From contig JAKVAX010000021.1 in the NCBI GenBank assembly GCA_022447625.1, positions 1-57,458 of the forward strand: a DNA stretch of 57,458 bases. The letters run 5' to 3'. The notes beneath the pieces were generated by a model. That model had not been told where the DNA came from. It did not search any database and saw nothing but the letters and a program-made list of their open reading frames with translations. This document shows, piece by piece, positions 1 through 57,458 of the stretch. Source of the stretch: Flavobacteriales bacterium. GTDB taxonomy: Bacteria > Bacteroidota > Bacteroidia > Flavobacteriales_D > Sanyastnellaceae. How positions within the stretch are numbered: position 1 is the first letter of the stretch; every line of letters starts with the position of its first letter. The position numbers and the translations under genes were made by a program.

Positions 1-20
1 AGAGACGTTCCAATGTCTCT
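1..20. other. Short hairpin at window edge
   Basis: Arms AGAGAC and GTCTCT pair around an 8-nt loop. It could be the stem of a terminator belonging to a gene outside the window, but no clear T-run follows. Confidence 0.3.
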
Positions 21-80
21 TGAAATAATAGCAGAAAGTTGAACAAAACGGTCAACGCTATTTAGGGAAGGTCAAATTAC

Positions 81-164
81 CGCGTTCCGCAATCCGCGTT
101 CCGCGTTCCACACTCCACATTCCGTATTCTGCGTTCCGCTTTCCACATTCCACATTCCACAATC
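81..164. repeat. Heptamer array H1
   Basis: Twelve consecutive 7-bp words in perfect phase, consensus C-R-C-N-N-T-C (for example CGCGTTC, CACATTC). Read on the minus strand they are GAAYGYG-type words. Word content drifts but the 7-bp step never slips over 84 bp. The array lies upstream of the metallophosphoesterase. An open frame across it on the minus strand is only the repeat translated. Confidence 0.9.
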
Positions 165-200
165 TTTGTGAACAACTCGCCTGACTATCAGTTTGAAATC

Positions 201-208
201 TAACTTTG
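201..208 (+). promoter_or_regulatory. Bacteroidota -7 box upstream of metallophosphoesterase
   Basis: TAACTTTG matches the TAnnTTTG -7 element. It lies 9 nt before the ATG at 218. No TTTG -33 element is found at 17-23 nt spacing; heptamer array H1 ends 36 nt upstream. Confidence 0.45.
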
Positions 209-217
209 CAAGCTGCA

Positions 218-1486
218 ATGAGAGGCAACTTAATAGGAGCAATTTTGGGATTTATCATATTCATCGCGGTTCTCGTATTGGTCGAGATCTACGGATTCAA
301 GGGGATACATGTCAGCTTGAAGAACTGGACGTCTATTTGGCGTACGGTGTTTTACTGGCTCTACTGGACCATGACCGTTTTCACTTTTGCATTGACGATC
401 ATGGCCATGCTGAATTTCAGGGCATGGAGGACGGAACATCCACAGTGGTTGATGTTTGCGATGGCCGCCTTTATGGTGCTTTGGGCTCCGAAAGTGATTT
501 TGGGAGCATTCCATTTGATTGACGACTTGCGATACCTCGTACAATGGGGAGTGAAGGCTTTTAGTGGAACTAGCGGCGAAGGATTAGAAGGAAAAGGTAT
601 TTCTCGTGCGACCTTCCTGACACGTATTGGACAGGTGACTGCAGGACTCACCTTTGTGAGCTTCCTTTATGGAGTGACCAAAGGCCGCTTTGCTTTCCGC
701 GTGCTCAATCATAAAGTGGCTATGAAAAACCTTCCGTCGGCCTTTGACGGTATGAAGGTCGTTCAAATCAGTGATGCGCACTTGGGAAGCTTCTTTGAGC
801 AATTCGAAGACGTGCGTAAGGGGATCAAAATGATCAATGATTTGAACCCCGACCTCATCCTGTTCACAGGTGATTTGGTCAACATTGAGAGCTCTGAAGC
901 CGAGCCTTGGATTCCGGTATTCAAAGAGTTGAGAGCGAAGTACGGAAAGTACTCTATACTAGGTAACCACGACTATGCTGATTACGGTAACTTGACTGAG
1001 GAACAGGTGCTGTTTAGTCGCACACGTCTACCCGAAATTCACCAAGAAATGGGTTTTGATCTTCTGTTGAATGAGAATCGCATCTTGAACGTCAAAGGTG
1101 AAAAAGTGGCACTCATAGGAGTCGAGAACTGGGGTAAAGGATTCAAGCAACAAGGTGACCTTGCGAAGGCAATGGCAGGCACCGAAGATGTTCCTTCACG
1201 AATCTTGATGTCGCACGATCCTACTCACTGGGAAGAGCAAGTCAACAGTAAAGAAGAAATCCAACTCACATTGAGCGGACATACCCATGGAATGCAAATG
1301 GGAATTGAAATCCCGTCGATTGGATTGAAGTTATCGCCTGCTCGTTTCCGTTACAAGCGTTGGGGTGGATTATACACCGAGGGCGAACAACACTTGCATG
1401 TGAATCGTGGCTTTGGATTCCTTGGCTTCCCTGGCCGAGTTGGAATGTGGCCAGAGATAACTCTTTTGGAGCTGCAATCAGCTTAG
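218..1486 (+). CDS. Membrane-anchored metallophosphoesterase (YaeI/YkuE type)
   Basis: Calcineurin-like phosphoesterase, 422 residues. About three N-terminal hydrophobic segments (roughly 4-26, 42-66, 75-100) anchor it. The catalytic domain follows with the metal-ligand motifs of the family: D-A-H at 186-188, GDLV, GNHD at 249-252, a SHDP motif and GHTH at 354-357. Family members hydrolyse phosphodiesters or act on lipid-linked pyrophosphates such as UDP-diacylglucosamine; the substrate cannot be assigned here. A TTG start at 206 is possible, but ATG 218 is preferred because the hydrophobic N-terminus begins there and a -7 box sits at 201-208. Confidence 0.9.
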   Translation: MRGNLIGAILGFIIFIAVLVLVEIYGFKGIHVSLKNWTSIWRTVFYWLYWTMTVFTFALTIMAMLNFRAWRTEHPQWLMFAMAAFMVLWAPKVILGAFHLIDDLRYLVQWGVKAFSGTSGEGLEGKGISRATFLTRIGQVTAGLTFVSFLYGVTKGRFAFRVLNHKVAMKNLPSAFDGMKVVQISDAHLGSFFEQFEDVRKGIKMINDLNPDLILFTGDLVNIESSEAEPWIPVFKELRAKYGKYSILGNHDYADYGNLTEEQVLFSRTRLPEIHQEMGFDLLLNENRILNVKGEKVALIGVENWGKGFKQQGDLAKAMAGTEDVPSRILMSHDPTHWEEQVNSKEEIQLTLSGHTHGMQMGIEIPSIGLKLSPARFRYKRWGGLYTEGEQHLHVNRGFGFLGFPGRVGMWPEITLLELQSA

Positions 1487-1559
1487 TACTACAAGATTAC
1501 AAGCGAAAAGGACGGTCTGCTTTGTGTGCGAATTAGTATATTCGAACAAACGCTAGCAA

Positions 1560-2246
1560 ATGAAACACCTTCTACTCTCAACCCTCGCAATTATCTTCAC
1601 AACGGGCGTTATTGCCCAAAGCCTAGAAGTTACGGAGTCTCTAGTTGAAGTCACACCCGACTCAGGTATAGAGTACGGTGAAATTCTCCTAACCAACGTT
1701 TCTTCTGAAACTTTGACAATCGTTCCACAGATTCAAGTGCGTTGTTATGCTTACGACTCGTCTAGCGTTGAATGGTGTTTTCCAGGATTCTGCCTCTCTG
1801 ACATCCAAGCGAACACACAAGCACCGCAAAGTCTGTATTTCGAATTGGCGCCAGGCGAATCAACAGATGATATAGCTATTCATCTTGCCGGCTACGAGGG
1901 GGAAGGATCTTCGTGGAGAATGGTCTACTCCGATGCTAACAATCCCTCTGATCAAGCCTACATCGACGTCATCTTCGGTGATTGTGCTGAAGAATTCGTG
2001 GTAGTTTCAGTGGAGGAGTTCCAAGAAACTTCCTTTCAGTTCTTCCCGAACCCAGCAGATAACATGATCACGATTGACTTCGAAACAACCAACGAAGCAT
2101 CGTACAAGATCTACGACCTCACTGGAAAGATAGTAGCCGCAGAGAAAACCTCATCATCTAGAATTACGGTTGAAACGAGCCATCTGCTTACCGGTCTTTA
2201 CTTCATCGAAGTAGATGGTATCCGTAAAAGATTAGTAATCCGCTAA
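1560..2246 (+). CDS. Secreted T9SS cargo protein, type A sorting domain (copy 1)
   Basis: 228 residues: a signal peptide ending near IAQ, a beta-rich middle domain containing clustered cysteines (RCYAYD, EWCFPGFC, FGDC), and a C-terminal Por-type sorting domain of about 75 residues (FFPNPADNMITIDF, then YDLTGKIV, then LTGLYFIEV, ending KRLVIR). The sorting domain directs export through the type IX system and attachment at the surface. The middle domain resembles Ig-like folds but I do not recognise a named family. The next gene is a paralogue, indicating tandem duplication. Confidence 0.88.
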   Translation: MKHLLLSTLAIIFTTGVIAQSLEVTESLVEVTPDSGIEYGEILLTNVSSETLTIVPQIQVRCYAYDSSSVEWCFPGFCLSDIQANTQAPQSLYFELAPGESTDDIAIHLAGYEGEGSSWRMVYSDANNPSDQAYIDVIFGDCAEEFVVVSVEEFQETSFQFFPNPADNMITIDFETTNEASYKIYDLTGKIVAAEKTSSSRITVETSHLLTGLYFIEVDGIRKRLVIR

Positions 2247-2349
2247 CCTCCGCTGTTTCTTCAGGTTGACGTCTTTTCGGGCCGAATTGAGCCCAGAATG
2301 GAATCCAAAGATTAAAGTAGTTTAACTTCCTGTGCAGGGAGCTTCTGCG

Positions 2350-2357
2350 TATCTTTG
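2350..2357 (+). promoter_or_regulatory. Bacteroidota -7 box before T9SS cargo copy 2
   Basis: TATCTTTG fits TAnnTTTG and lies 16 nt before the ATG at 2374, so the second paralogue probably has its own promoter. No good -33 TTTG is visible. Confidence 0.45.
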
Positions 2358-2373
2358 GTCTAAACTTGCATTT

Positions 2374-3096
2374 ATGAAACACGTGTACCTTACTTTCTTC
2401 GCCCTTTGTGTTGGCGTGTTATCTTACGGCCAGAGCATAGAGCTCTCTGAAAACTTCTTTGATTTTTCTGTGGATGGTGGGTTCGATTACGGTGACGTGA
2501 CACTCACGAATAATGGCTCTGAAGCGGTTAGTTTGGCAGTTCGTTTGGAACGTCGTTGCCATGCTGACGATGGAACAGGAGTTCAATTTTGTTTCGGTTT
2601 GCTATGCCATGGTCCTTACGATGTAGACACTGCTATTGAAGCCGGTGGTGCTCTAGTACAAGTTGGTCCTGGAGAATCTACAACAGACCTTACTGCGCAC
2701 CTTTGGGTGAACGATGGTGGATGGTCAGCAGTTGATGACACCTACACAGGTGAAGGATCTGCATGGAGGCTATACTACTACGACATCTCTGACCCTTCAA
2801 ACGAAGTATACATGGATGTCCTATTTGGTGATTGCGACGAGCAGTTCCAGGTAGTATCCGTAGCTGAATTGGCAACAACATCATTCAATGTATTCCCAAA
2901 CCCAGCAACAACTCAGGTGACGATCGATTTCGAATCACAAAACGGAGGTTCATATACGATCTACGACCTAACTGGAAAGGTCATGGCCCGTGAGAACACA
3001 ACTACTTCTTTATTAACAGTAGATACTTCAGCTCTAACAAGCGGTATCTACTTCATCGAAGTAGGAACATTACGCAAGCGACTAGTGATCCAATAA
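2374..3096 (+). CDS. Secreted T9SS cargo protein, type A sorting domain (copy 2)
   Basis: 240 residues, paralogous to the preceding gene. Signal peptide ends near SYGQ. The middle domain has matching landmarks (FDYGDVTLTN, RCHADD, FCFGLLC, GPGEST, GEGSAWRLYY, FGDC), with an insertion of roughly a dozen residues relative to copy 1. The C-terminal sorting domain (VFPNPATTQVTIDF, YDLTGKV, GIYFIEVG) is nearly identical, ending KRLVIQ. A GTG further upstream (2332) would extend the frame, but ATG 2374 places the signal peptide at the N-terminus. A strong terminator follows. Confidence 0.88.
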   Translation: MKHVYLTFFALCVGVLSYGQSIELSENFFDFSVDGGFDYGDVTLTNNGSEAVSLAVRLERRCHADDGTGVQFCFGLLCHGPYDVDTAIEAGGALVQVGPGESTTDLTAHLWVNDGGWSAVDDTYTGEGSAWRLYYYDISDPSNEVYMDVLFGDCDEQFQVVSVAELATTSFNVFPNPATTQVTIDFESQNGGSYTIYDLTGKVMARENTTTSLLTVDTSALTSGIYFIEVGTLRKRLVIQ

Positions 3097-3117
3097 AGAT
3101 TACTTCTAAGGATATGA

Positions 3118-3145
3118 AAGCCCCGCATTTGCGGGGCTTTTTTTT
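3118..3145 (+). terminator. Rho-independent terminator
   Basis: Ten-base arms AAAGCCCCGC and GCGGGGCTTT around an ATTT loop, continued by a T-run; ends the T9SS cargo pair. Confidence 0.92.
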
Positions 3146-3150
3146 AGGCA

Positions 3151-3192
3151 GTAAGCGGTAAGCAGTATGCCGCATACTGCTTACCGCTTACG
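3151..3192. repeat. Heptamer array H12, a 20-bp perfect inverted repeat
   Basis: Six 7-bp words (GTAAGCG, GTAAGCA, then their inverse). Arms at 3151-3170 and 3172-3191 are exact reverse complements separated by one base. The right arm contains the stop and last codons of the minus-strand gene that ends at 3181. Confidence 0.9.
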
Positions 3193-4140
3193 TATATCTT
3201 CCGGTTGAAGGTATTCCTCTTGTGCACCTTTCACAAGCTTGACACAAGGCACCTCGATGCAATTCGTATCGTTCGTGAAGAAGATGTAATCGTATTCAGC
3301 GGGCAACATGACTTCCCCTTTAAAATCGATGAGTCCTCTTTGTCTATTGGATGAGAAGAGTAGATACTCAAGTTCTATAAAGAGAATGCTGGTGCTCAAA
3401 TTTTCATAAAGAGGAACTTCAATCACTTCTTCCCTCCCCTCTACACGAAACGCACTGTACTTATTCTCTTTCTTGAAATAGGTAATCTCCGAGATCGCAG
3501 CGTCCTCAAAAGGATAAGTAGTGATCATATCGTATTTGAATTCCGTAAGCATCTTGAAGTCTTGATTCATCAAGCCCCACTGGCCATCTTTCATAAGATT
3601 GAACCGGCCATTGGTAATTTGTATGAGTTGATAGTCTGTAGGAAGCACCTGTTCTCCCCTGCCATTAATCAATCCGTAGGCTAAGTCATCATTTCGCCAA
3701 TCTCCATAGAAATCTACCCGATCAATTCCACCGAACTTGTTTGAAATAGAGAAATAGGTATGCTCATTGATCGGAGATGCGTGAATATCAAGCGGTACCT
3801 CAGCAAAAAGAGAATCCAAATAAGATAAGCTATGATGACTACTGTAGCTTTTGATGATGTGCCCTAAAGTATCACGTACATAGTATTCATTCGACACAGG
3901 TTTTGGTACATCAACAGCTGCAGACAAGGCCCTTGGATAAGCCATATCCGCCATATGCACCCCATGCCAATACGCACCCAAGTGGTCAACTTCAATCAGC
4001 TGAACATCATCGACAAAGTCATAGTAAATAACTTTAGGCAATTCCTTTGGAATCGAATCATATGGGTAAAAGATTGACCCCTGAGCAGAAGCACCAAGGA
4101 AGATCAAAACAAAGCCGATAACAAGCATTGAGGATTTCAT
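3181..4140 (-). CDS. Secreted WG-repeat-like protein
   Basis: 319 residues with a signal peptide (cleavage near GASAQ). The C-terminal half carries degenerate WG-type repeats (GLINGRGEQVLP, WGLMNQDFKMLTEFKYD, GLIDFKGEVMLPAEYD), short beta units common in secreted Bacteroidota proteins. Function unknown. The last codons, K-R-stop, lie inside inverted repeat H12, so the 3' end was probably reshaped when that repeat arose. Confidence 0.8.
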   Translation of the reverse strand: MKSSMLVIGFVLIFLGASAQGSIFYPYDSIPKELPKVIYYDFVDDVQLIEVDHLGAYWHGVHMADMAYPRALSAAVDVPKPVSNEYYVRDTLGHIIKSYSSHHSLSYLDSLFAEVPLDIHASPINEHTYFSISNKFGGIDRVDFYGDWRNDDLAYGLINGRGEQVLPTDYQLIQITNGRFNLMKDGQWGLMNQDFKMLTEFKYDMITTYPFEDAAISEITYFKKENKYSAFRVEGREEVIEVPLYENLSTSILFIELEYLLFSSNRQRGLIDFKGEVMLPAEYDYIFFTNDTNCIEVPCVKLVKGAQEEYLQPEDIRKR

Positions 4141-4223
4141 AGGCAGACAGTGAACAACGAGACAAAAATGCTCGTGCTATCTGCTGTACACTTGAAGGGG
4201 GGAATGGTTCAGGGGGGCAAAGA

Positions 4224-4300
4224 ATCGATAAACGATAATCAAGAATCGATCACCAATTACTAAGAACTAAAAACCAATTACCGCAATCCGCGTTCCACGC
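4224..4300. repeat. Heptamer array H2
   Basis: Eleven 7-bp words in unbroken phase. The first eight are AT-rich (ATCGATA, ACCAATT), the last three GC-rich (ACCGCAA, TCCGCGT). The vocabulary changes without a phase slip. It lies upstream of ettA; a TATATTCG element (4329-4336) lies between it and the start codon. Confidence 0.88.
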
Positions 4301-4352
4301 CAGACGTCCCAAATATCATTTTCCCTATATTCGCCACCCAACTCACATTGCT

Positions 4353-6038
4353 ATGTCAGACGATCAGAAGGTCATCTTTTCCATGGTCAAAATCAATAAG
4401 ACCACTCCTCAAGGAAAACACATTCTAAAAGACATTTACCTCTCTTTCTTCTACGGCGCCAAGATTGGTATCATCGGTGCCAACGGCTCCGGTAAATCAA
4501 CGGTGATGAAAATTATCGCAGGACTTGATGAAGCCTACCAAGGAGATGTCGTTTGGTCTGACGGATATACCGTTGGTTACTTGCCTCAGGAGCCAAAGTT
4601 AGATGAGAATAAGACCGTTCGCGAAGTCGTTGAAGAAGGTACTCAGGAGATCGTAGATATCTTGAAAGAGTACGAAGAGATCAACAACAAATTCATGGAT
4701 GAGGAGATCTTGAACGACCCTGACAAGATGCAGAACTTGATGGATCGCCAAGCGGAGGTTCAAGACAAGATAGACGCACTCGATGCATGGGAGTTGGATA
4801 CGAAGTTGGCCATTGCGATGGATGCTCTGCGTACACCGCCAGAAGATCAAAAGATCAGCGAACTCTCTGGAGGTGAACGTCGCCGAGTAGCACTTTGTCG
4901 ATTGTTATTGAAGCAACCTGATGTTCTCTTACTTGATGAGCCTACCAACCACCTTGACGCAGAATCTGTGCAGTGGCTAGAACAACACCTTCAGCGTTAC
5001 AAGGGAACCGTAATCGCCGTAACACACGACCGTTACTTCCTAGACAATGTAGCTGGATGGATTCTTGAACTAGATCGTGGAGAAGGTATCCCTTGGAAAG
5101 GAAACTACAGCTCTTGGTTGGATCAAAAAGCGAAGCGCCTCGCTCAAGAAGAGAAGCAAGAGTCTAAACGCAAGAAAGAACTTGAACGAGAGTTGGATTG
5201 GGTACGTATGAACCCGAAAGGACGTCAAGCGAAGAGCAAAGCGCGTCTGAACAACTACGACAAGTTGATGAGCCAGCAAGGGAAGGATAAGGAAGCTAAG
5301 CTGCAACTACCTATCCCAAATGGTCCACGTCTTGGTAACAACGTAATTGATGCTGAAACGCTGACGAAGGCCTACGGAGATAAGCTCCTCTATGAAAACC
5401 TAAGCTTTTCACTACCTCCTGCAGGTATCGTGGGTATTATCGGACCAAACGGTGCTGGTAAGACGACCCTATTCAAGATCATCATGGGAGAAGAAGCACC
5501 TGATGATGGAAATATTACCATCGGTGAAACAGTGAAGATCGGTTACGTCGATCAACGTCACAAAGACATCGATTCTGAGAAATCAGTTTACGAGGTGATC
5601 TCGGGTGGGAACGAACAAATTGAAATCGGAGGGCAAATCGTCAACGCCCGAGCTTACGTATCGAAGTTTAACTTCAACGGTTCTGATCAACAGAAGAAAT
5701 GTGGTGTACTATCAGGTGGTGAACGCAACCGTTTGCACCTTGCCATGACACTGAAGACAGAAGCCAACGTGCTTCTACTCGATGAGCCTACCAACGACCT
5801 CGACGTGAATACACTGCGTGCATTGGAAGAAGGAATCGAAAACTTCGCAGGATGTGCCGTTGTCATCAGTCACGACCGTTGGTTCCTAGACCGTATCTGT
5901 ACGCACATCTTGGCTTTTGAAGGAGATAGCCAGGTTTATGTATTTGAAGGTGGGTACTCTGATTACGAAGAGAACCGCAAGAAGCGCTTAGGAGACCAAG
6001 GCCCTACTCGAATCAAGTACAAGAAGCTGGTTAAGTAA
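4353..6038 (+). CDS. ettA: Energy-dependent translational throttle protein EttA (ABC-F)
   Basis: 561 residues, the usual EttA length. Two ABC ATPase domains joined by a charged linker. Domain 1 Walker A is GANGSGKST at 42-50, with signature LSGGERRRVAL and Walker B LLLDEPTNHLD; domain 2 has GPNGAGKTT, LSGGERNR and LLLDEPTNDLD. The arm region and linker (KRLAQEEKQESKRKK) match ABC-F factors. EttA binds the ribosomal E site and gates entry into elongation according to the ATP/ADP ratio. Cytoplasmic. Its stop abuts the next, convergent gene with no gap. Confidence 0.96.
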   Translation: MSDDQKVIFSMVKINKTTPQGKHILKDIYLSFFYGAKIGIIGANGSGKSTVMKIIAGLDEAYQGDVVWSDGYTVGYLPQEPKLDENKTVREVVEEGTQEIVDILKEYEEINNKFMDEEILNDPDKMQNLMDRQAEVQDKIDALDAWELDTKLAIAMDALRTPPEDQKISELSGGERRRVALCRLLLKQPDVLLLDEPTNHLDAESVQWLEQHLQRYKGTVIAVTHDRYFLDNVAGWILELDRGEGIPWKGNYSSWLDQKAKRLAQEEKQESKRKKELERELDWVRMNPKGRQAKSKARLNNYDKLMSQQGKDKEAKLQLPIPNGPRLGNNVIDAETLTKAYGDKLLYENLSFSLPPAGIVGIIGPNGAGKTTLFKIIMGEEAPDDGNITIGETVKIGYVDQRHKDIDSEKSVYEVISGGNEQIEIGGQIVNARAYVSKFNFNGSDQQKKCGVLSGGERNRLHLAMTLKTEANVLLLDEPTNDLDVNTLRALEEGIENFAGCAVVISHDRWFLDRICTHILAFEGDSQVYVFEGGYSDYEENRKKRLGDQGPTRIKYKKLVK

Positions 6039-6698
6039 TCACTCGCTCACCGTGTGTTCGAACTCGTAGGAGTACTTTCTGACCATGGTAAGCTGTCCGC
6101 TGTTGCTATACACGTTGTGAATCAACAGTAACCCCTGTTGGTCATGGATGTAGGTGAGATTGTTCTCCGCCCTGTGTTCCTTGTCTTCTCGCTTGTTCAG
6201 GAACTTTTTGATTTCTATGGGTTGCCATTGTTCGCCACGCTTTTGGTAGCGAATGGCTTTAACTATGTTGCCGTCATCGGCATATACGAATTCGTCTTTC
6301 CAGGCTTGTGCCCCATTGAACGTGCGTGTCTTTATTCTTCCTTGGTCGTCTTGGGTCACCTCCAAGCGAGATGTTTCCCATCGGGTGGGAACACAGGCGT
6401 AGGTGATTAACGTGGAGTCAGAAGTGTAGGTGATTTCCTCACGACTGAATAGTCGTCCACAAGCGAAGTAGTTTTCGAAGATGACCGGACGGCCTTCCCC
6501 ATCCAATTCAGCGCGACTTACCAAACAGGTATCGACGGGTACATCGTTCTTATAGAAGATTTGTTCCTCTGTGACGGATCTAATTCCCGCGTTAGCGTGA
6601 AGATCAGCCCAATTCAAATAGGCAAAGCCTTGTTCTTGAGCCAATAAAGAACCAGAAAAGAGGAACGCTCCATAGAATGAGAGTAGCCGTAGTGACAT
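6039..6698 (-). CDS. Secreted hypothetical protein with YD-like repeats
   Basis: 219 residues, signal peptide ending near LLAQ. The rest has short tyrosine/aspartate-rich turns (VTQDDQGRIKTRTF, YADDGNIVKAI, YIHDQQGLLL) resembling the degenerate YD-type beta repeats of many secreted Bacteroidota proteins. Not recognised further. Convergent with ettA, stop codons touching. Confidence 0.75.
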   Translation of the reverse strand: MSLRLLSFYGAFLFSGSLLAQEQGFAYLNWADLHANAGIRSVTEEQIFYKNDVPVDTCLVSRAELDGEGRPVIFENYFACGRLFSREEITYTSDSTLITYACVPTRWETSRLEVTQDDQGRIKTRTFNGAQAWKDEFVYADDGNIVKAIRYQKRGEQWQPIEIKKFLNKREDKEHRAENNLTYIHDQQGLLLIHNVYSNSGQLTMVRKYSYEFEHTVSE

Positions 6699-6768
6699 AG
6701 TAAGTAAGTTTCGGTTAGACGCATGTGATAAAGCATGCGTATCTTTAAGAATCTTTTACGAAGAATAC

Positions 6769-7395
6769 ATGCAAAAGGTTAACTATTTGAAAGTCCTCAC
6801 ATTTACCATGTGCACCCTGGCTATGGGGACGACCCTCGGACAAACCGGATACGAAAAAACCATCACGTCTTACCGTGACTCGATTGATAATGTCTTTGGC
6901 AACCCAGAGACATCGATTCTACCTGAAGATCACATTGAAGAGTTCAAAGGCATTCCTTATTACGGAATCAACATGGATTTTCGCGTAGAAGCTACATTCA
7001 AGCCAATTGACAACGGCAAGACCTTCGAAATGAAGACGACGACAGACCGTCTTCCGAAGTACCGTCCTTATGGAACATTATCTTTCAAGATAGACGGAAA
7101 GAAGTTCAAACTCACGGTTTACCAGAACCTGCAGCTCATAGAGAATGAGAAGTATAAGAATTACTTATTCATTCCATTCACAGATGAAACGAATTTTGAG
7201 ACGACATACAGCGGTGGTCGCTACCTAGACATGACGATTGAAGAAGTGGAAGCTGATGAAGTCGTGATTGACTTCAACCGTTCGTACAATCCATACTGTG
7301 CGTACAACAGCCGATACAGTTGTCCGATTCCTCCAAGCGAGAATCACCTGAAGACTCGAATTGAAGCTGGAGTGCAATATGTAGCACATCACTAG
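6769..7395 (+). CDS. DUF1684 family protein
   Basis: 208 residues with an N-terminal signal peptide. The conserved DUF1684 core is clear: FKGIPYYGIN near the start, Y-R-P-Y-G-T-L-S-F, YLFIPFTD, YSGGRYLDM, then the diagnostic IDFNRSYNPYCAYNSRYSCPIPP block and a basic tail. Family role unknown; exported or periplasmic. A TATCTTTA -7-like box lies upstream of the ATG. Confidence 0.88.
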   Translation: MQKVNYLKVLTFTMCTLAMGTTLGQTGYEKTITSYRDSIDNVFGNPETSILPEDHIEEFKGIPYYGINMDFRVEATFKPIDNGKTFEMKTTTDRLPKYRPYGTLSFKIDGKKFKLTVYQNLQLIENEKYKNYLFIPFTDETNFETTYSGGRYLDMTIEEVEADEVVIDFNRSYNPYCAYNSRYSCPIPPSENHLKTRIEAGVQYVAHH

Positions 7396-7523
7396 AAGCT
7401 GAAATTGCACGAATTACCCTATTTATGGCGCAAACCGTTAACCTTTTTTGATTGCGTCAGTATACATGCAAACCGTAACTTGTGGAACGTTATTTGCTCG
7501 TTCTTGACAAACGTTATATCCCT

Positions 7524-9137
7524 ATGACCATGCGCAATTTATTGAAGAGCTTTTTGGCTCTGTTATTCGTTCTTTCCCTTTTCGCTGCGAAAGCACAAAA
7601 ATCTGACCCAGCTTCTACCGTTGAGAAGTTCAACACACTCCTTTACTACATCGAGCAGATGTACGTAGACAGTGTTGACAGTGAAGCCCTGGTTGAAGCT
7701 GCGATCGAACATATGTTGGAAGAACTTGATCCACACAGTGTCTATATCTCTTCTGAAGAACTCGCCGAAGCCAACGAACCCTTAAACGGAAACTTCGACG
7801 GAATCGGTATCCAGTTCAACATTCTCAAAGACACCATTTTCGTGGTGAGCCCAATTGCGGGCGGCCCGTCTGAAAAACTAGGGATTCAGGCCGGAGATAA
7901 GATTGTTACCATTGATGGCGAGAACGTCGCAGGTATCGGCATTACCAATACAGATGTCATGCGCTTGCTTAAAGGGCCGAAAGGAACGGAAGTTTCGGTG
8001 GGTGTGAAGCGTAATCGTGTGAAAAACCCTATTGAGTTTGATATCGTTCGAGACCGCATTCCAATCTACTCTGTGGATGCGACCTTTATGATTGACGATG
8101 AAATCGGTTACATAAAAGTGAACCGTTTTGCAAAGACAACGATGCGTGAATTGCGAGAAGGAATTGCCTCATTGAAAGACCAGGGGATGAACAGCCTCGT
8201 ACTTGACCTTCAAGGAAACGGTGGTGGTTTACTTAACACAGCGATCGAAATGGCTGATGAATTCCTCAGCGAAGACAAGTTGATTGTTTATACCGAAGGA
8301 CGTGTATTCCCTAAAGACGAGACCTTCGCTCGTCGTACCGGAATGTTCGAGAAAGGTCGCCTTATAGTTTTGGTAGACGAAGGTTCAGCTTCAGCAAGTG
8401 AGATCGTTTCAGGCGCGATTCAAGATTGGGATCGCGGACTGATCGTAGGTCGTCATTCATTTGGTAAAGGACTTGTGCAACGTCCTGTTCAGCTTCCTGA
8501 TGGGTCGGCAGTGCGATTGACTGTTCAGAAATACTACACACCTGCAGGTCGCTGCATTCAGAAGCCTTATGATGATGGTGTAGAAGCGTACCGTATGGAA
8601 AAGTACGAGCGTTATGAAAACGGTGAGTTGATGTCGTTAGATAACCTCGAACTCCCTGATTCATTGAAATTCAAAACGAATATTAAGCACCGTACGGTCT
8701 ACGGTGGTGGAGGAATTCTTCCAGACATCTTCACGCCAATTGATACAACATATGCCTCAGAGTACTTCTCGCAGATTCTGCGTTCTGGTGCGATGAATCA
8801 ATACATCTTGGCGTACGTAGATCAGCATCGTTCTGAATTCGAAAGCAGCTATCCGACACCTGAAAGCTTCATCAATAACTACCAATTGACTGATGATGTG
8901 CTCAAGGGAATGATTGCCTACGCTGAAAAAGAAGAGATTCCCTTTAGCGAAGAAGATTGGAATACGTCAAAGGTGGCGATCGAGATTCGTACCAAGGCCT
9001 TGATTGGTCGAAACCTATTTGACTACAGTGTATTTTACAAGGTGGTGAACGTCTTGAACCCAGCATACAAGAAGGCTGTTCAAGTACTTCGCGACGGAAC
9101 TTTTGAAAAAGCGAAGCTAGCTCACTCTGACTTTTAA
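7524..9137 (+). CDS. C-terminal processing peptidase, S41 family
   Basis: 537 residues from ATG 7524 (ATG 7530 is equally possible). Signal peptide to about AKAQ, a short helical region, a PDZ domain (GIGIQFN, VSPIAGGPSEKLGIQAGDKI) and the S41 protease core. The catalytic serine is in the GSASASEIVSGA segment and the lysine in HSFGKGLVQ, the Ser/Lys dyad of CtpA/Prc enzymes. It degrades or trims exported proteins from their C-termini in the periplasm. The C-terminal helical extension of about 150 residues is common in Bacteroidota members. A GTG at 7482 would only add residues before the signal peptide. Confidence 0.93.
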   Translation: MTMRNLLKSFLALLFVLSLFAAKAQKSDPASTVEKFNTLLYYIEQMYVDSVDSEALVEAAIEHMLEELDPHSVYISSEELAEANEPLNGNFDGIGIQFNILKDTIFVVSPIAGGPSEKLGIQAGDKIVTIDGENVAGIGITNTDVMRLLKGPKGTEVSVGVKRNRVKNPIEFDIVRDRIPIYSVDATFMIDDEIGYIKVNRFAKTTMRELREGIASLKDQGMNSLVLDLQGNGGGLLNTAIEMADEFLSEDKLIVYTEGRVFPKDETFARRTGMFEKGRLIVLVDEGSASASEIVSGAIQDWDRGLIVGRHSFGKGLVQRPVQLPDGSAVRLTVQKYYTPAGRCIQKPYDDGVEAYRMEKYERYENGELMSLDNLELPDSLKFKTNIKHRTVYGGGGILPDIFTPIDTTYASEYFSQILRSGAMNQYILAYVDQHRSEFESSYPTPESFINNYQLTDDVLKGMIAYAEKEEIPFSEEDWNTSKVAIEIRTKALIGRNLFDYSVFYKVVNVLNPAYKKAVQVLRDGTFEKAKLAHSDF

Positions 9138-9219
9138 CAAGTCGTTAAGTATTTTGACGCCCTCACGGGCGGAACGCTACGCTTCTGTTTTATAACTTTA
9201 CAAGACAAATTTCAGAACC

Positions 9220-9777
9220 ATGAATAACGGACTAAAAATCGGATTGCTTGCGGTAATCGCTGTTCTACTCGGTGTAATCGCTTTCAAGATGTACAACAGT
9301 TCAGCTGAGGAGGATGTGTACAAGCCAATGGCTGAAACAGATACTCAAGTGAACAACAACGCGAATAATCTGGATGAAGTAGCGCAACCAGCGGCATACG
9401 ATCCATTGAAAGAGCAAAAGGCGAAACAACAGGAAGCTGCGAAGTCTAATATCCCTTCAACTACCATGTCTTTCATTTCAAAAGAATGGGATTTCGGTGT
9501 ACTTGATGAAGGTGACCGTGTAGAGCACGTGTTCCAATTCACAAATACAGGAGAAAACCCACTTATCCTTGAGAAGTGTAAAGGTTCTTGTGGTTGTACA
9601 GTTCCAGAATGTCCAAAAGAGCCTATCGCTCCGGGAGCTACTGGTGAGATCAAAGTGGCCTTCAACTCTAAAGGGAAGAAGAACATGCAAACGAAGAAAG
9701 TAACAATCACAGCGAATACTGAGTCAGGACAAGAAGTACTTACAATTCGCGCGAACGTGACTCCTGCAGCTGAATAG
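9220..9777 (+). CDS. DUF1573 protein with N-terminal anchor
   Basis: 185 residues. One N-terminal membrane segment (about 5-24), a low-complexity linker rich in N, Q, K and A, then a DUF1573 Ig-like domain: EWDFGVLDEGDRVEHVF, FTNTGENPL, KGSCGCTVPECPKEPIAPG, FNSKGKKNMQTKKV. The CGC-C cysteine pattern is typical. Function unknown; exported. A GCCC-TCAC-GGGC hairpin lies upstream, and its stop overlaps the next start by one base, so the pair is co-translated. Confidence 0.9.
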   Translation: MNNGLKIGLLAVIAVLLGVIAFKMYNSSAEEDVYKPMAETDTQVNNNANNLDEVAQPAAYDPLKEQKAKQQEAAKSNIPSTTMSFISKEWDFGVLDEGDRVEHVFQFTNTGENPLILEKCKGSCGCTVPECPKEPIAPGATGEIKVAFNSKGKKNMQTKKVTITANTESGQEVLTIRANVTPAAE

Positions 9778-10559
9778 TGTCTGCAGAATCAAAATATTTA
9801 AGGGCTCCTCTATGGAGCCTTTTTTTTCTCCTAGCCCTCCCCTCTTTTGCTCAGGAAAAAACCTCCTTTCCTTTCTATAAAGGAGAAACGATTACCTATG
9901 AGCTAACTTATCAATGGGGATTGATCTGGGCTGATGCTGGTGTTGCTACATTTACCGTTGGTGACACCATTGTGAATAACGAACGTTACTGGCGTTTCTC
10001 TGGTCTTGGCGTTAGCTACCCAAAGTGGAATTGGTTCTATAAAGTGAATTCACTTTACGAAAGCTACGCTTCCGAAGATCTGACCTCACAGCGTTTCGTA
10101 CGCAAAGGTTACGAAGGATCAAACATCTATGATCGTGACTACCACGTCAAAGAAGACAGCATCTACTACCGCATCCAAGACGGAGAAGATTTCGCACGTC
10201 ATGGAGTTATGGAACGAAAGGCGGCTGCACTTGATGTGGTTACAGCTATCTATTACTGCAGATCCATAGACTTCAATCAATACGCCGTCGGCGATAAAAT
10301 CCCTCTACTCTTCTACTTAGATGGTAACTACTACGAGTCTTACCTGCGTTATTCAGGCATTGAAATGTGGGAAGATCCTGAGACGGATGAAGAGATTGAA
10401 TGCATCGTATTTAAACCCAACCTGATCAAAGGAACGATCTTCAAAGAAGGGGAACGCATGGAGGTCTATGTCACTAATGATGATCGAAAAATCCCAGTCT
10501 ATATCGAGACTGACCTGAAGGTGGGAAAAGCCAAAATTCATTTGATTGGCGGACGCTAA
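9777..10559 (+). CDS. DUF3108 domain protein, GTG start
   Basis: 260 residues with signal peptide (LALPSFAQ). The family pattern is visible at the N-terminus (YKGETITYELTYQWGLIWADAG) and through the beta-rich body, ending with KVGKAKIHL. DUF3108 proteins are predicted periplasmic beta-barrel-like or lipid-binding proteins of unknown role. GTG 9777 shares its G with the DUF1573 stop codon; no better start is present before the signal peptide, so translational coupling is likely. Confidence 0.87.
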   Translation: MSAESKYLRAPLWSLFFLLALPSFAQEKTSFPFYKGETITYELTYQWGLIWADAGVATFTVGDTIVNNERYWRFSGLGVSYPKWNWFYKVNSLYESYASEDLTSQRFVRKGYEGSNIYDRDYHVKEDSIYYRIQDGEDFARHGVMERKAAALDVVTAIYYCRSIDFNQYAVGDKIPLLFYLDGNYYESYLRYSGIEMWEDPETDEEIECIVFKPNLIKGTIFKEGERMEVYVTNDDRKIPVYIETDLKVGKAKIHLIGGR

Positions 10560-10626
10560 GTAGCTGTTTTCTGATTTCATTTTACTTTACGCTAGTGTCG
10601 TTTTAGTCGGAACTATATGGCTCCGT

Positions 10627-10715
10627 TTCACGAAGTGAATCAATAATGGCTGCCTCCCCATTTGGGGAGATGAAATAAGCACCGTGTGCTAGGCACTTAG
10701 TATAGAGTTATACTA
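10627..10715. repeat. Row of four short hairpins
   Basis: Four perfect small hairpins in a row: TTCAC-GAA-GTGAA (10627), CTCCCC-ATTT-GGGGAG (10654), GCAC-CGT-GTGC (10679) and TAGTATA-loop-TATACTA (10698). Arms are 4-7 bp, loops 3-4 nt, and centres are about 22-29 bp apart. None has a T-run. The row fills the 193-bp gap between the DUF3108 gene and the rhodanese gene, which converge. Confidence 0.8.
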
Positions 10716-10752
10716 CTTCCATGGTTCCCTTATTTAGGTTGAACAAGAGCCG

Positions 10753-11067
10753 TTAGAATGAGTTCTTCAGATCACCATAGGCCCCGATATTTGTTACATT
10801 CTTGAACCCTTGAGCCTTTAGAAACGAAGTAGCTTGTCTGCTGCGATTACCTGACCTACAGTAGAGGTAATAATGCTTTTCTGGGTCCCATGAAGAAGCA
10901 TTCTCGTGAACTTCTCCTGAAAGCCAATCTGCAGCTTGTGTGCCTGGAAGTGTTCCAATAGCACGTTCTGCAGCGGTGCGAACGTCAATAATTATACCGG
11001 CATTTGACTCGATCTCTTTACGGATTTCTTCACCGGATGTCTTGTTGGTATTACGAAAGAAAAACAT
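10753..11067 (-). CDS. Rhodanese-like domain protein
   Basis: 104 residues from the ATG at 11067 (a start at 11106 would add 13 residues). Single rhodanese domain: IIIDVRTAAER near the N-terminus and active-site loop YCRSGNRS with cysteine 70, the sulfur acceptor. Single-domain rhodaneses carry persulfide sulfur for tRNA thiolation or sulfide handling. Last gene of a minus-strand set with the Crp regulator and pterin dehydratase. Confidence 0.9.
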   Translation of the reverse strand: MFFFRNTNKTSGEEIRKEIESNAGIIIDVRTAAERAIGTLPGTQAADWLSGEVHENASSWDPEKHYYLYCRSGNRSRQATSFLKAQGFKNVTNIGAYGDLKNSF

Positions 11068-11129
11068 GGGTTGGGTTTTTATTCTGATACAAATGTCAGC
11101 ACTCAACTCCGGATGTGCCGTACCCTAGG

Positions 11130-11804
11130 TCACCAAGGAAACTGATCTTGGTCAAGATTCTTGCGTTCGATCGCATTGCGATGCAGCGCCACGAAGCCTT
11201 TCTGTTCCATTTTCTTCAAGAGCCTTGAGATTACCTCACGTGAAGAATTCAGGTCGTAGGCAATCTGTTGGTGGGTCGTTTGAATGGTATCTGACTGATA
11301 GGCCTTAAATTGTCTGCGCAAATAGAAGAGTAATTTCTCATCCATACTGCGAAAGGCCACCTGATCGACAACCGTCAATAACTCCTCAAATCGTGAACGG
11401 TAAGTTTCTAAAACGAAGTAATACCATGATTTGTGATTGGTCATCAATTGATCCATGTATTGAATCGGAATGGCCAATGCCGTCACGTCTTCAACCGCCA
11501 CAGCTTTCACCTGCGACTGTTCAGCACGCGTAGCGCAAATCATCGAAAGTGCGCAGGCTGAGCCTGGCCCAAGGTAATAGAGCAAGAATTCGTTGCCATC
11601 TTCATCTTCACGATAAAGCTTCACCTTACCATCCACCACAAGCATAGTATGCTTGAAGTACTGGCCAGTGCGCATCATCTCCTCTCCTTCGCTAAACTCC
11701 TTCGCCAACCCAACTTCGGTCAAAAACGACTTCAAATCAGGTGGAAAATGCTTGAATTCAGATTCAAATTTCTGTATTACGTCTTCTGGAATAACTTCTA
11801 TCAT
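11130..11804 (-). CDS. Crp/Fnr family transcriptional regulator
   Basis: 224 residues: an N-terminal cyclic-nucleotide-binding-like beta roll (about 20-130), a dimer helix and a C-terminal winged helix (TTHQQIAYDLNSSREVISRLLKKMEQKG). The beta roll has GPGSACALSMIC instead of the Arg/Ser phosphate-binding cassette of cAMP-binding Crp, so cAMP binding is unlikely; the two nearby cysteines might sense redox or sulfur state (inference). It begins 2 nt after the pterin dehydratase stop, and a rhodanese gene follows 63 nt downstream. Confidence 0.88.
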   Translation of the reverse strand: MIEVIPEDVIQKFESEFKHFPPDLKSFLTEVGLAKEFSEGEEMMRTGQYFKHTMLVVDGKVKLYREDEDGNEFLLYYLGPGSACALSMICATRAEQSQVKAVAVEDVTALAIPIQYMDQLMTNHKSWYYFVLETYRSRFEELLTVVDQVAFRSMDEKLLFYLRRQFKAYQSDTIQTTHQQIAYDLNSSREVISRLLKKMEQKGFVALHRNAIERKNLDQDQFPW

Positions 11805-11806
11805 GG

Positions 11807-12040
11807 CTATTGCAGAAACTCGTCTATCGCACGAGCTAAGCGATAATCCTTTTCCGTGATCTTGTTACCGGCATCATGTGTGCTCAATTCAATCCGAACA
11901 TAATTGTACACGTTATACCATGTTGGATGATGATTCATTTTCTCGGCAATCATTGCCACACGAGTCATGAATGTAAATGCCTCACCGAAGTCCTTAAAGC
12001 GGAACTCCCGAACTAACTTATCATCGTCTTCCTGCCACAT
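11807..12040 (-). CDS. 4a-hydroxytetrahydrobiopterin dehydratase (PCD)
   Basis: 77 residues, the short form found in Flavobacteriia. The signature HHPTW-N-Y-N-V and [12 protein letters not shown] blocks are present, preceded by F-F-KDF-EAF-FM-RVA. The enzyme recycles tetrahydropterin after aromatic amino acid hydroxylation, and some members bind DNA-binding partners. ATG 12040 is preferred to a GTG two codons upstream. First gene of the set with the Crp and rhodanese genes. Confidence 0.9.
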
Positions 12041-12100
12041 AATCACGGTTTTCTCAAAGGTAATTAAATCAGAACAGCGCCATTTGTGACCAAAGGCACT

Positions 12101-12259
12101 GACGGTGGACGGTGGAATGTGGAATGTGGAATGTGGAATGGATGAACCTAATCAACTAACCATGCTAACCGCCGAAGGCGGACTAATCATGCTATGCGCC
12201 TCAGGCGTACTATTCATACTCCCCAAGTCAACCGTCTACCGTCAACCAATAACCAACGA
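12101..12259. repeat. Heptamer array H3 with embedded hairpins
   Basis: A left run of six 7-bp words (GACGGTG then GAATGTG types, 12101-12142) and a right run (CCGTCTA, CCGTCAA and CCAATAA types, 12232-12259). The middle carries two hairpins, CCGCC-GAA-GGCGG and CGCC-TCA-GGCG, each preceded by a similar CTAAYCATGCTA-like word. The whole block sits between the PCD gene and the aminotransferase promoter. Confidence 0.83.
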
Positions 12260-12264
12260 ACCCG

Positions 12265-12272
12265 TACATTTG
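12265..12272 (+). promoter_or_regulatory. Bacteroidota -7 box of the surface-glycan pair
   Basis: TACATTTG fits TAnnTTTG and starts six bases past the right-hand words of array H3; the ATG follows 4 nt later, so the transcript would be nearly leaderless. A -33 element would have to lie inside the array. Confidence 0.5.
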
Positions 12273-12276
12273 CCGC

Positions 12277-13473
12277 ATGCACAACATCCCCTTCTCCCCT
12301 CCGCGTGTTGATGACCGAACGGTGGAGGCTGTTACGGAAGTTCTACGTTCGGGTTGGATTACCACCGGACCGAAGACGGCGCAGTTTGAAACTGAATTGG
12401 CTGAATACATTGGTGTAGACAAAGTTCTGGCCTTGAATTCATGGACCAACGCATGCGAACTTGTGCTACGTTGGTTTGGTGTAGGCGAAGGTGATGAAGT
12501 CATTTTACCAGCTTATACCTATGCTGCCACGGCTAATATTGTCATGCATGTTGGAGCTACACCAGTGTTGGTTGATTCCTTGCCTGATCATTGTCACATT
12601 AATCCTCACGCTATCGCGGAAGCGGTGACGGAGCGCACGAAAGTGATCATGCCTGTGGATATAGGTGGGATGCCTGTGGACTATGACGGCATTTGGAGCG
12701 TCATTAACGACAAGAAAAGTCTATTTAGACCAAACTCCTCTGAGCAGAAGAAACTAGGTCGTATTCTCTTCCTAAGCGATGCAGCGCATAGTTTCGGAGC
12801 TAAGTATAAGGGTAAACAGATTGGTCAACAAGCGGATATCAGTGGATATTCGTTTCACGCTGTTAAGAATCTCACCACAGCTGAAGGTGGGGCACTTGCC
12901 TTCAATTTACAGAACAAAGAAGATAACGAAGAGCTTTATCGTCGATTGCGCATTTCTGCCTTGCACGGACAAACCAAAGACGCCTTGTCTAAAACGGACG
13001 GGAATTGGCGCTATGATATCATAGAGGCCGGTTTTAAATGCAACATGACGGATATTCAAGCTGCCATGGGACTGGTTGAACTCAGTCGATATGATGAGAC
13101 CTTAGCATGCCGTAAAAGCATTTGTGAACGATACGATGAGGCTTTCATAGATGGCCCATTCATAATTCCTCCTCAGCAAGATGATGATCGCGAGACCAGC
13201 TATCATTTGTATCAGCTTCGTTTACGCAATGGGTGTGAAAGAGATCGTGACGCATTAATCGATGCGTTGAGAGAACAAGGTATATCTAGCAATGTGCACT
13301 TCCAGCCACTTCCCTTGTTGAGTTTCTATCGGGAACAGGGATACCATATGTCTGATTATCCAAACGCTTGGAAGGCCTATGAAAATGAGATCTCACTTCC
13401 TGTTTGGTATGGAATGACGAGAGAAATGGTTGCGCGAGTATCTCACGCCGTACAAGAACTCTGGAGAGGATGA
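12277..13473 (+). CDS. DegT/DnrJ/EryC1/StrS family aminotransferase
   Basis: 398 residues. PLP-dependent sugar aminotransferase fold: SWTNACELVLR near the N-terminus, DAAHSFGAKYKG, and the cofactor lysine K197 in SFHAVKNLTTAEGG, with GFKCNMTDIQAAMG later. Family members convert nucleotide-linked keto-sugars to amino-sugars for surface glycans; the HAVKN context resembles UDP-4-amino-4,6-dideoxy-GlcNAc (PglE-like) enzymes. It overlaps the following sugar transferase by 4 nt (ATGA), so the two very likely act in one pathway. Confidence 0.93.
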   Translation: MHNIPFSPPRVDDRTVEAVTEVLRSGWITTGPKTAQFETELAEYIGVDKVLALNSWTNACELVLRWFGVGEGDEVILPAYTYAATANIVMHVGATPVLVDSLPDHCHINPHAIAEAVTERTKVIMPVDIGGMPVDYDGIWSVINDKKSLFRPNSSEQKKLGRILFLSDAAHSFGAKYKGKQIGQQADISGYSFHAVKNLTTAEGGALAFNLQNKEDNEELYRRLRISALHGQTKDALSKTDGNWRYDIIEAGFKCNMTDIQAAMGLVELSRYDETLACRKSICERYDEAFIDGPFIIPPQQDDDRETSYHLYQLRLRNGCERDRDALIDALREQGISSNVHFQPLPLLSFYREQGYHMSDYPNAWKAYENEISLPVWYGMTREMVARVSHAVQELWRG

Positions 13474-14057
13474 AACGGCTCTTTGACATGCTCGCTTCCG
13501 CGATAGCGATCATCGTATTACTACCGCTATTCATCATCATAGCTACCTGGATCTTCATCGATGATGGAACCCCTATCTTCTTCCGCCAAAGAAGAGTCGG
13601 AAAAGACCAACGGGAATTCCGCATTTACAAGTTTCGATCGATGTACAAGGATACCGAATCTAGCGGACAACTGACCATTGGCGGCAAAGATCCACGAGTA
13701 ACCAAGAGCGGTTATTTCATTCGGAAGTATAAGATTGATGAATTCCCACAGCTCCTGAACGTTTTAGCCGGTGATATGAGCATCGTTGGACCTCGTCCGG
13801 AGGTGCCGAAGTACGTCAAGTACTATTCAGAAGAGCAGCTAGAGGTATTATCCGTAAGACCAGGTATGACTGACCCTGCATCGATTGAATTCATCAATGA
13901 AGATGAGGTCCTAGGAAAATCTGAAGATCCCGAAAAAACCTACATCGAAGAGATTCTACCTCAGAAACTCACCTTGCAGTTGGGGTATGTAAAGAAATCA
14001 GGGCTTGTCTATGATATTAAGCTAATCATGCAGACGTTGGGGAAGATCCTGCGTTAA
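13470..14057 (+). CDS. Initiating sugar transferase (PglC/WcaJ family)
   Basis: 195 residues. N-terminal membrane re-entrant helix (about 6-28), then the bacterial sugar transferase domain: [50 protein letters not shown], with the catalytic D-E pair in KIDEFPQ. It attaches a phospho-sugar to undecaprenyl phosphate at the inner face of the cytoplasmic membrane. ATG 13470 overlaps the aminotransferase stop; upstream in-frame starts would lack the family N-terminus. Confidence 0.93.
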
Positions 14058-14079
14058 GAAGATCTTGTAGCTGCTTTAG

Positions 14080-14919
14080 TTATTCCACCTTAGTCAAGTT
14101 CCCCTGCTGTCCGTATGCGAAGACGAGATTATTGACCATACGACGAATAATATCTGGGTTCTGACACGGACGATAGTAGCGCACTTCTTGCGGTAACTCC
14201 AAGTGCATAAGGAAATCGTCTACCTCGTTCTTGTGGATGATGGTTCCACCGCTGAACGGGTTAATGTAAAACAAAATACCATTATCATTTCCTCCCGGCG
14301 CAAGTCCCATGCGGTTCTCATCCATGTACGCGAGGATGAAATGGTTTGGAAGGTTTACCCCATAAATCTGAATCTCCAGGCTATTTGCGATGACTTGGTA
14401 AAGAATACCAATACTTAGAGTATTCCCTTTTTTCGAAGCAAGTACATCTGCGATATAGCTATTCTGAGGAGCAGTGTAATTCGTTTTGTTGCCTTGGAAA
14501 CCATGAACAGTGTACAGAATGTGGTTGATCACATTTACCTGTTCGATGGCTGTGAGATTATCATTGAGTTCAAGCCAGATATCTTGGCGCAGGGCGCTTA
14601 CATTCTTACGTACTTCAGCTTCATCAAAAGAAGGGTACTGATACTTATTGATCAGTATGGCTCCATCCAGGAGGTCGTTCAATTCGGCAGTAGACCACGT
14701 ATGGAGTGATGTACTGATCGAATTGTAGTGGATGTTATGAATCAATTTCTCGATTCTATCCTGAAACAATTCCCCGAAGGGGTTGAACTCCCAGTATCGT
14801 TCCAGTTGAGGAATGATCTCTTCACCACGGGCAACTAATTCTGCTCGTACTTGTGAGAAGATGATCTCGTCTGGATCTTCAATGAGGGTAATAAGGGCTG
14901 AAATTTCCGATGAACTCAT
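14080..14919 (-). CDS. SirB1/transglutaminase-like protein
   Basis: 279 residues. N-terminal helical part (about 1-90), then the SirB1-type transglutaminase-like core: INHILYTVHGFQGN, SYIADVLASKKGNTLSIGILYQVIA, IYGVNLPNHFILAYMD, INPFSGG. The usual catalytic cysteine of transglutaminases is not seen, as is normal for this family, so it is probably not an active cross-linking enzyme. Cytoplasmic. Role unknown. Confidence 0.85.
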   Translation of the reverse strand: MSSSEISALITLIEDPDEIIFSQVRAELVARGEEIIPQLERYWEFNPFGELFQDRIEKLIHNIHYNSISTSLHTWSTAELNDLLDGAILINKYQYPSFDEAEVRKNVSALRQDIWLELNDNLTAIEQVNVINHILYTVHGFQGNKTNYTAPQNSYIADVLASKKGNTLSIGILYQVIANSLEIQIYGVNLPNHFILAYMDENRMGLAPGGNDNGILFYINPFSGGTIIHKNEVDDFLMHLELPQEVRYYRPCQNPDIIRRMVNNLVFAYGQQGNLTKVE

Positions 14920-15014
14920 GATTGTCTGCAGCAGTTCTCAAGTGCTGAAACCAAAATTAGCCGACGGTGGAGGGCTTTGAGACGAATCTCTTTGGACTTT
15001 TTAAAATGAACTTG

Positions 15015-15902
15015 TTACAATCGCCCCAACACCGCGTCGATCAAGGATTCCACGGCTTTTGCAGGGTCGGTTGTGAATTCCTCGTTGTAACGGTTGGCTA
15101 ATACGACGCAACACGTGAGAACACGGTGTGAGAGCATGCTTCCAAGGGCATAAATACCCGCACACTCCATTTCGAAATTCGTGAGACGATGTTCACTGGT
15201 TTGGAAGCTGCGCATCTGATCCATTCGTTCAGCATCACGCAACGGAACCCGAAGCGCACGGTTCTGAGGACCATAAAACCCATTGGCAGTGACCGTGATT
15301 CCATGCACCATGCCTTCGCCTATCGTATGAAGTAAGACTTTATCAGCCTTCGCTACATAAGGGGATGCCAGCTCTTGTGGCCAATTGGTATGCTCTATGA
15401 AAGCCTTCGCAATGCGTTCCTCGTCGGCCAGCATGCTTACATCATAATGCCAAGGCACTCCATCGTATCCAATAGCATAGGCACTTGCAATGCGCGTACC
15501 GACAGGAATATCCTTCTGCAAAGCTCCTGTAGTTCCTAACCTGATCAATCGAAGAATCCTCTTCTTTGATCGCGGAAGACGTGTCTTTGGATCAATGTTT
15601 ACCGCTGCATCCAATTCATTGATGACGATATCGATGTTATCGACACCAATACCACTTGAAAGAACAGTGATTTCTTTCTTGCCAATGCGGCCCGTATGAA
15701 TGACAAACTCCCTTCCAGCAACTTTGTGTTGAATGGAATCAAATCGCTTAGAGATCACTGGCACTCGATCAGGATCGCCAACAATCAAGACGGTATCGGC
15801 AATTTGATCTCCTGTCACCCCCAAATGATACACAGCACCACTGGGTTGAAGAATCAACTGACTTTCTGGAATTCTATCGGAAAGGGAACGCCGAGCTTTC
15901 AT
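15015..15902 (-). CDS. Uridine phosphorylase family nucleoside phosphorylase
   Basis: 295 residues. Nucleoside phosphorylase-1 fold: GDPDRVP and RE-F at the phosphate site, VLSSGIGVDN, RLGTTGALQ, and NFEMECAGIYALGSM as the ribose-binding E-M-E region. It releases uracil (or a similar base) from nucleosides using phosphate, for salvage. The extra insertion around PRSKKRILR is typical of Bacteroidota members. Substrate preference is inferred from family similarity only. Confidence 0.9.
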   Translation of the reverse strand: MKARRSLSDRIPESQLILQPSGAVYHLGVTGDQIADTVLIVGDPDRVPVISKRFDSIQHKVAGREFVIHTGRIGKKEITVLSSGIGVDNIDIVINELDAAVNIDPKTRLPRSKKRILRLIRLGTTGALQKDIPVGTRIASAYAIGYDGVPWHYDVSMLADEERIAKAFIEHTNWPQELASPYVAKADKVLLHTIGEGMVHGITVTANGFYGPQNRALRVPLRDAERMDQMRSFQTSEHRLTNFEMECAGIYALGSMLSHRVLTCCVVLANRYNEEFTTDPAKAVESLIDAVLGRL

Positions 15903-15932
15903 GCCGGCAAAGGTAGAAGAAGCATTGGTTTT

Positions 15933-16193
15933 TTAAGGCCAGAGTGGCACTGCTTCGAACATCAACTCTTCTTCTTTTGGTAAGAGATCTGTACGACGAC
16001 GAAGACTGTCAGTCTGTGCCGGTTCTACCGTAAAAATGTTGAAGATGGAAAAGTAGCTCGTGCTTAGAGAAAATGTATATTCACTTTCGTTCTTTTTCTG
16101 CTCTGGATCACCAGGAGTGTCAGGAGAGTTGTTCGCCCAACCAACAGTTGCGATACACGCAGTAAATACCAAAAGCAATGCGAGCTTCTTCAT
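15933..16193 (-). CDS. Small secreted protein, unknown
   Basis: 86 residues: signal peptide (to about GWAN), a short P/D/E/K-rich stretch and a hydrophobic-aromatic segment (STSYFSIFNIFTVEP). No family recognised. It stands 30 nt upstream of the uridine phosphorylase start on the same strand; co-transcription is possible. Confidence 0.6.
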   Translation of the reverse strand: MKKLALLLVFTACIATVGWANNSPDTPGDPEQKKNESEYTFSLSTSYFSIFNIFTVEPAQTDSLRRRTDLLPKEEELMFEAVPLWP

Positions 16194-16259
16194 AATGATG
16201 AACTTTGTATAAAATTACGGTGAAAGGTACGATAAGTCACTAACTTAACAATCGTTAAC

Positions 16260-17003
16260 ATGCAAAAGCAAGACCGTGCGAGTTTGATAGATGCAGTGCT
16301 TTTCAATCTTGCCTTTTTGATGATCATATGGGCTCTTTGGCTTTATGAATACGAGACAGGACACCGTTTGAGTGCCTATGGTACTCGTCCACGAACACCG
16401 GAAGGGGCGATTGGAATTCTAACGACTCCTTTCCTTCACGGCAGCCTCAAGCACATTTGGGGTAACACTGTCTCATTCTTTACACTCAGCACCTTCATCA
16501 TTTTCTTCTACCGGGAAATTGCCTTCAAGACCATTCTCATCATCTACCTCGTCTCTGGCGTCTTGCTCTGGGCTTTTGGAGGTGGAGGGAACCACATAGG
16601 CGTCAGCGGTGTGATTTATGGAATGGCTGCCTTCCTCTTCTTCTCTGGTATCGTAAGAAAGAATCAGAAACTCCTACGCGTAGCTCTAGCCGTGGCCTTT
16701 CTCTACGGAAGTATTGTGTGGTGGGTACTACCTATTGACCCACAAATCTCATGGGAAGGCCACCTTGCTGGCTCCATCGTGGGAATAGTACTCGCTATTC
16801 TTTTACGAAACCAAGGACCACAGGCGGAGAAGACGCAGTGGGAGATAGAGGAAGAGTTAGAATTAGAGGAAGCATTAGAATCAGAAGGAGAATTAGATTC
16901 TGAGGGCGAGTTTGGAGATCAGTCAGAGGGCTCTTCAAGGCCTCCACGTCAGGGAGGAGGCTTTTATCAGAGCGATAGCACTGACGGGGATTTCTTCTGG
17001 TAA
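16260..17003 (+). CDS. Rhomboid family intramembrane serine protease
   Basis: 247 residues with six hydrophobic segments between about residues 14 and 182. The catalytic serine lies in GVSGVIYG and the histidine in WEGHLAG; H-W-GN-in the second helix (HGSLKHIWGN) completes the rhomboid pattern. It cuts transmembrane substrates within the membrane. The C-terminal tail of about 60 residues is strongly acidic (repeats of E-E-L-E and S-E-G-E), then glycine and aromatic rich, ending DFFW, unusual for a short bacterial rhomboid. Confidence 0.92.
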   Translation: MQKQDRASLIDAVLFNLAFLMIIWALWLYEYETGHRLSAYGTRPRTPEGAIGILTTPFLHGSLKHIWGNTVSFFTLSTFIIFFYREIAFKTILIIYLVSGVLLWAFGGGGNHIGVSGVIYGMAAFLFFSGIVRKNQKLLRVALAVAFLYGSIVWWVLPIDPQISWEGHLAGSIVGIVLAILLRNQGPQAEKTQWEIEEELELEEALESEGELDSEGEFGDQSEGSSRPPRQGGGFYQSDSTDGDFFW

Positions 17004-17010
17004 CACGCTG

Positions 17011-17069
17011 CCGGCATCCGTCGTCCGGCATCCGTGAGCGTATCCTTTCGGACGCCGGCCGCCGGACAA
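17011..17069. repeat. Heptamer array H4 (GC-rich)
   Basis: Words CCGGCAT, CCGTCGT, CCGGCAT, CCGTGAG on the left and CGGACGC, CGGCCGC, CGGACAA on the right, forming an imperfect inverted pair between the convergent rhomboid and dnaN genes. Confidence 0.8.
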
Positions 17070-17094
17070 AAAAAGCCCCCAATGTGGGAGCTTT
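17068..17094 (-). terminator. Terminator of dnaN
   Basis: On the minus strand AAAGC(T)CCC pairs with GGGGGCTTT around a short loop and runs into seven Ts; it lies 31 nt past the dnaN stop. Array H4 abuts it. Confidence 0.8.
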
Positions 17095-17124
17095 GTATAG
17101 ATGCCTTTCGGCGAGTATGTCTTT

Positions 17125-18249
17125 TTAACTATTAAGCATAACAGGCATCACCAACATCAAGATGTCTTCTCCTTCCTCTTCTACTTCACCAGGAAGTAGA
17201 ATACCTGCGCGATTTGGTGCGCTGAGTTCGAGAACGACCTCATCCGTAGAGATGTTGCTCAACATATCTAGGATGAATCGGCTATTGAAACCGATCTCCA
17301 TGTCTTCGCCTGTGTAATTACAGCTCATACGCTCGATCGCAGAGTTAGCGAAATCAAGGTCTTCAGCTGAAATATGAAGCTCACTACCAGCAATCTTCAA
17401 ACGTACTTGGTGCGTAGTCTTGTTAGCGAAAAGGCTCACACGACGGATCGACTGTGACATCTGATCACGATTCACTGTCAACTTATTCGGGTTGTCTTTT
17501 GGAATGACCGCTTCGTAGTTCGGGTACTTGCCATCGATCAAACGACACATCAAGCGAATATCATCGAACGCAAAGTGCGCGTTGCTTTCGCTGTAAGTCA
17601 CAGTTACTTTATCAGCTCCGGCCACCACATTCTTAAGCAAGTTCAACGGCTTCTTCGGTACGATGAAGCTTCCTGCAGCACCTGCCTGTACATCGGTACG
17701 GGTGTAACGAACCAAGCGGTGAGCGTCTGTTGCCACAAAGTGCATGTTGTCTTCGTGAATTTCGAAGAACAAACCGCTCATTACCGGACGAAGGTCATCG
17801 TTACCTGCGGCGAACAATGAACGATTGATAGCACTTGACAGCACTCCACCATCCATATCAAATGACTTGTCGCTGTCAATAGCTGGTGCTTTCGGGAACT
17901 CACTTCCGTTAGCTCCTGCTAGTTTGTAGCGTCCTTGGTCACTTGTAACTTCAATCGCCAGAGACTTCTCATCAATCTTAAAGGTCAATGGGATAGATGA
18001 GCTACCGAATGACTTCAAGGTATCGATCAATAGTTTTGCTGGAATGGCAACTCTTGCTTCGTCATCTGTCATTACTTCCATGGCCGTGGTCATGGTAGTT
18101 TCGAGATCTGAGGCAGAGATCGTAGCCTTGTTCGGCGAAAGCTCAAACAAGAAATTATCTAGGATCGGCAATGTATTCGAGCTATTCAGCACTCCGCTCA
18201 ACAACTGTAATTGCTTATGTAGTTTATCGCTAGCTACAACGAACTTCAT
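17125..18249 (-). CDS. dnaN: DNA polymerase III beta subunit (sliding clamp)
   Basis: 374 residues, full length for the beta clamp. N-terminal MKFVVASDKLHKQLQLLSGVLNSS start, repeated clamp folds, DNA/partner surface motifs such as FVATDAHRLVRY and the C-terminal LMLVMPVML that closes the hydrophobic cleft for polymerase binding. It encircles DNA and tethers polymerase III and other partners. A TATATTTG -7 box lies upstream (18276-18283). Flanked by rhomboid (convergent) and the gldM-like gene (same strand, upstream). Confidence 0.96.
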   Translation of the reverse strand: MKFVVASDKLHKQLQLLSGVLNSSNTLPILDNFLFELSPNKATISASDLETTMTTAMEVMTDDEARVAIPAKLLIDTLKSFGSSSIPLTFKIDEKSLAIEVTSDQGRYKLAGANGSEFPKAPAIDSDKSFDMDGGVLSSAINRSLFAAGNDDLRPVMSGLFFEIHEDNMHFVATDAHRLVRYTRTDVQAGAAGSFIVPKKPLNLLKNVVAGADKVTVTYSESNAHFAFDDIRLMCRLIDGKYPNYEAVIPKDNPNKLTVNRDQMSQSIRRVSLFANKTTHQVRLKIAGSELHISAEDLDFANSAIERMSCNYTGEDMEIGFNSRFILDMLSNISTDEVVLELSAPNRAGILLPGEVEEEGEDILMLVMPVMLNS

Positions 18250-18275
18250 GGGTATAAACCTTAGGGTTAGGGCGA

Positions 18276-18283
18276 CAAATATA
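18276..18283 (-). promoter_or_regulatory. dnaN -7 box
   Basis: Minus-strand TATATTTG fits TAnnTTTG, 26 nt before the dnaN ATG. The -33 element is not obvious. Confidence 0.4.
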
Positions 18284-18342
18284 CCCTTTTACCCTCGTCT
18301 GCGACATGATTTTAAACTGGGAGTTTTACACATGATTTCAGC

Positions 18343-19944
18343 TTAGCCAGTTATTTTAATCACGATAGGTGAAACTTCATGAACCACCCCATCGTTTCCT
18401 TTCACTTTAATATTCTCTAAGGTCACCTTAGTTCCTCTTGGGATGCGGTCAATAAGCGGCTTTAGTTGATCTTCGATATATCTCCCTCTACATGGTTGAT
18501 CAACTATAGATCCATTGCGAGAAAACGATATATCGAAAGAGACCACGGTCAACGGAAGATTGAACACAAAGTCTTCCCCATACTCCGCTGTCATGAAGTT
18601 GATTTTGAATTCCGACTTTGTCATGTTTCCGGAACCCCGAATTCGTCCAAATCTAGCCGAAGGTTTCGGCAAAGGCTTTACGCGAAATTCCTGTTTCCCC
18701 ATTTCCTTAAAGCCTCCGTCGATCTCTGCCTCCACAATAACACTTACCGTGCCTCGAGCGCTGTTATTCAATACCACTTCATAGGCATCATCCTTGGGTG
18801 AAACACGGTTTCCACTCCCTGTAATTCGAACTCTGGTTTTCTCCTTCGGAACGCCTGGTACCGAAACGGAAAGTGGGTTTTCAACTCCTTTATATAAGAC
18901 ATTCATAGCCGTAGGAGAAACCGTCGCAGAAGGACGAGCTACCATGTATTCTGACTCAAACGGGAATTCCATGACCTGACCGCGTTTGTTGGGCATGCGA
19001 ACGACACCGCTGTATGATTGAATTCCTTCTGAACGGGTGTCTATGGCGAAATGTCCCATTCCATTATTGACATCAAGGGCTTGACCTTCATTGATCAATT
19101 GTCCGTTCTCATCTAATTCACCGATCAAAATCTCAGGCGCCAGGGTGGTACTAAAACCTCCAAGGAAAATATCTGCTTCATAAGTTTCTCCTTGCAATAC
19201 GTAGGATGATTTAGGAAGAACACGAGCGAGCACCGTGTCAATCGGAAAATCAACGGCATCCAGCTCACCCGCGAGGCGATTCAATGCTTCTGATTCAAAG
19301 CGACGAATATCATTCTGAAGCTTACTCATCATGGTAATACTCGCCACAAAGGGCATCTCGTAAAACGCATGTACTTCCCATTCCAATTCGATATCATCAT
19401 CTATTCTCGACGAAAAATCAACTGGCAGGTCGATGGCTTCCAGTCCGCGCTGGAAGAGGAGATTATTCACCTCTCCGGTGTAAGACAGAATCTGCTCACG
19501 CAGTTTCGCTGCCTCACCTCCAGAGCCATCTTCTTGTTCCCCTACCATAATGTAAGTAGCAACGTCGATGTCGTCTTGCTTCTCCACATACCTCAGGTGA
19601 AGCGTATCGGCTTCGCTTCGCTCCAATCCTTCGGCCTCCATCACTAGTTTCACGTATAACGAATCAATCTTGGTTTGTACGAGAGAGGCACCCTGTCGTA
19701 CTTGATCTGCAGCTTCCATCCATTGCCGCACGCCTGTGGGGTCAAGACTGTAAGCTGCTTGGATCTCACTCATGAGTCGATCGTTCTCCAGCTCTTGCTG
19801 TTCTCCAGCTCGTTCGATTCCCTCATCAAGCGTAACGAAGGCTTCCAGGACTTCGCGTTGAACGTTAAGTGCGAGCATTGCGGTGAGTACCAAGTACATC
19901 ATACCGATCATCTTTTGTCGGGGAGACATGTTATTTCCTGCCAT
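18343..19944 (-). CDS. gldM: Gliding motility / type IX secretion protein GldM
   Basis: 533 residues from ATG 19944; the frame extends upstream, but MAGNNMSPRQKMIGMMYLVL is the family start. One N-terminal membrane helix (about 13-30), a periplasmic helical D1 domain, then beta domains; the C-terminal D4 region (FDISFSRNGSIVDQPCRGRY and the IVIKITG end) is recognisable. GldM with GldL forms the proton-driven motor of the type IX system and crosses the periplasm to the GldK/GldN ring. Normally the gene sits in a gldKLMN cluster; here neighbours are dnaN and a small secreted protein, and gldL and gldN are absent from the window. Confidence 0.9.
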   Translation of the reverse strand: MAGNNMSPRQKMIGMMYLVLTAMLALNVQREVLEAFVTLDEGIERAGEQQELENDRLMSEIQAAYSLDPTGVRQWMEAADQVRQGASLVQTKIDSLYVKLVMEAEGLERSEADTLHLRYVEKQDDIDVATYIMVGEQEDGSGGEAAKLREQILSYTGEVNNLLFQRGLEAIDLPVDFSSRIDDDIELEWEVHAFYEMPFVASITMMSKLQNDIRRFESEALNRLAGELDAVDFPIDTVLARVLPKSSYVLQGETYEADIFLGGFSTTLAPEILIGELDENGQLINEGQALDVNNGMGHFAIDTRSEGIQSYSGVVRMPNKRGQVMEFPFESEYMVARPSATVSPTAMNVLYKGVENPLSVSVPGVPKEKTRVRITGSGNRVSPKDDAYEVVLNNSARGTVSVIVEAEIDGGFKEMGKQEFRVKPLPKPSARFGRIRGSGNMTKSEFKINFMTAEYGEDFVFNLPLTVVSFDISFSRNGSIVDQPCRGRYIEDQLKPLIDRIPRGTKVTLENIKVKGNDGVVHEVSPIVIKITG

Positions 19945-20014
19945 TTTCCTTGATTTTTCTGTGATTGGTTTCAAGGGTATAATGCAGGAACTTGAAAAAG
20001 TAACGCGGGGGGAA

Positions 20015-20215
20015 ATCGATAAACGGATAATCTGTAACTGATAACTCATGCTGTTGCTATTCATTGCACCCTTTTCAGCTTTCGATTATCAGTTAAGGAT
20101 TATCGATTACTACAAACCAAGAACTAATAACCAAAGACCTAGCTCGTCTCAATCATTCGATATTGGTTATCGGTTCTTGGTTATAGATTATCGTTTATCG
20201 ATTTCGTCAAGCAAC
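20015..20215. repeat. Heptamer array H5, long inverted set
   Basis: About 200 bp of 7-bp words between the gldM start and the next gene. The left part has ATCGATA, AACGGAT and AACTGAT types; the middle has TCGATTA, CCAAGAA and CTAATAA types; the right part is the inverse (minus-strand words ATCGATA, AACGATA, ACCAAGA, ACCGATA). The ends can fold back on each other. No intact gene lies inside; in-frame readthrough only reflects the words. Confidence 0.85.
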
Positions 20216-20293
20216 CTTTTGGTGGTCGACCGCATCTTTAGTCTGTTGAACCTATTCGACCAATTCATTACTTTGCAGGAAATAATTTTCGCT

Positions 20294-20638
20294 ATGAAAA
20301 AAGTTGTAGCTCTACTTTTCGGAATGTTTGCATTTGCTTTTGCTGCTGATGCACAAGTTTCAGTTACTGATGATAAGATCGAAGCCCTCGTAACTTCTGA
20401 GGCTTCACGTTATGATCTTCTAGATATCCGCAACGGACTTGCGGAAGAGAACATTGATTTCCGTTACGACTTGATTGAATGGGCAGATGGTCAATTAACT
20501 TCTATCCGTATTCGCATTAAGGCGGAAGATGGCACAACAGGAGAGTACGTTAATCAGAACATCCAAGCAGGAGAAGAGATTAAGATCGTTCGTGAATTGA
20601 CAGGTGATCGAAACCTGTGCATTGGGGACTGCGAATAA
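20294..20638 (+). CDS. Small secreted protein resembling BlaR1/M56 C-terminal module
   Basis: 114 residues from ATG 20294 (the frame is open upstream only because it crosses array H5). Signal peptide ends at ADAQ. The mature part has the pattern LLDIRNGLAEENIDFRYD-L-G-LTSIRIRIKAEDG, similar to the small alpha/beta module at the end of some Bacteroidota BlaR1/M56-type proteins. The C-terminal LCIGDCE has two cysteines. Function unknown. A TTACTTTGC -7-like element lies 19 nt upstream. Confidence 0.72.
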   Translation: MKKVVALLFGMFAFAFAADAQVSVTDDKIEALVTSEASRYDLLDIRNGLAEENIDFRYDLIEWADGQLTSIRIRIKAEDGTTGEYVNQNIQAGEEIKIVRELTGDRNLCIGDCE

Positions 20639-20670
20639 TCAACCAAAACATAATCCGGTTCGCCGGAGGA

Positions 20671-20698
20671 AAATCCCTGCTTCGGCGGGGATTTTTTA
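20671..20698. terminator. Bidirectional terminator with TTCG loop
   Basis: AAATCCCTGC pairs with GCGGGGATTT around TTCG, followed by Ts; on the minus strand the A-tract gives fewer Ts. It separates the convergent small secreted gene and glycosyltransferase. A smaller TCCGG-TTCG-CCGGA hairpin precedes it. Confidence 0.85.
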
Positions 20699-21709
20699 TT
20701 TCACCCCTTCCGTGAGATCTTCCGTACGTATAGAAAGGGCACATTGGAAATGTACTTGCGGACAAGAGCGTCTACCATGCAAGCCACATGGACGACAAGC
20801 AAGTTCTTTAGGAGATTGAACAATGCGGCTGTTCTCTCCTACTGGTCCAAATCCGAACTCGGGAATGGTGCTACAGAAAATAGCTGTCACAGGAGCATCT
20901 ACCGAAGAAGCCAAATGCAAAGGTGCCGAGTCATTGACATATGACATCTTCGCCTCCTTCATTAACTGCGCACTTTCCAATAGGCTCAATTTTCCAGCGA
21001 GATTATGAATATCTGTGTGCGTTGATGCTTTGATGATTCGTTCCAATAAATCACCATCACTAGGAGCTCCGATGAGGGCAACCTTGTGATCTTTGAAGGC
21101 TTCAACCAATTCGACCCACTTCTCTTCCGCGTACATCTTTGTAAACCAGACTGACGCCGGTGCCATGACAATAAGGCTTTGCCGTTCCGCGCTAGCGAAA
21201 ATGGTATCAAGCTTCGCGGAAGCATTCACTTGTTCAGGATTCAGACGAGGGTGAGCAGCTTCAGGCCCAACCCACTGCTCAATCATGGCATGGTTGCGCT
21301 CGATCTCGTGCTGGAAATCAGTTTCACCCTTCTCTCCGATACGATGATCAAAACTTTGAGAGTAGACGAAGGCCAAGGGATTCTTGGTGAAACCGCGCTT
21401 ATTTTTACTCTTCATAGCCCACGTGAGCATGCCGCTAGAAGCAAAACGTTGGAGGTTAACCACCAGATCATACCGCTGCTTTCGCAAGGTGAACATCAAC
21501 TGAATGAGGCTTCGGTACTTGCGTTTGCGTTTATCCCAAAGATGCAGCGTGGTTATGAAAGGATGGTTCTCAAACAAGGAAGCATTCCCTTTCCGTACCA
21601 CTAAATCAATCTGTGCGATCGGATATTGTTGGTGCAAAGACTCTAAGAGCGACGTCGCGAGAATGGCGTCACCAATAAAGGCCGTTTGTATGACCAGTAT
21701 TCGCTCCAG
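20696..21709 (-). CDS. Glycosyltransferase family 9 (heptosyltransferase type), apparent CTG start
   Basis: 337 residues if started at CTG 21709. GT9 landmarks: RILVIQTAFIGDAILAT at the N-terminus, LVVNLQRFASSG, MAPASVWFTKMYAEEKW, ALIGAPSDG, the SYVNDSAPLHLASSVDAPVTAIF acceptor/donor region and CRPCGLHGRRSCPQ. These enzymes add ADP-heptose or related sugars to the LPS core. No ATG, GTG or TTG exists between the preceding in-frame stop and the conserved N-terminus, so initiation at CTG, two bases after the yebC stop, is the simplest reading. The first TTG (21637) would lose the Rossmann start. Confidence 0.87.
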   Translation of the reverse strand: MERILVIQTAFIGDAILATSLLESLHQQYPIAQIDLVVRKGNASLFENHPFITTLHLWDKRKRKYRSLIQLMFTLRKQRYDLVVNLQRFASSGMLTWAMKSKNKRGFTKNPLAFVYSQSFDHRIGEKGETDFQHEIERNHAMIEQWVGPEAAHPRLNPEQVNASAKLDTIFASAERQSLIVMAPASVWFTKMYAEEKWVELVEAFKDHKVALIGAPSDGDLLERIIKASTHTDIHNLAGKLSLLESAQLMKEAKMSYVNDSAPLHLASSVDAPVTAIFCSTIPEFGFGPVGENSRIVQSPKELACRPCGLHGRRSCPQVHFQCALSIRTEDLTEGVK

Positions 21710-21711
21710 GG

Positions 21712-22446
21712 CTAGACGATATTCGTGAAGACTGCTTGCACATCGTCATCGTCTTCCAATTTATCGATGAGCTTTTCGATCTCTTCCAGCTGGTCATCAG
21801 AAAACTCAACCGGTGAATTAGGAATGCGTTGAAGATTCGCTTTCTTCACTTCGATACTGCGCTCTTCAAGTGCGGAACTGAGCTTACCAAAGCTGGTATA
21901 ATCCCCAACGACACGCACGGTATCAGGATTGTCATCATCCTCGTCGGTCTCTATCAACTCTATTGTTTCAAGGCCTTCGTCGATCAATTCTAGTTCCATG
22001 TCTTCCAAGTCCATCTCATCCGTCTTGTCGAAAGTGAAAATGGCTTTGCGATCAAACATAAACTCCAATGACCCCGTTGGAACCATTTGTCCACCAGATT
22101 TACCAAAGTAAGCTTTGATATTCGCCACCGTACGGTTGTTGTTATCAGTGGCAGTCTCCACCATAACCAATACACCATGAGGTCCTTTTCCTTCAAAAAT
22201 GGTTTCGGTGAAGTTAGCCGCATCTTTTCCAGAGGCACGATCAATGGCCGCCTTGATATTATCTTTCGGCATGTTCTCTGCCTTCGCATTGGCAATTGCC
22301 GTTCGCAATGCAGAGTTCATATCAGGATCAGTTCCACCCGCTTTCGCCGCGACCGTAATCGCTCGTCCGAGTTTCGGGAACAATTTTGACATCTTGTCCC
22401 AACGCTTTTCCTTCGCCGCACGGCGGTATTCAAATGCTCTTCCCAT
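21712..22446 (-). CDS. YebC/PmpR family (TACO1-type) protein
   Basis: 244 residues from ATG 22446 ([21 protein letters not shown] is the family start). The conserved blocks [57 protein letters not shown] and G-LEFMFDRK are all present; the C-terminus is acidic. YebC proteins were annotated as transcription regulators, but family members also act on ribosomes stalled at proline-rich stretches. It has a perfect promoter just upstream and is coupled to the following glycosyltransferase. Confidence 0.94.
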
Positions 22447-22465
22447 GGTCTGATCTGGTTTGGGG

Positions 22466-22496
22466 CAAATATAATTGACTCTCCCCCACCAGCAAA
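22466..22496 (-). promoter_or_regulatory. yebC promoter, full Bacteroidota consensus
   Basis: Minus strand TTTG (22496-22493), 19-nt spacer, TATATTTG (22473-22466), ending 20 nt before the ATG. Heptamer array H6 begins about 40 bp further upstream. Confidence 0.75.
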
Positions 22497-22535
22497 ACGC
22501 TGTGGGCGGTGGATCGAAACAGAATACAGACAAAT

Positions 22536-22571
22536 CCGTCTACCGTCCACCATCTCCCATCAACCACCAAC
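22536..22571. repeat. Heptamer array H6
   Basis: Five 7-bp words (CCGTCTA, CCGTCCA, CCATCTC, CCATCAA, CCACCAA) plus a partial sixth. The stop codon of the upstream minus-strand MFS gene (22560) lies inside the array, which supplies its last few codons. Confidence 0.85.
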
Positions 22572-23780
22572 CTCTGCATCTTCCCTATCCTTCATGTTCT
22601 TTACAGCGAACAGGATAAGGCAGCAGATGAGTCCAAGGCCGGCCATGGCATATAGCATCATCTCGTAGCCTACCTTGTCAATGAGTTGCATACCTGCGTT
22701 GTGGGCGAAGATGTGTGAGATCGAGAACGCGATAGAATACATAGCCATGTACGCACCTGCCTTACCGCGCTTGGAACGCTCCATGGCGAAGGTATTCGAG
22801 AAAGGAAAGGCTACGATTTCTCCGATGGACATCAGGATCATACCTAACACCAGAATTCCCATCCAGCCGAACCAATTGAGCACGAGGTAAGAGAGTACCA
22901 GAAGTAATCCTCCGAAAAGCATGAGCAATAGTCGATCTGCCTTTTTTCTTTCCAACCAGTCTACCAGCGGCATTTCAATTAAGAAAACCAATAGACCGTT
23001 GAAAGCGAGAAGCAGACCAATATCAGGATCACTCAATCCTCTAACCTCAGCGTAGTAAAGTGGAACCGTTGAAAAGTACTGCATGAAGACAAAGCCAAAA
23101 AGCATCATGGCCAATGCGAACCACATGAACAATCCATCATGCTCAGGTAAGTCCTTTTTAGACTCGTCTAGCTCATCGACTACTTTAGCTCGTTTCGGCG
23201 ATAGCGAGAGCAAAATCACCACGGCGGCAATTATACATGTCACACCATCAATCCAGAATAATCCATTGTAGCTGATATTGGCGATTATCCACCCACCTAT
23301 GGCCGGACCTGCAGAGAAACCCAAGTTAATTGCAAGACGGATCAAGGAGATACTGCGTGCCTTGTTCTCAGGTTTACTATATAAGCCAACAGCCACGAAC
23401 ATGGCCGGGCGGAACATATCTGTAGCGAGCATGGTCATAAACACACCAACACAGATCCACTCAAACTCTCTGAAGAACTGAAGGCCGATGAAGAATAAAC
23501 CTGAGAAAACCAGGCTGATCACCATCACTTTGAAGTTACCGATGCGATCGGTGAGCTTACCTCCCAACCAAGAACCGGCAACAGAACCAATACCAAAAGC
23601 AGACATAATCCATCCAACTTGAGCATAGGTGAAACCAAGTCCTTCTGTCAAATACAACGAAAGAAACGGGATGACCATCGCCCCAGCGCGGTTAATCAAT
23701 GTCATTAGCGCGAGCCACCACACCTCAGTTGACAGTCCTCTAAACGTGTCAACGTAACTTTTGGCAAGTTTTGTTTTCAT
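22560..23780 (-). CDS. MFS transporter
   Basis: 406 residues with twelve predicted membrane helices in two six-helix halves joined by a charged loop (SPKRAKVVDELDESKKDLPEHD). The loop-2 motif GGKLTDRIGNFKV matches the MFS G-x-L-x-D-R-x-G-R pattern. Sugar, peptide or drug export is possible; substrate unknown. Cytoplasmic membrane. The C-terminal codons and stop run into heptamer array H6. Confidence 0.9.
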   Translation of the reverse strand: MKTKLAKSYVDTFRGLSTEVWWLALMTLINRAGAMVIPFLSLYLTEGLGFTYAQVGWIMSAFGIGSVAGSWLGGKLTDRIGNFKVMVISLVFSGLFFIGLQFFREFEWICVGVFMTMLATDMFRPAMFVAVGLYSKPENKARSISLIRLAINLGFSAGPAIGGWIIANISYNGLFWIDGVTCIIAAVVILLSLSPKRAKVVDELDESKKDLPEHDGLFMWFALAMMLFGFVFMQYFSTVPLYYAEVRGLSDPDIGLLLAFNGLLVFLIEMPLVDWLERKKADRLLLMLFGGLLLVLSYLVLNWFGWMGILVLGMILMSIGEIVAFPFSNTFAMERSKRGKAGAYMAMYSIAFSISHIFAHNAGMQLIDKVGYEMMLYAMAGLGLICCLILFAVKNMKDREDAEVGG

Positions 23781-23936
23781 GATTTTACGATCGAAAGGAG
23801 ACGTAAGACACGAGAAAGTTACTTAGGGTTGCCTTGTGATCGAAAATCTTCTGCTTATACCTGATTTTTTTGCATGTGGATCACTCAATAAAATTCGAAG
23901 AATTCCGTTGCTGAAATACCAAAACCTAATTGAATC

Positions 23937-24299
23937 ATGAAGAAACTCTTACGCAATGTCCTCATTCTGGGGGCCGTGATTGCATTGGGTGCATTTACCC
24001 TCCGCCCTGTTCCAATCCTTCCTGAAGATCAATGCGAAAAAGTATCTGGCATCGTTGACCGAGTTTGGGTCACTGAAAGTCATGATATCTTCTTTGTAAT
24101 CAAGGATGATCCGCGCAGATTTTACATGAACCGAGGAACTGAATACGGTATTTCTGAAGAAGATGCTTATCAACTGGAAGGCCAGTCAATCATGACTTTC
24201 TGTCCTGATTACTTCACTTTATTAGATCCGAGAAAAAAGACCAGACACGTCACAAAAGTCATTGTGGACGAAACTGTGATCTTTTCGGAATATCCATGA
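23937..24299 (+). CDS. Small exported protein, unknown
   Basis: 120 residues, N-terminal signal or anchor (KLLRNVLILGAVIALGAFTL), then a compact alpha/beta domain with two cysteines (EDQCEKVSGIVDRVW and FCPDYFTLLDP). The pattern looks like a small OB- or NfeD-like beta domain (VSGIVDRVWVTESHDIFFVIKDD), but I cannot name a family. 25 nt upstream of the Rof-like gene, likely the same transcript. Confidence 0.7.
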   Translation: MKKLLRNVLILGAVIALGAFTLRPVPILPEDQCEKVSGIVDRVWVTESHDIFFVIKDDPRRFYMNRGTEYGISEEDAYQLEGQSIMTFCPDYFTLLDPRKKTRHVTKVIVDETVIFSEYP

Positions 24300-24324
24300 G
24301 AAACTCGGGGCCTACTTTTGTATC

Positions 24325-24561
24325 ATGGATAAGAATAAGAAGGCCTACGAACCGATTGATTGCGGTCTATATGACCACTACGAGGTTTACGCTATGCGAA
24401 GAACCCTTCTGTCTGTGACGTATAAAGAAGGGGAAAAGACAGTAACGAATTCACTAATCATCAAGACGCTTCGAGCACTCAATGGAGAAGAGTTTCTTCT
24501 TGCAGTAGACGGGACTGAGATTCGACTTGATCGAATTATCGAGATGAGGCCCGTGGCTTAA
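24325..24561 (+). CDS. Rho-binding antiterminator (Rof-like)
   Basis: 78 residues matching the ROF family: YEPIDCGLYDHYEVYAMRR at the start, V-YKEGEKT in the middle, and EEFLLAVDGTEIRLDRIIEM at the end. Rof binds termination factor Rho and inhibits it. The match rests on the conserved Y-x-P-I-D-C-x-x-Y-D and R-L-D-R-I blocks. Similar small proteins in Bacteroidota are not characterised, so Rho binding here is inferred. Confidence 0.78.
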   Translation: MDKNKKAYEPIDCGLYDHYEVYAMRRTLLSVTYKEGEKTVTNSLIIKTLRALNGEEFLLAVDGTEIRLDRIIEMRPVA

Positions 24562-24565
24562 CCGC

Positions 24566-24615
24566 TAGGCTAAAGGCTATAGCCCCACTAACGCCTACGG
24601 CCTAAAGCCTTTAAG
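24566..24615. repeat. Heptamer array H11
   Basis: Words TAGGCTA, AAGGCTA, TAGCCCC then CGCCTAC, GGCCTAA, AGCCTTT: two runs that are approximately inverse and can fold back. Located between the Rof-like gene and the DUF547 gene. Confidence 0.75.
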
Positions 24616-24668
24616 AATTGGTGAATTCTACGTGATCTATTACCTCCAATTTTGACCAAAGCAATCAA

Positions 24669-26192
24669 ATGAAGCACCTGCTCGCCATTTTGCTAGCTGT
24701 GATAAGTATGACCAGCTACGCCCAGAAAGACTTTTTTACGCAGACCGATGAATTCATGTCGATGTACGTGAAGGATGGTCGTGTTGATTATGCCATGATC
24801 AGCGAATTCCGACTCAACAACGTGTTGGATGCTGGTGAAGCCTGGTATAATCTCGAGCGCACAGATGCTGAGCGTAAAGCCTACATGATCAACCGATACA
24901 ACCTTTTGGTGATCAAAGGTGTAATTCGCCGAAGCATTCCCGCTTCTGTGCAAGATGACGGACAGTTCTTCGACACCAAAGAATTCATTTACAATGGTCA
25001 GAAAGTATCGTTGAACATTCTCGAGAAAGAAATCCTATTCAAGGAGTTTCCAGATGCGCGTCTGCACTTTGCTTTGGTGTGTGGGGCTATTGGTTGTCCT
25101 CCGCTTATTAGTGAAGCCTTTCGCCCTGAGACATTAGAAGCTCAGCTTGATGCCGTAACTACGGCTGCCATGAGCAATCTGAATGTGATTCAATATAGCG
25201 CCATTTCAAACGAGATTTCATGGTCTGCAATCTTTGATTGGTACGCCAAAGACTTTGGCGGTTCGAAAGCTGCACGCCTCGAGTGGATCAATTCTTTCCG
25301 CACCTCTCCTCTACCAACAGAAGCAAGGATTACTACGATTCCATATGATTGGAATTTGAATGGCAAGGCTTCCACTAACGTGGGAACCATTGACGGGGAT
25401 CTAGGGCGAGCAAACAATGCGATTCGATATGTAGTTTCTTCTACGATCCCTAAGGGTAGTACGGAAACGAAAATCTTCAACAACCTATATACACAAGCGT
25501 CGGGAGACGGCATGACACTCCAGAATCGCGACAACTTCTTCACTACGCTGATCACCAGTCTCTATGGAGTGAGCGATCGCTTTAATGCTGGTGTTGAAAT
25601 CAGATTCCGTCAGTACACAAACTTTGCCTTCCCTGCCTCACCTTTCGAGAACTTTGGAGGAAATGCACGCAATTCCAGAAGTGAAATTGCGACGATCGGA
25701 CCAAAAATCCGTTGGGCTCCTGTACCGAAGTGGTCGAACTTCTCTGTTCAAAGCGCGCTATGGATTCCGTTGAGAAATGACTTAGAGGGGACTGCTGAAA
25801 GCCCGTATGTAGACTGGAACAAGCCTACGCTCTTCACTCAAATTTTCAATGATTTCCCCTTGGGTTCTTCTTTCTCTCTATTCACAGAGCTAGACATCTT
25901 TTGGGAAGACATTGGTCGCGAAGAGGCTGATTTTAACAAGTTCACTACACCAGCAACGGTGATCTTGAGTTATTTCCCTGAGCCTAACACCACGATTTAT
26001 GCGTTAAATGGATTTGCTCCAACGTGGTCGCCAGACCTTGATTACTTTTACCAGGGCGGACTAGGAGCTAAATATCAGTTCTCAAGAACATTTGAAGTAG
26101 AAGCACTCTACACATACTTCACAAACTCATTCTTGCAAGAGAATAATGGAAGAGCAGCAACGATCAACTTCGGTATACGTATCAATACTTAA
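24669..26192 (+). CDS. DUF547 protein fused to an outer-membrane-type beta domain
   Basis: 507 residues. Signal peptide (TSYAQ), then a DUF547 domain to about residue 210: VDYAMISEF, AYMINRYNLLVIKGV, F-D-KEFIYNGQKVSLNILEKEIL, LHFALVCGAIGCPPL, FDWYAKDFGG. From about residue 230 a long run of amphipathic beta strands (AGVEIRFRQYTNFAF, WAPVPKWSNFSVQSALWIPL, FSLFTELDIFW, LGAKYQFSRTFEVEALYTYF) looks like a beta barrel. DUF547 is thought to be hydrolase-like. The fusion is unusual; the gene overlaps the next by 47 nt. Confidence 0.82.
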   Translation: MKHLLAILLAVISMTSYAQKDFFTQTDEFMSMYVKDGRVDYAMISEFRLNNVLDAGEAWYNLERTDAERKAYMINRYNLLVIKGVIRRSIPASVQDDGQFFDTKEFIYNGQKVSLNILEKEILFKEFPDARLHFALVCGAIGCPPLISEAFRPETLEAQLDAVTTAAMSNLNVIQYSAISNEISWSAIFDWYAKDFGGSKAARLEWINSFRTSPLPTEARITTIPYDWNLNGKASTNVGTIDGDLGRANNAIRYVVSSTIPKGSTETKIFNNLYTQASGDGMTLQNRDNFFTTLITSLYGVSDRFNAGVEIRFRQYTNFAFPASPFENFGGNARNSRSEIATIGPKIRWAPVPKWSNFSVQSALWIPLRNDLEGTAESPYVDWNKPTLFTQIFNDFPLGSSFSLFTELDIFWEDIGREEADFNKFTTPATVILSYFPEPNTTIYALNGFAPTWSPDLDYFYQGGLGAKYQFSRTFEVEALYTYFTNSFLQENNGRAATINFGIRINT

Positions 26193-27423
26193 GCTTGGCT
26201 TAGCATGCTTGTTATCGGTGTGTTTTTCAGCATCGCTGCTAGCCCAAGTACAAGTAGAGTTTTCAGGAAACCGAAAGTGCAAAGACGACCATCTCCTGCA
26301 AATCCTTCGAGTAGATACGAGTAATACGCATGATGACATTGTGTCTAAAGTGCAACGTATTCGAAATCTATCCGCAGTGGTCAACGCTGAGGTTGACTCT
26401 ATCGGTAAAAACTATATCCGCATCAAAGTGGAAGAAGGGATCACAACGATCCCTTTAGTTGCTTTTGGGGGAATCGAAGACAATCAATGGTTCCTGGCCG
26501 GTCTCAAAGAATTGAGCTTGTTCGGACGTTCGATTGAAGGAACAGCCTTTTATCGCAACAACCAAGGTGAACACAGCGGATACTTCAGTTTACGTGTACC
26601 TTACGTAAAAGGAACACACTGGGGATATTCCTTCGAAGCCCAGCGTTACGCCAGTCTAGAACCGCTTCAGTTCGGTGAATTATCATCAACCTATCGTTAT
26701 CTCAATTACACCGTTGGTGGAACCATCATCAAAGAATTCAAGTACCGTCACTTCCTAGAAGCCGGTGCAAGCTTTCTCTATGAAGATTACGAGCAGCGCG
26801 ACGATATATTCATTCAAGGAGCTCCTGCTTCCGGTAAGATTCGAAAAGTACTTTACAAGCTCACGCACTCTATTGATCGCGTGAACCGCCATGCCATCAA
26901 CTTCGGTGGATGGTCGATCAACCAGCATTTCCAGGTCATCGACGACATCGATAGCGGCTACGATGCTTTCTTGATTTACTGGGCTGATATTCTCTACTTC
27001 CGAAGATTGCAAGCCATGGGAGGAAATCTGGCTGCTCGAGTCAGACTAGGGGTGTCTAGCAATAACGATACTCCCTTCGCACCTTTCGTTCTTGATAGTC
27101 AGGTCACCATTCGAGGTGTAGGAAACCGTGTAGACAGAGGAACAGCGGTGGCTGTGCTGAATTTAGAGTACCGTCAACAATTCTTCGCTAAAGGAAATTT
27201 CGCTGGGCAAATCGTCGGTTTCTCCGATCTCGGAAATTGGAGAACTCCGGGTGGCGACTTTGACCAACTGACCATGAATGAAAACTTGGTTCACTTTGTT
27301 GGTTTAGGTACACGCATCATCTGGACCCGCTCAAATCAGGCCGTTTTCAGAATTGATTACGGTGTGAATACCATGGATGACCAGCAACGCGGAATTGTGC
27401 TGGGACTCGGACATTACTTCTAA
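26146..27423 (+). CDS. Omp85/BamA-like outer membrane protein
   Basis: 425 residues. Signal peptide (to SLLAQ), one POTRA-like segment (VEFSGNRKCKDDHLLQILRV, HDDIVSKVQRIRNLSAVVNAEV), then an Omp85-type beta barrel with aromatic strand ends and a final strand GIVLGLGHYF ending in phenylalanine. Shorter than BamA and with only one clear POTRA, so closer to surface-antigen D15 or TamA-like proteins. Its ATG lies inside the DUF547 gene, 47 nt before that gene ends, so the two are co-translated and may be partners in the outer membrane. Confidence 0.82.
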   Translation: MEEQQRSTSVYVSILKLGLACLLSVCFSASLLAQVQVEFSGNRKCKDDHLLQILRVDTSNTHDDIVSKVQRIRNLSAVVNAEVDSIGKNYIRIKVEEGITTIPLVAFGGIEDNQWFLAGLKELSLFGRSIEGTAFYRNNQGEHSGYFSLRVPYVKGTHWGYSFEAQRYASLEPLQFGELSSTYRYLNYTVGGTIIKEFKYRHFLEAGASFLYEDYEQRDDIFIQGAPASGKIRKVLYKLTHSIDRVNRHAINFGGWSINQHFQVIDDIDSGYDAFLIYWADILYFRRLQAMGGNLAARVRLGVSSNNDTPFAPFVLDSQVTIRGVGNRVDRGTAVAVLNLEYRQQFFAKGNFAGQIVGFSDLGNWRTPGGDFDQLTMNENLVHFVGLGTRIIWTRSNQAVFRIDYGVNTMDDQQRGIVLGLGHYF

Positions 27424-28238
27424 ACCGCTACGTCGTTCTCACGAAGTGCATCGTTCAACGATGTCTTCTTATCTGTGCTTTCCTTACGCTTGCCGATAAT
27501 CAGTGCTACTGGCACGTGGTAGGTTCCCGCATTGAACTCCTTTGGAACGGAGCCTGGGATGACTACAGATCGTTCTGGAACAACACCGCGATATTCTACG
27601 GGCTCATCTCCAGTCACATCTATGATTCGTGTGCTCTTTGTCAAGGTAACGTTTGCTCCAAGCACCGCTTCTTTCTTGACATGAACTCCTTCTACGATGA
27701 TGCAACGTGAACCAATGAAGGCTCCGTCTTCAATGATCACTGGAGCTGCTTGAAGTGGCTCCAATACGCCACCAATACCTACACCGCCACTGAGGTGAAC
27801 ATCTTTTCCAATCTGCGCACATGACCCCACAGTGGCCCACGTATCAACCATGGTACCGCTATCTACATAAGCACCAATGTTCACGTAACTTGGCATCATA
27901 ATCACTCCTGTAGCTACGTAGGCACCATAACGAGCAATCGCATGAGGCACAACACGAACTCCCAATTCTCTGTAGTTCGTCTTCAGCTTCATCTTGTCAT
28001 GGAACTCGAATGGCCCCACTTCAATCGTTTCCATCTTACGGATTGGGAAATACAGAACCACAGCCTTCTTCACCCACTCATTTACCTGCCAAGAACCATC
28101 CGCCAAGGGCTCTGCTACACGAAGCTTTCCTTTGTCGATCATCTCGATGACGTCCCCAATAGCTTCTTGCGTTGATTCCGTAGATAGCAACGAACGATCG
28201 TCCCATGCCGATTCAATGACTGCTTGTAGATTATCCAT
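27420..28238 (-). CDS. dapD: Tetrahydrodipicolinate N-succinyltransferase
   Basis: 272 residues, family length. N-terminal helical domain followed by the left-handed beta-helix: VVPHAIARYGAYVATGVIMMPSYVNIGAYVDSGTMVDTWATVGSCAQIGKDVHLSGGVGIGGVLEPLQA in hexapeptide register, then EDGAFIGSRCIIVEGV. It transfers succinyl from succinyl-CoA to tetrahydrodipicolinate in lysine and diaminopimelate synthesis. Convergent with the Omp85-like gene, overlapping by 4 nt. Confidence 0.96.
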   Translation of the reverse strand: MDNLQAVIESAWDDRSLLSTESTQEAIGDVIEMIDKGKLRVAEPLADGSWQVNEWVKKAVVLYFPIRKMETIEVGPFEFHDKMKLKTNYRELGVRVVPHAIARYGAYVATGVIMMPSYVNIGAYVDSGTMVDTWATVGSCAQIGKDVHLSGGVGIGGVLEPLQAAPVIIEDGAFIGSRCIIVEGVHVKKEAVLGANVTLTKSTRIIDVTGDEPVEYRGVVPERSVVIPGSVPKEFNAGTYHVPVALIIGKRKESTDKKTSLNDALRENDVAV

Positions 28239-28312
28239 GCCGCGAAATTATTAAACCCCATTCGAGAGACAAGAAGGAAACGCCCAGAGTTTTCCTCACT
28301 CCAAGCAAATAA

Positions 28313-28347
28313 ACTACGCACTACGAACTACGAACTACGCACCACAA
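28313..28347. repeat. Heptamer array H7
   Basis: Five words (ACTACGC, ACTACGA twice, ACTACGC, ACCACAA). The same vocabulary reappears at H9/H10 flanking the four-helix-bundle gene, so this is a solo copy without the gene. It abuts the Nudix promoter. Confidence 0.85.
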
Positions 28348-28354
28348 GATTCTC

Positions 28355-28362
28355 TACCTTTA
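28355..28362 (+). promoter_or_regulatory. -7 box of the Nudix gene
   Basis: TACCTTTA fits TAnnTTTR, 8 nt past array H7 and 4 nt before the GTG start. Confidence 0.4.
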
Positions 28363-28366
28363 CACC

Positions 28367-28987
28367 GTGAAGGACTGGAAAGACCGCATTCAATCAGCCT
28401 TTGCTCAGGATCTTCCAGGAGCAAAAGCCCACCAAGCAATCATGTCATATGCTCGCGATGGCGCTTCAGAGGTTCGAGCTAAAGGAGAATCATTCCGCGA
28501 AGGCAGTGTGTTGGCCCTGGTCTATCCAAAAGACAACATTGCCCACCTCAACTTCATCCTTCGTCCAACCTACGATGGAGTTCACTCAGGCCAAGTCGCA
28601 TTTCCCGGCGGTAAGCGTGAAGAAGCTGACCGAGATCTTGAAGACACCGCTCTCCGTGAAGCTAGTGAAGAGGTCGGTATTATCCCTCAGAAAGTGGAAG
28701 TCATCGGTTCCTTAACAGAGGTCTACATCCCTCCTAGTAATTTCATTGTTCGTCCTTATCTCGCTATCGCGGAAGAGCGACCAGATTTCATCGCAGACGA
28801 ACGCGAAGTAGAAGCTATCTTAGAATACCCTCTGGAGGCCTTTCTCCACGCATCATCAATCACGCAAGAACGCATCAACATCCCCAATCTCGGAAATGTG
28901 AAGGTAGGCGCATTCAAACCAGGCGAACATGTCATCTGGGGTGCAACAGCGATGATGTTGGCCGAACTACGGCAAATGCTAGCGTGA
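28367..28987 (+). CDS. Nudix hydrolase, CoA pyrophosphatase type
   Basis: 206 residues with a GTG start. The Nudix box is complete: GGKREEADRDLEDTALREASEEVGI pattern (G-x5-E-x7-REUxEExGU). Before it, GQVAFPGG is typical of the NudL/CoAse group, and the NudL-like YIPPSNFIVRPYLA follows. It probably hydrolyses CoA or related pyrophosphates. The start is forced: no ATG precedes the conserved region and the -7 box lies only 4 nt upstream. Confidence 0.9.
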   Translation: MKDWKDRIQSAFAQDLPGAKAHQAIMSYARDGASEVRAKGESFREGSVLALVYPKDNIAHLNFILRPTYDGVHSGQVAFPGGKREEADRDLEDTALREASEEVGIIPQKVEVIGSLTEVYIPPSNFIVRPYLAIAEERPDFIADEREVEAILEYPLEAFLHASSITQERINIPNLGNVKVGAFKPGEHVIWGATAMMLAELRQMLA

Positions 28988-28993
28988 CAACCG

Positions 28994-29095
28994 AACTATA
29001 AACCATAATCCATAATCGATAACCGTCTGATATTAACCACAGACATCCAGTGGTCTATTAGGTTATAGATTTTAGATTATAGTTTATCGACTGTC
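28994..29095. repeat. Heptamer array H8, inverted pair
   Basis: Left run AACTATA, AACCATA, ATCCATA, ATCGATA, ACCGTCT (28994-29028). About 30 bp later the inverse run follows, read on the minus strand as TCGATAA, ACTATAA, TCTATAA types (29060-29095). The two can pair into an imperfect hairpin between the Nudix and aat genes. Confidence 0.85.
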
Positions 29096-29100
29096 GTTAA

Positions 29101-29108
29101 TACTTTTG
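29101..29108 (+). promoter_or_regulatory. -7 box of aat
   Basis: TACTTTTG fits TAnnTTTG, immediately after array H8 and 5 nt before the ATG, implying a leaderless or near-leaderless mRNA. Confidence 0.5.
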
Positions 29109-29113
29109 CCCCC

Positions 29114-29812
29114 ATGCCAGTTTTCATGCTCACCGATGACTTAGTTTTTCCTGATCCGCTTTTCGCGAATGAGGATGGCTTGTTGGCCGTTGGTGGGGAT
29201 TTGGATGCCGATCGACTGTTGTTGGCGTATGAATCAGGAATCTTTCCTTGGTTTAGTCCGCCAGACCCTATTCTTTGGTGGTCGCCTGATCCACGGTGTG
29301 TGATTTACATTGACGAAATCAAGGTCAGTAAGAGCATGCGGAACGTCTTGAATCAAAAGAAGTTCAAGGTGACTTTTGACCAAGCGTTTGTAAATGTCAT
29401 GGACGGTTGCCGAAGGGTTGAACGTCCGGGGCAAGACGGCACCTGGATAAATGGAGATATCATCGAGGCTTATCTAACGTTGCACGAGCTTGGTGTGGCC
29501 CATTCTGTAGAAGTATGGCAAGACGAAAAACTGGTTGGAGGACTCTACGGTATATCCATAGGTAATATGTTCTTTGGAGAATCGATGTTCGCGGAAGCCA
29601 GCAACGCGAGTAAAGTGGCGTTGATTTCTTTGGGGAGAGCCCTGAAGGAAGAGGGATTCGAAATCATCGATTGTCAGATCTATAACGATCACCTTGGCCG
29701 GATGGGTGCGACTCACATCCCTCGTCAATTGTTTCTTGATGAGTTGAATAAGTCATTGAATCGTCCTACCTTGAAGGGGAACTGGGAATTCCTGGAAGAG
29801 CATCTGAAATGA
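29114..29812 (+). CDS. aat: Leucyl/phenylalanyl-tRNA-protein transferase
   Basis: 232 residues. Family signature: FPDPLFANEDGLLAVGGDLD near the N-terminus, AYESGIFPWFSPPDPILWWSPDPRCV, GTWI, EAYLTLHELGVAHSVEVW, LVGGLYGISIGNMFFGESMFA, ASKVAL and IIDCQIYNDHLGRMGA. It adds Leu or Phe to N-terminal Lys or Arg of proteins, marking them for ClpAP/ClpS degradation in the N-degron pathway. Its stop overlaps the next start by 4 nt. Confidence 0.96.
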   Translation: MPVFMLTDDLVFPDPLFANEDGLLAVGGDLDADRLLLAYESGIFPWFSPPDPILWWSPDPRCVIYIDEIKVSKSMRNVLNQKKFKVTFDQAFVNVMDGCRRVERPGQDGTWINGDIIEAYLTLHELGVAHSVEVWQDEKLVGGLYGISIGNMFFGESMFAEASNASKVALISLGRALKEEGFEIIDCQIYNDHLGRMGATHIPRQLFLDELNKSLNRPTLKGNWEFLEEHLK

Positions 29813-30351
29813 TTCGTGAGCTATCAGTCAAATGGTTCAAACGCAAAAAGTGGCGATTCGTTGGAACGTTACCAAAGCGATTGAATAAGGTCATCATTGT
29901 GATGGGCCCTCAGACAGGCTACAAAGACATCTTGATAGGTTTGGCTGTGCAACACTTAACACGCTTCAAAATGCGCGTGGCCATCGACCAGAAACTATGG
30001 AAATGGTACTCTAGCTGGTTGTGGAAAAGAATAGGTGGTATCAAAGTAGATTTCCGCAAACCTGAAAAGGCTAAAAAGCGCCTTATCAACAAAATCAATG
30101 AACGCAACCGCGTGTGTATCGTCATCCCTTTCAACACACCCGGAAAATTAGAGCCTGATGGGAATGATCTCTTCTATGATGTGGTAAGAAAAACCGATTC
30201 CAATTTGGTTTTAGTGGCCCTTGATCACCGAACTAAAACGGTAAAATTCCACAATCCGTTTAGCTTAACGAAGTTTGAAGGCCGAGATATGGCATATGTG
30301 AGAAGCTACTTCCACAACTACTACCTTCATTTTATGGACGATAGCAAATAG
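29809..30351 (+). CDS. 1-acylglycerol-3-phosphate acyltransferase-like protein lacking the catalytic His
   Basis: 180 residues. It aligns by eye with short Bacteroidota PlsC-like proteins: K-VIIVMGPQTGYKDILIGL corresponds to the PHTS-WWD-P-G block, RIGGIKVDF to the second block, and RVCIVIPFNTPGK to the PEGTR block. The HX4D histidine is a glutamine (Q-T-G-Y-K-D), and E-G-T-R is replaced by F-N-T-P-G, so catalysis by the usual route is doubtful. Probably cytoplasmic and peripheral to the membrane. Overlaps aat by 4 nt; the two form an operon. Confidence 0.78.
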   Translation: MIRELSVKWFKRKKWRFVGTLPKRLNKVIIVMGPQTGYKDILIGLAVQHLTRFKMRVAIDQKLWKWYSSWLWKRIGGIKVDFRKPEKAKKRLINKINERNRVCIVIPFNTPGKLEPDGNDLFYDVVRKTDSNLVLVALDHRTKTVKFHNPFSLTKFEGRDMAYVRSYFHNYYLHFMDDSK

Positions 30352-30505
30352 CGGTCTCGAACGTTAATAATTTGTGAATAGAAAGTTATGAACCGAGGCT
30401 TGGTTGACAAATTGACTTTTCTATTTTCGAATCAGTGAACCTAGAAAGATTGCACCGTCTTTCAGCACCTAAACGACTGTATTAACCTCCAAAATTCTAA
30501 GCCCA

Positions 30506-30778
30506 ATGGATAAGTACGACTACATGATCCTGGACGTGATCCACTCGTATAAACAACAATTCGGAAGCTACATCCGACTAAACGACATCGAAAAGAATTT
30601 TTGGAAACGCATTGAGGATGATAAATCGTTGAACATCGGTCAAGCTCGTATCGGCGAACGCGTGACTCGTTTGTACATCGAAGACCTCATCCAAAACAAA
30701 GAAGGTTACATGCTCACACGAAAAGGAAGAGAGGTTCTCTCTTTCGCTCCAGCACAGGAATTCAGTGTGGCATCGTAA
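30506..30778 (+). CDS. Small winged-helix-like protein, unknown
   Basis: 90 residues, highly charged: MDKYDYMILDVIHSY, DIEKNFWKRIEDDKS, ARIGERVTRLYIEDLIQN, EGYMLTRKGREVLSF. The alternation of helices with a final Y-x-L-T-x-K-G-x-E segment is the usual shape of a winged-helix (PadR or MarR-like) reader, but too short for a named family. No signal peptide. A strong terminator follows. Confidence 0.68.
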   Translation: MDKYDYMILDVIHSYKQQFGSYIRLNDIEKNFWKRIEDDKSLNIGQARIGERVTRLYIEDLIQNKEGYMLTRKGREVLSFAPAQEFSVAS

Positions 30779-30795
30779 ACATGCTTTCAAATTTC

Positions 30796-30833
30796 AAGAA
30801 GAGGCACCGCATAGCAGGTGCCTCTTCTTTTTC
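30796..30833 (+). terminator. Rho-independent terminator
   Basis: Thirteen-base arms AAGAAGAGGCACC and GGTGCCTCTTCTT with an 8-nt loop, then Ts. Confidence 0.92.
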
Positions 30834-30873
30834 CCCCTGCTTCACCTAACTTCAAAGTCCTTAATCAGCTATC

Positions 30874-32550
30874 ATGAAACTTCAATCGCTTTTAAGCTCC
30901 TTTTTGGCGGCACTCATCCTCATTGGATGTGGAAACACTTCTGAATCTGAAACGACCACTGCAGATGATACTGCATCGGATTTGATGGTCATGGAATCGC
31001 TCCTTGATCCAAACAACAATCCAACTTACACCAACTTCAAGCTGACAACTGATATGTCACTACTCAGCGAAGAGGACAAGAAGATTTTGCCTTTACTTAT
31101 TGAAGCTGCAGCGATTATGGATGGGCTTTTCTGGAAACAGTCATACGGCAACAAAGACGCCCTTCTCGAGCAAATGCCAAATGAGCTCACGCGTCGTTAT
31201 GCAGAGATCAACTACGGCCCTTGGGATCGTTTAGATGACAACAAGCCTTTCATCAAAGGATTTGGTGAAAAGCCATTGGGAGCGCAGTTCTATCCTGAGG
31301 ATATGACGAAAGAAGAGTTCGAAGCATGGGAGAATCCATACAAAACAAGCTTGTACACTTTAGTGAAGCGTGATTCAACTGGTGCCCTTATGCACCAGTA
31401 CTACCACGAAGCCTACGCTGAAGAGGTAGCCAAAGCTGCAGCTCTTCTTCGTGAAGCATCGGCATACTCTCAGAACCCAAGCTTCAAACTTTACCTCGAA
31501 TCGCGAGCAGAAGCCTTAATGAACGACCGATACAATGCGAGTGATATTGCTTGGTTGTCACTAGAAGACAACCACCTTGATATCATTATTGGCCCGATTG
31601 AGAATTACGAAGACAAATTATACGGTTACAAGGCAGCTTACGAAGCCTATGTATTGGTGAAGGACTTAGCTTGGAGCGAGCGCCTTTCGCGTTACAAAGA
31701 TCTTTTGCCACAACTACAGAAAGAACTTCCGTGTGACGAAAAGTATAAGCAAGATCCGATTGGTGGGAAGGCGCAGTTGAACGCATATGACGTAGTTTAT
31801 TACGCTGGTGACTGTAATGCCGGAAGCAAAACCATTGCAGTGAACCTACCGAATGATGAAGGAATTCAGCAAAGCACAGGAACCCGACGTTCACAATTGA
31901 AAAACGCCATGCAAGCCAAGTTCGACAAGATCCTGGTACCGATTGCCGAAGTGTTGATCGCTGAAGACCAACGTAAGCACATCACCTTCCCTGCCTTCTT
32001 CGGAAACACGATGTTCCACGAGGTAGCGCACGGACTGGGTATCAAGAACACGGTGAACGGAAATGGAACTGTACGCGAAGCATTAAAAGATAGAGCTTCA
32101 GCTTTGGAAGAAGGAAAAGCAGACATCCTCGGACTTTGGATGGTTACTCGACTATTTGAAATGGGAGAGATCGAAGAAGGCGAGGTGATGGACAACTACG
32201 TTACTTTTTTGGCTGGAATCTTCCGTTCTGTGCGTTTTGGAGCGAGTAGCGCCCATGGCAAGGCCAACATGCTTCGCTTCAATTACTTCAAAGAGGCTGG
32301 TGCATTCTCTTATGACGAAGCAAACGGCACCTACAGTGTTGACTTCGATAAAATGGTGGAAGCGACAGAAAGCCTCAGTGCGTTGATTCTACAACTTCAA
32401 GGAGACGGCGACTACGAAGGAGTAACCTCTCTGATGGAAGAAAAAGGGAATATTGGCCCAGCCCTTCAAGCGGATCTCGATCGCATTGATGCTGCCGGTA
32501 TTCCAGTTGATATCGTCTTCCAACAAGGTAGCGCAGTTCTTGGACTGTAA
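30874..32550 (+). CDS. Dipeptidyl-peptidase III-like zinc lipoprotein
   Basis: 558 residues. Lipoprotein signal (LIGCGN, lipobox with Cys 19). Zinc motif HEVAHG with H382, E383 and H386, and the third-ligand motif EEGKAD with E412/E413, as in the Bacteroidota DPP III-like (M49-related) group; the eukaryotic enzyme has HELLGH instead. It probably removes dipeptides from N-termini of exported or imported peptides at the cell envelope. The rest is alpha-helical. Exact specificity unknown. Confidence 0.85.
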   Translation: MKLQSLLSSFLAALILIGCGNTSESETTTADDTASDLMVMESLLDPNNNPTYTNFKLTTDMSLLSEEDKKILPLLIEAAAIMDGLFWKQSYGNKDALLEQMPNELTRRYAEINYGPWDRLDDNKPFIKGFGEKPLGAQFYPEDMTKEEFEAWENPYKTSLYTLVKRDSTGALMHQYYHEAYAEEVAKAAALLREASAYSQNPSFKLYLESRAEALMNDRYNASDIAWLSLEDNHLDIIIGPIENYEDKLYGYKAAYEAYVLVKDLAWSERLSRYKDLLPQLQKELPCDEKYKQDPIGGKAQLNAYDVVYYAGDCNAGSKTIAVNLPNDEGIQQSTGTRRSQLKNAMQAKFDKILVPIAEVLIAEDQRKHITFPAFFGNTMFHEVAHGLGIKNTVNGNGTVREALKDRASALEEGKADILGLWMVTRLFEMGEIEEGEVMDNYVTFLAGIFRSVRFGASSAHGKANMLRFNYFKEAGAFSYDEANGTYSVDFDKMVEATESLSALILQLQGDGDYEGVTSLMEEKGNIGPALQADLDRIDAAGIPVDIVFQQGSAVLGL

Positions 32551-32604
32551 TCAATAGAACGATACTCCAAGTAAACAGACCACCGTTAGAATTAAAACCT
32601 GCAC

Positions 32605-33144
32605 ATGAAAAACGTATTAGTACTTGGGCTTTGCCTCCTTTCGGTAATGAGCTTTGCCCAAAAGGGAGAACAGTTCCCTGAGCTGCAAGGAGAGTCTTTG
32701 GAAGGCACTCAGATTACGATTCCAACCGACACCGGCGATAAAATCACCATCGTTGGAATGGCCTATTCGAAAAAGTCAGAGGCTACGCTCAAAACTTGGT
32801 ACGAACCGATGTTTGATAAGTTTGTCTTGAAGCGCGGTATCATGGACCACCTATATGATGTGAACTTCTACTTCATACCGATGTATACAGGGGCCAAGAA
32901 AGCCGCCTACGACGTCTCTATCAAGAAGATGAAGGAAAGCAATAGAAAAGACCTCTTCCCTTACCTCTTGTTCTACAAAGGAAGCATGGATCCTTACGTG
33001 GATGTTCTGAAGATGGACAAAAAGGACTTGCCCTACCTGTTTATCATTGATGAATCAGGTACGATTATCTATGCCACGAAGGGGCTGTATTCTGAGAAGA
33101 AAATGGAAGAGATCGAGGCAGCCCTCGATGCTCAACTGGATTAA
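32605..33144 (+). CDS. Exported thioredoxin-fold protein without CXXC
   Basis: 179 residues. Signal peptide (SVMSFAQ), then a thioredoxin-like fold: EGTQITIPTDTGDKITIVGMAYSKKSE (beta strand, then where C-x-x-C would be, S-K-K-S), FYFIPMYTG, and the cis-proline region LPYLFIIDESGTIIYATKG. It resembles ATP10/AhpC-TSA-type domains without active cysteines, so a chaperone or binding role is more likely than redox catalysis (inference). Confidence 0.77.
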   Translation: MKNVLVLGLCLLSVMSFAQKGEQFPELQGESLEGTQITIPTDTGDKITIVGMAYSKKSEATLKTWYEPMFDKFVLKRGIMDHLYDVNFYFIPMYTGAKKAAYDVSIKKMKESNRKDLFPYLLFYKGSMDPYVDVLKMDKKDLPYLFIIDESGTIIYATKGLYSEKKMEEIEAALDAQLD

Positions 33145-33293
33145 CCTTCCAGTACTACCAATTTCGGGTAACGTTGTTTCCAGAACTCAAGCTTGCTTGC
33201 GTCCTTCAGCGTGATCACTGTTTTGGAATCTAGTCGAACACGGATATTCGGCTCTGGAATCTTTACCACTTTTTTCTTTCTGCGCGTTGCCAT
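33141..33293 (-). CDS. 50-residue basic protein
   Basis: Short frame running from ATG 33293 to TAA 33141: starts MATRRKKKVVK, then I-P-E-P-N-I-R-V-R-L-D, a T-V-I-T-L-K-D-A segment, and EFWKQRYPKLVVLEG at the end. It looks like a conserved small protein: lysine/arginine-rich start, well-balanced codons, no overlap on the other strand except 4 bases at the stop of the previous gene. A ribosomal or nucleic-acid association is possible but not shown. Confidence 0.62.
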   Translation of the reverse strand: MATRRKKKVVKIPEPNIRVRLDSKTVITLKDASKLEFWKQRYPKLVVLEG

Positions 33294-33432
33294 ATCACTA
33301 ATTACTCTGTTGTCATACTAAGGAACGGAATAAATATACCGCTTCTTGCAAATAAGGAACATTTAACAATTGAAAAGGTTCTGACAATCATCAAGTTCCT
33401 GCATGAATACAAGTAAAAGTGGTCTACCCGAA

Positions 33433-34083
33433 CTACTCCTGACGGATGAACTCGTAGCCGGCTTTCTCAGCATCCCAAACATATGCAACAGTAGAATCGA
33501 GTCCTCGGTCCCATGAATTGATAGCTCTTGGGTATACTGTTATGATCGATGTCGCAAAGGAAGCTCCGCGGAGTGTTGACATACATGTAGCGCTGTCAGG
33601 AGCACCTGTATAGACATGGCTCGCTTCATCCCATAGCAATGATACCTCACGCCCTTCTTTCAACAAGACAGAATCAGGACTAATTGCGCCCCATAGAGAA
33701 TCGTTATTCCATTGCCCTGTGTAGATTGATGGATCGTTCAACTCGTAGATGAATGATTTATATGTACTGTCTTCCTGATCCAATCTATAGACACGCTGAC
33801 GGTACAGATGATCCTTCGCAGAAGGCAAGGCCTATTCAACGTAAATCCACGTCGATGGATCTTCTTTGCATACTTCATGCATCTCTAGACTGAAATCATA
33901 GTAATCCGAATCGTTCTGAGCTTGCAGGGAGCTATTGAATGAACCTGTCATCCAATGCTTCAACGTATCGAAATGATTCACATTCACTTTAGGTTCACTC
34001 GCCGGAGGAGTATCCGATTCCGCGCTAGCGAATAAGAAGAAACTTCAAAGAAGAGCTATTGAGACTGGAAAGTTGAAATTCAC
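33433..34083 (-). pseudogene. CpcT/CpeT-family protein, two in-frame stops
   Basis: About 216 codons from GTG 34083, which overlaps the MFS stop (GTGA). Codon 13 is TGA inside the signal peptide; codon 84 is TAG where the family has Gln (WIYVE-stop-A, expected WIYVEQA). Downstream, LYRQRVYRL, CMSTLRGASFATS and AINSWDRGLDS are clear CpcT/CpeT (phycobilin lyase-like) landmarks. Outside phototrophs the family role is unknown; such proteins in Bacteroidota are usually exported. TAG from CAG is one C-to-T change. Probably a recent pseudogene; sequencing error at two stops is less likely but not excluded. Confidence 0.8.
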
Positions 34084-35420
34084 GATAGTACTTTTGAAGA
34101 ACGGCGTCTATATACGATGGCAAATGTAGAGATGATCGCGTAACAGAAGATAGGAAGAATAAAGGCCGATTCGAATGTTCCGTGTGCATCTCGCAAACTA
34201 CCTACGAGCGGTGGAATAAATGCCCCACCAGCAATCGCTGTGCACAGTACTCCCGATCCTTCAGGTTTGTTATCCCCGAGTTTTTCTATCGACATGCTGA
34301 AAATAGTAGGGAACATCACCGAGTTAAAGAAGCCCACGCCTAGGATGGCGAACATTGCCGTGAAACCTACGCTTGAGATTGACCACAATACCAGCACAAT
34401 AGCGCCAATTCCAAAGATAGAAAGAATGAGACCTGGATCAATCTTACTCGTAAGACCTGCACCTACAAAACGACCTAACATTGCAGATCCCCAGTAGAAG
34501 AACACAAAGGTACCTACGACCCCTTTCGCATCAAGCGCTGCCAATTCTTTCCCGTTGAAGTTGGTAGAGATGAAGCCTAGAATACTCGTCATCGTGTCAT
34601 TCTGCATGACACGATGATAGATCTCTAAGTCAATAAAGTAGTTCGTCAAGAATGACCCAATAGCCACCTCAGCACCTACATAAACAAAGATGCAAAGGGC
34701 ACCAAACATCAGGCGTCGATTGCTTAGAACTGTTTTAATACTCTTGAGAGAAATATGATCTCCGGAGATAATATTCGGAAGCTTTACGAATCGGAAAATC
34801 ACGGCTAACCCTATCAACGATAAGGCAAGCAAAGCGAAAGGCATTTGCACCGCTGAAGCCTCTGAAGCGTAGTAGGCTGCGCTTTCAGACTCACTCAATA
34901 CATTCAGCTCATCCGTTGTATAGATCTTATCACTAAGCAGAAAAGCAGCCGAAATCAGCGGTGCTATTGTTGTTCCTAAGCTGTTGAAAGCTTGGGCTAG
35001 ATTCAAGCGACTTGCAGCTCCTTCTGGAGCTCCTAGGACGGATATATATGGGTTGGCTGCCACCTGCAGCACCGTGATTCCCGAAGCCAGAATGAACAAG
35101 GCTGCTAGAAAGATCCCAAAGACCCTAAACTCTGCTGCTGGATAGAAGGTGAAACATCCCACTCCCGCAATAAGAAGACCGGTAACAATTCCTCGTTTGT
35201 AGCTCGTTCGGCTCAGGTAAATACCTGCTGGGATACTGACCAGACCATATGCGGTAAACCAAGCAAATTGTACTAAGCCTGCTTGCCAGTACTCTAGTTC
35301 AAAAACTTCCTTCAATCGAGGGATCAATGCATCAACCAGTACGGTGATGAATCCCCACATAAAGAACAAAGAGGTGACAGCAATAAACGCCCCCTTGAGT
35401 TTCTGATTGGTTTGGGTCAT
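34080..35420 (-). CDS. FucP-type MFS sugar:H+ symporter
   Basis: 446 residues from ATG 35420; 12 predicted helices. FucP landmarks: [21 protein letters not shown] at helix 1, [51 protein letters not shown]. Related transporters take up L-fucose, glucose/galactose or N-acetylglucosamine with protons. Substrate unassigned. The CpcT-like pseudogene begins inside its stop codon (GTGA overlap), so the two were one transcript. Confidence 0.92.
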   Translation of the reverse strand: [446 protein letters not shown]

Positions 35421-35474
35421 GGTCGAAATGCGATTGGTAGTTCTCTGTGGTGGTTTAAGGCAACTAAGAAGCAC

Positions 35475-35502
35475 AAAAAAAGCCGAGTCTCAAAACTCGG
35501 CT
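35475..35502 (-). terminator. Terminator of the type B T9SS cargo gene
   Basis: On the minus strand AGCCGAGT pairs with ACTCGGCT around a 6-nt loop and runs into seven Ts, 21 nt past the cargo stop. Confidence 0.88.
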
Positions 35503-35523
35503 CTTTCTGACTATATAATTCGT

Positions 35524-38500
35524 CTAACGCAGGACAATAATATGCCCTGTGCGTTCATACGCATCGGTGTCAATTCCTTTTACCTTCACTACGTACAAGT
35601 ATTCACCATCTGGCACATAGTATCCGCCCGTTTGGTGATTACCTGTCCAAGGAGTTGAGATATCATCTGATTCAAATACGAGCTCTCCCCAGCGGTTGAA
35701 AATGTGCATTTCAAATGCTAAAACTCCATTTCCATGAACTCGGAATATGTCATTAATACCGTCGTTGTTCGGTGTAAAGGCATTCGGTACATAGAGGATA
35801 ATTGGGCCGACTATCAGCGTTGATGCTGAATCAGTGCAACCTAAAGCATTGGTTACCGTGAGGCTAGCAATGTAATTATCTAGTCCGTCATATTGGTGTG
35901 TGGGAGTCTCTTCTGAAGAATAATCCCCATCTCCAAAATTCCAGTCATAAATGCACCCATCGCATTCTGGCTCAGGAGCTGCAAAGAACTCATATGAATT
36001 TTCTCCTTGATTTGAAACCGTGAAGTTCGAGAACAAGTATTGTACTTCAACATTTACATCAGCCGTGATTTCTTCTCCACAGATATCCGTAGCAACAACC
36101 TCAAAAGTTTGGGTGTTGTACGGCACGATGTATTGGTCTTCTCCGTACTCACCAATTTCTGGCCAGTAGTAGAAGAAACCACCTTCTCCCCCATCAGCAA
36201 GAGCTGAAAGCGACATTCCGTCTCCAGCACAAAGTGATGTATCTGCTGTAACCGTGATATCAAGAGGAATATCTGGAATGATGTACAGAAGGTTATCTGA
36301 ATTCGATCCTCCACATGCATCTTGTACGTTCACCACTACAGGTACCGTGTTGAATGATTGTAGCACGATGTCTTCTGATGTGGCAAACATGGTATCAGCA
36401 ACCATCCACTCGTAAGTGTAACCACCAGAACCGCTAAGGATATCTACAGTGATCGCCGTATTGTCTACACAGCTTGCGTTAATGTCTTCGCCAAGCTCAA
36501 TCTCCAAGGGAGGGTTTTCAATGATGATGTTCGTTGAAGTATTATCTGCAGCTCCACATTGGTCAACTACATCAACTCCAATTACAGCGTCAACGTCACT
36601 TTGGAAGTCAATTGAAGCTCCTGTATCGTAGAATTCTCCGTTGACAGTCCATGTGTATTCAAAGCCTCCTGAACCTCCGTCAATCACGGCGTCGATATCA
36701 AAGACTTCAGTACAAGGACCAATGAACTCATCTGGAAGGGTTACCGTAACGGCTGGGCTTTCAACGATGATTTCAATGTTTGCTGACTCGTTCTGTCCAC
36801 AGCCATCAGAAGCCGTAAAAGAGAGTGTAATGTCTACTTCTGTAGAATAGTTCAAAATTTCGTTTCCACTGATCCAGTTGAATCCTTCTGTCCAGTTGTA
36901 GAAGTAAGGTGCTTGTCCTCCCGAGACGTTCGGATCAATATCGAAGTTCTCACCACAGAGAACGGTCATCTCTTCTGGTAGGTCGATAATCAGTTCTGGA
37001 ATGTTGAAGGAGACTTCTACCGAATCTTGGGCGACAAAGCCACAACCATCTTCAACTGTGACAACAATCCACTCAGCATCCTGCCACGAGCCGAAAAAGA
37101 GTGAGTTTCCAAAACCGAAGAGGTTGTTATCTTCTTCATTCTCCCAAGTCCATCCGCTGTAGGCACCGTCTCCACCTGTGGCTGTTGCTGTGATGAATTC
37201 ACTTCCGTTACAGTCTAGCGTAATATCTCCGTTATCGATCGATACTTCAAGTGGAGGAAGGTCAAGAACGATGACTTCAATGTCAGCGTCATCTGGCAGC
37301 ATTCCACATGTATCTCCCACGATGACGTTGTAGATCGTTGTTACGTCTGGATCAACGTTAATTGTTGGTGTATCGTCTCCTGTTGACCAGTCGTATACGA
37401 AGTTTCCGTAACCACCGGTGATAATTGGCTCAAGTTCTACCCCTGCGCCTACACACATCTCAACAGTGTAACCTTCGACTACAAGTGGTTCTGGTTCATC
37501 TGCGATGTAGAATTCGAAGTAAGAGGTCAACCCATCTCCGTTACAGGCGGCGAGGTTGAGAATTTCAAATTGGACGAGCTCTATCCCCTCGACTAATCCA
37601 TCTTCGAAGGCATCGAGAGTGAAACTCACGCTTTCCACCCCCGGTGCAAAGACCACAGTGTCTGGAAGTAAGGTGTAATCCACACCGTTGATTCCTTCTC
37701 CTTGGTATTCGATGATTACCATTTCTTCGATTTCAAGCACTGTTTCGATCGGACGAGTAAATGTCAATGTTGCTTCACCACAGTCTTCAAACATCGTGTC
37801 TGCATCTGGTCCACCTACATCAATGCTCAAGTCTACCTGAACAACTGAGTTCGATGAAAATGACCCTGCCTCCAGCACTACGATCGACTCAAGAGCCGTA
37901 TCGGTACCATCTGCGATGGCGAGTTTGATGTGGTAGGTCTCTCCACAGATGACTTCATGGATGGCTTCTAGTTTCGTTGTATACCCATCTTGACAAACAC
38001 CATCATTATTGAAGTTGTCGATGTAATATTCATCATTCAACTGATCATTAACTGAAGATACCGTTACAGGAAGTGGAGGGTCAGTGTTAGGAACTTGCGC
38101 AATGTTAATCGCTCCGTCAGGGAATCCTGCTGGACTATCATAGGGCCCAGTAATACCAGGGCCGGATAGGAAGAACGCGAAGATATCATTGAAGGAAGAG
38201 TTCACCCACTCTAGGTACTCGTCGGAGCCGAAGATGTAGTTGAACTTCACCGTATCACCCGTCGCAACGAAATCAAATTCAAGGATACAGAGGTCGTTTG
38301 CCGAGCTCACGTTGAAGTTCTGTCCGATCATTCCCGGAACAGAATTCGCGATATCTACGAGATCTTGGTCACCAGAAACTCCGCTTCCGAATGGTACATC
38401 TTCGAATGTTTCACACGAAAGGTTGGAAGCGTATGCTGATGAAAGTACAAGTCCTTCGGTCAAAGGAAGACCAGTATCTTGCGCATCTTGAAGATAACCA

Positions 38501-38673
38501 ACTTGGTTTTCGTCACCTGTGTAAGTAATATTGAATGCCGTCACCCCCGAACCGAGGAGGATTTCATTCACATATTCCTCTAGCGTTAAGCCCGTAGTCA
38601 CCGTTGGCTGAGCCGCGGCAATCCCGGGAATGAGAAGAAGAAAGGCGAGTATTTTCAGGTATCGTTGCTTCAT
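35524..38673 (-). CDS. Large T9SS cargo protein, type B sorting domain
   Basis: 1049 residues from ATG 38673. Signal peptide (GIAAAQ), then a choice-of-anchor-L domain (LLGSGVTAFNITYTG, GLVLSSAYASN, FDFVATGDTVKFNYIFGSDEYLEWV), a long series of Ig-like repeats with paired cysteines and the motif D-x-C-G followed by T-Y/W strands (about 85 residues each, at least six), a PKD domain (YDWNFGDGDYSSEETPTHQYD) and a C-terminal CHU_C/type B sorting domain (YVPNAFTPNNDGINDIFRV, FNRWGELVFES, PDGEYLYVVKVKG). Exported by the type IX system and held on the surface; adhesin role likely. Confidence 0.93.
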   Translation of the reverse strand: MKQRYLKILAFLLLIPGIAAAQPTVTTGLTLEEYVNEILLGSGVTAFNITYTGDENQVGYLQDAQDTGLPLTEGLVLSSAYASNLSCETFEDVPFGSGVSGDQDLVDIANSVPGMIGQNFNVSSANDLCILEFDFVATGDTVKFNYIFGSDEYLEWVNSSFNDIFAFFLSGPGITGPYDSPAGFPDGAINIAQVPNTDPPLPVTVSSVNDQLNDEYYIDNFNNDGVCQDGYTTKLEAIHEVICGETYHIKLAIADGTDTALESIVVLEAGSFSSNSVVQVDLSIDVGGPDADTMFEDCGEATLTFTRPIETVLEIEEMVIIEYQGEGINGVDYTLLPDTVVFAPGVESVSFTLDAFEDGLVEGIELVQFEILNLAACNGDGLTSYFEFYIADEPEPLVVEGYTVEMCVGAGVELEPIITGGYGNFVYDWSTGDDTPTINVDPDVTTIYNVIVGDTCGMLPDDADIEVIVLDLPPLEVSIDNGDITLDCNGSEFITATATGGDGAYSGWTWENEEDNNLFGFGNSLFFGSWQDAEWIVVTVEDGCGFVAQDSVEVSFNIPELIIDLPEEMTVLCGENFDIDPNVSGGQAPYFYNWTEGFNWISGNEILNYSTEVDITLSFTASDGCGQNESANIEIIVESPAVTVTLPDEFIGPCTEVFDIDAVIDGGSGGFEYTWTVNGEFYDTGASIDFQSDVDAVIGVDVVDQCGAADNTSTNIIIENPPLEIELGEDINASCVDNTAITVDILSGSGGYTYEWMVADTMFATSEDIVLQSFNTVPVVVNVQDACGGSNSDNLLYIIPDIPLDITVTADTSLCAGDGMSLSALADGGEGGFFYYWPEIGEYGEDQYIVPYNTQTFEVVATDICGEEITADVNVEVQYLFSNFTVSNQGENSYEFFAAPEPECDGCIYDWNFGDGDYSSEETPTHQYDGLDNYIASLTVTNALGCTDSASTLIVGPIILYVPNAFTPNNDGINDIFRVHGNGVLAFEMHIFNRWGELVFESDDISTPWTGNHQTGGYYVPDGEYLYVVKVKGIDTDAYERTGHIIVLR

Positions 38674-38780
38674 AAGGTCAATAGGTTCTAACGCAATACA
38701 CACACTAGACATCGAAAATACGACATAGGTTGCATGGAAACACAAGGTTTATTCCACTGAATTCCAATCCTATTGTTCAA

Positions 38781-39578
38781 ATGGTTACAGAATATGAGCA
38801 AGGTAGCGTGAAACCTACCGTTTGTGAATACTATTTTTGGGGTCTAAACGAGCAAAAAGTGGACTTATTCGGCCAATCATTTCTTGAGTTTTTATCCCAA
38901 GGAAAAAGCGAAGCGATTTCAGTGAAAATTGATGGAGAGGAACAAGACCCTCTTGATCCAGGCTATTTCTTTCGCTCCCCGGAGCAGATGCCGCAGTTAG
39001 AATTGATCGCTCTTGACCTGTGCGAAGGAACCGTACTCGACGTAGGAGCAGCTGCCGGATGCCATTCACTTGCACTCCAACAAAACGGACTCAATGTCAG
39101 CGCCTTAGAAATCTCTCAAGGAGGCTGTAAAGTAATGAAAGAGCGTGGGCTGAAAGAGGTTATTCACGCTGATTTTTTTAGCCACAAGGGAAGCAAAATT
39201 GACACCATTCTACTACTCATGAACGGCTTTGGAATGGGGCACAATGTGGAAGGCACAATCCGAATGCTTCAACATGCCAAAACCCTAATGAAGCCCGGGG
39301 CTCAGATTTTAGGAGACACTTCTGACATCTCTTATTTGAAAGATGTTCCCGAGAATTACGATGAGGAAATAAAAAAGGAGAAGCCTTCGCCTCTCCTTCT
39401 CAATAACTATTACGGAAATGTTCACTTTGAACTGGAATGGAAGGAACTTCGAAGCAACTTTGACTGGATCTATCCTGACCCTGATTTGCTTCAATACTGT
39501 TCCCACAAGGCTGGTCTAGCCTTTGACCTAATAGCCGAAGGTCCACACTACGACTACTTGGTTCGCTTGTCTAATTAA
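38781..39578 (+). CDS. Class I SAM-dependent methyltransferase
   Basis: 265 residues from ATG 38781 (the frame also has a TTG at 38730). Motif I is VLDVGAAAGCHSLAL, followed by an acidic residue at the end of beta 2 (VSALEIS), HADFF, and ILLLMNGFGM as motif IV. The N-terminal part (residues 1-90) is not typical for a named group. Substrate unknown. Convergent with the ECF sigma gene, overlapping by 4 nt. Confidence 0.82.
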   Translation: MVTEYEQGSVKPTVCEYYFWGLNEQKVDLFGQSFLEFLSQGKSEAISVKIDGEEQDPLDPGYFFRSPEQMPQLELIALDLCEGTVLDVGAAAGCHSLALQQNGLNVSALEISQGGCKVMKERGLKEVIHADFFSHKGSKIDTILLLMNGFGMGHNVEGTIRMLQHAKTLMKPGAQILGDTSDISYLKDVPENYDEEIKKEKPSPLLLNNYYGNVHFELEWKELRSNFDWIYPDPDLLQYCSHKAGLAFDLIAEGPHYDYLVRLSN

Positions 39579-40081
39579 CGACGATAGTCTTCCAGTTTCG
39601 CTCCAAGCTTTTTGCGAGCATGGAAAATACGGCTCTTTACTGTTCCCATGGGAATTCCGAGCGTATCAGCGATTTCATCGTAGTGGTATCCCTCTACGAA
39701 CATTGTGAACGGCACACGAAACTCTTTGTTGAGTGACGTAATCGCTCCCCGAATGTCTTTTTCATTAATCTGCGTTGTTACCGAGTCAAAACTGTAATCC
39801 TGCGAGGCATTAATGAAGTAATTGTTATCTGTTGAATCAGTGATCGTGTTCTGAAACTTCTTACGCTTGTAATTATTGATGAAGATATTGCGCATGATGG
39901 TGAACAACCATCCTTTGATATTCGTCCCTTCTTTAAAGTTATTCTTGTAACGAAGGGCTTTAACTAAAGTGTCTTGAATCAGATCATCCGCGTCTTCTGA
40001 GTTGCGCGTGAAGCTGAATGCAAAGCCACGAAGAAACTCTCTGTGGCTAATGAGTAAGTTGTTGAATTCTACCGTGGACAT
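39575..40081 (-). CDS. ECF-type RNA polymerase sigma factor
   Basis: 168 residues. Region 2: NSEDADDLIQDTLVKAL, then WLFTIMRNIFINNYKRK. Region 4: GYHYDEIADTLGIPMGTVKSRIFHARKKL, the -35-reading helix-turn-helix. No anti-sigma gene is next to it. It lies downstream of the MerR-B12 regulator on the same strand, with a 162-nt gap holding its own perfect housekeeping-type promoter. A role in light or stress response is possible from this context (inference). Confidence 0.92.
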   Translation of the reverse strand: MSTVEFNNLLISHREFLRGFAFSFTRNSEDADDLIQDTLVKALRYKNNFKEGTNIKGWLFTIMRNIFINNYKRKKFQNTITDSTDNNYFINASQDYSFDSVTTQINEKDIRGAITSLNKEFRVPFTMFVEGYHYDEIADTLGIPMGTVKSRIFHARKKLGAKLEDYRR

Positions 40082-40110
40082 GATGCAAGTGTTTGTTTAA
40101 CTTTCCGATA

Positions 40111-40142
40111 CAAAGATTACACAAAACCAAATACGCTCCAAA
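40111..40142 (-). promoter_or_regulatory. Promoter of the ECF sigma gene, full consensus
   Basis: Minus strand TTTG (40142-40139), 19-nt spacer, TAATCTTTG (40119-40111), 29 nt before the ATG. Confidence 0.75.
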
Positions 40143-40243
40143 TTTTTGTTGAAGCTTTTAACAAATTCTTTAAACACGGAAAGTTCATTCGTGGAACGCT
40201 GAGGGACGATTCCCGAAAGTGTCAACACTACAATTACTAGGGT

Positions 40244-41128
40244 TTACGCGAAGATCGAACGAATGAGCTCCTGCCCATTCTTGTATACCTTAATGAATCT
40301 ATCACTCTCCGCTTCAACTTCGCTTAGGGTACGACCTGCCAGGTGGAATGTGCAGTCATACTGGGCAAACTCGCGCACAATTCGGTCTAAATACTGCTTC
40401 ACATGTTTTGTTGAAGGTGAGGTCGTGGAATATGATACAAAAGTCACTCCGGCGTATTTCTTTACCACCTGTAGCAAGTCTTCGAATGGAACACTTTGTC
40501 CGAGGAAGATGCTGCGGTAGCCACGTGCTTTCGCCATGTAATGGATCAACAAGAGACTGATATCATGAATCTCACCCGTAGGCAGATACATGACGAAAAG
40601 CTTGTCCGCCACATCGTACCTGCCCTCCATACCATCAATAAGTGAAAAAATCTTTTGTCGAATGAGGTTCGAAATGAAATGTTCTTGTGCTGGACAAATT
40701 GCACTAGTGAGCCAAAGTATGCCCACCTGAGTCATAAACGGCATGAAAAGCTTCACAAACGTCGCCTCCACACCATTCTCATCTATGTAACTATTTGCAA
40801 CGCTGTAAAACAACTCTTCGTCGTAATTCAGCATCGAGATCTTCAACATATTTAGGTAATGCTGCTCTTTGGTATCGACATTATTCGCTTCGCGGATAAT
40901 CTTCTGCATCTCCTGCTCCGGCATGCCAGCAATGCGAGAAATTTTATACCCAAGCTCTGCAAGGACGCTGACATTCAACAGCTTCTTGAGATCTTTGTCT
41001 GTATAGTATCGAATGTTTGTTGACGTGCGCTTTGGTTCGAGAATGCCATACCGCTGCTCCCAAATACGAATAGTACCCGCCTTGATCCCGGTGAAAGACT
41101 CGAGATCTTTAATCGAAAATTCTTGCAT
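40244..41128 (-). CDS. MerR regulator with B12-binding domain (CarH/LitR-like)
   Basis: 294 residues from ATG 41128. N-terminal MerR winged helix (FTGIKAGTIRIWEQRYGILEPKRT), a four-helix region with the W-x9-EH adenosylcobalamin cap motif (WLTSAICPAQEH), then a cobalamin-binding Rossmann domain (FLGQSVPFEDL, VSYSTTSPS, HLAGR). The lower-ligand motif is E-I-H-D-I-S where most have E-x-H-x-x-G, keeping the histidine. In CarH the cofactor makes repression light-sensitive; that is probable here but the altered motif leaves room for doubt. The ECF sigma gene follows. Confidence 0.87.
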   Translation of the reverse strand: MQEFSIKDLESFTGIKAGTIRIWEQRYGILEPKRTSTNIRYYTDKDLKKLLNVSVLAELGYKISRIAGMPEQEMQKIIREANNVDTKEQHYLNMLKISMLNYDEELFYSVANSYIDENGVEATFVKLFMPFMTQVGILWLTSAICPAQEHFISNLIRQKIFSLIDGMEGRYDVADKLFVMYLPTGEIHDISLLLIHYMAKARGYRSIFLGQSVPFEDLLQVVKKYAGVTFVSYSTTSPSTKHVKQYLDRIVREFAQYDCTFHLAGRTLSEVEAESDRFIKVYKNGQELIRSIFA

Positions 41129-41268
41129 TACTCTAACTGATCGCCAATAATAACAACAGTTGTACGAAAATGTTTCAAAAAAGAACATGCCGCAATTGCG
41201 TTCCCTTTGACTTATCTTGCGCTAAGTGTTGACAACACGCGACTTTCACCTCAAGCGAATGCTCTGCT

Positions 41269-42462
41269 ATGCATACTATACTCTTTGATGACCATTTCGC
41301 ACCTCGATTTCGACCACTTACGCTGACTCGACCAATTGGGGACCTTCGCATTGGTATCAATACCATAGCTGAACAATGGGAAGATATTTTGTCATCCAAG
41401 GTGGGTTTTTTAACAAATACTGCTCTTCAAGAACTGTTTTCGTTAAACGCTAGCGCGGAAAATCTGTTAATCAACGCCCGCGTTCTCCCGAACTTTGGAT
41501 TACGAAAAACGCTCAACGACCTGGAAGCAGATCAATGCCTTGTTCATGGAGACACCATCATCGCCATACGCCTCTCAAAAGAAGAGCTACAATCATGGTC
41601 GCCAGCCGATGGTGTACCGCCAAGCCATTCCGCGATAGCGATAGAAGAAGGAATAGAGATCATAGAACAGATTCCTGACCTATTCGCTAAAAACCATATC
41701 GCCATTCAAGAAGATTTCAAGCGCGCTACTTACGGAAGAGTCTCTGCGGCACTCGACCCAACCTCAATGATCATTGGCGATCCGGCTTTAGTGTTCATTG
41801 AAGAAGGAGCCACGGTGGAAGGCGCATGGTTAAATACCACTGATGGCCCCATTTACATTGGCGCTGATGCCCATGTGATGGAAGGCAGCGTGCTGCGCGG
41901 ACCTATCGCCCTCTGCGATCATGCTACCGTAAAAGCAGGATCAAAAATTTACGGAGCAACGACCATTGGCCCTTGGTGTAAGGTTGGTGGAGAGATCTCG
42001 AACAGTATCTTCCACAGCTACTCGAATAAAGGACATGATGGTTTTGTAGGCAATTCGGTCATCGGTCAGTGGTGTAACTTTGGTGCAGATACGAATACAT
42101 CCAATCTGAAGAACAACTACGGACCAGTCAAAGTCTGGAATTACGCCAATAAACAATTTGAGACGACCGGATTAACCTTCTGCGGACTCATCATGGGTGA
42201 CCACAGCAAATGTGGAATTAATACCATGTTTAATACAGGTACGGTCGTTGGTGTGAGCGCAAACATCTATGGAGGAGACTTCCCTCCTAAGTTTATCCCC
42301 TCGTTCTCATGGGGAGGAAGTGATGGTTTCCAGACCTACGACTTCGATAAAGCCATGGAAACAGCTACGCGAATGATGGCAAGACGAAAGATCGACCTCA
42401 CACCAGAGGATGTGACACTTCTTCGGTCAATTTTTGACAATTCCGCCACATTCCGAGGTTAA
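41269..42462 (+). CDS. Alternative bacterial GlmU (GlcNAc-1-P uridylyl/acetyltransferase type)
   Basis: 397 residues. N-terminal nucleotidyltransferase-like part (LFDDHFAPRFRPLTLTRPIGDLRIG, the G-x-G-T-R-like loop replaced), then a left-handed beta-helix from about residue 160 (YIGADAHVMEGSVLRGPIALCDHATVKAGSKIYG..., HDGFVGNSVIGQWCNFGADTNTSNLKNNYG). This is the Bacteroidota-specific alternative GlmU family believed to make UDP-GlcNAc; some members may serve other sugars. Cytoplasmic. Confidence 0.88.
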   Translation: MHTILFDDHFAPRFRPLTLTRPIGDLRIGINTIAEQWEDILSSKVGFLTNTALQELFSLNASAENLLINARVLPNFGLRKTLNDLEADQCLVHGDTIIAIRLSKEELQSWSPADGVPPSHSAIAIEEGIEIIEQIPDLFAKNHIAIQEDFKRATYGRVSAALDPTSMIIGDPALVFIEEGATVEGAWLNTTDGPIYIGADAHVMEGSVLRGPIALCDHATVKAGSKIYGATTIGPWCKVGGEISNSIFHSYSNKGHDGFVGNSVIGQWCNFGADTNTSNLKNNYGPVKVWNYANKQFETTGLTFCGLIMGDHSKCGINTMFNTGTVVGVSANIYGGDFPPKFIPSFSWGGSDGFQTYDFDKAMETATRMMARRKIDLTPEDVTLLRSIFDNSATFRG

Positions 42463-42526
42463 TTCCGACAATATTTCAGTTCCTACTGAATGGCACACCC
42501 TTTGACCCTATGGGGGCATATGTGTT

Positions 42527-42545
42527 TCCCCGTTAGGGAAATGAC
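42527..42545. other. Hairpin upstream of lon
   Basis: TTTCCC and GGGAAA pair around CGTTA a few bases before the lon ATG; a smaller CCC-TAT-GGG lies about 20 bp upstream. These resemble members of the hairpin rows at 10.6 and 52.6 kb. Confidence 0.45.
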
Positions 42546-42548
42546 AAA

Positions 42549-44996
42549 ATGACCGAAATGAAATTCAATAACGATATAGAAATCGCCTTGTCTGACATGC
42601 AAGATCATGACTTCATTCCTTTGATCTCGCAAGAAGACGAAGAGGCGATGCACCGCGAAAAGGCCCCAGAAGAGATTCCTCTTCTCCCCCTTCGCAACAC
42701 AGTTCTCTTTCCTGGTGTCGTCATTCCAATCACCGTTGGCCGAGATCGGTCCATTCGTTTGATTAATGAAGCCCATAAAAAAGACAAGATCATCGGTGTG
42801 GTAGCACAGAAAGATGCACAGATCGAGGAGCCGAACCGAGAAGACCTACACCAGGTAGGAACGGTAGCCAGCATTGTGAAAATGCTAAAGATGCCTGATG
42901 GTAGTACAACGGTTATCATTCAAGGTAAAAAGCGATTCGAGTGGACTGAAATGATCCAAGAGCAGCCGTTCTTCAAAGCGAAGATTACTGAATTCGACGA
43001 AGCCAAATCAGGTGCTGACGAAAAGGAAAAGGCCGCGCTACACGATAGTTTGAAGGAGCTCGCGCTGAAGATCATCAACATTTCTCCGAACATCCCGACC
43101 GAAGCTGGTTTTGCGATTAAAAGCATCGAAAGTCTCTCCTTCCTAGTGAACTTCATCTCTTCTAACATGAGTGTTGATGTCACTGAAAAGCAGAAATTGC
43201 TGGAGATGACCGATCTGAAAGAACGTGCTGAGCGCGCGTTGGAGCTGCTGAACAAGGAACTTCAAATGCTTGAGCTGAAAAACGACATTCAGTCGAAAGT
43301 GAAGGTCGATATCGATAAGCAGCAGCGAGAGTACTTCTTACATCAGCAGATGAAGCAGATTCAGGAAGAGCTTGGAAACAACCCTGTAGCCGAAGAGATT
43401 GCAGACAAGAAGAAACGCGCCGCTGAAAAGAAGTGGAACGAAGAAATCGAAGGCGTCTTCTTGAAAGAGCTCAAGAAGCTGGAACGCATGAATCCTCAGA
43501 GTGCGGAGTTCTCAGTTCAGACGAACTACGTCGACATGCTGCTTGACCTTCCTTGGGAAGAGTATTCCGAAGACAACTTCGACCTGAAGCACGCACAAGA
43601 AATCCTTGACCGTGATCACTACGGATTGGAAAAGGTAAAGGAGCGCATCATTGAGCATTTGGCAGTGTTGAAGATCAAAGGTGACCTCAAAGCACCTATC
43701 ATCTGTCTGTACGGACCTCCCGGAGTCGGTAAAACTAGCCTTGGAAAAAGCGTGGCCGAAGCCCTCGGTCGTAAATACGTCCGCATGAGTTTGGGTGGAC
43801 TACGTGACGAAGCGGAAATTCGCGGACACCGTAAGACTTACATCGGTGCGATGCCTGGTCGAATCATTCAAAACCTGAAGAAGATTGGTACCTCGAATCC
43901 ACTCTTCGTGTTGGATGAAATTGACAAGCTTACCCGCGATATGCACGGTGATCCGTCATCGGCACTTTTAGAGGTACTTGATCCCGAACAAAACAGCACC
44001 TTCTACGATAACTATTTGGAGGTCGATTATGACCTCAGCAAAGTGATGTTTGTTGCGACTTGTAACAATCTTTCTACTATACAGCCCGCCCTTCGCGACC
44101 GTATGGAAATCATCGAAGTTACTGGATATACTGTGGAAGAGAAAGTTGAAATTGCTCGTCGTCACCTCATCCCGAAACACCTGAAGGAGACTGGACTTGA
44201 TGAGAGCCACATCTTCTTCTCTAAGAAAGCACTCGAACAAGTAGTTGAAGCATACACCAACGAAAGTGGGGTTCGTGGGCTGGAAAAACGCATCGGAAAG
44301 ATCGTCCGCAACCGAGCAAAGGAAATTGCTCTTGAAGAGAAATTCGATATCGAAGTTCGTACAGAACACCTCCACAAAATCTTGGGTGCTAGTCGAGAAA
44401 AAGACAAGTACAAAGACAACGAGCACGCAGGTGTTGTCACCGGATTAGCCTGGACACCCACTGGCGGTGACATTCTATTCATTGAGACTTCTCTCACCAA
44501 AGGAAAAGGGAAACTCACGCTCACCGGAAACCTCGGAGATGTCATGAAGGAGTCTGCCATGCTGGCCATGGAATACTTGAAGGCGCATTCAGAACATCTA
44601 GGAATGGAACAAGAAGTCTTCGACAAATGGAACGTACACATTCACGTCCCTCAAGGCGCTATTCCAAAAGATGGCCCTTCAGCAGGTATTACGATTCTTA
44701 CTGCCTTGGCGTCGGCTTTCACTCAAAAGAAAGTGAAGAAGTACCTCGCCATGACTGGTGAAATCACTTTGCGAGGGCAAGTTCTTCCAGTCGGTGGAAT
44801 TAAAGAAAAGATTCTCGCAGCGAAACGCGCAGGAATCAAAGAAATCATCCTCTCAGAACGCAACCAAAAGGACATTGAGGAAATCAATGAGCGATACTTG
44901 AAAGGATTGAAGTTCCACTACGTGAAAGAGATGATTGACGTGATTGACAAGGCCCTGCTAAAAGAGAAAGTGGTGAACCCACTGAAGGTAGCATAA
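42549..44996 (+). CDS. lon: ATP-dependent protease Lon
   Basis: 815 residues, full length. N-terminal substrate-binding domain ([23 protein letters not shown]), AAA+ module with Walker [10 protein letters not shown] at 389-397 and Walker [10 protein letters not shown], then the protease domain with catalytic Ser711 in PKDGPSAG and Lys754 in the GGIKEK loop. It degrades misfolded and regulatory proteins in the cytoplasm. The start ATG 42549 lies right after a hairpin. A terminator follows at 45016. Confidence 0.97.
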
Positions 44997-45015
44997 GGCT
45001 GAAAGACAATTAAAT

Positions 45016-45053
45016 AACAAGCCGACTCTGCGCTCAGAGACGGCTTGTTTTTT
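45016..45053 (+). terminator. Terminator of lon
   Basis: AACAAGCCG pairs with CGGCTTGTT, with an inner CTCTG/CAGAG stem, then Ts. The remainder of the 298-bp gap to porQ shows only an imperfect TGAGG-TATCGATA-CCTCA palindrome at 45087-45105. Confidence 0.9.
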
Positions 45054-45294
45054 GCTTGCGCTTCAAAAGTCCATTCGCCTTTCATGAGTGAGGCTATCGA
45101 TACCTCAGGACGAGAACATTGAATGCAGCAGATGTCTTTCGTTATACCGCTTCAAAAGTGCTACCGTATCTATTAAGCTTCCTTGACCATCATCATAGGA
45201 GTCCTTGACATTCGTCAGGATTGACAGAAGGTAGTAACTTGCGCATCACAATAACTCGGTAGAAGCACCGTTTACAAGCCAGTTAACCAATTCC

Positions 45295-46326
45295 GTGAAG
45301 AGACTCTCTATCATACTCATGCTGGCCATGGCGCCAGTGGCATTGCTCGCTCAATTGGGCGGACAAAGCGTCTTCAATTCCCTTGATATTCCTGCTTCTG
45401 CTCGTGTAGCAGCCATGGGAGGTGCGCTTCCTGCGATCGCAGATGGAGACCTGAATCTTGCGTTGTACAATCCGTCATTGCTCGATTCAACAACACATCA
45501 ATCAACCTCATTGAGTTATGTAAACTACTTCAGCAACATCAACTTGGGATTCGCATCCTATGCTCACCATTTGGATAGCACTGATATCACACTCGCCGGT
45601 CATATCCAGTATGTAGACTACGGGAATTTCACCGCTCGCGATGCTAACGGACTTGACATCGGAAGCTTCCGAGCTGGAGATTACGCCTTGGTTTTAGGTG
45701 CGGCCAAGCCTATCGATTCGCTCTTCACCGCAGGGGTTAACCTGAAGTTCATATATAGCAATTTAGAAAGCTATGATGCCTGGGGCCTTGCTTTAGATGG
45801 AGGCGTTACCTACATCAATCCAAAACGCAACTTGACCGCTTCATTGGTAGTGCGCAACCTCGGGCTTCAACTTGACGGATATAGAGATGGAGTACGTGAC
45901 ACGCTGCCTGTGAACTTCCAGATCGGAATTAGCAAACGCTTGAAGCACGCGCCATTCCGATTCTCGGTAGTATTCGACCAACTCCAGCGCTGGGACTTGA
46001 CTACTCCAGAAGACAACGTAGTGGTAGTAGACCCGATCACAGGCGAGGTTATCGAAGACAACAATTTCGAATTTGGCGACAAATTGATGCGTCACGTGAT
46101 CTTTGGAACTGAGTTCCTCTTAGGGGACAACTTCAAAATCAATTTCGGATATAATTATCGACGAAGGCAAGAACTCAAACTTGAAGACCGACCGGGAACG
46201 GCTGGTCTTTCATGGGGACTTGGATTCAGAATTAAGAAGTTCTCTCTGAGCTACGGACGAGCGATCTATCACTTCGCCGGTCCTTCAAATCATTTCACAA
46301 TCACCACTAGCCTTTCAGACTGGTAA
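45295..46326 (+). CDS. porQ: Type IX secretion system protein PorQ
   Basis: 343 residues with a GTG start. Signal peptide (LLAQ), then the OmpP1/FadL-like barrel with the PorQ signature near the N-terminus: LGGQSVFNSLDIPASARVAAMGGALPAI-D-D-NLALYNPSLL, and a C-terminal barrel strand. PorQ is an outer-membrane component that anchors the PorZ/PorU attachment complex for T9SS cargo. The next gene is cmk, a pairing common in Bacteroidota. Confidence 0.92.
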   Translation: MKRLSIILMLAMAPVALLAQLGGQSVFNSLDIPASARVAAMGGALPAIADGDLNLALYNPSLLDSTTHQSTSLSYVNYFSNINLGFASYAHHLDSTDITLAGHIQYVDYGNFTARDANGLDIGSFRAGDYALVLGAAKPIDSLFTAGVNLKFIYSNLESYDAWGLALDGGVTYINPKRNLTASLVVRNLGLQLDGYRDGVRDTLPVNFQIGISKRLKHAPFRFSVVFDQLQRWDLTTPEDNVVVVDPITGEVIEDNNFEFGDKLMRHVIFGTEFLLGDNFKINFGYNYRRRQELKLEDRPGTAGLSWGLGFRIKKFSLSYGRAIYHFAGPSNHFTITTSLSDW

Positions 46327-46382
46327 GGCGAAGGCTTCCAAGGCTGACCTGAATCCGTTATATTCGCGTCAAAGACTGACCA

Positions 46383-47081
46383 GTGAGAAAGAAGATTAAC
46401 ATCGCTATTGATGGTTATTCATCATGTGGTAAAAGCACCTTAGCCAAGTCCATCGCAAAGGAACTCAACTATATCTACATAGATACGGGTGCCATGTATC
46501 GTGCGATGACACTCTTCGCACTGAAAAGTCATCTCATTCGCAACGATGAACTCAATGTCGACAAGCTAAAAGCGATGATCGACAGCGCGTACATCACTTT
46601 CAAGTACAATACCGACACCAAGCGATCAGAAACTTATCTCAACGGCAAGAACGTCGAGAAGGAGATCAGATCTATGCAGGTTTCGAAATTCGTTAGTCCG
46701 GTCGCTGCCATTCCTGAAGTACGTGTGAAGCTTGTAAAACTTCAACAGCGCATGGCAGAAGTACGCGGTATAGTGATGGATGGCCGAGATATCGGAACCG
46801 TGGTACTCCCTGACGCAGAGGTGAAGTTCTTCATGACTGCTGACCCTGATGTTCGCGCTCAACGCCGTTTCAACGAACTCAAAAACAACGGACTCGAAGT
46901 CACATACGAAGAAGTCCTAGAGAACGTCGAGCAACGCGATCAAATTGACTCAACACGCGCAACTGACCCTCTCCGCCAAGCCGAAGATGCCGTGGTAGTC
47001 GACAACTCGAATCTTACCATGGATGAGCAGTTTGTGTTTGCGATGAATCATGTGAATAAGGTACTGGCTGTTCCGTCTTGA
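46383..47081 (+). CDS. cmk: Cytidylate kinase
   Basis: 232 residues, GTG start. P-loop GYSSCGKST near residues 11-19, IDTGAMYRAMT for CMP binding, GRDIGTVV-PDAEVKFFMTADP and the lid region R-AQRRFNEL. Phosphorylates CMP and dCMP with ATP. Preceded by a TATATTCG box. GTG is the only start ahead of the P-loop. Confidence 0.94.
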   Translation: MRKKINIAIDGYSSCGKSTLAKSIAKELNYIYIDTGAMYRAMTLFALKSHLIRNDELNVDKLKAMIDSAYITFKYNTDTKRSETYLNGKNVEKEIRSMQVSKFVSPVAAIPEVRVKLVKLQQRMAEVRGIVMDGRDIGTVVLPDAEVKFFMTADPDVRAQRRFNELKNNGLEVTYEEVLENVEQRDQIDSTRATDPLRQAEDAVVVDNSNLTMDEQFVFAMNHVNKVLAVPS

Positions 47082-47082
47082 G

Positions 47083-47117
47083 GTACGTAGTTCGTAGTTC
47101 GTGGTTCGTGGTTCGTG
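47083..47117. repeat. Heptamer array H9, left arm of the four-helix-bundle element
   Basis: Five words GTACGTA, GTTCGTA, GTTCGTG (three times). Read on the minus strand they are CACGAAC and TACGAAC words, the same as right arm H10, so the pair is inverted around the four-helix-bundle gene. Confidence 0.88.
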
Positions 47118-47125
47118 GGGCTCGT

Positions 47126-47539
47126 TTACCACTTTTGATTTAGGTTGTGGCGTCTTCTGAGGCTGGCTTTTAGAGCATTCAACTGCTTGATAAGCACTTT
47201 GATTTCTTCCTTCACGCCTTCTACCTTTTCTGCTGAAGTATATCCAAAATGAACTGTCAGATCGAGTTGGGTTGATAATTCTGCAGCTGACCCCGTTGCA
47301 TGGTTCAGATGTTTATGAAATCCAGCAGGACTGCCACTTGCCGCTCCTTCTACGATATTCGAACTCACCGAAACCATGGTTTTAATAAGGTGTTGGTGAA
47401 AACCAAAGTCCTTAGCCTCCTTGATTGGCATTATGATCTGATAGCAGTCTTTAGCTATCATCATTGACTTCTGCCACACCAACAAACGCTCCCAGTTACT
47501 TTCATTCATGCCCCGAATATATCCGAAGACTGATTCCAT
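47126..47539 (-). CDS. Four-helix-bundle protein (S23/IVS, Avd-like family)
   Basis: 137 residues (127 if started at ATG 47509). Motifs of the family: W-LLVWQKSM-IAKDCY, the central IVEGAASGSPAGFHKHLNHATGSAAELSTQLDL, and the helix-4 region YTSAEKVEGVKEEIKVLIKQL with basic end RRRHNLN. Relatives are the proteins encoded in intervening sequences of 23S rRNA genes and the accessory Avd proteins of diversity-generating retroelements, which bind nucleic acids. No reverse transcriptase gene is present here. It is bracketed by inverted arrays H9 and H10, which implies a compact mobile or repeat-associated unit. Confidence 0.88.
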   Translation of the reverse strand: MESVFGYIRGMNESNWERLLVWQKSMMIAKDCYQIIMPIKEAKDFGFHQHLIKTMVSVSSNIVEGAASGSPAGFHKHLNHATGSAAELSTQLDLTVHFGYTSAEKVEGVKEEIKVLIKQLNALKASLRRRHNLNQKW

Positions 47540-47647
47540 TCAGAAATGACTTTACTTCCGACGCACAAAGTTTCATCAACGTAGTACAAATGCCTCCGAA
47601 AGAATTGCCCAAGGAGCAATCCCTACAACACGTTTATGTATAAAAGG

Positions 47648-47730
47648 CACTGCGCAAAGCGCAGTGAATAATATTTCTACGAACCACGAACCACGAACCA
47701 CGTTCAACAAGAATCCGCCAGCGGATTCTT
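47648..47730. repeat. Heptamer array H10 with two flanking hairpins
   Basis: Words TACGAAC, CACGAAC (twice), CACGTTC at 47678-47705, the right arm of the element. Perfect hairpins lie on both sides: CACTGCGC-AAA-GCGCAGTG (47648-47666) and AAGAATCCGC-CA-GCGGATTCTT (47709-47730). Confidence 0.88.
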
Positions 47731-47817
47731 GGAACGCTTGTTGTTCTTAGCTAAGTGTTGATAATTGCAAAACGCATGCGCTCGCGAGGCCCCTGCACGT
47801 TGTAATTTCGAGAGATT

Positions 47818-50808
47818 ATGTTGAAGCGGCTCCTATCTATCATATCATTCCTTGTTCTTTTTGCGCCTTTCGGCGGAACGCTGCATGCGCAGCTGCAGGA
47901 TAGACGTATGCCTCCGGTGTTTTTGCAATCAGAGACGCCTTGGGCTGACTCGTTGATTCAAACGATGGATTTGAAGGCGAAGATTGGACAGCTTTTCATG
48001 GTGGCCGCCTACTCGAACCGAGATGCGAAGCATGTCAAGGAGATTGAGACCTTGATTTCCGAATATCAAGTAGGTGGGTTGATCTTCATGCAAGGAGGGC
48101 CACAGCGCCAAGCCATTCTCAACAACAAGTATCAAGAGATGAGTGAGATTCCGTTGCTGATCTCGATGGATGCTGAATGGGGATTGGGAATGCGTCTAGA
48201 TAGTGTGCTCTACTACCCACGTCAAATGACACTGGGCGCAACCAATGATGACAATTTGATTTATGATTTCGGACTAGAACAGTCACGTCAGTTGAACCGC
48301 ATGGGAGTGCATGTGAGCTTCTCTCCAGTGGTAGATGTGAATTCAAATCCGGATAACCCCGTGATTGGGAACCGAGCTTTTGGCGAAGATCGAATGCTGG
48401 TTTCACGGTTGGGTGAAGCCTATATGCGCGGACTTCAAGACGGTGGCGTCTTGGCCAACGTCAAACACTTCCCAGGTCACGGAGATACTGATACTGACTC
48501 TCACAAAACGCTGCCATCTATCCTTCACTCAAGAGAGCGACTGGATAGCATGGAGCTCTACCCTTTCCGCACGCTCTTTAACAAAGGAGCCGGAAGTGTC
48601 ATGATCGCGCATTTGAATATTCCTGCGCTTGATTCTAGTGGCCTACCGTCTACCCTTTCTCGCAAGATCACCCATGATCTGTTACGTGAAGAGCTCGGCT
48701 TTCAAGGGCTTGTTTTCACAGACGCGTTGAACATGCGCGGTATCGCTGATATCGCAGGACCAGGAGACGCTGAGTTCAAAGCGCTGCTTGCCGGGAATGA
48801 CATTCTACTTTTCGCTGGAGATGTCCCTACGGCTGCAAAGCGTATTCAGCAAGCCATTGAAACAGGTGAATTCACCGAAGAAGCCTTAGATGAACATGTA
48901 TTGAGAATTCTTCGCGCAAAGGAATGGTGTCAGGTTGCCGAAAACGATAGTGTTCGTCATGAAGGACTCTACGCTGATCTCCTCGCCCCTTCCGGACAAG
49001 CAATTCAGCGGAGAGTTATCGAAGGGTCGCTCACTGTGCTGAAAAATGAAAAGAAATTGCTGCCACTTCGTGGGTATGAAGGAAAGAAAGTGGCGATCCT
49101 CGATTTAGGAGTGAAGAAAGCTTCCGCGTTCAGCGAACAGTTCCAGCAATACATGGACGCAGATGTCTTTGTCTACCCAAAGCCGCCAGACTTTTCTGCC
49201 TCTCAGAAGATTGAATCAGAATTGAGTCAATACGATCTTGTAATTGTCAATCTTCTCGATGCGAGCAATCGTCCTTCCAAAAACTGGGGAGTGACAAACC
49301 AGAGCATGCGTATCATCTCAGCCTTGAATTCGAAGACGACGGTGGCTGTGAATCTCTTCACTAACCCGTACGCTCTTCGCAACATGCGCGGAATAGAACG
49401 CGTGAATGGACTGATGGTCGCATATCAAGACGATCCACTGACACAACAGATTTGTGCTGAAGCTATGGTTGGTGGTGCCTTTGCGAAAGGAACACTGCCT
49501 GTGAATTGTGGATTGGTATTCCCGGCAGGTTCAGGAGATCAACTTGACCAGCTATTGAGATTACGACATGCCATGCCCGAGTTTGAAGGACTGAATTCTG
49601 ATGATCTTCTTCGCATTGACAGCATTGCCCTTGAAGGCATCAAAGAACAGGCTTACCCGGGCTGTCGTGTGCTCGTGATTAAGAATGGGAGCGTCGTTGT
49701 TGACCGCAGCTACGGCTACCAAACCTACGAGAACAAGATTCCTGTTGACGGCTCAACGATTTATGATTTGGCGAGTATTACAAAGATTGTCGCTTCGACT
49801 GCTTCGCTGATGCGTCTCCAAGACGAAGGGAAACTCGATCTTGACCACAACTTGTGCGATTACATTACGGTGCCTGACACCTCGTCTTGCTACAACATGA
49901 ACTTGCGTGAGATGCTCAGCCATTACGCCCAGCTGCCCGCTTGGATTCCTTTTTACATGAACACGATTGACAAGGGAGAACTTCGCCCGGAACTTTACCG
50001 CAAGCAAGCTACACGTGGTTTCACGACGGAGGTCGCAGAGAATCTATTCATTCGTGACAGCTATGCTGATTCGATCTATCAAGAGCTCAATATGGTTGCG
50101 CTTCGTCCGGAAAAGGAATACAAGTACAGTGATCTGGGCTACTACTTCCTGCAAAAGGTGATTGAAAAGACGAGTGGTACAACCCTTGAGCACTTTGTAG
50201 ACTCTGTATTCTACCAACCAATGGGTCTTTCAAGCATGGGTTATCTACCACTTGAGCGCCAAGACATTAAGGAAATCGCACCAACGGAATACGACATGTT
50301 ATTCCGTAAGCAATTGGTTCACGGGCATGTACATGACCCAGGTGCTGCAATGCTTGGTGGTGTTGGTGGGCATGCGGGTGTTTTCGCTAACGCGGAAGAT
50401 CTGGCGATCATGATGCAGATGTTCATAAACGACGGCGAATACGGGGGCGTTCAATACATTCAACCGAGCACCCTTCAGGAATATACGACCTGCCACTACT
50501 GTTACGATGACAACAGACGTGGTGTAGGCTTCGACAAACCCGCGCTAGAACCGGATTCTGGTCCAACTTGCAATGATGCATCCAGCGCTAGTTTCGGTCA
50601 TTCAGGATTCACAGGAACTTTGGCATGGGCTGACCCAGAAGAAGATCTTGTTTATGTATTTTTGTCGAACCGGGTTTATCCAAATGCAGACAATAGAAAA
50701 CTATTGAAGATGGATATCCGCACAAACATTCAGCAGGTCATCTATGATGCGATTAGAGCGCAAAAGCAGCGCGAGAATCAAGACCTGCTGGGTGAATTGG
50801 CTGAATAG
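47818..50808 (+). CDS. Glycoside hydrolase 3 / serine hydrolase fusion
   Basis: 996 residues. Signal peptide (TLHAQ), GH3 N-terminal domain (IGQLFMVAAYSN, KH216-217 in NVKHFPGHGDTD, nucleophile D302 in VFTDALNMRG), GH3 C-terminal domain, and from about residue 605 a class C beta-lactamase-type domain with S653-I-T-K656, Y-S-D-x-G-Y and GHSGFTGT. GH3 part resembles NagZ-type N-acetylhexosaminidases; the second domain resembles esterases/peptidases acting on cell wall. A known Bacteroidota architecture, likely for peptidoglycan turnover in the periplasm. bshA follows 18 nt downstream. A -7-like TAATTTCG lies upstream. Confidence 0.93.
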   Translation: MLKRLLSIISFLVLFAPFGGTLHAQLQDRRMPPVFLQSETPWADSLIQTMDLKAKIGQLFMVAAYSNRDAKHVKEIETLISEYQVGGLIFMQGGPQRQAILNNKYQEMSEIPLLISMDAEWGLGMRLDSVLYYPRQMTLGATNDDNLIYDFGLEQSRQLNRMGVHVSFSPVVDVNSNPDNPVIGNRAFGEDRMLVSRLGEAYMRGLQDGGVLANVKHFPGHGDTDTDSHKTLPSILHSRERLDSMELYPFRTLFNKGAGSVMIAHLNIPALDSSGLPSTLSRKITHDLLREELGFQGLVFTDALNMRGIADIAGPGDAEFKALLAGNDILLFAGDVPTAAKRIQQAIETGEFTEEALDEHVLRILRAKEWCQVAENDSVRHEGLYADLLAPSGQAIQRRVIEGSLTVLKNEKKLLPLRGYEGKKVAILDLGVKKASAFSEQFQQYMDADVFVYPKPPDFSASQKIESELSQYDLVIVNLLDASNRPSKNWGVTNQSMRIISALNSKTTVAVNLFTNPYALRNMRGIERVNGLMVAYQDDPLTQQICAEAMVGGAFAKGTLPVNCGLVFPAGSGDQLDQLLRLRHAMPEFEGLNSDDLLRIDSIALEGIKEQAYPGCRVLVIKNGSVVVDRSYGYQTYENKIPVDGSTIYDLASITKIVASTASLMRLQDEGKLDLDHNLCDYITVPDTSSCYNMNLREMLSHYAQLPAWIPFYMNTIDKGELRPELYRKQATRGFTTEVAENLFIRDSYADSIYQELNMVALRPEKEYKYSDLGYYFLQKVIEKTSGTTLEHFVDSVFYQPMGLSSMGYLPLERQDIKEIAPTEYDMLFRKQLVHGHVHDPGAAMLGGVGGHAGVFANAEDLAIMMQMFINDGEYGGVQYIQPSTLQEYTTCHYCYDDNRRGVGFDKPALEPDSGPTCNDASSASFGHSGFTGTLAWADPEEDLVYVFLSNRVYPNADNRKLLKMDIRTNIQQVIYDAIRAQKQRENQDLLGELAE

Positions 50809-50826
50809 CCCACCCGGACATGTGAA

Positions 50827-51969
50827 ATGAAGATCGGAATCGTCTGTTACCCCACCTTTGGAGGAAGTGGTGTTGTTGCCACAGAGCTTGGGAAATCATT
50901 GGCTGCGAAAGGCCATGAGATTCACTTTATCACCTACAACCAGCCGGTTCGTCTAGGGAGCTTCCGCAAGAATATCTTTTACCATGAAGTCAATGTCTCA
51001 GAGTACCCACTCTTTGACTATCCACCTTACGAGTTGGTATTGGCAAGCAAAATGGTAGATGTTGTGAAGCACGAGAAACTCGACCTTCTTCATGTACACT
51101 ATGCCATCCCCCACGCTTCTGCAGCATACACGGCGAAGAAAATTCTCGCCGAGCAAGGGATTGAACTCCCGGTGGTAACTACGCTTCACGGAACAGATAT
51201 TACACTTCTTGGTCGCGACGCTTCATTTGAACCGGTAATCTCCTTTGCCATCAACAAAAGCGACGCGGTAACAGCCGTTTCAAATAGCTTGAAAAACGAT
51301 ACCTACAAACTGTTTGGAGTGAACAAAGACATCTCTGTCATTCCCAACTTCGTTTGTTTGGATCAATTCAAACTAGAGGCCAATGACGAGCTGAGAGCTG
51401 CGCACGCGCCAAACGGTGAAAAGATCATTACCCACATTTCGAACTTCCGTCCGGTAAAACGCTTGGAAGACGTCGTGCGCGTATTCGCTGAGGTGCGCAA
51501 GAAGGTTCCTGCGAAACTCCTACTTGTAGGTGATGGACCAGAACGTAACCGCATTGAACAACTATGCCGCGAACTGCGTACTTGTGAAGATGTGATCATG
51601 CTAGGTAAGCTTAAAAATCCGGTAGAGGCGCTGTCGATTTCAGACCTCTTCTTCCTCCCTTCTGAAGCCGAAAGTTTCGGACTTTCAGCCTTGGAAGCAA
51701 TGGCAGCTGGAATCCCTGTGATCTCAACGAACACTGGAGGATTGCCAGAAGTGAACCGACACGGAGTTACCGGAATGATGAGTGACGTTGGCGACGTCGA
51801 AGACATGACCAAGAATACCTTGTACTTGCTAGAGAATAAAGAGCTCCTGGCCAAGTTCTCGAAACAAGCCAAAGAGCGCGCAAAGGATTTCGACATTCAT
51901 TCCGTTCTTCCGCAATACGAAGCATTGTACGCTCGATTGATAGAAAAACAAGCGGTAGCAAATGGCTGA
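50827..51969 (+). CDS. bshA: N-acetyl-alpha-D-glucosaminyl L-malate synthase
   Basis: 380 residues. GT-B glycosyltransferase with the BshA start MKIGIVCYPTFGGSGVVATELG, VRLG, HVHYAIPHASAAYTA, TLHGTDITLLG, NFRPVKR and the E-x7-E donor motif FFLPSEAESFGLSALEAMA. It joins UDP-GlcNAc and L-malate, the first step of bacillithiol synthesis. bshB and bshC are not in the window. Overlaps the next gene by 8 nt. Confidence 0.95.
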   Translation: MKIGIVCYPTFGGSGVVATELGKSLAAKGHEIHFITYNQPVRLGSFRKNIFYHEVNVSEYPLFDYPPYELVLASKMVDVVKHEKLDLLHVHYAIPHASAAYTAKKILAEQGIELPVVTTLHGTDITLLGRDASFEPVISFAINKSDAVTAVSNSLKNDTYKLFGVNKDISVIPNFVCLDQFKLEANDELRAAHAPNGEKIITHISNFRPVKRLEDVVRVFAEVRKKVPAKLLLVGDGPERNRIEQLCRELRTCEDVIMLGKLKNPVEALSISDLFFLPSEAESFGLSALEAMAAGIPVISTNTGGLPEVNRHGVTGMMSDVGDVEDMTKNTLYLLENKELLAKFSKQAKERAKDFDIHSVLPQYEALYARLIEKQAVANG

Positions 51970-52561
51970 ACGCACCCAAACCATCGGCGAACGAATTCAG
52001 TTCAAGAGAAGTCCTGACGAACTTCAGGTGGTGATTACCCAACAGATTCCACGCCACAAAGAAGCCATCTTCTTCGCATGGATCGTAGCACTATTCTGTG
52101 CACTATTTGCCTTCATTTACCTGTGGTTGACCTCACCAAGCGAATCCGATCAGCGAATCTTTTTCGCTGTAGGTAGTGCTTTTGTTACCTTCTTCGTTGT
52201 ACGCTACGGAAAGGTCTTTCTCTGGCGTCGAATGGGAAAAGAAATGATCCGCATCCGTGAAGAGGAATTAACCATTCGCAATGCCATCGGCTCTTCAGGA
52301 AGACCGCAAGTATTCCAAACAGACAATATCCGCAAGTTCGGTGTCATCCCTTACGACTTCACCAAGTTCGGCCAATTCATGGACCGTGCGTTCTGGGAAA
52401 TGGGAGGCGAAACCCTCGGCTTCGAACACTTCAAATCAAAGATCCGTTTCGGGAAGCAACTCGAAGAAAAGGAAGCCAAACAATTGGCGCGGGTGATTGA
52501 AAAGGCGTTGGTTGAGATTCCGAAGCGAACGAGAGCGAAGAAGAAGAAGGCTGAAGCTTGA
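51962..52561 (+). CDS. Membrane protein with two helices, unknown
   Basis: 199 residues. Two hydrophobic helices (about residues 38-60 and 66-86) between a polar N-terminus and a C-terminal domain with MIRIREEELTIRNAIGSSGRPQ-F-TDNIRKFGV and a basic tail (RTRAKKKKAEA). Looks like a PH-like or YcxB-type cytoplasmic domain after the helices, but not named. Overlaps bshA by 8 nt, so it is translationally coupled. Confidence 0.77.
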   Translation: MAERTQTIGERIQFKRSPDELQVVITQQIPRHKEAIFFAWIVALFCALFAFIYLWLTSPSESDQRIFFAVGSAFVTFFVVRYGKVFLWRRMGKEMIRIREEELTIRNAIGSSGRPQVFQTDNIRKFGVIPYDFTKFGQFMDRAFWEMGGETLGFEHFKSKIRFGKQLEEKEAKQLARVIEKALVEIPKRTRAKKKKAEA

Positions 52562-52593
52562 GCCTTTGTTCTGATCTGTCGTCTATTGTTAAT

Positions 52594-53027
52594 GGACGGA
52601 TTTCATCCGTCCCTACCATGGCATTTTCTAGGGAAAGAGGAGGCGCCTAACGGTGCCACAAGCCTAACCCCGCATCACCTAGACAGAACCCTCCATATCC
52701 CGTAGGGATTCTACTTTGTTGCCGAAAGATCTAAGAGAAAACCCAGTACCCCAGAGGGGTTCAACAAATCCGGACGGATGTTATCCGTCCCTACCACAGC
52801 ATTTCTAGGGAAAAAGAGACGCCTAACGGCGCCACGAACCCAACCTCGCCTCACCTAGACAGAACCTATCATATCCCGCAGGAATTCTACCTTGTTGCTT
52901 GAAGATCTAGGAGAAAGCCCAGTACCCCAGAGGGGTTCAACAAATCCGGACGGATGTTATCCGTCTCTACCACAGCATTTCTAGGGAAAAAGAGACGCCT
53001 AACGGCGCCACGAACCCAACCTCGCAC
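52594..53027. repeat. Tandem repeat of about 177 bp, hairpin-rich
   Basis: Two full copies (52594-52771 and 52772-52947) and a third partial (from 52948). Each contains, in order, GGACGGAT-n3-ATCCGTCC, a G(A/G)CGCC-TAAC-GG(C/T)GCC hairpin, ATCCC-GTA-GGGAT (mutated in copy 2) and ACCCC-AGA-GGGGT. No spacer diversity, so not CRISPR. The third copy runs into block B of the RHS unit; another copy occurs at 55062 and the start of one at 57448. Confidence 0.88.
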
Positions 53028-53480
53028 TACATCAATTGGTCTGCTCTTCTCACCTTCAGATACACATCAATTTTCCACTTTCTCCTTTAACGTGAGTCTC
53101 ATCCGCAGATCAGCGTCAGAATCGATTCTCATGGGAAGCAGTGCAAAAAAGAAAAGGCGTCCGATTAGAACGCCTTTAATTGTTGTAAGATTATTGAATG
53201 AGGTTGTTCGTCTACATTTTGGAACACCCTTCTTTTTACGAGGGCAGCTACACTAATTGCAGCTCATAGTTTTCGGGTAACAGTTCGACCCACCTAAACT
53301 AATCAACCTCCAATTCTAGGGGCATAGAACGAATAAATATACATCGATTGAACATAGCACCACCACTCAAACCTCATGAATGAAGTGGATTCGTGCTGAA
53401 TATCAATTTGATAATTAGTGTTTTTGACTCATGTGACGATTTGACCTACTGCCAACACGCGCCACATAACAAACTTTGGC
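53021..53480. repeat. RHS unit 3' block B, copy 1
   Basis: Starts at CTCGCACTAC and resembles 55134-55580 over about 450 bp by eye, with several indels. No gene is recognised inside; it holds the terminator at 53145-53177. With the remaining bases to 53568 it forms the 3' untranslated part of cassette A. Confidence 0.85.
53145..53177 (-). terminator. Terminator downstream of RHS cassette A
   Basis: Minus strand AAAGGCGT pairs with ACGCCTTT around a short loop, then a T-rich run. The same stem ends cassette B at 55267-55292. Confidence 0.75.
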
Positions 53481-53568
53481 ACAATAGCATTTACGATCTA
53501 GTTGAATAGTTTATAAGCGGCAGGTAAGATCATTTTAGTGGTCAAAACAACTCTTAGATAGAAAGATA

Positions 53569-53970
53569 TTATTCATTTGATGTTGCTATATATAATGTCC
53601 GAAGATCAAACTTCTGCTCATCAATTCGATAAGCTACATCTCCATACCTCTTATTTCCTGAATCACAGGCCTTATCATAAAAAACTCTGAAAGAACAATA
53701 CTCCACATTTTGTTCACCCTCGACTATCTCTAAGATGATCGTAATATCTCTATTCACGTTTGCACCGCAACTATCTAAAAAGACATTGCATGGCATCTTC
53801 GATTCATCGAATGCAGGGCTAAATCCTCTGCAATCAAGGAGCAAGATATCATTGACATCATTAATGTAATCCTTGCTCAATTCTTTAATCAATCTTTCAA
53901 CATTGTAGACATTTCGTTCATTTGAACAGAAGAACCAACTGGTAAAAACAATTAAGACTAAATATTTCAT
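53569..53970 (-). CDS. Putative immunity lipoprotein for RHS tip A
   Basis: 133 residues. Short signal with cysteine at 15 (FTSWFFCSNE), then a small domain with several cysteines (LLDCRGF, LDSCGANVNRDITI, CSFRVFYDKACDSG). ATG 53970 lies one base after the RHS tip stop, so the pair is coupled, as toxin and immunity genes usually are. No family recognised; immunity is inferred from position. AT-rich compared with the core genes. Confidence 0.6.
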   Translation of the reverse strand: MKYLVLIVFTSWFFCSNERNVYNVERLIKELSKDYINDVNDILLLDCRGFSPAFDESKMPCNVFLDSCGANVNRDITIILEIVEGEQNVEYCSFRVFYDKACDSGNKRYGDVAYRIDEQKFDLRTLYIATSNE

Positions 53971-53971
53971 A

Positions 53972-55000
53972 TTACTGCTCTATTGGTTTTAATTCAGACT
54001 TACTTTTGTATTCGGTTGCAGAACGGCCATGTTGTCCAGCACCAGACTCAAGTGTTTCTCCTTTGTCTTTTAGAACAGTATTTGTCCATCTAATAGACCA
54101 ATCTGACTGTTCTTCACTAGTCATGGCGTTGAAGTCCACACCATTGAATTCCCCACCCATCTCATACTTAATAATCTGAACAATAGCATGACCTAATTCG
54201 TGTAATCCTACATGACCCGGGGAAAACCATTTAGTCAATAAAGGATTTCTCATCGGAATCATTCCTTCACCTTTATCTTCATAACCAAATATCGAGAGTC
54301 GCGATCCTTCTCGGGTAGCGTCAGAAGAAATCATCGAAACCACTCTTTTCCATCTGATCGGCACAGGCAGAGGCTTCATTAATTGTACTCCATCCGTTTC
54401 TTCTCCTTGCAATTCAGCGTCGAGGGGATATCTGGTAGGCTGGTATAGAGTTCGTCCCCCGTGTTTATTCGTTTTATCATGAGTTATCTGACCAGTTATA
54501 CCGTACGGATCGATGTATCCGTCAACATTGGCTATAAAACTCACTTCAATATCACTTTTTATAAGGACCTCATTGAAATATGTAAACATAAGTTGTTGTG
54601 AGTCTGTCCAATTTTCAGGTGCAGATCCGTCATGAACTAATTTATCACCTACAAATTCGAAACCATGATCGACTCCAAACGCATAACTCACAACTTTCAG
54701 TAAGAGTTCTTTGCTTTCATTAGTATATGCGAATACTTCATTTCCGTCTTGATCAATAAATAAAATAGGATTATTCATAGAATAGTCATAGGGACTTTCG
54801 CTAGGATACTTTTTCCATAAGTTATCCATTTTTGACCAGCGTGCGATCCTAGGGTCATACATCCTTGCACCAAAGTCATAAGAGTTTCCTTCTCCAGCTA
54901 TTTCATTATCCTGTTCTTGCCCATTAAATCCGTATCTATAGTCTTCCTGCGCGAAGCTCCTCCCCGGCATCAGCATACCGAAGGGGTAATAGTCATTCAA
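53972..55000 (-). CDS. Orphan RHS C-terminal tip A with zinc-peptidase-like toxin domain
   Basis: 342 residues. Residues 1-75 are the RHS-associated core (DYYPFGMLMPGR, YRYGFNGQEQDNE, YDFGARMYDPRIARW, DPLW-like KMDNLWKKYPS, YSMNNPILFID). Beyond this a unique tip contains HELGHA (H267, E268, H271), a gluzincin-type zinc motif, near the C-terminus. No upstream RHS protein precedes it: the frame continues as QLNSRLN, then stops about 30 codons back with no ATG. It is therefore a displaced cassette that could be switched into a full RHS protein by recombination. The TTG at 55000 may not be a real start. Confidence 0.78.
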   Translation of the reverse strand: MNDYYPFGMLMPGRSFAQEDYRYGFNGQEQDNEIAGEGNSYDFGARMYDPRIARWSKMDNLWKKYPSESPYDYSMNNPILFIDQDGNEVFAYTNESKELLLKVVSYAFGVDHGFEFVGDKLVHDGSAPENWTDSQQLMFTYFNEVLIKSDIEVSFIANVDGYIDPYGITGQITHDKTNKHGGRTLYQPTRYPLDAELQGEETDGVQLMKPLPVPIRWKRVVSMISSDATREGSRLSIFGYEDKGEGMIPMRNPLLTKWFSPGHVGLHELGHAIVQIIKYEMGGEFNGVDFNAMTSEEQSDWSIRWTNTVLKDKGETLESGAGQHGRSATEYKSKSELKPIEQ

Positions 55001-55081
55001 CCTGCTATTTAATTGGCAGTTGCTTTGGAATGGCAGCCTTTCGATCTATGCCATATTGATTGGACGGATGTTATCCGTCCC
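54974..55081. repeat. RHS unit 5' block A, copy 1
   Basis: From CATACCG (RHS core end) through the ATTCAACCTG...GGACGGATG region. Apart from a one-base indel plus one substitution at GGTAATA, it matches 57361-57458 over the rest of the window. The copies are 2386-2387 bp apart. Confidence 0.9.
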
Positions 55082-55580
55082 TCTCAAACCTGCCTGTGGG
55101 GAAAAAGAGACGCCTAACGGCGCCACGAACCCAACCTCGCGCTACATCAATTGGTCTGCTCTTCTCACCTTCATGCACACATCAATTTTCCATTTTTGTC
55201 CTTCCAATTGAGTCTCATTCGTAGATCGAAATCAAAAGCGATTCTTGTGGGAAGCAGTGTAAAATGAAAAGGCGTCCGATTAGAACGCCTTTGTGTTGTA
55301 AGGTTATTGAGTGAGGTTGTTCGTCTACATTTAGACAGCTTTATTTGAACATTACCTCTTTTTGCGAGGAACGCAAGGAAAATTGGAGTGCATAGTTTTT
55401 AGGAGACAATTTGGTCCAACTAAGCTAATGAACCTCCAATTTCAGGGGCATAGAACAAATACATATTAATCGATTGAACATAGTACCGTCACTCCAACCT
55501 CATGAACGAAGAGGATTCGTGCTGAATATCAATTAGATAAAGAGAATCCCCCAGCCGAGGTGACAGTTTGACCCACTACC
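55062..55580. repeat. RHS unit 3' block B, copy 2
   Basis: Begins with GGACGGAT-n3-ATCCGTCC (55062) and the TAACGGCGCC hairpin, then matches 53021-53480. It includes the terminator stem at 55267-55292 and the unassigned 55293-55580. No gene in this 500-bp stretch. Confidence 0.85.
55267..55292 (-). terminator. Terminator downstream of RHS cassette B
   Basis: Same AAAGGCGT/ACGCCTTT stem as at 53145; on the minus strand it runs into TTTTCATTTTAC. Confidence 0.7.
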
Positions 55581-55586
55581 GAAAGC

Positions 55587-56294
55587 CTACTCGCACAATT
55601 CATATACAAATTCACTGATGTCTATATCGAATTCTGAAGTAGGGCTTGAAAGAGCATATTCCAGTATGTCTATTTGTTCCTTCAATCGCTTATCGTCACA
55701 ATAACTCAGGCGATATTCTATGAATAAAGACAAAAAACCTCGATCAAACCAAAAATCCTCTTTCATGTATATTGTCCTCAAATCGTCCATCAGAAAATTT
55801 ATTGTCAAAATATCTTCAGGTGGATACTGGTTTAGAATCTTCAAAATCACATTTCTTTGAATCATCAATGAATGCTCTGGAATAGGCAAGTAGTCATTCA
55901 TTGAATGAGTAAATTCTAAGCTTCCTTGCAAATTTTCAAATTCTAGAGCAACGTGCACGGAATCCATTCCGAAGCAATTCTCGCCAACCGGAGCATTTTG
56001 TCGAAAGCAATATTCTAATATCGATCTATTTGTTAATGAATCGATGAGATAAGGAGACTCAAGGCCCAGTCGCAATCTGCCTGATTCCCCATCTTCCTCA
56101 AAAGACCAGTTGGTTACATTTGAAAACTCCTCGAAGCTCCGAACTACCCCATCTAAACAAACATTCTCTTTCGTTGGTCCAGAACAGGATGTGTTGCACA
56201 AAAACACAAATAGGCTCAATAGATGAGTTAAGCTACCTGCTGTACTTCCGAAGAAAACTACCGAATTCTGATGTATCCCCTTTACCTGCTTCAT
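55587..56294 (-). CDS. Putative immunity lipoprotein for RHS tip B
   Basis: 235 residues if started at ATG 56294 (the frame is open to 56390). Hydrophobic N-terminus followed by a Cys in a lipoprotein-like context (LFVFLCNTSCSG), then an acidic, asparagine- and aspartate-rich domain with several aromatic patches. It overlaps the tip B frame by 62 nt, which again suggests a coupled partner gene. Function not recognised; immunity is inferred from position only. Confidence 0.55.
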   Translation of the reverse strand: MKQVKGIHQNSVVFFGSTAGSLTHLLSLFVFLCNTSCSGPTKENVCLDGVVRSFEEFSNVTNWSFEEDGESGRLRLGLESPYLIDSLTNRSILEYCFRQNAPVGENCFGMDSVHVALEFENLQGSLEFTHSMNDYLPIPEHSLMIQRNVILKILNQYPPEDILTINFLMDDLRTIYMKEDFWFDRGFLSLFIEYRLSYCDDKRLKEQIDILEYALSSPTSEFDIDISEFVYELCE

Positions 56295-57363
56295 AATTAA
56301 TTTTTGCTCTATAAATGCTGTCTCCTCGTGACATCTCAGTCCCATTTTCCCATATCGCTTGTGAATCAGATGCGTGTATAGCACCTCCAAGATTCAACCC
56401 CCACATGTTGATTTCGTAAAATGAAGTCCAAGCTGGAATGCCATTTCTCGAATATCTACTACTCACACCTTCCATAGTTATATAATCGAAACCTAATGCA
56501 GCTCCCCTTGTCATTGTCAGCTTGGCCATATTCATGTAATCTACAAGTGAGTTAGATCCATACTGATCAAATGTTTCTTGATTAAGATTCATTCGGCCAT
56601 CCGGTCTCACAGCAATTAAACTTAATTCCAAAATCCCAACTCCAAATCCAAAACTCCCTCCAGAAGATGTTATAGTACCATACTCCCAAAATCCAGTTGC
56701 TGTATTCTTATCAGGAAGATTGACAGTAACTTTAGACCAACCTAAACCAAATGCATCTTGGCCTCCAGACTAAGCTCTATAACTATCTCCAGAGGACCAA
56801 ATACTAGTGCTAAAAACCGGACTTATACTCGGCTCTATTGTCCTCATCTCCAGATTGGTAACACCAACGTATAGTATGTCACCAGGGTTCACATTCATTT
56901 TATTCCAATTCTGATCGAATTTGTCGCTCAGGTTGGACACATGACTTTTCGTCTTGAATGTAGAGAAATTCATTATTACGATGTGCTTCCAGGAAATTTG
57001 TCGAGGTAATCTATAACCATATTTCTCTTGCGTTTCAGGATCATTAATATCATTGGCGATTTGAGTTGGGCCTTGACCATCCTTGACACGATAATACAAT
57101 ATTCCATTTTTCACTCTTGGCTCCAATCCTTCTAACTCCTCAGCATCAATCACTCTATTCCCACTAAACGCATATTGTGAATAATAAGGATATTTCGCAG
57201 CCAAAGGATCCACAGCGAAGAACCTTCCAATCCTCGCATCATGCATTCGATATTTATAGTTCACACTATTCCCATCGCCCTTCAGCTCATCATCAGCCTC
57301 CTTCCTGCCCTTGGAAGCATATCTATAGTCATCCTGCGCGAAGGTTCTTCCTGGCATCAGCAT
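56233..57363 (-). pseudogene. Orphan RHS C-terminal tip B, interrupted
   Basis: The frame spans about 377 codons from ATG 57363 with an in-frame TAG at codon 198 (56772-56770). Before it: RHS core (LMPGRTFAQDDYRYASKG, YKYRMHDARIGRFFAVDP, YSQYAFSGNRVID) and a LysM-like segment (YRVKDGQGPTQIANDIND, KMNVNPGDILYV). After it, in the same frame: SGGQDAFGLGWSKV and the remaining tip to 56233. The RHS junction also carries a 1-bp loss relative to tip A (AATCTTATT against AATGACTATT). Either recent decay or a silent cassette; TAG could be C-to-T in CAG. Confidence 0.7.
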
Positions 57364-57458
57364 ACCGAAGGGGTAATAAGATTCAACCTGCTATTTAATT
57401 GGCAGTTGCTTTGGAATGGCAGCCTTTCGATCTATGCCATATTGATTGGACGGATGTT
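57361..57458. repeat. RHS unit 5' block A, copy 2 (cut by window end)
   Basis: Second copy of the block at 54974-55081, running to the last base of the window (GGACGGATGTT). At least one further RHS unit is expected beyond the end. Confidence 0.9.

What the first reader, a model, noticed from the sequence alone, without database searches (positions are those of the whole stretch)
47083..47730. Four-helix-bundle gene bracketed by inverted heptamer arrays: a possible autonomous unit
The S23/IVS-type gene (47126-47539) lies between H9 and H10, which use the same words in opposite orientation, giving a 623-bp unit with inverted ends and hairpins just outside the right end. The family includes IVS-encoded proteins and Avd, the nucleic-acid-binding partner of DGR reverse transcriptases. 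H7 at 28313 uses the same vocabulary (ACTACGA) without a gene and could be a solo derivative. Inference: this protein helps make or move heptamer arrays, perhaps with a host polymerase.
Basis: partly seen in the sequence, partly recalled or inferred. Interest (0 to 1): 0.85.

Follow-up and report, generated by a model that had tools for sequence, protein, structure and literature searches.

The report
Mobile gene with heptamer-repeat ends
A tiny, apparently mobile DNA element made of one four-helix-bundle gene between two mirror-image arrays of seven-letter repeats; relatives occur in many bacterial phyla and may explain why such repeats are scattered through their genomes.

Summary
The S23/IVS-type gene (47126-47539, minus) lies between two inverted heptamer arrays (47083-47118, 47679-47702) sharing a 20-bp perfect inverted match.

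The pattern is general. Of 159 S23 loci, 104 have 7- or 8-bp arrays within 400 bp; 47 have arrays on both sides. Each locus has its own word, yet its two arms match in inverted orientation far beyond permuted pairings. All 16 plasmid S23 loci fetched (15 cyanobacterial) have arrays. Random stretches held 14 period-7 arrays in 400 kb of S23-rich genomes and 1 in 556 kb of S23-less genomes.

The unit behaves as an insertion. Eighteen family genomes lack it between the same two genes. Plasmids about 97.5% identical differ by a 423-bp array-gene-array unit plus a 5-bp duplication, and a relative of that unit sits elsewhere with homology running array to array. Lone arrays near the window reuse the words of S23 arms of the same genus. 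A published rRNA intervening sequence has the same build.

Best reading: small mobile elements encoding only S23, with lone arrays as leftovers. How they move, and whether S23 makes arrays, is not shown. No reverse transcriptase was detected in this genome.

The parts
47083..47702 (-). whole element: array - S23 gene - array, 620 bp
   Evidence: absent from the 18 other spacers shown
47126..47539 (-). S23 / 23S_rRNA_IVP four-helix-bundle protein gene, 137 aa
   Evidence: PF05635 2.2e-23, TIGR02436 1.9e-23, dN/dS 0.13 against the sister copy, AlphaFold mean pLDDT 90
47083..47118 (+). downstream arm (gene sense): heptamer array GGTTCGT, starting one base after the stop codon of the neighbouring gene
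47679..47702 (+). upstream arm (gene sense): heptamer array ACGAACC, inverse of the other arm
   Evidence: 84 bp (12 units of 7) longer in the sister genome
47604..47620 (.). small internal hairpin ATTGC...GCAAT, better paired in the sister copy (by eye)
47648..47666 (.). internal hairpin CACTGCGC AAA GCGCAGTG
47709..47730 (.). hairpin just outside the right end, kept in the sister genome
46383..47081 (+). left neighbour, looks like cytidylate kinase (label recalled, from no call)
   Evidence: found in 21 of 21 genus and family genomes searched (21 of the 24 on hand were asked)
47818..50808 (+). right neighbour, looks like a glycosidase/beta-lactamase-type fusion (label recalled, from no call)
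   Evidence: beside the kinase gene in 20 of 21 loci
28313..28345 (+). lone heptamer array with the same vocabulary, no inverted partner seen

Best explanation
The unit is one member of a widespread class of very small mobile elements (423 to 620 bp in the cases delimited here) that encode only an S23 four-helix-bundle protein and end in inverted arrays of 7-bp, sometimes 8-bp, repeats. Shown here: the association, the inverted pairing, occupied and empty sites, one element in two places with homology from arm to arm, and same-genus lone arrays sharing the words of S23 arms. Inferred: the transcript folds the arms into a long stem with the gene in the loop; the S23 ring (pentamer in the solved relative) recognises the paired arms of its own word as RNA or extruded DNA; the element is copied or moved at DNA level with core host enzymes; arms grow and shrink by whole units through slippage; lone arrays and gene-less hairpins are internal-deletion or non-autonomous derivatives. 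S23 intervening sequences in 23S rRNA genes would be the same element landed in rRNA. Likelihoods: mobile unit about 0.9; lone arrays derived from such elements about 0.7; S23 acting directly on the arms about 0.6; the DNA-level route about 0.4.
For: Arrays within 400 bp in 104 of 159 S23 loci; flanking gaps 96 of 164 against 11 of 221 control gaps. Own-pair inverted arm score 20.7 against a permuted mean of 5.3 (maximum 10.1 in 20000); 31 of 47 true partners rank first. Arrays upstream of the gene have more G than C in 69 of 85, downstream more C than G in 69 of 83. Random stretches: 14 period-7 arrays in 400 kb of S23-rich against 1 in 360 kb plus 0 in 196 kb of S23-less genomes; none of these stretches holds an S23 gene. 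Element absent from 18 other family spacers. Plasmid insertion with GTAAT duplicated. Relative at another place, homology array to array. 33 lone arrays match same-genus S23 arms, mean 0.74 against 0.39, 0 of 2000 subsets as high. Pseudoxanthomonas: S23 arms GGGACCG, and 146 overlapping same-pattern sites against 3 for the reversed control, several as plus/minus pairs. Terminal stem folds, z -7.7, -3.0, -7.3. dN/dS 0-0.35 in 7 sister pairs.
Against: 55 of 159 S23 loci show no array by my detector. Six of the 47 two-sided loci score higher as direct than as inverted pairs, five of them strongly, and the direct score is also above all 20000 permutations (6.4 against a mean of 4.2). In the plasmid set 12 of 16 have detected arrays on both sides and 10 of these 12 score higher inverted. 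Period specificity in random stretches is not perfect: periods 5 (7 against 1), 11 (4 against 1) and 13 (6 against 2) are also higher in the S23-rich set than in the 360-kb S23-less set, and many of the 14 period-7 arrays are near the score threshold. A clean duplication was read at 2 of 7 plasmid loci; a precise deletion between short repeats could mimic an empty site. Arrays are uneven: 12 of 14 in the first control set lie in the window itself. Other S23 copies of this genome are 25-36% identical to the window's, so no recent burst is seen. The window's element is antisense to both neighbours although 110 loci are sense to both and 18 antisense to both. Loci are not phylogenetically independent. 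No catalytic activity is known to me for S23.
Confidence: 0.8

Rival explanations
1. Arrays come first: heptamer arrays arise by slippage and quasi-palindrome copying in the host, and the S23 gene is a passenger that homes into or is trapped between existing arrays.
For: Near the window, arrays without S23 outnumber the one S23 gene; at the L009 site the sister genome has other-word arrays and no S23; arrays change by whole units.
Against: Sampled S23-less genomes almost lack period-7 arrays. The empty plasmid site is an array-free 13-bp spacer. Homology between two copies of one element includes the arms.
Confidence: 0.12
2. The arrays are binding sites for regulation: S23 is an RNA-binding protein that controls its own gene and others through heptamer stems, without mobility.
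For: Stable predicted RNA stems, strand-asymmetric arms and mostly co-directional genes, purifying selection.
Against: Presence and absence at the same site in relatives, unrelated words at loci whose proteins are under 60% identical, S23 genes with stop codons, insertion inside unrelated operons such as cas genes.
Confidence: 0.08
3. A retroelement of DGR type in which S23, like Avd, serves a reverse transcriptase acting on the element's RNA.
For: Fold match to Avd (4dwl, target TM 0.88; 8ub7 DGR particle); excised RNA described for an rRNA intervening sequence (PMC4990558, abstract and passages).
Against: No PF00078 match in the window's genome or in 16 of 32 S23-bearing genomes. G031 and G068 lack both PF00078 and Y1 transposase matches.
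Confidence: 0.08
4. Chance or base-composition artefact.
For: Short two-copy repeats are common in bacterial spacers; some period-7 arrays in AT-rich genomes are near the threshold.
Against: Shuffles, periods near S23 genes, permuted pairing, control gaps.
Confidence: 0.01

Closest known systems
23S rRNA intervening sequences (IVS) with an S23 open reading frame, as in Coxiella (PMC4990558: abstract, introduction and passages seen)
   Same: Same protein family, a 428-nt unit, complementary ends forming a 28-bp stem with the gene in the loop, and tandem heptamers (GACAGAT) of variable number before the gene; mobility was proposed earlier, as that paper recounts.
   Different: Ours lies in a spacer between protein genes, not in rRNA; the papers I saw do not extend the build to non-rRNA loci or to lone arrays.
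Heptanucleotide repeats of cyanobacteria and Xanthomonas (Rehm 2015, PMC4692102: passages and one section seen; MacGregor 2015, PMC4679880: abstract and one section seen)
   Same: Intergenic heptamer arrays, copy change by 7 nt (PMC4679880), many inverted pairs (70 in Xanthomonas campestris, PMC4692102).
   Different: Neither main text holds the terms S23 or helix bundle.
Avd of diversity-generating retroelements (4dwl, 8ub7)
   Same: Four-helix-bundle fold.
   Different: No reverse transcriptase detected in this genome; template and variable repeats not looked for; sequence match to the Avd model is weak (E 0.05).
REP/RAYT and MITE-type elements (recalled)
   Same: Small inverted-repeat units scattered in spacers, with gene-bearing and gene-less forms.
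   Different: No transposase-like gene seen in the unit; the ends are arrays whose word differs from copy to copy; 2 of 32 S23 genomes lack any Y1 match.

Membership tests
S23 / 23S_rRNA_IVP proteins (PF05635, TIGR02436) | profile score over the curated cut-off | tested here: met
   82.9 against 33.8 bits and 82.8 against 24 bits
S23 / 23S_rRNA_IVP proteins (PF05635, TIGR02436) | four-helix-bundle fold of the solved members | tested here: met
   predicted model; Foldseek 2gsc_B target TM 0.92; phmmer 1.1e-15
rRNA intervening sequence (IVS) | location inside an rRNA gene | tested here: not met
   between two protein-coding ORFs; no Rfam match in 46300-48300
rRNA intervening sequence (IVS) | complementary ends that form a stem around the ORF | tested here: met
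   prediction only: 20-bp exact inverted match and stem, z -7.7 with 20 shuffles
rRNA intervening sequence (IVS) | excision by RNase III | not testable with these tools
   needs RNA work
Diversity-generating retroelement | reverse transcriptase | tested here: not met
   PF00078 has 0 matches in G000
Diversity-generating retroelement | template and variable repeats | not tested
   not searched for
Insertion sequence / RAYT | transposase gene in the unit | tested here: not met
   of ORFs of 60 aa or more only S23 lies inside 47083-47702; a 60-aa antisense ORF overlaps its left edge; the genome's one PF01797 match is on another contig
Insertion sequence / RAYT | inverted ends and short target duplication | tested here: inconclusive
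   inverted ends met; duplications of 5 and 3 bp at 2 of 7 plasmid loci, none determined at the window's site

The most novel reading that the evidence does not exclude
S23 proteins are the sole engine of a hitherto unrecognised class of transposable elements whose ends are self-templating heptamer arrays, each S23 lineage recognising its own word. Bacterial heptamer repeats (cyanobacterial repeats, Xanthomonas GGGAATC, trnL intron repeats) and rRNA intervening sequences are its traces.
Probability: 0.35. Interest if true: 0.95.

Novelty: new variant of a known kind. Interest (0 to 1): 0.85.

Why it matters
Three loose ends of bacterial genomics would meet in one mobile element: heptamer repeats without a known origin, S23 proteins without a known function, and rRNA intervening sequences of unclear origin. 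If right, it would be among the smallest autonomous elements, would move without a recognised transposase, would seed gene-less relatives through spacers, and has entered operons including CRISPR-Cas. It turns the question of what S23 does into direct tests.

Tried and rejected
Reverse-transcriptase partner: not found in this genome or in 16 of 32 S23 genomes. Y1 transposase partner: present in 30 of 32, absent in two, so not required. Phages: no match with one S23 query. Rfam: nothing in 46300-48300. Target duplication at the window's own site: relatives too diverged to tell. At L004 the sister genome has about 19.5 kb of other DNA between the flanks, no clean empty site. Word following protein: strong above 65% identity, but most such pairs share flanking genes; with different flanks 38% of 13 pairs at 65-75% identity are similar, and the one pair above 75% is not, so coupling independent of locus is only suggestive. 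The same-genus vocabulary test does not control for base composition. L284 against L293 first looked like a 6-bp duplication; it is ambiguous and I do not count it. Literature: ten searches; their listings, and passages of six papers, showed none that links S23 genes in general with heptamer arrays; one links them in the Coxiella rRNA element. Two papers that name four helix bundle proteins hold no 'heptamer'. The library is open-access PMC only, and listings show titles and abstract starts.

Full report
Observation. The gene at 47126-47539 (minus) is a clear S23/IVS protein. It is flanked by arrays 47083-47118 and 47679-47702, inverse copies of one word with a 20-bp exact inverted match. Local shuffles hardly ever give even one such array (2 of 2000) and gave two in 0 of 2000.

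The association is general. The window's own genome has 9 homologues by protein search and 10 by family; the tenth was not fetched. Of the 9, 8 have 7- or 8-bp arrays within 400 bp and 5 have them on both sides. Over 159 loci (167 collected, 8 sister-genome or near-duplicate loci dropped; near-identical orthologues in other genera remain) 104 have arrays and 47 have them on both sides. In the 80 named loci period 7 appears in 46 and period 8 in 14, periods 14 and 15 in 38 and 8; periods 4-6 and 9-13 in at most 2 each. Distal windows of the same loci give 15 of 421 for period 7. Counting only spacers, with a simple ORF caller and all 167 loci, S23 gaps have arrays in 96 of 164 cases and control gaps in 11 of 221. 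Of 19 named loci whose titles I read as outside Bacteroidota, 17 have arrays. Of 39 plasmid records with S23 I fetched 16 loci, 15 cyanobacterial and one Riemerella. All 16 have at least one array within 500 bp; 12 have detected arrays on both sides, 10 of these scoring higher inverted than direct, L273 and L275 the reverse.

The arms belong together. In the 47 two-sided loci (flanks of 500 bp) the inverted alignment score of the two arms averages 20.7, against 5.3 for permuted partners with a maximum of 10.1 in 20000 permutations; 31 of 47 true partners rank first. The direct score is also raised (6.4 against 4.2, above all permutations), carried by loci that look direct: L025, L039, L108, L113 and L122 strongly, L141 weakly. 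In gene sense upstream arrays have more G than C in 69 of 85 and downstream arrays more C than G in 69 of 83. Words vary freely: S23 proteins below 60% identity show almost no word similarity, and 13 of 14 pairs above 80% do.

The unit behaves as an insertion. I asked 21 of the 24 genus and family genomes on hand for the left neighbour. The two neighbours are adjacent in 20 of 21 loci (the other is cut by a contig end). I read the spacer in 19 of these 20 (L095 left out). Only the sister genome G002 has the element. The other 18 have no detected array; 15 measure 76-352 bp between the aligned protein ends and three (925-992 bp) look coding by eye. In G002 the flanks are 94-96% identical and one array is longer by 84 bp, twelve whole units. 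At a second site (L009) the sister lacks S23 but has arrays of other words.

Precise sites. A megablast of the Trichormus plasmid locus L281 found it complete in two Trichormus records and one Scytonema record, and six records with two pieces covering 84% at 97.3-97.7% identity. Two of these six were fetched and aligned: the empty spacer is 13 bp, the insertion carries both arms and the gene (423 bp), and GTAAT is duplicated. A further relative, L288, keeps an arm and the start of the gene only. For L277 one empty site (L291) shows a 3-bp overlap at a TAATG stop/start junction; two more diverged ones (L292, L294) have 7 and 13 bp of other sequence. For L276 the gene-less relative L315 keeps outer pieces of both arms, as expected of an internal deletion across GCCT. 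L270, L274 and L280 have 42, 11 and 16 bp of other sequence in place of the unit. L290 has an array (a second, weaker arm by eye) and no annotated S23 at the L270 site. In Aulosira plasmid 2 a relative of the L281 element (82.8-84.1% identical) sits in unrelated surroundings, and the homology runs from one array to the other.

Lone arrays. The 72-kb sister region and the window hold 33 arrays outside the S23 locus. They match S23 arms of the same genus better (0.74) than 2000 equal-sized sets of arms from other genomes (mean 0.39, maximum 0.557); 21 of 33 beat the best of all 92 others. Base composition may contribute. In a Pseudoxanthomonas genome (three S23 genes) one S23 locus has GGGACCG arms, two have none detected, and the pattern occurs at 93 plus 53 overlapping sites against 3 for the reversed control, several as plus/minus pairs about 60-115 bp apart. 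This resembles the 70 inverted GGGAATC pairs reported for Xanthomonas campestris (PMC4692102, section read). Random stretches, none with an S23 gene, of ten S23-rich genomes had 14 period-7 arrays in 400 kb; 17 S23-less genomes had 1 in 360 kb and 0 in 196 kb. Periods 6, 9 and 12 are alike, but periods 5, 11 and 13 are also somewhat higher in the rich set. Against a uniform picture, ten stretches of S23-bearing relatives had only 2, the window 12.

Protein. The AlphaFold model (pLDDT 90) matches 2gsc (target TM 0.92) and 2rld, then Avd 4dwl (0.88) and the DGR particle 8ub7, the last two at E 0.03 or weaker. S23 genes of the sister pair look under purifying selection (dN/dS 0 to 0.35, 7 pairs; two G000 copies have stops). 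S23 genes tend to lie sense to both neighbours (110 of 167, against 18 antisense to both and 39 mixed or unknown), but the window's is antisense. Some sit inside cas or conjugation gene clusters.

Mechanism. RNA folding puts the arms in a terminal stem (z -7.7, -3.0, -7.3). In the rRNA intervening sequence of Coxiella, tandem heptamers lie before the S23 ORF, vary in number among strains, and RNase III cuts at the first repeat of a 28-bp terminal stem (PMC4990558, passages). I infer that this is the same element in rRNA. No reverse transcriptase was found in the window's genome, and two S23-bearing genomes lack both PF00078 and PF01797 matches, so movement probably uses S23 plus core host enzymes at DNA level. 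That S23 binds the arms, and how copying occurs, is inference.

Known or new. The parts are known separately: S23 protein, rRNA intervening sequences, heptamer repeats. Their union in a general mobile element was not found in my ten searches of the held open-access library. I rate it a new variant of a known kind because the rRNA intervening sequence already shows the build.

Noticed in passing
window 20000-20220: Gene-less nested hairpin of heptamer arms; its inner part matches the sister genome G002 as reverse complement (local score 44.0 reversed against 8.5 direct), so the loop seems to have inverted between species.
   Followed up: partly
window 52594-53026: 176-bp unit repeated 2.4 times head to tail.
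   Followed up: no
window 12101-12256: Heptamer arrays around a repeated CTAACCGCCGAAGGCGGA hairpin; in G002 the same place has four arrays with copies of that hairpin between them (by eye).
   Followed up: no
window 80-164, 3145-3191, 4223-4277, 22536-22572, 28994-29087: Further arrays without S23, with arrays at the corresponding spacers of G002, some forming hairpins.
   Followed up: partly
L273, L278, L279: S23 elements inside CRISPR-Cas gene clusters of cyanobacterial plasmids (between cas6 and cas4; between cas10 and a cmr3-type gene).
   Followed up: no
L307 (G235:C30:33516-33824): S23 domain within a 511-residue open frame, possibly a fusion.
   Followed up: no
L024, L025, L028, L030, L035, L073, L074: A divergent S23 subfamily (motif around GTAIGALIREA, read by eye); L025 has direct rather than inverted arms.
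   Followed up: no
L157: One arm has period 7 (AATCGTG), the other period 8 (TTCACGAC) of nearly the same word.
   Followed up: no
window 23835-23900 against G002: The sister genome has about 650 bp more here, with what looks by eye like a small gene.
   Followed up: no
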